A DNA stretch of 23,852 nt from a virus: positions 1 to 23,852 of IMG/VR virus record IMGVR_UViG_3300024265_000203. The stretch is one strand, 5' to 3'. Below, piece by piece: positions 1 to 23,852 of the stretch (the stretch's first letter is position 1; each line of letters starts with the position of its first letter). The translations under genes and the position numbers were made by a program. The notes under the pieces are model-generated. The model was not told the origin of the DNA. It saw only the letters and a list, made by a program, of their open reading frames with translations, and did not search any database.

Positions 1-10
1 GGTTTTTCAT
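1..10 (-). CDS. 5' end of an unidentified gene (partial)
   Basis: Only the first three codons (Met-Lys-Asn) lie in the window; the gene runs off the left edge. The ATG is preceded by GAGGA with 6 nt spacing, a good ribosome-binding site. It is the next gene in the recombination operon after the ERCC4-type nuclease. The same frame is open upstream to a GTG at 176-178 (a further 56 codons, rich in Ala, Arg and Gln), but that GTG touches its only candidate AAGGA and is a poorer start. Function cannot be judged from what is visible. Confidence 0.55.
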
Positions 11-58
11 CGTAGATCCTCGGCTCGGTTGCCGGCTGTTGCCGGCGCCTTGGGTGGT

Positions 59-83
59 GGAGCTCCCTCCAGGCGGGAGCCCC
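59..83 (-). other. Intergenic hairpin, 9-bp stem
   Basis: An inverted repeat GGAGCTCCC / GGGAGCCCC with a 7-nt loop (9 pairs, one G-U) lies in the 184-nt gap between the ERCC4-type nuclease and the last partial gene. No T-tract follows on the minus strand, so it is not a standard intrinsic terminator. It may affect mRNA processing or stability. The rest of the gap (11-194) shows no convincing gene apart from the optional in-frame upstream extension of the partial gene. Confidence 0.4.
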
Positions 84-194
84 ACGTCGACTTTCTCGCG
101 CCTGGTCGCGGCGACTTCCGCGATACCGTCTTGATGCCGGGCTGTCGCTTTGCCCGACCGGCGTTGTGTCGCGGCCACTCCTTGCTCAGGAACC

Positions 195-644
195 CTACCC
201 TTCGGATGCGAGCGCAGGGGACCTTGAGAGCTTCTTATCCGCCATTCTCAGGAATGCGCCGGCGAGGGTCTGCGCCTCGGCCCTTGAGCCAGCCAGGTAG
301 ACTGGAACATTTTGCCCGACAGCGACTTCGGCGACGAAGCCGAGGACCGAGCTCGGCCTGACCATCGACTTGTACCGGCCGGCGAGGATCTCGCGGACGC
401 CGGCCTCGATGATCACGCAGCGGAATTCGTAGGCGCGGAGTCGCTCGAGCTCGCGATAGAACCGAGCTCGGTCACGGATGACGGTGCCGGTCCAGTCGTC
501 GAGCGACTTACGCTCGATCGCGACGCGGAGCTCGAGACCCTCGACCGAGTAGTCGCCGGCATCGAGCTTGGCTCGAATGAGCTCGAGACCTTGGTCCTCG
601 AAGGTCCAGGGGGTCTGCTCGCGAGTGTCGACGATGACGCGCAC
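195..644 (-). CDS. ERCC4/XPF-family structure-specific nuclease
   Basis: A 149-aa protein with the hallmark ERCC4 nuclease motifs: VDTREQ at residues 5-10, GDY at 30-32 and the catalytic ERKSLDD (ERKxxxD, residues 44-50). Family knowledge: these metal-dependent nucleases cut branched or flap DNA, and in phages they usually act in recombination or replication as resolvase-like enzymes. The single domain is short compared with cellular XPF and lacks a recognisable helix-hairpin-helix tail. The start is GTG, chosen because AGGA lies 7 nt upstream and the VDTREQ core follows at once. It follows the SSB-like gene, 108 nt away, and that gap folds into a long hairpin covering the AGGA. Its place after the Sak4-like ATPase and Cas4-like nuclease supports a role in phage recombination. 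Family assignment is firm; the exact substrate is inferred. Confidence 0.9.
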   Translation of the reverse strand: MRVIVDTREQTPWTFEDQGLELIRAKLDAGDYSVEGLELRVAIERKSLDDWTGTVIRDRARFYRELERLRAYEFRCVIIEAGVREILAGRYKSMVRPSSVLGFVAEVAVGQNVPVYLAGSRAEAQTLAGAFLRMADKKLSRSPALASEG

Positions 645-646
645 CG

Positions 647-703
647 GAAGATCCTACGAAGAGGCCCGCGGCGGAACTAGTCCGTCGCGGGCCCAGGATC
701 TTC
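647..703 (-). promoter_or_regulatory. Long hairpin over the ERCC4 gene ribosome-binding site
   Basis: On the minus strand GAAGATCCT (703-695) pairs with AGGATCTTC (655-647), enclosing GGCCCGCG (693-686) pairing with CGCGGGCC (670-663), then CGGA/TCCG around a short loop. The three stems (9, 8 and 4 bp) stack with small internal bulges. The 3' arm of the outer stem contains the AGGA ribosome-binding site of the GTG-initiated nuclease gene, so the fold would hide it. The inner 8-bp GC-rich stem followed by a weak TCTTCGT could also act as a partial terminator. A 10-codon ORF (677-709) begins just upstream. Confidence 0.55.
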
Positions 704-752
704 ACCCATTTCCTTTAGGGCGCCGGAAGAAGGACCAGCACCGATCGCGATC

Positions 753-1610
753 TTAGAAAGGCGTGTCGTCGGGATCCACAGGATCGTCGGGAGCTCCGGT
801 GGCGGGAGGAGCGATGAAGGCCTGGCTCGAGGCGACGACCGGCGGCGGTTGGACGGGAGGGGCGACCTGCGGCGGCTGGATGGCCGGAGGGGCCGCCTGG
901 GGCGCCGGAGCAGGCTGCGGAGGCTGGGCGACCGGTGGCGCGACCGGGGCCGGCTGAGGAGCGGGAGCAACCGCAGGGGGAGCCTGAGCGGGGGCGGCCT
1001 GGACGGGCGCTGGCGTAGGCCCGGGCGTAGGCGCCGGCGTAGGCCCGGGCGTAGGCATCGGCGGCAGCGCGGGAACGTTCGGAGGCGCCGGCGCGGTCCC
1101 GGCAGGAGCTCCTCCGGCGATCGCCCGGGTCTGCGACTGGAACCGAGCGCGGAGCGTCGAGAGAACGTCGGGATCGGCGGGCGCGAAGCCGCCTCGAGCA
1201 GTCGGTTCGGCGGCGTCAGGGTTGATCCACTTCGTTTTGATCGACGTTTTCCCCTCGTACGTCTCGAAGCCGATGTCGAGCAGGACGAAGACCGACGGGA
1301 CCGGACCCTGGAGCGCGTCGAAGTCGCCGTTCCAAAGGCCGCACTTTCCGAGGTTCTCGACGGTGGTCTGATTGATGCCGCCGCCCTTGTCTTTTCGTCT
1401 GACGACCCAGGCCTCGCCGTAGACGAAGAACCCGGGCGGCCAATCCTGCGACCAGCCCTGCTCCTTGCCCCACCACTTGTGGCGGATCGCGAACTGGAAT
1501 CTGATCCCGACGGAGCCGCTCTCTTTCTCGACTACGGTCCAGGCGACTGGGAAGGCGCGGAAGACGCCCTCCTCCTCGAGTTGGTGCTGCGTGTACTCTT
1601 CGACGTTCAT
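753..1610 (-). CDS. Putative single-stranded DNA-binding protein with P/A-rich linker and acidic tip
   Basis: A 285-aa protein in three parts. Residues 1 to about 160 form a globular domain rich in aromatic and beta-prone segments (VYGEAWVVRRKD; ENLGKCGLWNGDFDALQG; TSIKTKWINPDAA). Residues 165-270 are almost pure Pro/Ala/Gln/Val, a disordered linker. The C terminus is acidic and ends DDPVDPDDTPF, closely resembling the DDDIPF tip by which bacterial SSB recruits partner enzymes. No classical SSB/OB-fold signature is visible, so the call rests on the architecture and on its place directly after the Sak4-like ATPase. The ATG at 1610 was chosen because the conserved-looking part starts there; upstream in-frame sequence is low quality. 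No Shine-Dalgarno is visible before it. An alternative is an unrelated phage protein with a coincidental tip. Confidence 0.65.
   Translation of the reverse strand: MNVEEYTQHQLEEEGVFRAFPVAWTVVEKESGSVGIRFQFAIRHKWWGKEQGWSQDWPPGFFVYGEAWVVRRKDKGGGINQTTVENLGKCGLWNGDFDALQGPVPSVFVLLDIGFETYEGKTSIKTKWINPDAAEPTARGGFAPADPDVLSTLRARFQSQTRAIAGGAPAGTAPAPPNVPALPPMPTPGPTPAPTPGPTPAPVQAAPAQAPPAVAPAPQPAPVAPPVAQPPQPAPAPQAAPPAIQPPQVAPPVQPPPVVASSQAFIAPPATGAPDDPVDPDDTPF
1009..1056 (-). repeat. Two 24-nt tandem repeats inside the SSB-like linker
   Basis: Two adjacent 24-base units (1009-1032 and 1033-1056) differ at one base and encode the octapeptide PTPGPTPA twice within the proline/alanine linker. This suggests the linker grew by slippage or unequal exchange. 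Confidence 0.7.
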
Positions 1611-1651
1611 GGTTTCGTTTTGTCGGTTCGTTGTGACAGGCGCGCGGGGAG

Positions 1652-2494
1652 TTAGGAGATTCCGAGCTCGCGCCAGATCGCGCTCGGGTCCTCGAGACTG
1701 AAATTGATCGAGGTCTGTTTGACGCGGCTCTTCGCGATGTGTGTCGGGAGCTCCTGCGTCCAGATCGTGCGCGTCCCGGAGCCGGAGCCCTTCCCGTCCT
1801 CGACGTGTACGTCGTATCCGATGAAAACGACGTGATCGCTCCAGTTCTTCACGCGCTCGCGCGTCGAGCCTCGGCCCTTCTTGTCTCCGGAGTAGAGCAG
1901 CGGCTCCCACCGGATGAAATCTTCGGCGGCGGGATACGGGACCAGCGCCGAGACCTCGTGAGCAACGAGACAGACGTTGACTCCCAGGGTCGCGATCCGG
2001 TCGAGATCGGCGAGCAGACCATTGAACTCGTCATAGACGAACTGCCAGCCCTTGCCCCAGCCGAACCCCTCGATCGAATCGACCAGTCTGCCTTTGTCGG
2101 TCTTGCGCGTTGCGATGACGTGCTCCTTGGCGAGCTCCTCCGCGACGCTCGCTGTGTCGATCACGATGGAGCGGACACCCTTCGGTGGAGCCTGGGCAAT
2201 TGCCGCGAGCTTGCCGCGGAGCATCGACCAGGAGGGGGCAGTGCGGAGCTCGGAGTCGTATGCGACCTCGAGGAACTCGGTGCTCGACTCGACGTCGAGG
2301 AAGAGAGGCGCCGGCAGATAGGCAGCGAGCGTGCTCTTGCCGATACCGCCGGTGCCGTACAGGACGATGCGATGGGCCGTTTTCGAGACGCCGGTCGCAA
2401 GGGCGAGCGGAACGATCTCCGGGATCGTAGCGCGGGGACTTTGCTTCTTCGCCGGAGCGGACGGCGCAGGGGGCGCGTGCGGTTTCGATGCCAT
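1652..2494 (-). CDS. Sak4-type RecA-like ATPase (AAA_24 family), phage recombinase
   Basis: A 280-aa P-loop ATPase. Walker A is GTGGIGKST at residues 47-55; FLDVE follows at 65-69; Walker B is SIVIDTAS at 109-116 (Asp113); LVAHE at 176-180 fits the sensor position. This order and spacing is that of the AAA_24 / phage nucleotide-binding family that includes the Sak4 single-strand-annealing recombinases. Residues 1-25 are a Pro/Ala/Lys-rich flexible leader. The ATG at 2494 is preferred over the longer ORF, whose extra 41 residues overlap the end of the upstream nuclease gene. No good Shine-Dalgarno is present; the leader contains an ACAACGAA element also seen before the SSB-like gene. It starts 16 nt after the nuclease stop and is followed 41 nt later by the SSB-like gene, a classic annealing/recombination cassette. 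Confidence 0.88.
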   Translation of the reverse strand: MASKPHAPPAPSAPAKKQSPRATIPEIVPLALATGVSKTAHRIVLYGTGGIGKSTLAAYLPAPLFLDVESSTEFLEVAYDSELRTAPSWSMLRGKLAAIAQAPPKGVRSIVIDTASVAEELAKEHVIATRKTDKGRLVDSIEGFGWGKGWQFVYDEFNGLLADLDRIATLGVNVCLVAHEVSALVPYPAAEDFIRWEPLLYSGDKKGRGSTRERVKNWSDHVVFIGYDVHVEDGKGSGSGTRTIWTQELPTHIAKSRVKQTSINFSLEDPSAIWRELGIS

Positions 2495-2510
2495 GGGCGT
2501 TTCGTTGTGC

Positions 2511-3512
2511 CTAGTCGGCAGGTTGAGCGAGCTCCGGATGGCGGTGCTCGCGACGATGGAATCCGTCAGGAGCGGGATCGCCCTCTTCCGGTCGGATGTT
2601 ATTGGAACAGAGGCCAAAGAAGGTGCACTGGCTGTAGCCGCGAGCCGCGCAGGCGTCTGGGTTGCGATGCATCAGCCCATACTCTTGCGCGTGTTCGAGG
2701 ACTCGGATCTGAGCGATCAGATTGTCCTGGAGCGTCTTCATGTCCTGGGCGCCTCGAGGAACCTCGCGGCGAGCGAAGTAGGTGCCGGGACGGTTCCCGA
2801 TGTCGGCGGTGAGGCGCGCGCCGTAGAGCGCGATCGACTCGCGCCCCTCCTCGAGCGGAGCCTCGAGGTCTTCGGCGGTGAAGGTGTCGTCGTAGTATTT
2901 CGTGACGCCGTCGATCCGGACCTGTGCGCCCATGCGCTTGATCTCGGCCTTCGTCAGGCGCTTCGGATTGATCGTCGGCTTTCGCATGACGTCGTACAGG
3001 ATGAACGCCGGCGTGAAGCCGCAGCCGAGCGAGTAGACGCCGACCTGGACATCGAGACGTAGCCGATCCCAGAACGACGACTCGGCGTCGAGCGCGTCAA
3101 CAGTCGACTTGCGCTCGAGGATGCCGCGACGTCCGTCGATCACGGGGATGCCGTCGATCTGTCCCTCGAACTCGATGCCACCAATCTCGGCACTGAACTT
3201 GTACTCGGACCGCTCGAGGTTGAGCGGCTGGTCTCTCCAGTACCAGTGATAGGCGGCGAAGAGTCGCCGTAGCTTCTCGTTCCAAAGTGGACTCGGAGCG
3301 TGGCGCTCGATCGCGTGGTAGGGCGCCATCAGGAACTGATTGTGCAGGTCCTCGTCGTCGAGGTCGTCGGCGTCGAAAGCCTTGTGCCAGGCCTGGCCGA
3401 CCTGCAGCGCTTCGGCGTCGGCGCTGTCGGGTTCCAGCTGCTGGTTGTATCCGAAGTCGTACTTCGTGAGGCACGAGCGAGCGGTCGACAGACTGGTATT
3501 CGTGTAGCTCAA
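2511..3512 (-). CDS. PD-(D/E)XK exonuclease, Cas4/RecB-like, with possible Fe-S cysteines
   Basis: A 333-aa nuclease. The N terminus (SYTNTSLSTARSCLTKYDF) matches the 'S-x-S-x-L...C...Y' opening of Cas4/RecB-like enzymes. GQAWHKAF supplies the motif-I His (H43); GQIDG gives the metal-binding Asp120; LERKS gives the E-x-K pair (E133, K135); DVQVGVY matches the Q-x-x-x-Y motif. Cysteines C14, C288, C296 and C302 are placed as in the 4Fe-4S cluster of Cas4/AddB, although the C288-x7-C296 spacing is wider than usual. The start is TTG, overlapping the preceding stop as TTGA; GGGAGGAG lies 9 nt upstream and the conserved region begins at once, while upstream ORF sequence overlaps the previous gene. 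It probably resects DNA ends for the Sak4-like ATPase downstream. Confidence 0.85.
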   Translation of the reverse strand: MSYTNTSLSTARSCLTKYDFGYNQQLEPDSADAEALQVGQAWHKAFDADDLDDEDLHNQFLMAPYHAIERHAPSPLWNEKLRRLFAAYHWYWRDQPLNLERSEYKFSAEIGGIEFEGQIDGIPVIDGRRGILERKSTVDALDAESSFWDRLRLDVQVGVYSLGCGFTPAFILYDVMRKPTINPKRLTKAEIKRMGAQVRIDGVTKYYDDTFTAEDLEAPLEEGRESIALYGARLTADIGNRPGTYFARREVPRGAQDMKTLQDNLIAQIRVLEHAQEYGLMHRNPDACAARGYSQCTFFGLCSNNIRPEEGDPAPDGFHRREHRHPELAQPAD

Positions 3513-3745
3513 AATCGTTCGGCTCCTCCCAGGGCCTCCATGTCGGACTTCGAATACAGGCGGTTCAACCCGTACGGCGCAACGTTCTCGGCCGTCGCAC
3601 CCTCGAGCGGCGCAGCCTGAACCTCGCCGCCCGGATTGATCCGGAGCTCCCAGGACTTCGAGAGCGCGGCGTCGAAGTCGTCGGCCTCGACCAAGCATGC
3701 GCCGCGAAAGCCCTTTTCGTCGGCGAACGACATCCAGAAGATCAT
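3509..3745 (-). CDS. Small conserved-looking hypothetical protein with NPGGEV motif
   Basis: A 78-aa acidic protein with the segments FADEKGFRGACLVEADDFDAA, INPGGEV and YGLNRLYSKSDM. I recall similarly built small proteins among phage hypotheticals but cannot name a family. The ATG overlaps the previous stop as ATGA and has GAGGA 6-7 nt upstream; its own stop overlaps the TTG start of the nuclease. Tight coupling on both sides suggests it is expressed with the recombination enzymes. Function unknown. Confidence 0.75.
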   Translation of the reverse strand: MIFWMSFADEKGFRGACLVEADDFDAALSKSWELRINPGGEVQAAPLEGATAENVAPYGLNRLYSKSDMEALGGAERF

Positions 3746-3915
3746 CGGTCGTCCTCGTATGATTTCAGGCGGTAGGAATGCGTCGAATGCTTTCGAGCTT
3801 CGAGGATCCTTTTGAGCGCCTCGGCCCGCGTGAACGTCCCGGGAACCTCCTTCCATCCTGGACTAAGTTGAAGGCGGAACTCGAGTCTCACTATCGGAGG
3901 GCGTTGGAGCGCCAT
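3742..3915 (-). CDS. Small hypothetical protein (57 aa)
   Basis: A 57-aa basic protein (MALQRPPIVRLEF...RLKSYEDDR). Residues near TFTRAEALKRILEARKH look like a short amphipathic helix. The start overlaps the previous stop as TGATG with GGGGAAGG just upstream; the end overlaps the next start as ATGA. The longer upstream ORF is rejected because it runs through the preceding gene. No family is recognised; reality is supported by the unbroken chain of coupled starts and by ribosome-binding sites. Confidence 0.6.
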   Translation of the reverse strand: MALQRPPIVRLEFRLQLSPGWKEVPGTFTRAEALKRILEARKHSTHSYRLKSYEDDR

Positions 3916-4055
3916 CAGACCTTCCCCAACATGCTCGCCATCAACCGATCCCAGAGCATGATCTCCGTCGTGCGGTCGCCGCGTGCGACGGCCGCGTGGT
4001 AGATCCGCCACCAGGCCTTGACGCGCAGGCAGCGCAGACGTCCTCGAACACTCAT
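3915..4055 (-). CDS. Very small basic hypothetical protein (46 aa)
   Basis: A 46-aa, Arg- and Trp-containing protein (MSVRGRLRCLRVKAWW...). GGAGG is spaced 6 nt from the ATG, and the start overlaps the previous stop as ATGA. The upstream 15 nt nearly duplicate the initiation site of the neighbouring cysteine-rich gene (GCGGAGGCC...TC-ATG). One predicted helical stretch, no membrane segment, no recognised family. It could be an accessory nucleic-acid-binding peptide, but that is only a guess from its charge. Confidence 0.6.
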   Translation of the reverse strand: MSVRGRLRCLRVKAWWRIYHAAVARGDRTTEIMLWDRLMASMLGKV

Positions 4056-4426
4056 GACTGGCCTCCGCTCTCGATCCCCAGGGAGCATCCTGACTTGTGC
4101 TCGAGCAATCCGTGACAGCATCGAAGTGGCACCAGCTGACCTTCCGGGGTAGCCACCAGATCCCAATCCACGATCTCCACGATCTTGACGGAGCTCTCGC
4201 CGATGGAGACCACGGATAGCTCTGCCGACTCTGCCTTGGCTGGAACAGGCATCCCCCCCCTCCTGAACGCCTCGTCCGTGACGCCGCCCGTGCAATCGAG
4301 GCAGGCGTGGACGCGCTCTCTACTGAAGGGCGCCCGAGGTTCGGAACACAGGCCCCAATCCTTTGCGAGAAACCAAAACCCGCAAACGCAGCATTCGAAG
4401 GTCGGACGATCCGGCATCCCGCTCAT
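4052..4426 (-). CDS. Cysteine-rich, probable zinc-binding hypothetical protein
   Basis: A 124-aa protein whose first 50 residues carry ECCVCGFW (C12, C13, C15), C27, and HACLDC (H40, C42, C45), a zinc-ribbon-like arrangement. The C-terminal half is acidic and beta-prone (VVSIGESSVKIVEIVDWDLV), with further cysteines at its end. The ATG at 4426 has a perfect GGAGG 6 nt upstream and overlaps the previous stop as ATGA; a second Met three codons in (MPDRP) is an alternative. It lies between the DUF6011-like gene and a 46-aa ORF. Metal binding is inferred from the cysteine pattern; the function is unknown. Confidence 0.7.
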   Translation of the reverse strand: MSGMPDRPTFECCVCGFWFLAKDWGLCSEPRAPFSRERVHACLDCTGGVTDEAFRRGGMPVPAKAESAELSVVSIGESSVKIVEIVDWDLVATPEGQLVPLRCCHGLLEHKSGCSLGIESGGQS

Positions 4427-4905
4427 GATCGGCCTCCGCATTTCGGACCGATGCCCAGACGGATCGACTCGGGATCGGTGAGCTTGCGATTGCAGATCAC
4501 GCAACGACCGGCGTGCTGGAGCTCGTACCCCTCGCCGGTCCAGAAACCGTCGGCGGCGCGGACGGCGAGGTCGACCCAGATCGCGAGCTTCGTCTCGATC
4601 GCCGACCAACCTGTCTTCTGAAAGTGAAAGCCGTCGATCGGAAGGTTCGAGTCGGGGCCGCGATGCCGGCGCCAGACGGTGGCCTTCTTGCGAGCGTCGT
4701 CCCAGAAGGCAACGCCGCGATAGTTCGTCGTGTTGTCGGGGCCGACGAGGAGCGAGACGATCCGCTTCCCGATGAGGTCGCCCTTCAGGACCGTGTAGAC
4801 CTTCAGGGTGAAGTGCCCCTGGGTCGGATGCGAGACGGTGTAGGTCCCGTTCTGAACGTTCGGCGCGTTAGTGACGGCCGCGCCGGCCGGATCCTCGTGC
4901 TTCAT
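4423..4905 (-). CDS. DUF6011-like zinc-binding phage protein
   Basis: A 160-aa protein. Residues 18-115 form a beta-rich domain (NGTYTVSHPTQGHFTLKVYT; IVSLLVGPDN). The C terminus has H131, C135, C138 and C156 in the context CVICNRKLTDPESIRLGIGP, closely matching the DUF6011 motif (CxxC-R-x-L-TDPESI-x-x-GIGP-x-C) common in phage replication-region proteins. The ATG at 4905 was chosen over an upstream GTG/ATG extension because the extra 40 residues would cross the terminator-proximal region and lack a ribosome-binding site; GAGAGA precedes this start. It is the first gene after the strong terminator at 5001-5035 and therefore probably leads the recombination operon. The molecular role of DUF6011 is not established. 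Confidence 0.8.
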   Translation of the reverse strand: MKHEDPAGAAVTNAPNVQNGTYTVSHPTQGHFTLKVYTVLKGDLIGKRIVSLLVGPDNTTNYRGVAFWDDARKKATVWRRHRGPDSNLPIDGFHFQKTGWSAIETKLAIWVDLAVRAADGFWTGEGYELQHAGRCVICNRKLTDPESIRLGIGPKCGGRS

Positions 4906-4906
4906 A

Positions 4907-5007
4907 TTTTCTCTCTCAAGGAGCCTCGCGGTTCGTGTGTGCGACGGCTCAGGTCTGTGAACGTACCCCGGTATCGGCAATCCGGCCAGGTGACCTTGAG
5001 AAGAAAA
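4907..5007 (-). promoter_or_regulatory. Leader of the recombination operon with a near-perfect inverted repeat
   Basis: This 100-nt leader lies between the terminator stem and the DUF6011-like gene. Its ends are inverted: ccttgagaagaaaa (4994-5007, plus strand) and ttttctctctcaagg (4907-4921, plus strand) can pair with one extra base. One arm is the T-tract of the terminator and the other carries the GAGAGA ribosome-binding site. A promoter is expected here because the upstream operon terminates, but no convincing -35/-10 pair was found. Confidence 0.4.
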
Positions 5008-5035
5008 GACCCCCCCGGCTCGCATCGGGAGGGTC
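5001..5035 (-). terminator. Strong rho-independent terminator after the lysis-like genes
   Basis: On the minus strand GACCCTCCCG, loop ATGCGAGC, then CGGGGGGGTC form a 10-bp stem (one G-U) followed directly by TTTTCTT. This is a textbook intrinsic terminator. It separates the tail/small-gene region from the recombination operon. Confidence 0.85.
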
Positions 5036-5050
5036 CGGGTGGGGCGATCC

Positions 5051-5143
5051 CTACGGCCCGGGGACGCCAGGCTCCGAGAGAGAGGGTTTCAGATCAAGGC
5101 GATAGCCGCAATCCGGACCGCTCCACCGATCAAAACCTACCAT
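5051..5143 (-). CDS. Possible 30-aa ORF coupled to the lipoprotein gene
   Basis: An ATG overlaps the lipoprotein stop as TGATG, the same arrangement used by other gene pairs here, and opens a 30-codon frame (MVGFDRWSGPDCGYRLDL...) ending 16 nt before the terminator stem. There is no Shine-Dalgarno and no recognisable domain. It may simply be untranslated trailer. Confidence 0.3.
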   Translation of the reverse strand: MVGFDRWSGPDCGYRLDLKPSLSEPGVPGP

Positions 5144-5547
5144 CACGGCACGGCGGACGTCGTCGTCGCGACGATGATCTCGTCGACGAGGATCTGGACA
5201 AGCAACACGATGGCGATGTCCTCACCGTCAAGTTCCTCGATCGCGACCTTCGAGATCAGGGTCGACAGTGACAGCAGCGCATCTGTGCGTGTCTCATCGC
5301 CGGACGCCGCGGCCATGACGTCGAGCGCCGAGGCGATCGTCTCGAATGTCTTCGCTCTGTCCGGGTTGCTCTCCGCGTACGCAGCGGCGGCGGCTCTGAA
5401 GTGTCCCGCGTAGCGAGTAGCGTCGGCGCTGACGCGCTCGACGCGGATCGTGCCGTCTTCGTTGACGAACCGCGACCCGCCGCCAGACGGACAGGATGCC
5501 AAGAACGAACAGGCGACGACGGTGGCGATGGAGAGAAGGTGCTTCAT
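5143..5547 (-). CDS. Putative lipoprotein with lipobox LASC
   Basis: A 134-aa protein that starts MKHLLSIATVVACSFLASC: basic N terminus, hydrophobic core and lipobox L16-A17-S18-C19, so it should be cleaved and lipid-anchored in a Gram-negative envelope. Pro at +2 does not suggest inner-membrane retention. The mature part is mostly helical and Ala-rich (residues 45-95), and the C terminus (IAIVLLVQILVDEIIVATTTSA) is hydrophobic enough to touch or enter a membrane. It overlaps the holin-like gene as ATGA and is followed by a strong terminator. Position and lipidation are compatible with an outer-membrane spanin or superinfection-exclusion lipoprotein, but it is longer than typical Rz1-type proteins and lacks their proline-rich character. 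Function unproven. Confidence 0.75.
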   Translation of the reverse strand: MKHLLSIATVVACSFLASCPSGGGSRFVNEDGTIRVERVSADATRYAGHFRAAAAAYAESNPDRAKTFETIASALDVMAAASGDETRTDALLSLSTLISKVAIEELDGEDIAIVLLVQILVDEIIVATTTSAVP

Positions 5548-5765
5548 TGGTGGCTCGCGTTGTCCATCGTTCGGGCGACCTTTTCGCGTTCCTTGCCGAT
5601 ATCGGCGAGCCCTTGGCTGCCTATGTAGGCGTAGAGCGGAGCGGTTACGATGGCGATCTGCTCGATCGCGAAGCCGAACTTGATGCCGACACCGGAAAGG
5701 ACCGCGGCGAGCGCCGCCGCGCCGAACTTCTTCGACGGCGTGATCGTAGGAACCGAGACTTGCAT
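5544..5765 (-). CDS. Holin-like small membrane protein
   Basis: A 73-aa protein with a polar start, a hydrophobic stretch at residues 14-30 (FGAAALAAVLSGVGIKF), a second at about 32-50 (FAIEQIAIVTAPLYAYIGS), and a charged tail. The ending YIGSQGLADIGKEREK resembles small holin-like membrane proteins of other phages. The ATG at 5765 has GAGG 5 nt upstream within a palindrome (ACCTCGAGGT). It overlaps the lipoprotein gene as ATGA, consistent with a holin/lipoprotein lysis pair. No endolysin is found nearby, which weakens the lysis assignment. Confidence 0.55.
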   Translation of the reverse strand: MQVSVPTITPSKKFGAAALAAVLSGVGIKFGFAIEQIAIVTAPLYAYIGSQGLADIGKEREKVARTMDNASHQ

Positions 5766-5802
5766 GGGAACCTCGAGGTCGGGGTTTCGGAATGAGGCCC
5801 TA
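5766..5802 (-). repeat. Intergenic leader element, copy 1 (TAGGGCCTCA type)
   Basis: The stop codon TAG of the two-helix membrane protein begins the string TAGGGCCTCA, followed by TTCCGAAAC and a palindrome ACCTCGAGGT just before the next ATG. The same opening occurs at 6216-6250 and 6843-6885, and GGCCTCAGG at 7823-7831. Confidence 0.5.
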
Positions 5803-5985
5803 CGCTCTAACCGACAGGAGAGCGCATAGCAAGATCGCTCCGGCAGCGAGGATGACGACTGGAACCGTCCAGCCCCAGAGCCACCAAGAGGCCCCCAAGA
5901 CCGCCCACGGGAAGAGGATCCCCAGAGCGACGGTGGCCGGACAAGGGCGCCCGACCGGCCGCTGATCGTGTCGCGAGCAGATCAC
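5800..5985 (-). CDS. Small two-helix membrane protein
   Basis: A 61-aa protein with two predicted transmembrane segments, residues 18-37 (TVALGILFPWAVLGASWWLW) and 41-58 (VPVVILAAGAILLCALLS), after a short Cys/His/Arg-rich N terminus. The start is GTG and no ribosome-binding site is obvious, so the start is uncertain. It precedes the holin-like gene by 34 nt and its TAG stop begins a shared intergenic element. It could be a second holin/antiholin-like component; this is inference from size and topology. Confidence 0.6.
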   Translation of the reverse strand: MICSRHDQRPVGRPCPATVALGILFPWAVLGASWWLWGWTVPVVILAAGAILLCALLSVRA

Positions 5986-6030
5986 GACCGGAAAGGTAGC
6001 CCGTATCCTGCCGATCGGAGGCGCCGAATC

Positions 6031-6207
6031 TCAGATCTTGGCGAGCTCGGGGACGACGGTGTCCTCGGTCGTCTCGAGGAGGAGCATACCGACCTCCCAG
6101 GAGATTTTCTGCTGGGCGGCCTCGCGCTGGACCGAGCGGCGGCTAGCCGAGATCGAGATCGAGACGGTCGGAAGGGCGCGGAGGAGGGCTTGGATGGCTT
6201 GCTTCAT
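6031..6207 (-). CDS. Small hypothetical protein starting MKQAIQA (58 aa)
   Basis: A 58-aa protein: MKQAIQALLRALPTVSISIS..., then a Gln/Lys-rich middle and EDTVVPELAKI at the end. No family is recognised. Its first seven residues, and the 22 bases spanning them, are identical to those of the gene at 6672-6842, although the rest is unrelated. It is preceded by a TAGGGCC-type leader hairpin. The longer upstream ORF is rejected because it overlaps the gene at 6248-6667. Confidence 0.65.
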   Translation of the reverse strand: MKQAIQALLRALPTVSISISASRRSVQREAAQQKISWEVGMLLLETTEDTVVPELAKI

Positions 6208-6215
6208 GCCTACAC

Positions 6216-6250
6216 TTTCGGCATCCCGGCCCGAATCCTTGAGGGCCCTA
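6216..6250 (-). repeat. Intergenic leader element, copy 2
   Basis: The TAG stop of the 139-aa gene starts the string TAGGGCCCTCAAGGATTCGG, followed by GCCGAA, giving a short TTCGG/CCGAA hairpin before the MKQAIQA start. It is almost the same as copy 3 at 6843-6885. Confidence 0.65.
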
Positions 6251-6667
6251 CTCTGGAATTTCGATTTCCGCGACGTCGTACGGCGATTGCGGCCAGTCGA
6301 GGACGAGACCCGGGCACCGGCGGGGGTAACGCGCGGTCCCCCCGTGGATCTGCGGCCGCGGGATCCGAGCGACGACCTGGAAGAAATAGCTAATCGCCGG
6401 TCGCCATTCCCAAGGCTCCGTGTCCGGCACGACGCGCTGTGAGCGGCTGTGGAGGACGACCGAGCTCGGGGCCGCCGATCGGCCGAGGCGCCGAGAGAGG
6501 AGCTCTTGAGCGGCCTCGAGCAGGGCAAACTTGGCGCCGGTGCGCCAGACGACGAGCTCGGGATCCTCATGGTCCGAAAAGCAGACGAACCCCTCCTCGA
6601 AGACGAGGACGGGGTTCTTGTACAGGGCGCCGTCTCGAGCGCGGACGTAGGTCGAGGAGAGCGTCAT
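6248..6667 (-). CDS. Hypothetical protein (139 aa)
   Basis: A 139-aa mixed alpha/beta protein. It opens with a strand-rich part (MTLSSTYVRARDGALYKNPVLVFEEGFVCFSDHE), contains a helix around LLEAAQELLSRRL, and ends in an acidic VAEIEIPE. No family, motif or membrane segment is recognised. It starts 4 nt after the stop of the 56-aa gene; AAGGAG lies 12 nt upstream of the ATG, rather far. It belongs to the small-gene cluster between the tail genes and the holin-like gene. Confidence 0.65.
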   Translation of the reverse strand: MTLSSTYVRARDGALYKNPVLVFEEGFVCFSDHEDPELVVWRTGAKFALLEAAQELLSRRLGRSAAPSSVVLHSRSQRVVPDTEPWEWRPAISYFFQVVARIPRPQIHGGTARYPRRCPGLVLDWPQSPYDVAEIEIPE

Positions 6668-6671
6668 GGGG

Positions 6672-6842
6672 TTAGGAGAGCTCCTTGGGATCGACGATAG
6701 CGTCGCGGTCGACGTCCTCGAGAAAGATAATCCAGACGTTGGAGGTCTGGTCAGGGTCGACGGCGAGGACGCGGACGCGCTGGCCCTGGTAGGTGTAGAC
6801 GCCGCCTTCGGCGATGTCGTTGGCTTGGATGGCTTGCTTCAT
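6672..6842 (-). CDS. Small hypothetical protein starting MKQAIQA (56 aa)
   Basis: A 56-aa acidic, beta-rich protein (VYTYQGQRVRVLAVDPD...VWIIFLEDVDRDAIVDPKELS) that reads like a small SH3-like barrel. It shares its initiation region and first seven residues with the gene at 6031-6207 and has GAGAGA 4-5 nt upstream of the ATG. A TAGGGCC leader hairpin precedes it. The next gene begins 4 nt after its stop. Function unknown. Confidence 0.7.
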   Translation of the reverse strand: MKQAIQANDIAEGGVYTYQGQRVRVLAVDPDQTSNVWIIFLEDVDRDAIVDPKELS

Positions 6843-6885
6843 GGATCTCTCTTCGGCCAGGCGGGCCGAATCCCTTGAGGCCCTA
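6843..6885 (-). repeat. Intergenic leader element, copy 3, with perfect hairpin
   Basis: The TAG stop of the 68-aa gene starts TAGGGCCTCAAGGGATTCGG; TTCGGCC (6870-6864) and GGCCGAA (6858-6852) form a perfect 7-bp stem with a 5-nt loop, followed by GAGAGA and ATG. Near-copy of the element at 6216-6250. Confidence 0.7.
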
Positions 6886-7089
6886 CAGGGAAAAAGCGAG
6901 AACGTCGATCGCGCGGACGCGGGCGCCGCTCTCGGTGATGAAGTGCGTCAGGCCGGTGCTCCCGGGCTGGGGGCGAGCTACGGACCGAACGCGCTCGGTG
7001 ACGAAATCGTCGCCGACCGGATACGTGATCTCGCTGACGTTGCCGATCCTCCGGAGAAGGGCGGCGTCGGGGTTCTGAGCTTGCTTCAT
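6883..7089 (-). CDS. Small hypothetical protein starting MKQAQ (68 aa)
   Basis: A 68-aa protein (MKQAQNPDAALLRRIG... TERVRSVARPQPG...RVRAIDVLAFSL), apparently beta-rich, of unknown family. The ATGAAGCAAGC start context is shared with three neighbours. No Shine-Dalgarno is seen; the start lies 16 nt downstream of a terminator-like hairpin and T-tract, so its expression may depend on read-through or a promoter not recognised. A longer in-frame ORF upstream passes through that terminator-like hairpin and is not credited. Confidence 0.65.
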   Translation of the reverse strand: MKQAQNPDAALLRRIGNVSEITYPVGDDFVTERVRSVARPQPGSTGLTHFITESGARVRAIDVLAFSL

Positions 7090-7104
7090 GAGGGTCGATT
7101 TCAG

Positions 7105-7133
7105 GGAAAAGAAAGAAGGCCGCCAGCCGGCCT
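7105..7133 (-). terminator. Terminator-like hairpin with T-rich tail
   Basis: On the minus strand AGGCCG, loop GCTGG, CGGCCT form a 6-bp GC-rich stem followed by TCTTTCTTTT. It lies in the 145-nt gap after the 107-aa gene. The rest of that gap (7134-7234) is GC-rich with a direct TGGCCGCT repeat and shows no credible gene. Confidence 0.55.
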
Positions 7134-7234
7134 GGGACGCCCTGTGGCGCGCGCAGCCAGCCGACGGCCCCGGAGGGCGCCAGGAGCCCGTTAGCGGCCA
7201 GAGCGGCCAGCGAAGCTCCCAGGCGACCACCTGG

Positions 7235-7558
7235 CTAGAAGGCCCGCAAGCCGCGCTCCCAGGCCTCGAGGACCGTTTCGAGGCTCTCGAGACGTAGGTC
7301 CGTCCATTCGCGAGCCGGAGCATTCTCGTCGGCACGTTGCTCGGCGATGAGCTCGCGCATGGTCATGATCCGGAGCTTGGTTTTCTCGAAGGCGATTTGC
7401 TTGCGAGCGAAGTCGACGGTGTCGGGGACGAAGACGCGAGCGAAGGGGCCGAGGTCCTTGCCCTCGGAGGCCGCCACGTCGGCAAGGTGCCCTTCACAGA
7501 TCTGGATGGTGTCGAGGATGTCCTCGCGGGTTTCGGCGTCGATGATTGAGTGCTTCAT
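7235..7558 (-). CDS. Hypothetical helical protein (107 aa)
   Basis: A 107-aa, highly charged and mostly helical protein (MKHSIIDAETREDILDTIQIC...FARKQIAFEKTKLRIMTMRELIAEQ...LESLETVLEAWERGLRAF), which may form a coiled-coil bundle. No family is recognised. It starts 4 nt after the stop of the 76-aa gene with GGAG 12 nt upstream, so the two are probably co-translated. A terminator-like hairpin follows about 100 nt downstream. Confidence 0.7.
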   Translation of the reverse strand: MKHSIIDAETREDILDTIQICEGHLADVAASEGKDLGPFARVFVPDTVDFARKQIAFEKTKLRIMTMRELIAEQRADENAPAREWTDLRLESLETVLEAWERGLRAF

Positions 7559-7562
7559 GGTC

Positions 7563-7793
7563 TTAGCTAGCTCCGTTCCAGACCTGCCCGAGCTCGCGCA
7601 GCTTGCGCACGCAGCCGGCACGGTCACCCTGAAAGAGCTCTTCGCCGAACGCGCCGTCGGTCAGGACTTCGTCGACCATCCAGACGACGTCGCCGAAGCG
7701 AGTGAGGAAGCGGCTCGCGACGATCGTGCCGTCGAAAAGCTCGTGGAAAGAAAGGATGCGGGGGCGCTGTGCGCTGTCGGTAGCTTGCTTCAT
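7563..7793 (-). CDS. Hypothetical protein starting MKQAT (76 aa)
   Basis: A 76-aa mixed protein (SFHELFDGTIVASRFLTRFGDVVWMVDEVLTDGAFGEELFQGDRAGCVRKLRELGQVW). AGGAG is 4 nt from the ATG, a good site. The ATGAAGCAAGC start context matches other small genes here, and the 60-nt leader contains a perfect 7-bp hairpin. The family is not recognised. Confidence 0.7.
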   Translation of the reverse strand: MKQATDSAQRPRILSFHELFDGTIVASRFLTRFGDVVWMVDEVLTDGAFGEELFQGDRAGCVRKLRELGQVWNGAS

Positions 7794-7809
7794 GGCTCTC
7801 CTATCGGCC

Positions 7810-7831
7810 GGTCCCCCCAGGGGACCTGAGG
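7810..7831 (-). other. Intergenic hairpin with GGCCTCA element
   Basis: GGTCCCC, loop TGG, GGGGACC is a perfect 7-bp stem with a 3-nt loop in the 60-nt leader of the 76-aa gene. AGGCCTCAGG sits at its 5' side, echoing the leader elements at 5.8, 6.2 and 6.9 kb. Confidence 0.6.
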
Positions 7832-7853
7832 CCTTTCCAACCCCAATCGGAAA

Positions 7854-8213
7854 CTACCCTGGAGGAAGTCCCTGGGGGCGAGAATCGCTCACGGGGCGCC
7901 TTGCGCCGCCCAGAGACCGCCTGAGCAGACCGATCCAATCGTAGGCCGAAAGGTCGTCGACGTAGTGAGCGAGCCGGCAGGCGGCCTCCTCGCCGAACTC
8001 GAGCCCCGGCAGTCGGCGAACCCCATCCTCCGGCCAGCCGTCGACGATCTGGTGGGCGAGCTCGGGAGCCGCGCCGATCGCGACGAGCATCCGAAGCGCC
8101 TCGAGTGCTCTGCCGTGCTGGATCCGGTAGCCGATGACGTCCGAAAAGCCTCGGAAGGCCTTGGCCTTGGGGGACCGCACGAGCTCGAGGAGCTCCAGGT
8201 GCTGGCCGGTCAT
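7854..8213 (-). CDS. Hypothetical protein (119 aa)
   Basis: A 119-aa mostly helical protein (LELLELVRSPKAKAFRGFSDVIGYRIQHGRALEALRMLVAIG...). Residues 1-95 are compact; the last 20 (RRPVSDSRPQGLPPG) look disordered. The ATG overlaps the previous stop as ATGA. No family is recognised. In several siphophages small proteins with this position follow the tail tip genes, but nothing in this sequence assigns a role. Confidence 0.7.
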   Translation of the reverse strand: MTGQHLELLELVRSPKAKAFRGFSDVIGYRIQHGRALEALRMLVAIGAAPELAHQIVDGWPEDGVRRLPGLEFGEEAACRLAHYVDDLSAYDWIGLLRRSLGGARRPVSDSRPQGLPPG

Positions 8214-8578
8214 CCCGGGCTCGGTTTGCGAAACTTGGGATCCTTGAGGATCGCCCCTTCGATCTGGTCGGCGAAGTCCTCGACGGTCGGGAGCGGGCCG
8301 AGCTCGCCGATCTTCTTGGTGGGATCGACCGTCGGCGCGATCGGCGGCGGGCTTAAGGGCTGGACAATGCTCGAGAGCATCGCCGCGGCGATCGGGTGGT
8401 GCTGGAAAAAGAACGCCTGCACGACCTCGCTTCCGACAGTCCAGTTGACCTGGAAGCCGACTCCTTGCTGTAGCGAAACGGTCAGACGGAATGCCTCGAG
8501 GAGCTCGCCCTCGGCCGGCGGCTCGGGGATCGGCTTCGACGCTTTCGTCGGATCTTCAGTCTGCGGATCGTCGGTCAT
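8210..8578 (-). CDS. Hypothetical protein with proline-rich spacers (122 aa)
   Basis: A 122-aa acidic protein: a Pro/Glu/Lys-rich N terminus (residues 1-24), a middle segment (LLEAFRLTVSLQQGVGFQVNWTVGSEVVQAFFF), a Pro-rich linker (SPPPIAPTVDP) and a helical end. AAGGA precedes the ATG by a few bases and the start overlaps the previous stop as ATGA. The longer upstream frame is rejected because it overlaps the DNA-binding gene. Function unknown. Confidence 0.7.
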   Translation of the reverse strand: MTDDPQTEDPTKASKPIPEPPAEGELLEAFRLTVSLQQGVGFQVNWTVGSEVVQAFFFQHHPIAAAMLSSIVQPLSPPPIAPTVDPTKKIGELGPLPTVEDFADQIEGAILKDPKFRKPSPG

Positions 8579-8949
8579 GATTCCTTCTTGGGTCGTCGGA
8601 GGGCGCGGTTCGTCCGGCCCATGGTCTCGAGTTGATCGGAGCTCTTGCGCAGTCGAAGATTCGAAGCCTTGGACGTTACCGATTTCACCGAGCGCTCGAG
8701 CAACAGGGCGAGCTCGAGGTTCGTTGTCGTCGGGTAGAAACGCCGAAGGCGCGCAACGTCGGTCACTGTCCATCGCGGCATTCGCCGCGTCCCGACGAAG
8801 GCCGCCTTGTTCTTGGCAAGAGCGAGCTCGGCGGCCTTGGCCCGAATCTTGTCGACGTCGTGGCTCAGGTACAGAGCGAGCCTCGCATCAGGCCAGGAGC
8901 CGTAGCGATGGCGCAAGAGGGCGAGCTCGTCGAGGGTCCATTCAGCCAT
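8575..8949 (-). CDS. Tandem Myb/SANT-like helix-turn-helix DNA-binding protein
   Basis: A 124-aa protein made of two similar helical repeats. Repeat 1 (residues 4-46) runs WTLDELALLRHRYGSWPDAR then LALYLSHDVDKIRAKAAELAL. Repeat 2 (residues 60-102) runs WTVTDVARLRRFYPTTTNLE then LALLLERSVKSVTSKASNLRL. Both show the W-T-x-x-(D/E)...LA-x-x-L...V-x-x-KA-x-x-L pattern of Myb/SANT-like domains that scan DNA. The C terminus is strongly basic (RTNRALRRPKKES). This predicts sequence-specific DNA binding, possibly regulation of the phage late or small-gene region; a small-terminase-like role is less likely with this location. The ATG at 8949 overlaps the previous gene by 8 nt. Confidence 0.75.
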   Translation of the reverse strand: MAEWTLDELALLRHRYGSWPDARLALYLSHDVDKIRAKAAELALAKNKAAFVGTRRMPRWTVTDVARLRRFYPTTTNLELALLLERSVKSVTSKASNLRLRKSSDQLETMGRTNRALRRPKKES

Positions 8950-9151
8950 GGCTACGTGGCCACCGATCGCGCAGCGCCTCAACTCGTTCCTTGAGCCCCG
9001 GCGGCCAGCGGACTCCGGAGCCGGAGAGCATGAACTTCATTTCAGTCACGAGGGTCGCGGCCTCGAGCGCGCGCTCACGCCACGTGCTCTGAGCCTTGAT
9101 CTCTCGCTTCACCCGGACCTGCTCCTCGGCCTCCGCAACGTGGTTCTTCAT
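8942..9151 (-). CDS. Small charged helical protein (69 aa)
   Basis: A 69-aa protein, highly charged and helical (MKNHVAEAEEQVRVKREIKAQ...), with no membrane segment and no recognised family. The MKNH start resembles the MKQ/MKH starts of the neighbouring small genes. It is the first gene after the terminator-like hairpins behind the tail module and overlaps the DNA-binding gene by 8 nt. No clear Shine-Dalgarno is seen. Confidence 0.6.
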   Translation of the reverse strand: MKNHVAEAEEQVRVKREIKAQSTWRERALEAATLVTEMKFMLSGSGVRWPPGLKERVEALRDRWPRSHG

Positions 9152-9192
9152 TGGCGCCAGACCATACGATCGAACGCAGGAAGTCGCAAGCT

Positions 9193-9232
9193 GAGAAAGA
9201 GCGGGCCCTCGATCCGGAGACCGAGAGCCCGC
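9193..9232 (-). terminator. Terminator-like hairpin after the tail module
   Basis: GCGGGCTCTCG and CGAGGGCCCGC pair over 11 bp (one G-U) with a 10-nt loop, followed by TCTTTCTC on the minus strand. A second hairpin (CTGGGGG/CCCCCAG, 9240-9267) stands immediately before it, right behind the coiled-coil gene stop. Together they probably end or reduce tail-operon transcription; the T-tract is imperfect. Confidence 0.6.
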
Positions 9233-9276
9233 CGACGACCTGGGGGAACAGAAGCCAGTACCCCCAGCCCTGCGCT

Positions 9277-9828
9277 CTACTTGCCCACAGCGAATGCGGC
9301 GAGCTTGGCGTCCACAAGTTCGCTGAGTGCCCTGATCTCGTTCTGAATCTTGTCGTCCGTTCGATCCAGCAAGTCGCGCATGGTCTTGTGTCGCGTTTCG
9401 CTGGACCCATCCTGCGCGCGGATCTCTTTCTGCAACTTGTCGTCGAGTTCGTGAAACCGTGTTGCCAGATGCTCTTCGAACTTTTCGATCGAGTGGTCTA
9501 TCGCAATGACGCGCTGCTCGATGCCGGTGTGCGCGGGCTGCTCAAAATGCACCAGAACACGATCGGTCAGCGCAGTGAGGTCACGCTCGACACGGTGCTG
9601 ATCGCGAACGTAGCCCTGCGCGAGTCCGCCGATAATGAGAATCAAAACGCCAGCGCCGGCAATGAGTGTTTGCCAAGGAGCCTTTTGCCCCTCCGAGATC
9701 CGAGAAGCCATCCGATCGACAGCTTTGATCATGGATTGGATGTCCGACTCGATACGTTCGACACTTGCCTCGAGTCGCGACACGCGCGAGGGGAGATTTT
9801 TCACGACGTCGTTCTGGTCTTCGTTCAT
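9277..9828 (-). CDS. Membrane-anchored coiled-coil protein
   Basis: A 183-aa protein. Residues 9-45 are a heptad-rich coiled coil (VSRLEASVERIESDIQSMI), residues 53-71 a single transmembrane helix (QTLIAGAGVLILIIGGLAQ), and residues 75-180 a long second coiled coil with repeated DDK-x-Q-x-EIRA units. It follows the gpJ-like gene by 18 nt and is the last gene of the tail operon. Similar coiled-coil/TM proteins near tail tip or lysis genes include XhlA-like holin partners and inner-membrane spanin-like proteins, but homology cannot be claimed here. Weak AAGGG upstream of the ATG. Confidence 0.75.
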   Translation of the reverse strand: MNEDQNDVVKNLPSRVSRLEASVERIESDIQSMIKAVDRMASRISEGQKAPWQTLIAGAGVLILIIGGLAQGYVRDQHRVERDLTALTDRVLVHFEQPAHTGIEQRVIAIDHSIEKFEEHLATRFHELDDKLQKEIRAQDGSSETRHKTMRDLLDRTDDKIQNEIRALSELVDAKLAAFAVGK

Positions 9829-9846
9829 GGTCCAGCAATCCCTTCG

Positions 9847-12800
9847 TCAAGAAATCATTACGGCGTACGCTTCTTCAGTACCGCCGACAGTCATGGTGAG
9901 AAGTTTCTGGGGGGTCGTGTCCGACGATAGGTGACGGATCTCGATGTCGGTTCCGACCGAGAGGGATGCGTTCGGAATCGTCCCTGGCCCCGTACCTCCG
10001 GCTGCGATCAGCGTGAGGAACGAACCGCCGTCGAGTCGGTACTCGACGTCGCCGACGGAGAAAGAGGACGAGAGGTTGAAGACGTGATCGGTAGCGTCGT
10101 CGCCGCTTTGCACATCGTAGATCGGCGAAATCTCACCGTCGTCGAGGACGCCGAACGCGAAGATCCCAACCAACGGCGACGCGATCGTCGAGACGACCGC
10201 GAGGTAAACCCGCGACGTGTAGACGACCGCGTCGAGCGTATGCGATTCGCGCACCCGGAACGTGAGCGAGGCCGGGAGCGACGTCGCATCGAGGCCCTCG
10301 AGGATATCCAGCTGGCGCGCGGTCGTACTCGTGCCCGAGATCCCAGTCTCGGTGTGCAGGACCGTCACGCCGTCGAGAACCTGGATCTCGATCTCGGTGC
10401 TGTTCTCGGTCGGGAAGTCCGAGAAGAGGGCGGCGGCATCGGTTGCGAGCGCAGCGATCTCGTCGATGGTCCGGAAGTCACGCCGGATGACCGAGTCGAT
10501 CAAGACGCCGACGTCCTCGCCCGAGCCCGATCCGTCGAGATCGACGTTCGTCGTGTCGAGTGTGACCGAGTTGAGATCGAACGCCGCCGGCGGGTAGGGG
10601 CGCCTCGTCCGGTCGTCCATCGCCAGGACGATGACGCTCGCGGTAGCCTCGAGGAGCTCGGCGACGGCGTTCTTCGGGACCAGCTTTAGATCGACGTTGT
10701 CGCCGGCAGGGAGCGCCGTCGCGGACATGCCGCCGCCGACGAAGATCAGGTGGACTCGAGTCCCGGCTGCGTGATCGGCCTGGACCGAGTCGAGAATGCC
10801 GCGATAGACGGTGTTCAGCTGGACGTTGCCGCCGCTCGTCTGTGAGCTCGTGACGAGGATGAACTCCTCCTCGATCAGGCAGAGCGAAAGGAGCTCGGTT
10901 CCGAGCTCGCTGACGTTGACTGCCGTCGGGAAGGCCTCGTTGACTGCCGCCTGCGTGTCTGGATCCGGAACGACAAGGACCGAGCCGACGGGGTTGGTCC
11001 CGCTCAGGTTCAGGGCCGAATTGAGTTGGCCGATCAGCTGAAACTGGAAGACCTGGCCGAAGTCGGGAGCATAGGCACCGGTGGGCGTGCCGCTAGCGTG
11101 CCGCTCTCGCATTTCAAAGGCGGCCTCGCTCGACTGTCGACGTGCTGACGCATAGACCTTGTCCGTCTCTGCGTCGACCGTCTGTGGATCACGCATCGTC
11201 AGGCCTCGAGGAGCCTCGAATGCCAGCTGCTCGTTCGCCGGATAGGCGACCAGGTTGTTTCCAGGGGGAGTCCAATTCGTTCCCGGGTTGGGATCGAAAA
11301 CTCCGGCCGCGGCGAAGAAGACGTCCTGGACAGCCTCGATCACAATCTCCCCATCGAGCAAATCGCCGTAGTCAATCGAGAGGATGCGCATTGGTAGCCT
11401 AACGAAGCCGATGTCGGCATCGGTGAACGCGAACGGGTCGCCGGGCAAGAGACCGTAGAGCGAACGATTCACGATCATCGAACCCTGAGCCAACGGAGTC
11501 GAGTGCACGCGGAGTTCGCGCCAGGCGATCGCGTTGGCGAGCGTCGTCGTCTTGACGCCCGGATGGGAAACGCTCGCCGACACGTTCTTGCCCTGAACGA
11601 GGACGTTCGCCATGTCCTGGGCGAACCCGAAGGTGTTCTTGTACTCGTCGGCCTGGTCGTTGATCGGAACGCGAATCTGGTTCGTCGTTTGCTCCCAGGT
11701 CGCGCGCGTAAACGACTTGAGGTTGAGCATGTTCGATGCGTCGATCTCGGGAATGAGGTCGATGTCGTAATCGTCGCGGCTCAGCTTGAGTTCCCAGTTT
11801 CCTGTAAGGGGGTTCTCGAAGAGGACGCCGTCAATCTGTTCCTCGATTTGACGAACGAGTTCGGGGAGCTCGATCTCGCGATCGAGCAGGAACGAGAATC
11901 CGTTTCCCTCGGCGAAGAGCGTATCGCCGACGGCCGAGAGGTTCGTCGTGTTGACTCTTGCGGGCGCAATCCCGTATCCCCAATCGGCGTTCGTCAGGAT
12001 CTCATACAGGACATTCGCGGGGTTCGCCCCGGAGTCGACGAGCTCATGACCGGCAGTGAGCGCGAGCCCGTTCGGGATCCTGCGGAGCTCGAACTTCCAG
12101 GGGTCGATCGACGTCGACGTTCCCAGAAGCGTGTTCTGGATGTCCGGAGCGATATAGCAGATGTCGCGGTAAGCCGGCGTCGCGCCACCCTCATTCTGAA
12201 ACGGTACGCCGTAGGCCACCGTCAGGGTGCAGCCGGTCCCGCCGCTGGGCGCGACAGTCGTCGCCGCGGGATTCGTTGACTGGGTCGTGTAGGTGCCAGC
12301 CGTCACGAGCGTAATTCCGGTGACCTCGCCCGAGCCGCCGACGCTGTCGACGTTGAAGGTCGCACGAACGGTAGCGGCCCCGTCGCCGGCCTCAGTGAGC
12401 AGGTCACTGACCGAGTAGCCGGCACCTGCGCCGGCGATCGCGGTTGACGTTGTCGCCGGTCGCCCGCCCAGATACGAGCTCGGCTCCTGCGTATTCGTGC
12501 CTGCGTGGAACCGTAGCGTCCCGACAACGCCGCCGCGACCGAGCTCCTCGCCACCGAAGAGATCCGGCTCGTCGATCGTGAACGTGCCGTCGTGAACGAT
12601 CGGAGCTCCGGTGAAGTCGCCGACTAGCGTGTCGCCAATCCAGACCTTGCGGAGCTCGTCGACCGCGCCCATGCAGAGCGCGTGCTGCAAACCCAGGTGG
12701 TAGCGATAGCCGCTAATCTGCGTGTCGGACGAAAAGAGGCCGGTCTTCACCCTGACCGAAATCGCCTCCTGCAGCAGGTCATCGTACCAGATGATGTTCG

Positions 12801-13032
12801 AACCCTCGATCCGAACCGTTCCCCACATCAGCGGAACGACACGTCCCTCGGTTGCGGTCGTAACCCTGAATTCTCCCAGACCGGCCGGCTTCGCATCCTG
12901 GAGTTTCGGCTTCGGCCGCAGGAGCTCCATCGCAATGAAGAGAAGGAGCGCAGGCCAAAAGCCTCCTCGAGCTCGAACGGCTGGATCACGGTGCCGCTGA
13001 AGGCGCGCGCGCTGGTGCTTCAGCAGTTTCAT
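9847..13032 (-). CDS. gpJ-like tail tip / host-specificity protein (Phage-tail_3 type)
   Basis: A 1061-aa protein. A basic N terminus and a hydrophobic segment (FWPALLLFIAMELL, 25-38) precede the conserved core: residues 51-85, with ATEGRVVPLMWGTVRIEGSN and IIWYDD, match the opening of the GTA/lambda gpJ-like 'putative phage tail protein' family (PF13550 type). Further core parts include YRDICYIA and the NADWGYG region. The C-terminal 350 residues are beta-rich, with fibronectin-like strands likely to contact the host. Residues 193-275 are an inserted Gly/Thr-rich domain that resembles repeats in the 537-aa tail protein. It starts on a TGATG overlap with the gpL-like gene. It is expected at the tail tip, forming the hub and receptor-recognition surface. 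Confidence 0.85.
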   Translation of the reverse strand: MKLLKHQRARLQRHRDPAVRARGGFWPALLLFIAMELLRPKPKLQDAKPAGLGEFRVTTATEGRVVPLMWGTVRIEGSNIIWYDDLLQEAISVRVKTGLFSSDTQISGYRYHLGLQHALCMGAVDELRKVWIGDTLVGDFTGAPIVHDGTFTIDEPDLFGGEELGRGGVVGTLRFHAGTNTQEPSSYLGGRPATTSTAIAGAGAGYSVSDLLTEAGDGAATVRATFNVDSVGGSGEVTGITLVTAGTYTTQSTNPAATTVAPSGGTGCTLTVAYGVPFQNEGGATPAYRDICYIAPDIQNTLLGTSTSIDPWKFELRRIPNGLALTAGHELVDSGANPANVLYEILTNADWGYGIAPARVNTTNLSAVGDTLFAEGNGFSFLLDREIELPELVRQIEEQIDGVLFENPLTGNWELKLSRDDYDIDLIPEIDASNMLNLKSFTRATWEQTTNQIRVPINDQADEYKNTFGFAQDMANVLVQGKNVSASVSHPGVKTTTLANAIAWRELRVHSTPLAQGSMIVNRSLYGLLPGDPFAFTDADIGFVRLPMRILSIDYGDLLDGEIVIEAVQDVFFAAAGVFDPNPGTNWTPPGNNLVAYPANEQLAFEAPRGLTMRDPQTVDAETDKVYASARRQSSEAAFEMRERHASGTPTGAYAPDFGQVFQFQLIGQLNSALNLSGTNPVGSVLVVPDPDTQAAVNEAFPTAVNVSELGTELLSLCLIEEEFILVTSSQTSGGNVQLNTVYRGILDSVQADHAAGTRVHLIFVGGGMSATALPAGDNVDLKLVPKNAVAELLEATASVIVLAMDDRTRRPYPPAAFDLNSVTLDTTNVDLDGSGSGEDVGVLIDSVIRRDFRTIDEIAALATDAAALFSDFPTENSTEIEIQVLDGVTVLHTETGISGTSTTARQLDILEGLDATSLPASLTFRVRESHTLDAVVYTSRVYLAVVSTIASPLVGIFAFGVLDDGEISPIYDVQSGDDATDHVFNLSSSFSVGDVEYRLDGGSFLTLIAAGGTGPGTIPNASLSVGTDIEIRHLSSDTTPQKLLTMTVGGTEEAYAVMIS

Positions 13033-13862
13033 CAGACAATCCCCGTCGCGAAGGGGTTCTTCGTCGGGACGTAGGGGAACCCACCGTATTCGATGACGTT
13101 GTCGAACTTGTCCCCGCAGACGGTGACGGTATGCGCACAGCCGGCGAAGACGTTGACGCTGGTCGGCGTCGTCGAGAACGGAGAGATCAGTGTCAGGACG
13201 TTGCCGACGTGGATCGTGATCATCCTGAAGTCGGCGACGCCAATCGACTCGACGTATCCGGCGTTCATGAATGCGTCGGCGTAGGTCCCGGCGAGACCGC
13301 TCGAGACCGTCAAGACGTTGCCCACGAGCGACGCGACGTCGAGCGCGGACGCTCGGAAGGCGACGTCCGTGTCGTCGACCTTACAGGTGTTGACGTCGTA
13401 CAGAACGTGGTTGCAAGCACTCTGGTAGGTCCTCCGCGGAATCTGTTTGCCGGTCCCCTCGAGCTCGGTCTTGGAAAGGAGCGTGGCCTCCTTGCCCTGC
13501 TTGCCGAACGCCGCAGACTGAACGAAGCCGTCGAAGATTTTGATGACCTCCGGCGTCGGAGTGTCGTCGCGGTGGAACCGGCTGACCTGGAGCCGAACGC
13601 GAAAGCCCGGCAGGACACCGACGAATAGCTGCGCAACGGCGTTGACCGTCGGAAGCTTGATCGTGAAATCCTTGCCTCGCTTCGTAGGTCCGTCTGCGGT
13701 GGTGTCCCTCGAGAGCCCCTCAACCGCAGTATATGTCTGAGCTCCGACAAGCTGGTCGTCCTGACTCGACGTGAAGAAGAACGACTGAGCGCCAGCGGTG
13801 AACTCGTAAATCTCGATCGGCCGCCCGCCCTCGACTGTCCCTTCGTGGGCAGCGTAGCTCAT
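13032..13862 (-). CDS. gpL-like minor tail protein (phage BR0599 / DUF2163 type), probable Fe-S protein
   Basis: A 276-aa protein. The N-terminal 130 residues form the beta-rich tail-hub part; the C-terminal part carries CNHVLYDVNTC (C150, C160) and GCAHTVTVCGDKF (C242, C249) followed by GGFPYVPTKNPF, the signature ending of the BR0599/DUF2163 family. The protein has exactly four cysteines, at the positions conserved in lambda gpL-type proteins, where they hold a [4Fe-4S] cluster; cluster binding here is inferred. Its gene overlaps both neighbours (ATGA before, TGATG after), as expected for a coupled tail-tip operon. It usually precedes a gpK-type peptidase, which is missing here. Confidence 0.88.
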   Translation of the reverse strand: MSYAAHEGTVEGGRPIEIYEFTAGAQSFFFTSSQDDQLVGAQTYTAVEGLSRDTTADGPTKRGKDFTIKLPTVNAVAQLFVGVLPGFRVRLQVSRFHRDDTPTPEVIKIFDGFVQSAAFGKQGKEATLLSKTELEGTGKQIPRRTYQSACNHVLYDVNTCKVDDTDVAFRASALDVASLVGNVLTVSSGLAGTYADAFMNAGYVESIGVADFRMITIHVGNVLTLISPFSTTPTSVNVFAGCAHTVTVCGDKFDNVIEYGGFPYVPTKNPFATGIV

Positions 13863-15568
13863 TCGAAGAGCACCTGAAGCGGAGCGACCATCCGAGCTCG
13901 AAGGGCTGCTCGGTCATAGTTGATCCGGATTCGATCGGTAGCGAAGCGAAGCTTCTCGACGTACTCGATCCTCGAAATTTCAGCCGGCGTGATCGTGCTC
14001 GGCCAGTTCGTGTCGACCGTCAGCTGGTCAACGGTCGGGCTCGTGTTGGACGAGTTAGTGATCGTCCGAAGCAACGGGGCCGAGCCGTCAACGAAGTTGA
14101 CCCGGATGACGTTCTTCGGCTGGCGATGCCGAACGAACTGAGCGTAGCCGACGTTAGTCACGTCGAGCAGGTTCGATGCCGAGAGGAGGTCGGCGACAGC
14201 GACGAGATCGTCGGACGCGCGGGGGACATAGAACGAAATGAACTGCCCCTTGATCCCGTGCAGCATCCGACGCATTTCCCAGACCGTCTGCCGACCATCG
14301 GCGCGGAGCGTGAAAACATAGCCGCGCTTGTCTCGATCCCATGACGAGTCCTGGAATCGAAGTCCCGTCTGGCCGTCGATCTTCTCGAGCGCCATACGGA
14401 ACCCATGCCCAACCTTCCTGCCCCGAACGCTGTTGGGATTGTCGAGCAGCAGCTTGCCGTTGAACGAGGAGAAGGCCGAGAGATCGCCGATGTCGATGTC
14501 GTTGTCGGTCGGCTCGAATCGAATCTTGTCCTCCTGGAGGTTGACAGGCCATCGCGATCCGCTGATCTGCGACTGAGCGAAGCATGTCGCGAGCGGATAG
14601 ACGCTCGTCCGTGCAAGGTAGGCGTTGATCGTCGGGCTCGTGAAGGACAGCGTCGTCGCCGTGATCGCGCTAATCTCGAGGACGTCGAACGTGGACTGGT
14701 CGACGATGATCACGGCCAACCCGCCTACGCGGAAGTCGCGGAAGTCGGTAGAGCCGACGACGATGGTGGACGCTCCGGCCGACTCGCCGTTCGTGAGCTC
14801 GGTGTCGTCGAACCAGACGGGCACGCCGAAGGTGCGGGAATGAAAGTCGAAGAGGAGGTTCTCGAGCGTCTGCATTTCGACGCCCTCGTCTATCCGGTAG
14901 GTGTAATCCCAGGATTGACGCGGAGCTTTCCGAACAGACTCCCGCTGCTCCTCCCCATTCTTCGACGTATACACGTTCGTCAGAAAGTCGAGCGCCTCGA
15001 TGTGCTGCTGCTCGGGAACCGCGCCCCATAGGACGATCCGCTGGATCTCAATCGGAACGAAGATTGTCCCGAGCCCGGAGAAGCCGAAGTCGAGAGTCGC
15101 ATCGACAAACGGATCGCCGGTCGTCTCCACGTCGACCGTCATCTGCACGCCACTTAGATTGTCAACGTTCGTCGGCAACGTAGGTTGACCGCCGAGGCTC
15201 GTACCGGCGCCAGCACCATTGACGAACGAGGTCCACTCGCGGATTTCACGGCGGAAGGCGTTGAAGACTTCGATCGGAGTTGACTGCGCTGAAAGGAGAT
15301 TGCCGAAGTCGAACGACCGCGGGAGAACGTGGAAGGCTTCGAACCAATCGAAGCCGCCCGAGCTCGCGCCCTCCTCCTGCGCCGGGAACTCGGACACGAC
15401 GATCGGCCGCTTGTGGTCCAGGTTCGTCGTTAGCGCTCCCGACTCAATCGGAAGGGAGAGGTCGGGAACGATTTGCCGCGGGAACTCGGGCTCCGGCTTC
15501 ATCGCAGCCGTGAGGGCGTGGATCGCTTGACCGACTTCGAGGTCTGCTCCTTGGACGAACGTCGGCAT
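13859..15568 (-). CDS. Distal tail / baseplate-like structural protein (569 aa)
   Basis: A 569-aa beta-rich protein. The N-terminal quarter has SFDFGNLLSAQSTPIEVFNA and EWTSFVNGAGAGTSL, a pattern seen in tail proteins next to gpL-like genes. The middle contains a second half with KNGEEQRESVRKAPRQSWDY and the end has LRFATDRIRINYDRA, like the two parts of GTA-type distal tail proteins. It lies between the paralogous structural proteins and the gpL-like protein, the position of Dit/gpM-type components joining tube to tip. The ATG follows the previous stop by 3 nt; its stop overlaps the gpL-like start. Role in the tail is well supported by position; the exact name is not. Confidence 0.75.
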   Translation of the reverse strand: MPTFVQGADLEVGQAIHALTAAMKPEPEFPRQIVPDLSLPIESGALTTNLDHKRPIVVSEFPAQEEGASSGGFDWFEAFHVLPRSFDFGNLLSAQSTPIEVFNAFRREIREWTSFVNGAGAGTSLGGQPTLPTNVDNLSGVQMTVDVETTGDPFVDATLDFGFSGLGTIFVPIEIQRIVLWGAVPEQQHIEALDFLTNVYTSKNGEEQRESVRKAPRQSWDYTYRIDEGVEMQTLENLLFDFHSRTFGVPVWFDDTELTNGESAGASTIVVGSTDFRDFRVGGLAVIIVDQSTFDVLEISAITATTLSFTSPTINAYLARTSVYPLATCFAQSQISGSRWPVNLQEDKIRFEPTDNDIDIGDLSAFSSFNGKLLLDNPNSVRGRKVGHGFRMALEKIDGQTGLRFQDSSWDRDKRGYVFTLRADGRQTVWEMRRMLHGIKGQFISFYVPRASDDLVAVADLLSASNLLDVTNVGYAQFVRHRQPKNVIRVNFVDGSAPLLRTITNSSNTSPTVDQLTVDTNWPSTITPAEISRIEYVEKLRFATDRIRINYDRAALRARMVAPLQVLFE

Positions 15569-15571
15569 AGT

Positions 15572-16597
15572 TCACGCCACGAGCCGGTAGGCAATGCCGG
15601 AAAACTGCGACCGATTGACGATCAAGGCCTGCGTCCGAATCGACTGAGGGAATAGGTGCCAAGTGTCCGAGCCGATCGTGATCGTCTCGCCCGGCTCGAA
15701 GTTGCGCGTGTTGAAAGCGCGAACGTCGGGAAGGTGGCCGAGGAGTTGACAGCGGACATTGCTGGGGTCGCGATAGAAGGCTTCGATCGGAACCAAGCCA
15801 ACGACGCCGGAGCTCGAGTTGCCGACGGCGTTGGCGAATCCTCGAGGCCCCATGCCGGCGCGGTATCCTCCGTGGATCTGGCGTCGGATATTGCCGGCGG
15901 TGTCGTTGAGCATGCTCGCCGACGCAACCTGAGTCGAGACGGCCCAGACCGCCGGAGACTGGTTTAGCAATCCGCTCGCGATCCGAATGGTACCGGCGCG
16001 CAGCCGTTCGCCTGTGCTGCCAAGGCCATCAAGCAAGACCTGCGTGTTCGCATCGGTCGAAAGCGAGGTCGACCCCTGATCTTGGAAGTGGCCGCAGACG
16101 TACTCGCCGCCGACCCAGTTGTCGCCGAACCTCACAAGCTCGCCGAAGAGTAGGTGTCGGAACATCCCGGTCGTCGCTTCGACGACAACGTGGATGTAAT
16201 CATGCGTCGCCGTATCGTCGGCGAAGAAATGGAAACTCGGGAAGGGTCCGTTGCCTATCTGCGAAACGCATCGCTCGGTCAGAAGGTTCGCATTCGTGTG
16301 GCCGGTCGTCCCGGTGTTGAAACCGCTCCCGCTGTCGGCCGTATGCGCTCCGGGCGCGGTTGCGTCGTTGATGAAACCCGTCGCTTGGTGGACGCTCATG
16401 TGCTGAGGCGGACCCTCGGCGTCGGTCGGGTACTTGATCGACATCGACAGGCTCCCCTTGTGGAGCTCGAACCAGCCGTCAGTCGTCTGCGGGTTCGTCG
16501 AGTATCCCGTCCAGCCGCCGTGCGTCGTCGTCGCGAACGTGTCCAGCTGCGAGAGCAGATCCTCGAGGTCGGTAGCGGTCCCGGTTACATGCGTCAT
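15572..16597 (-). CDS. Minor tail structural protein, paralog of the 537-aa neighbour
   Basis: A 341-aa protein that begins GTATDLEDLLSQLDTF, like GTATDYLDMLDQL in the gene before it. Both share later blocks: a strand pair around FADDTATHDYIHVVVEATTG, a Gly-rich stretch ending in RAFNTRNFEPGETITIGSDT, and an ending built as '...G-IAYRLVA' versus '...IQPFSFMAMRED'. It lacks the inserted Gly/Thr-rich repeats of the larger paralog. It starts 4 nt after that gene's stop. In the tail operon between tape measure and distal tail, such proteins are baseplate or side-fibre components; the specific role is unknown. Confidence 0.75.
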   Translation of the reverse strand: MTHVTGTATDLEDLLSQLDTFATTTHGGWTGYSTNPQTTDGWFELHKGSLSMSIKYPTDAEGPPQHMSVHQATGFINDATAPGAHTADSGSGFNTGTTGHTNANLLTERCVSQIGNGPFPSFHFFADDTATHDYIHVVVEATTGMFRHLLFGELVRFGDNWVGGEYVCGHFQDQGSTSLSTDANTQVLLDGLGSTGERLRAGTIRIASGLLNQSPAVWAVSTQVASASMLNDTAGNIRRQIHGGYRAGMGPRGFANAVGNSSSGVVGLVPIEAFYRDPSNVRCQLLGHLPDVRAFNTRNFEPGETITIGSDTWHLFPQSIRTQALIVNRSQFSGIAYRLVA

Positions 16598-16601
16598 CGG
16601 A

Positions 16602-18215
16602 TCAATCCTCGCGCATCGCCATGAAAGAGAACGGCTGAATGCGTGTGCCGTTCTGAAAGATCGAATAGGCGACGTTGCCCTGAGTGAACCGGTCCTCGCT
16701 CGTGACCCCCGCGTCGGCTATGTGGAACCACCAGACCCCATCCATTTCCCCGAAGGTCCTGAAGAAGGCGGTCGCGGAGTCGGCCTGTACGAGCGTGTTG
16801 GGGAAGAGCGGAAAGAGGTTGCCTCCGGTGTCTGGCGTCCGATAAATCTCCATCGCCAGGGTCGTAAGGGTCAGGTCGTCATTGTCGAATCCCAGAGAGT
16901 TCGGCAGTGCCCAGATTCGATCATCGACCGTCCCGTGCGTGTTGGACGGACCGAGCGGCCAGACGTGAGCGCGAGGCGCATCGCTCTCAACGTTGTATGT
17001 CGGAGTCGTTGCCGTGTTGCTCGAGATCGCCGCGTTCTTGCAGCCGATCCAAACGCCCTCTGGTGCCCAAGCAAAGCATGGTCCATTGTTGCGCTCGATG
17101 ACTTCGGTAAGGCCGCCGAAGATCGAGCCGACGTCGCGCCACCAGACTCGCTTGCGATCACTCGTGCCGGCAACGCATGCCGGGAACGGAAACTCGGTCG
17201 TGATCCCGAACTGATTGAGCAGGCCGAAGTAGCACGAGGCGTAGTACGTCGTCGACGCCGCCTCGATCTTGAAGACGCAATAGACGCGACGACCGGTTGC
17301 CGAAATCCACCACTCGATATTGAAAGCGTCGGAGTCCTTGAGCGGAACGAAGGCGCCGTCGCCCGTCGTCGAGGTCGTGATGGCGCCATCGTCTGCGGTA
17401 CTGAAACCGTCAGAGACGTTCGGCTGTAGGTGCAGGTTCGTACTCGACTGCCAGGCCGTCATCCCGAACAGGGCCCAGTTGAAGACCGTATTGATCGAGG
17501 TCTCGTCGGTCTCGCTCGAGTAGGTCTTGATGCCGACGACGGGATCGAGCGATGCGCCAGCGTCGCCCTGCAGGACGACGATCGTATCGCCGGCAACGTC
17601 GGCCCAGGTCACGTTGAGTGTGCACCCAGTCCCGCCGGTCGGCGAAACAGTCGTAAGAACGGCGTTCGTCGGAAAAACTTCGTAGTCGCCGGCGGCGAGG
17701 AGCGCAACCGAGTCGACTGTTCCGCCCGTGACCGTCGCCGTAAAAGTCGCCGCGCTCCCGCCGGGAGCGAGCACGCCGCCGACTACAGTGAGCACGTCGG
17801 TCGAACCGTTCGTGTAGCCTGACCCGGCAGCGCCAACAGTCGCAGACACGGCCTCGCTCTCGCGCGCGTTCTGTGTCCAGCCGGTCGCAGCGAAAGTGAT
17901 GTCGAAGGTAGCGCCCGAGCCGCCGCCACCCGTCGTGGCATTGGCCGTCAGGTTCGTCGGGTCAACCGTGTAAACGCCGCCGCGATAGATCCGAGCGTCG
18001 GTGATCACGCCAGCGGAGACGGCAGTCACTTCAATCTGGGCGACCTCGGTGCTCGTCGCTCCGGTCTCGTCGAGCCCCAGGATGTCGCCCACGAGATACG
18101 TCGCGGATCCGCCTGAGACGAGAACGATCGTGTCGAGGTGCCGGCCGGTGATTACCTCGATCAGCTGATCGAGCATGTCCAGGTAGTCCGTCGCTGTGCC
18201 CGCGTTGAAGGTCAT
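16602..18215 (-). CDS. Minor tail structural protein with two Gly/Thr-rich repeat domains
   Basis: A 537-aa protein. Residues 1-20 (GTATDYLDMLDQL) and 240-537 align in pattern with the 341-aa paralog downstream. Between them lie two beta-rich repeats, about 30-110 and 120-207, sharing the features 'G-x-Y-x-x-G...L-x-x...G-x-Y-x-x-x-PTN...GGTGCTL'. The second is most like the domain inserted in the gpJ-like protein (GGTGCTLNV versus GGTGCTLTV). The start overlaps the tape measure stop as ATGA. Probably a tail-tip or side-fibre subunit whose repeats act as exposed decoration domains; this is inference from location and composition. Confidence 0.75.
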   Translation of the reverse strand: MTFNAGTATDYLDMLDQLIEVITGRHLDTIVLVSGGSATYLVGDILGLDETGATSTEVAQIEVTAVSAGVITDARIYRGGVYTVDPTNLTANATTGGGGSGATFDITFAATGWTQNARESEAVSATVGAAGSGYTNGSTDVLTVVGGVLAPGGSAATFTATVTGGTVDSVALLAAGDYEVFPTNAVLTTVSPTGGTGCTLNVTWADVAGDTIVVLQGDAGASLDPVVGIKTYSSETDETSINTVFNWALFGMTAWQSSTNLHLQPNVSDGFSTADDGAITTSTTGDGAFVPLKDSDAFNIEWWISATGRRVYCVFKIEAASTTYYASCYFGLLNQFGITTEFPFPACVAGTSDRKRVWWRDVGSIFGGLTEVIERNNGPCFAWAPEGVWIGCKNAAISSNTATTPTYNVESDAPRAHVWPLGPSNTHGTVDDRIWALPNSLGFDNDDLTLTTLAMEIYRTPDTGGNLFPLFPNTLVQADSATAFFRTFGEMDGVWWFHIADAGVTSEDRFTQGNVAYSIFQNGTRIQPFSFMAMRED

Positions 18216-21200
18216 GCCGTGATCCCCTGGAAGGTCCTTCGGTTTTTTCTAACGACGTTCATAACCGCCTGCTCGCCATCTGGCGATTCAATACCACTCG
18301 GGATCTCGCTCGGATCGCTCACGTTTGTGATGTTCACCGGTGGGGTCGTGACGTTGACGATCGGAGCCGCCGCTGCTGCGCCTCGCATGATTGCCGCCGT
18401 CTCGCCGGCGGGAGTGATGTCGCCGCCACCGGCGGGAGTGCGAATGAGCTCAGGACCGTCTTCGCCGACGATAACGTCGCTGTTCCCAGGAACTCGACCG
18501 CCGCCTTGCGCGGTAAAGAAGCTGCCAATCGCACCGGCCGCGCCGCCCCCTCCCCCTCCACCGAACGCGGCGAGGAGCGCCTGCTTTACAAGGAGCCGAG
18601 CAATGTCGTCGAGTAGGCCGTCGACGAACGCAGAGAAGTCTGCCTCGCCGGTCCTGACGAACGAGACGAGCGCATCCTCGGCAGCAGAGAAGCCATTCTC
18701 GACGAGGTTTTGCGCAGCGCCCTGGACGTCGGTGATCTCGTCGACCGAGTTGCGAAGCCCGATCTGAAAACCGGAGAGAGCCGTGTTCGTGGTCTCACTC
18801 GCGACGCCCATGCGCTCGAGCTCGCGGTTGTACTCCTGCGCTGAAATCTTGTTCGCCTGCAGGAGCGCATCAAGGGCGAGGAGCCTCGCAGCGAGCGCGT
18901 CTTGCGGTTCCTGGATGTCGGCGAGGATTTCGGCCTGGAGCGCTTGCTCTTCGGTAACCGGCACGAGCGCGGCCGCGACCTCTTCGAGCGCCAAAGCATA
19001 GGCGCCAGTAGCGTCGCCGGTCGCGAGGATCAAGGCCTGAAGATCCTCCTGGCGCTGCATGAGAGCCGCGGTCGGGCCCTCGATCTCTTGGATCAGGGCC
19101 TGCTGACGCGCGTACTCGGGATTCAGAAGCCGGATCGCCTCGGCGGTCTTCTCGAAAGCCAGGGCCGCCGCTTCCTCGGTGATCGCGCCCTCTTTTCCGA
19201 GCGCAATAGTCTCCTCCTGGCGAGCCTGAAGCGCGGCAAGCGGACCCTCGGCCTCGGCAATGATGCTCGCCCGGAGAGCCTCGATCCGCGCGAGCTCTTT
19301 GGTTGCCTCAACCTGTTCGAGGATCCTGGACGCGATGTCCTGACCACCGCCGGCGTCGGCCGCGGACAGATCGAGACCTTCGGCGGTCTGCGCGAGGCCC
19401 AGGAGCGCCACGCTGAGCTCCTCGGTCGTGATCCTCCCCTCCTCCTCTAGGACCGTCAGCGCGGCCACCTGAGCGTTGAAGGCTTCCTGAGGCCCTCGGA
19501 TGCTCTCGAAGGCCGCGGCCTGGTCCTGGAGCAGCTGGTTCCGCCTGAGGGCCGCCTCGAGCTCCCCCCGCTGGCCCTCGTCAACGTCGACGCCGGCTTG
19601 CTTCTCGAGCTCGGTGACCTCCTGAATCAAGGCCGCCTGGATCTGACGCTCGCGAGAGTTCTCCTGCAGGAGGTCGTTCTCCTGCTCGATGCTCGAAATG
19701 ACGCCGCCGACCGCGGTCGCGAGCAGATCGAGCGCGAGGGTCTGGGCCTGCGCCTCCTCGGTCGTCTTCGCCGTTCCGTCGGCGAGGAAACCCTGCTGGA
19801 ACCGCAAGGTCTCAAGCTGCTGTTCGTAGCGCTGCGCAGCCTGGAGAGCGACGGGATTCGCGAACCCCTTGCTCGCGACATCCTTGTCGATCTGATCGTT
19901 CACGGCGGCCAGGTTCTCCTGAACGCGAACGATGTCTGCGCCGACCTTCCCGAACTCGGTCAGGGCGAACTTGTCGCCGGCTTCCTGGACGCGAAGGGCC
20001 TGTTCCGCAAGCTCATCGAATTCGTCGACGAGGAGTTTCGTGCCGGCAATCGCGATCGCGCCAGCGGCGATCAAACCGGCGAACGGATTGATCGCCGCCA
20101 GGGCCCTCGCCCGGATCGTCGTCGCGGCCGTAGCCGTAGCGAGCTTGCCCTGTGCGATGGTGAGGGCCTCAGTCGCAACCGTGTTCGCCGCGGTCGCAGC
20201 TGCCAGCTGCGTCTCGACAGCGGCCTGGATGAATAGGGTCTGGGTCGATCCAGCAACGACAATAGCCTTCGCTGTCTCGGCCTTGATCGCAGCAATGTTC
20301 GCGGTCGTCTTGGCAACAAGCGCCGCAGCCGACTCGACTTCGGCGACGGCCTGCAGCTGCGTTGCTGCAGCCGATCCGAGGATGACCGCCGTACCGCTCG
20401 CGACCGCGATTCGGAGCTTGACGAAAGCGACAGTTGACGCAACGACGCTCGAGGCCAAGGGCGCAAGCTTCACGGCAGCAAAAACAGTTCCGAACCCCAG
20501 CGTCGCCGCGGTCACGAGGTCGATATTGTTCGCGAGCCCGCGCAGGCCAACTGTCGTGATGTCGAAGAACCCTCGAAGAGCTCCGGTCGCGCCCGCCTCA
20601 CCAACGCCAAGAACGAGACCCTCGAGCGCCGACTTCGTCGCGAGGATCGCCCCGTTCAGGTTGTCGTCCATCGTCGCAGCGATCCGCGACGCGGTTCCGT
20701 CGGCCTCGTTCAGCGACTCGGTAAACCGGATGACGTCCGGGATCGAGTTGCTCAGAACCTCGAAAGCCGGGCCGCCTCGATCGCCGAAGATCTCGAGACC
20801 GAGGCCGGTGTCGACGCCAGCTTCGGCGAGCGCCTGCAGGGCAGCCGTCAGACCGACGGACGAGATCCGGAAGTCCTTGGTCTCGAGCCCGAGATCACCA
20901 AGCTGTCTCTTCGTCTTCGCGCTCGGGCTCTCGAGCTCGGAGATCACTCGCCGGAGGCCGGTGCCGGCAAGGGTCGCCTGCAGGCCGGCGTTCGAGAGGG
21001 CGGCGATCGCAGCCGCTGTCTCTTCGATCTCAACGCCAACGCCGGCGGCGATGGGCGCGACCAGCTTGAGGCCATCGCCTAGCTGCCGGACAGTCGTGTT
21101 CGAGCTATTCGCCGCCAGGGCGAGGACGTCGACGACCCGACCCGCCTGATCAGTCTCGAGACGGAAGGCCGTCAGAGCGTTCGATGCGATGTCGGCCGCC

Positions 21201-21616
21201 TCGCCGAGGCCGAGCGCTCCGGCCTGCGCGAGCTCGAGCGTCGACTCGACCGTCTCGAAGACCTCGTCCGCCTCGAAGCCGGCGCGCGCGAGGAACGTCA
21301 TGCCCTCGGCAGCCTGCGTCGCGGTGAACCTGGTATTCGTGCCGAGCTCGATCGCCTTCGCCTGAAGATCGTCGAACTCCTGGCCGGTCGTCTGCGCGAT
21401 GGCAGCGACCGTGCTCATTTCCTGCGAGAAGTTGGCGAGCAGGCGGGTGCCGGCTGTGATACCGGCACCCACCGTGAGAATGCCAAGCGCTCCGGTGAGC
21501 GCGCGCTTGAGGCGCGTTGCCGATCCCTCCATCCGTTCAAGCTCGCCACGAACCTTCCGCGCGCCGGGAACGGCACGCCTCGGATCAACGACGACTTCGA
21601 TGACGAACTGGGTCAT
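18212..21616 (-). CDS. Tail tape measure protein (TP901 family)
   Basis: An 1134-aa protein. Residues 60-340 are the TP901/PhageMin_Tail core (FSQEMSTVAAIAQTTGQEFD; NTRFTATQAAEGMTFLARAG; AANSSNTTVRQLGDGLKLV). Residues 355-530 are hydrophobic and Ala-rich (membrane-active part), 540-700 are coiled coil, and 700-940 hold four repeats with three successive Pro residues exactly 56 apart (P792, P848, P904). The Gly-rich C terminus contains GGGRVPGNSDVIVGEDGPEL, typical of lambda gpH-like ends. It sets tail length and enters the host envelope at infection; at about 0.15 nm per residue a tail near 170 nm is expected. It starts 10 nt after the chaperone frameshift ORF. Confidence 0.95.
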   Translation of the reverse strand: MTQFVIEVVVDPRRAVPGARKVRGELERMEGSATRLKRALTGALGILTVGAGITAGTRLLANFSQEMSTVAAIAQTTGQEFDDLQAKAIELGTNTRFTATQAAEGMTFLARAGFEADEVFETVESTLELAQAGALGLGEAADIASNALTAFRLETDQAGRVVDVLALAANSSNTTVRQLGDGLKLVAPIAAGVGVEIEETAAAIAALSNAGLQATLAGTGLRRVISELESPSAKTKRQLGDLGLETKDFRISSVGLTAALQALAEAGVDTGLGLEIFGDRGGPAFEVLSNSIPDVIRFTESLNEADGTASRIAATMDDNLNGAILATKSALEGLVLGVGEAGATGALRGFFDITTVGLRGLANNIDLVTAATLGFGTVFAAVKLAPLASSVVASTVAFVKLRIAVASGTAVILGSAAATQLQAVAEVESAAALVAKTTANIAAIKAETAKAIVVAGSTQTLFIQAAVETQLAAATAANTVATEALTIAQGKLATATAATTIRARALAAINPFAGLIAAGAIAIAGTKLLVDEFDELAEQALRVQEAGDKFALTEFGKVGADIVRVQENLAAVNDQIDKDVASKGFANPVALQAAQRYEQQLETLRFQQGFLADGTAKTTEEAQAQTLALDLLATAVGGVISSIEQENDLLQENSRERQIQAALIQEVTELEKQAGVDVDEGQRGELEAALRRNQLLQDQAAAFESIRGPQEAFNAQVAALTVLEEEGRITTEELSVALLGLAQTAEGLDLSAADAGGGQDIASRILEQVEATKELARIEALRASIIAEAEGPLAALQARQEETIALGKEGAITEEAAALAFEKTAEAIRLLNPEYARQQALIQEIEGPTAALMQRQEDLQALILATGDATGAYALALEEVAAALVPVTEEQALQAEILADIQEPQDALAARLLALDALLQANKISAQEYNRELERMGVASETTNTALSGFQIGLRNSVDEITDVQGAAQNLVENGFSAAEDALVSFVRTGEADFSAFVDGLLDDIARLLVKQALLAAFGGGGGGGAAGAIGSFFTAQGGGRVPGNSDVIVGEDGPELIRTPAGGGDITPAGETAAIMRGAAAAAPIVNVTTPPVNITNVSDPSEIPSGIESPDGEQAVMNVVRKNRRTFQGITA
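18797..19520 (-). repeat. 56-residue protein repeats in the tape measure
   Basis: Residues about 700-940 carry four copies of the pattern (I/E)-x-(G/E)-P-x-x-A-(L/F)...L-x-x-L...G-x-I-T...; the prolines are at 709, 792, 848 and 904. The last three are exactly 56 residues apart; the first interval has 27 extra residues. Confidence 0.65.
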
Positions 21617-21625
21617 AGGATCAGG

Positions 21626-22024
21626 TCAGCGGTTGTAGGTTTGGCGAGAGGTCCTCCGGCCACCCTTGCCCTTCTTGCTGTGCTGTCGCACGTATCGGTC
21701 GTGCTCGTTCTTCTGCCAGCCGAGAAATCCTCCGTCCATCGTCGAAATGATCTGCCAGAAGATCGAGAGCGTGTCCGGGTCGAAGCCGTACTCCTCCCGG
21801 CCGTAGGCCATGACCTTCGACCTGGGAATGCGACCGAGCGTGCCGCCACCTGACGCCCTCTCGGAATCGAGCTCCCAGAACGAATCCAGGTACATCCTCT
21901 CGCCAGCGAGGAGCTCTGGGCAATCGAGAAACCACTCTGGATCGGGGCGACCCTTTGCGCGACCGGACTCGATCGAGAACTGATCTCGCCGGAAGCGGAG
22001 CTCCCAAAGCAGCCGCCGTTTCAG
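21626..22024 (-). CDS. Tail assembly chaperone, -1 frameshift extension (gpT-like)
   Basis: A 132-codon extension read after the ribosome slips -1 at GGGAAAC. It has no plausible start of its own near the junction. The product (LKRRLLWELRFRRDQFSIES...WELDSERASGGG...WQIISTMDGGFLGWQKNEHDRYVRQHSKKGKGGRR) is helical with a strongly basic end, as expected for the T part that contacts the tape measure. Joined to the 159-aa upstream product it gives about 291 residues. It ends 9 nt before the tape measure ATG, the standard position of the GT gene. Confidence 0.8.
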   Translation of the reverse strand: MKRRLLWELRFRRDQFSIESGRAKGRPDPEWFLDCPELLAGERMYLDSFWELDSERASGGGTLGRIPRSKVMAYGREEYGFDPDTLSIFWQIISTMDGGFLGWQKNEHDRYVRQHSKKGKGGRRTSRQTYNR

Positions 22025-22500
22025 TTTCCCGCTTGCTCTGCAACCTCGACCTCGGTCGGCATGGCGTCGGGTAGGAAGTTGCGAGGTCGGGCACAGAAGA
22101 CGGAGAGCTCGTGCACGATCCAATCGGGGAGCGCGTCGAGGAACTCGGCGCAAGCCGAGACCGAGAACTTCACGGCCTTCCCGTCCTCGTCGGCGATGCC
22201 CTCCCAGCCCTTGATGATGTGTTGCGGGAAGAGCTCGCGGTCGATCTTCAGGTTCTCCTTTATTGCGACCTGAATGTCTACGGCCGTCGGCTTCGGACCG
22301 ATCCGTATCGCCGGGCCCTTCTTCGCGTTGATCTGCATGACCGCAGCGGTGTAGTTGCGATTCGAGCGACCGGCGTGAACGATGTCGAGAACGGCGGGGA
22401 CCTCCTCGCCCTTCTTGTTGCGAGCCCCAGCAATAGGCAGCGCGTATCGAACGCGACGCCCCTCCGGGTTGTATTCCTTCAGGTGTCCAAACTTGCTCAT
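22021..22500 (-). CDS. Tail assembly chaperone (gpG-like)
   Basis: A 159-aa protein located between the tail tube and tape measure genes. Residues 1-75 are beta-rich (MSKFGHLKEYNPEGRRVRYALPI; AVLDIVHAGRSNRNYTAAVMQI) and residues 75-150 helical (FSVSACAEFLDALPDWIVHELSVFC). By position and by the frameshift site at its end it is the short chaperone that, together with its frameshifted longer form, coats the tape measure during tail assembly. Sequence similarity alone would not name it. The ATG at 22500 has only a weak purine stretch upstream. Confidence 0.8.
   Translation of the reverse strand: MSKFGHLKEYNPEGRRVRYALPIAGARNKKGEEVPAVLDIVHAGRSNRNYTAAVMQINAKKGPAIRIGPKPTAVDIQVAIKENLKIDRELFPQHIIKGWEGIADEDGKAVKFSVSACAEFLDALPDWIVHELSVFCARPRNFLPDAMPTEVEVAEQAGN
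22024..22030 (-). promoter_or_regulatory. Programmed -1 frameshift slippery site GGGAAAC
   Basis: Read in the gpG-like frame the sequence is GCG GGA AAC TGA, so the heptamer G-GGA-AAC has the canonical X-XXY-YYZ form and stands directly before the stop. Slipping one base back yields GGG-AAA-CTG and continues for 132 residues in the -1 frame. Lambda uses the related GGGAAAG at the same place. Confidence 0.88.
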
Positions 22501-22547
22501 GGCTTCTTGTCTCGGGCAGGTTGTCGTCGTCGCCTGGATGAGAATCA

Positions 22548-22582
22548 GACGGGAGACCTCAGGCGACTAGAGGTCTCCCGTC
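22548..22582 (-). other. Perfect 13-bp hairpin after the tail tube gene
   Basis: GACGGGAGACCTC and GAGGTCTCCCGTC are perfect inverted copies around a 9-nt loop, starting 8 nt after the tail tube stop. No T-run follows (TGATTCTC), so it is a weak terminator at best. It may limit transcription into, or protect mRNA ahead of, the lower-abundance chaperone and tape measure genes. Confidence 0.6.
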
Positions 22583-22589
22583 CGTTCGA

Positions 22590-23852
22590 TTACAGGATCG
22601 GGAAGACCGGGAAGAGCGAAACGCCCAGCGACGTCAGGAGGATCGGGTCGATGAACGCCTGCACCGTCAGGCCGATTCGAACCGACTCGTTCACGGGGAA
22701 CTCCTTGCCATCGGACCCCATCGTCGCACTCGGGATATCGACGGCGATCGCGCCATCGTCGTTGCGCATAAGGAAGTCCATCGAGACAGTCGTGTTCGCC
22801 CGGATGCGAGCGGGGACGAGCGCGTTCGTAAAGAGCGCTTGCGTCTCAATGTCGAGCTCGAAGTTGCCCTGGTTCATGAATCTGGCACCGAGGAGACCGA
22901 GGACTTTCTCGGCCGCCACGTTGTTATTCCAGACCATCGTCATGTCCTTGAAGTCCGACGTCAGACCCGTCTCGTCAACGTCCTCGATGCGGAGCCGGAA
23001 AAAGTCCGTGCTCGTGTTGAGGGCACCGGTGAAGAGCGGGTCTCGAGCGGCCGACGCACCGGTCTCACGCGCTGCGTTGTCGACCGGCTCGTTCGCCGTC
23101 GTGCCGATGAACGCGAACGTCGCGGTCGACTTGTCCGTCAGGGGCATGCCCCACGTCAACTGCGCCGCGAGGCCTCCTCGGACGTAACCGAAGCCGTCGG
23201 GGTTGGCGACCGGAGTCGGCGGATCGGTCTCGAACAGATTGGGGTAGCTCTGCTCGAAGGTCATGCTGATCTGCGAATACTCCGCCGAGTCAACGGCGAC
23301 GTTCCGGATGAAGCGGCCGAAGAGAATGTCGACCGGGACCTCGGTACCGGCCGTGCCATCGTCCGTACCGTCGGAGGCGACCAGCGTCGCGTCGATCTTG
23401 TCGATCGTCATTGTCTGCGCCGCGATCGTGACGATCCGGCCGGAGCCAAACGAGCGTGTACCGTCGCCGGCAGCGGTCGACCCGAAACGATTGACGGTGA
23501 GGCTCGTACCACCGATATGAATCCTCTGGCCTGCCGTCAAGCCAAGCGTCGTAAAGTCGATCGGCGTGATCGGCGTGCCGTTGTTGCTCGTCAGCGTGCC
23601 GATACCTGCGGAAATCGAGAGTGCGATGTCGCCGGCCTCCGCACGAATCCCTCCGAGCGAGACCTCGGCGTTCGTCGGGGCCGTCTCGATGGCCTTGCCG
23701 GCGACGGGAATCTCCGTACCCGAAGGCGCCACGTCAGCGGAGAGCGGCTCGAGCGTTTGAACGCCGCTATTGTTTCCGGCGATCACGTAGCCGGTCGCAG
23801 CGATCAGGGAGATCGGACCGGCCGCGGTGAACTGAAACTTCGCCGCTTGCGC
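22590..23852 (-). CDS. Major tail tube protein (5' end outside the window)
   Basis: The last 420 residues of a beta-rich protein; the frame is open to the right edge (AQAAKFQFTAAGPISLIAATGY...) so the true start is not seen. It contains PVDILFGRFIRNVAVDSAEYSQISMTFEQSYPNLFE, then GLAAQLTWGMPLTDKSTATFAF, and ends ESVRIGLTVQAFIDPIL. This alternating beta-strand layout and the order tube - chaperone - tape measure identify it as the tail tube subunit, of the larger type (over 400 aa) found in some siphophages. The N-terminal part (ISLIAATGY... LEPLSADV) may be an extra domain on a core tube fold. A 13-bp hairpin follows the stop. Confidence 0.85.
   Translation of the reverse strand, partial: AQAAKFQFTAAGPISLIAATGYVIAGNNSGVQTLEPLSADVAPSGTEIPVAGKAIETAPTNAEVSLGGIRAEAGDIALSISAGIGTLTSNNGTPITPIDFTTLGLTAGQRIHIGGTSLTVNRFGSTAAGDGTRSFGSGRIVTIAAQTMTIDKIDATLVASDGTDDGTAGTEVPVDILFGRFIRNVAVDSAEYSQISMTFEQSYPNLFETDPPTPVANPDGFGYVRGGLAAQLTWGMPLTDKSTATFAFIGTTANEPVDNAARETGASAARDPLFTGALNTSTDFFRLRIEDVDETGLTSDFKDMTMVWNNNVAAEKVLGLLGARFMNQGNFELDIETQALFTNALVPARIRANTTVSMDFLMRNDDGAIAVDIPSATMGSDGKEFPVNESVRIGLTVQAFIDPILLTSLGVSLFPVFPIL

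Follow-up and report, generated by a model that had tools for sequence, protein, structure and literature searches.

Copies of one short leader and its first codons precede unrelated small genes in an uncultured phage and resemble start-associated sequences

Why should small genes that have little else in common begin with the same leader and the same first codons? The question arises in IMG/VR record IMGVR_UViG_3300024265_000203, an uncultured phage with a whole genome of 43.6 kb, of which positions 1-23,852 (23,852 nucleotides) form the window analysed here. An earlier note had described stop codons running into TAGGGCC(C)TCA elements ahead of small genes, and had taken them for a spreading initiation module or a recombination point. 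Copies of one short leader together with its first codons do precede small genes that are otherwise unrelated, with all cassette features on the minus strand; related phages repeat leaders of their own sequence, and the arrangement resembles the start-associated sequences (SAS) of other phages. Genes were called with scripts of our own making, which gave 66 genes (63 on the minus strand) in one run and 61 in another, while the ATGAAGCA counts below are independent of the gene callers. The two long copies comprise the following features, in window coordinates:

6843-6885, minus strand: leader of gene 6842-6672, opening on the TAG that ends gene 7089-6883, followed by TAGGGCCTCAAGG, the arms TTCGG-N9-CCGAA and then the start; 65-nt repeat with 6208-6250
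6822-6842, minus strand: first seven codons, MKQAIQA, every base the same as in 6187-6207
6672-6842, minus strand: 56-aa gene behind the cassette, codon-usage score positive, found in this phage only
6208-6250, minus strand: leader of gene 6207-6031, opening on the TAG that ends gene 6667-6248
6187-6207, minus strand: first seven codons, second copy of MKQAIQA
6031-6207, minus strand: gene of 58 aa that follows the cassette and whose body bears no relation to that of 6842-6672, in the variable slot between conserved genes 6248 and 5800/5544

The block common to genes 6842-6672 and 6207-6031 is 65 nt long, runs from the TAG stop of the upstream gene to codon 7 and is 82% identical. Searched against the genome it gives E values of 6e-10 and 2e-10, one per direction, and the pair score was reached by none of 500 shuffled pairs, whether the full region or just the upstream 60 nt was scored. 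Within this block lie the 22 identical bases over the start that had been noticed before, C followed by ATGAAGCAAGCCATCCAAGCC, at 6843-6822 and 6208-6187; they are unchanged, rare CAA codons included, whereas about a quarter of the leader bases differ. The Shine-Dalgarno region, poor in one of the two copies, is conserved less than most other parts. The gene bodies are unrelated, as claimed: nucleotide and frame comparisons never rose above shuffles. TAGGGCC(C)TCA is indeed entered from TAG stops at 6885, 6250 and 5802, and TAGGGCC is absent elsewhere on both strands of the 43.6-kb genome. There are only two such long copies; the others share 8-27 nt:

7782-7833, minus strand: partial third copy, with GGCCTCAGG, a different stem-loop, then GGCCGA.AG.GAG..CCATGAAGCAAGC; 27 nt at 85% identity with the leader of gene 6842-6672, E 5e-4
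7563-7793, minus strand: 76-aa gene opening with MKQATDS (codon score)
7078-7090, minus strand: CATGAAGCAAGCT, a copy limited to the start of gene 7089-6883 (68 aa), 12-13 nt exact
5793-5803, minus strand: GTAGGGCCTCA at the junction 5800/5544, between the stop of a membrane-protein gene and the leader of a holin-like gene; possible leader remnant
7551-7558, minus strand: ATGAAGCA start of the 107-aa gene 7558-7235; contig G002 has a homologue whose leader differs
5540-5547, minus strand: ATGAAGCA start of gene 5547-5143
4898-4905, minus strand: ATGAAGCA opens gene 4905-4423, a conserved DUF6011 gene that starts otherwise in relatives

Genes 7793-7563 and 7089-6883 are the two further MKQA genes of the earlier note, and ATGAAGCAAGC occurs exactly four times in the genome, each time at one of the four MKQA starts. 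The related GGCCTCA element reported ahead of the first of them is present as GGCCTCAGG at 7833-7825, within a similar leader, but the real similarity there is the 27 nt round the start. Gene 7089-6883 shares no more than CATGAAGCAAGC(T). As to the element at 5802, it does contain the third and last TAGGGCC of the genome, but GTAGGGCCTCA at 5803-5793 scores alone at about chance (E about 0.9-1; 4-5 of 500 shuffles reach its score); its position before the holin is suggestive. Chance similarity combined with the usual preference for MK starts, a possibility that had been raised from the outset, agrees with GTAGGGCCTCA and with the start of gene 7089-6883, each of which is singly at or near chance; it is already refuted for the main pair (E 6e-10), whose score mid-gene windows equal in none of 183 contigs, and as a general account it is scarcely tenable.

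The octamer ATGAAGCA extends the pattern. It is the top ATG octamer of the genome (p 8e-7), and all eight of its minus-strand copies stand at gene starts, with a single plus-strand copy elsewhere. Four of these starts go beyond the earlier list, those at 7558, 5547 and 4905 in the window and one at 42326 outside it. Apart from the last, the octamer starts lie at 4423-7793, in one 2.9-kb block, and belong to the 10 genes at 4423-8213. The octamer opens 8/61 genes here, against 2/656 in 29 other contigs, and precedes none of the genes recognised as tail genes in a family scan. Such starts might have converged, the phage and its host favouring ATGAAGCA-type starts because their structure is weak and their early codons are good, with the long repeat being one ordinary duplication. 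The flanks of the four ATGAAGCAC starts are unrelated, structure in the start windows is weaker than in those of other genes (p 0.002), and the octamer heads the conserved gene 4905-4423 here but not its homologues in relatives, all of which speaks for convergence. Against it are the near absence of the octamer from relatives, its packing into one block and the match between the two long leaders upstream of the ATG, by itself beyond 500 shuffles; we find convergence rather unlikely.

What, then, might the leader do? The hairpins that had been singled out before the ATG find no support as special structures, since the folds of four leaders are not more stable than those of dinucleotide shuffles (z -0.30, 0.09, -1.33 and -0.26), and a reading based on RNA structure was dropped for this reason. 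A promoter or terminator reading was likewise set aside: a search of 5500-8300 found no sigma-70-type promoter, and the terminator-like count equalled background. The rare glutamine codon CAA (61 CAA vs 295 CAG in training genes) stands at 6/6 Gln codons of the four MKQA starts. The 5-bp arms TTCGG-N9-CCGAA, with a 9-nt loop, are found in two window leaders only, the third leader having a different stem-loop.

Phage T4 RegA is a translational repressor acting at RNA sites, and a putative protein-binding site at the starts, either a DNA operator or an RNA repressor site, could co-regulate the accessory block. The arms are invariant between leaders while the loop varies, and the lack of a sigma-70-type promoter in 5500-8300 would fit too; the arms show no co-variation, as in the extended SAS (ESAS) of cluster K mycobacteriophages, for which the authors favoured a DNA-binding protein (PMC3203893). 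However, the arm pattern turns up within a structural gene too, at 14133, just two window leaders have it, and the corresponding leaders of contigs G002, L115 and L116 lack such arms; we hold a binding site to be improbable.

Comparison with relatives places the cassettes in a variable neighbourhood, for which four further genes are needed:

6248-6667, minus strand: conserved gene between the two full cassettes, itself without a cassette; homologues in contigs L027, L028, L108 and L109
5544-5765, minus strand: conserved holin-like gene (PHROG holin, E 3e-4), which in L027 and L028 comes immediately after the 6248 homologue
1652-2494, minus strand: Sak4-like single-strand annealing protein (phrog_124, E 8.5e-34), candidate agent of short-homology recombination
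2511-3512, minus strand: PD-(D/E)XK exonuclease, partner of the annealing protein (Pfam PDDEXK_1, E 6e-10; phrog_1218, E 1e-15)

Judged against these four relatives, the cassette-bearing genes occupy sites of varying gene content: the slots of the four MKQA genes hold other genes or none, and no homologue of the four was found among 29 contigs. The small genes of the block gave no usable Pfam or PHROG matches, the holin excepted. The body of gene 7558-7235 recurs in G002 behind that contig's own leader, with similarity beginning at residue 9. The exact leader pattern, searched in 2.9 million viral contigs, returned one contig, which is the same phage. Because the exact cassette is missing from all relatives, no exchange was found whose breakpoint falls in a shared element. 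A degenerate scan for MKQAIQA starts returned 10 stretches, nine of them outside this phage, and inspection by eye showed a similar leader in none of the nine; a DNA search of an annotated cultured-phage collection gave two weak matches to the region, neither established as a cassette. A joint insertion of genes 6031 and 5800 between TAGGGCC copies was also considered and dropped, as 5800 has likely homologues in L108 and L109. For the suggested recombination point, the variable slots and the G002 homologue make gene swapping at the cassettes no more than plausible.

Direct observations are the repeat and how strictly it keeps to gene starts, the unrelated bodies, the placement in variable slots and the analogous repeats of relatives, and we think it fairly probable that they reflect a lineage-specific start-associated sequence, that is, a repeated translation-initiation cassette among small accessory genes that form a block between the tail and recombination genes. 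In its full form it consists of a stop codon, a 43-nt leader, the ATG and 2-7 codons, with shorter forms retaining only the region round the ATG. It may have been copied locally between gene junctions by the phage's short-homology recombination, and may be retained because it supplies newly arrived small genes with a working, weakly structured start; less certainly, further gene swaps could use it as their preferred joint. The repeated module of the earlier note is well supported, here and, with other sequences, in several relatives. Its spread by copying is inferred; this fits the local clustering of repeats and the Sak4-like protein and exonuclease, but no intermediate was seen. Alternatively, the copies could be debris of one local duplication whose gene bodies were replaced later, with no present function. 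The best copies being two genes apart, the clustering of repeats in other contigs and the same recombination proteins are compatible with debris, but the 22 start bases have stayed identical, rare codons among them, despite the divergence of the leaders, and similar repeats with other sequences recur in relatives; we give this little credence.

In the related contig G002 a 17-nt core occurs at seven places, 7/7 at starts, serving eight unrelated genes when variants are included, in a corresponding block; L115, L116 and L032 have start pairs or triplets of their own, the cassette of L032 being similar and in two copies. Across 183 contigs (loci below 10 kb dropped; eight kin contigs included, some with repeats noticed beforehand), 17 had a start-region pair scoring at least 36, compared with none for mid-gene windows under equal scoring. 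Repeats in other contigs tend to be close together (combined p 0.005), but in 9/17 contigs with repeats the two genes of the best pair are not adjacent, and therefore copying is not always local. The leader of gene 6842-6672 matches L032 with a score of 32, reached by none of 1000 shuffles; with all starts compared (38,340 pairs) this match is row 26 among the best 30 of 64 pairs scoring at least 28, and is taken as suggestive. Many of the rows ranked above it look like orthologues. A bolder extension, which we hold only tentatively and expect to fail sooner than to hold, is that small-gene blocks are built on interchangeable junction cassettes, of one type per lineage, bodies joining behind them and recombination through the cassette driving turnover; if so, the same gene body would wear differing starts in different phages.

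The literature on start-associated repeats goes back to 2011 and deals mostly with mycobacteriophages; no function has been assigned to them. The cluster K SAS is a short asymmetric repeat of unknown function just upstream of the starts of some non-structural genes, which are mostly hypothetical and belong to differing families; about half have inverted repeats upstream, and the upstream stop codon can fall inside the element (PMC12699233). The present repeat, like that of G002, shares the general plan of a short sequence near the starts of several unrelated genes and hardly elsewhere, and its octamer starts are confined to non-structural genes, as judged against the genes recognised as tail genes. 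It differs in that the cluster K consensus GGGATAGGAGCCC is absent here, with just GATAGGAG in the leader of gene 7793-7563, in that the shared part in Anaya stops before the ATG instead of running 2-7 codons into the gene, and in copy number (11-19 in cluster K against two long and a few short copies). The extended SAS has imperfect 17-bp inverted repeats upstream of the SAS; the leaders here show 5-bp arms with a 9-nt loop in two cases and another stem-loop in the third, with folding not beyond shuffles. Citrobacter phage Mordin has a 26-bp repeat that its paper calls reminiscent of SAS (PMC4611695); we count 14 sites in 20 kb with at most 6 mismatches. Mordin likewise has a repeated leader before small hypothetical genes of one accessory block, but with a clear GGAG, stopping before the ATG and sharing no codons. 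The present analysis finds several sequence-unrelated versions within one environmental phage group, in corresponding blocks and partly entering coding sequence, which suggests a recurring phage way to equip small foreign or new genes with a working start and puts a natural leader series on offer for direct testing.

Downstream boxes and A-rich early-codon translation enhancers also place a signal in the first codons after the ATG. The downstream box consensus AUGAAUCAC is one base apart from AUGAAGCAC. As to the host, the best bacterial match is a Phycisphaerales MAG contig, at 41%. Unlike a downstream box, the codons described here are bound to a repeated leader and to a single phage lineage.

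The window is a portion of a tailed-phage genome. A second record, IMGVR_UViG_3300028610_000998 (42.8 kb), represents the same phage (16,082 aligned bases at 99.994% identity), and the two combined give a genome of 43.6 kb. All the genes in question lie on the minus strand and are named here by their lower coordinate, in the order 7854, 7563, 7235, 6883, 6672, 6248, 6031, 5800, 5544, 5143 and 4423. Those with a recognisable start or product are:

Gene 7563 (7793-7563), minus strand, product starting MKQATDS
Gene 7235, minus strand, product starting MKHSII
Gene 6883, minus strand, product starting MKQAQNP
Genes 6672 (6842-6672) and 6031 (6207-6031), minus strand, products both starting MKQAIQA
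Gene 5544, minus strand, holin-like
Gene 4423, minus strand, DUF6011

A unit comprising a stop codon, a leader and the first codons of the next gene is repeated in this stretch, tied to gene starts, placed before unrelated gene bodies and found in variable slots. It is clearest at 6672 and 6031, where leaders and first codons match over ~65 nt at 82% identity (E 6e-10 against the genome), from the preceding gene's TAG stop to codon 7, with a start-region score reached by none of 500 shuffled pairs. The 22 identical bases across the start that the earlier note had described in two genes are indeed present in this pair, and their bodies are as unrelated as it had claimed: neither the nucleotide comparison nor any pairing of frames gives a similarity. 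The leader of 7563 shares 27 nt with that of 6672 (E 5e-4) and the start of 6883 shares 12-13 nt with that of 6672, while 5544 has only GTAGGGCCTCA in common with the cassette and scores at chance level. The motif TAGGGCC is found three times in the 43.6 kb, always at a gene junction of the cassette stretch, and ATGAAGCAAGC four times, always at a gene start.

The start itself carries a wider signal, the octamer ATGAAGCA, which occurs 9 times where a third-order Markov model predicts 0.96 (p 8e-7) and is more strongly over-represented than any other ATG octamer in the genome. All eight minus-strand copies are at gene starts, and the single plus-strand copy is away from any start. ATGAAG is followed by CA in 8 of 10 gene starts and in 1 of 23 other copies (p 3e-5). 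Octamer genes make up 7 of the 10 genes called at 4423-8213 and 1 of the 51 remaining ones (p 2e-6); across 29 further contigs the octamer opens 2 of 656 called genes. It is absent from the starts of the conserved genes 6248, 5544, 7854 and 8575, but a simple link to accessory genes has exceptions in the conserved 4423, and in 5143 and 42326.

Relatives were collected with a profile of the large tail protein (80 loci), and two further loci, L108 and L109, with the holin-like protein. Phage loci L027 and L028 retain 7854, 6248, 5544, 4423, 2511 and 1652 in unchanged order; between 7854 and 6248, L028 has a gene of ~740 aa, whose homologue sits there in L027, and in both the 6248 homologue directly overlaps that of 5544. 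In L108 and L109 two other small genes precede the 6248 homologue, and the 6248-5544 interval holds only a likely 5800 homologue in L109, and this plus a GGDEF gene in L108. As the content between conserved genes differs among relatives, 7563, 7235, 6883, 6672 and 6031 sit in variable slots. The four MKQA genes (7563, 6883, 6672 and 6031) have no homologues among 29 contigs. In L027 the 6248 product extends a few residues beyond the position at which the cassette TAG terminates window 6248. The GGDEF (diguanylate cyclase) gene at 2771-3361 of L108 (Pfam E 4e-17) lies in a phage contig, between the 6248 homologue and lysis genes.

One gene body was found with two starts. A homologue of the 7235 product (42%, E 7e-10) is encoded at 56744 in G002 (phage locus L117 with its contig, 59 kb), and the similarity begins at residue 9. 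The gene starts with ATGAAGCAC in the window and with ATGACGAAC in G002, where it stands behind a G002 leader and has the same start as two other G002 genes. This case favours swapping, as an example rather than proof, since N-termini vary for many reasons.

The G002 leader, ACCACGAAAGGCAACGA, is found exactly at seven places, each immediately 5' of a start codon; one of them appears to be another read twice, as the contig end recurs near the contig start. Including variants, it precedes eight genes with mutually unrelated products, most of which lie at the end of the contig; one lies close to its start, not far ahead of the 4423 homologue, which corresponds to the slot in the window provided that the contig is a circle or has terminal redundancy. 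One of the genes preceded by a variant encodes a zeta-toxin-like kinase (L200 15147-15626, equal to G002 54947-55426; Pfam E 1e-17). Elsewhere, CCAACCGACTG[CG]C stands ahead of three genes in L115 and at two places in L116. Two leaders in L032 have TTTCCT-C-GG, CCGAAGAG and GGCATGAAG in common; one begins at the upstream gene's TAG and precedes an 84-aa gene between the 7854 homologue and lysis genes, as in the window. It resembles the 6672 leader at score 32, reached by none of 1000 shuffles, but the all-against-all comparison gives 64 pairs at ≥28, of which this is just one and many are probably orthologues, so that the match is no more than suggestive of shared descent.

Of 183 contigs, each 10 kb or longer, 17 contained at least one pair of genes that are unrelated in their bodies but align in their start regions at a score of at least 36, and mid-gene windows of equal size gave such a pair in none of the 183. 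The pairs fell in 5 of the 8 kin contigs (some of which were known beforehand to have repeats), in 11 of the 101 other contigs of viral origin and in 1 of the 74 bacterial ones. The start codon lay inside the matched stretch in 14 of the 17, and in these 14 the paired genes tended to be near each other in gene order (combined p 0.005). Viral contig L192 carries a leader pair before two unrelated adjoining genes (5081 and 3959), with a GC-rich inverted repeat that lies 5' of both Shine-Dalgarno and start codon.

Start-associated sequences (SAS) are described from cluster K mycobacteriophages, where they stand ahead of some of the non-structural genes and about half of them have inverted repeats; the authors left the function open and, for these repeats, preferred an explanation by protein binding (PMC3203893). 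Phage Mordin has a 26-bp version (PMC4611695), and in 2025 a survey covering 188 genomes continued to term the role unverified (PMC12699233). The window cassette fits the same general idea. However, its sequence is different, and it extends into the coding region, whereas in Anaya and Mordin, inspected directly, the conserved part stops before the ATG; we therefore rate it a variant of the SAS idea.

What does the cassette do? A role in translation initiation is suggested by its position, by the start windows of the eight octamer genes, whose folding is weaker than elsewhere among the gene starts (p 0.002), and by codon choice, as the four MKQA starts use CAA at 6 of 6 Gln codons despite its rarity in the phage (61 CAA vs 295 CAG). 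A simple initiation reading is, however, countered by the Shine-Dalgarno part, which differs between the 6672 and 6031 copies, one of them having a poor version, and by the folding of the leaders, which is no better than that of shuffles, so that the small hairpins of the earlier note find no support. The G002 leader is unstructured. Short-homology recombination may have copied the cassette; a Sak4-like annealing protein and an exonuclease, of families that published work connects with mosaicism, are both encoded in the genome.

Two tail genes have a 64-nt stretch in common at 72% (12213-12276 and 17606-17669), apparently a repeated domain, and the tail protein gives similar second matches in L026, L027, L032 and L033. 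Its nearest match in a bacterial genome (L206 10001-12853, 41% identity) is on a contig in the bin of a Phycisphaerales MAG, possibly a hint at the host group.
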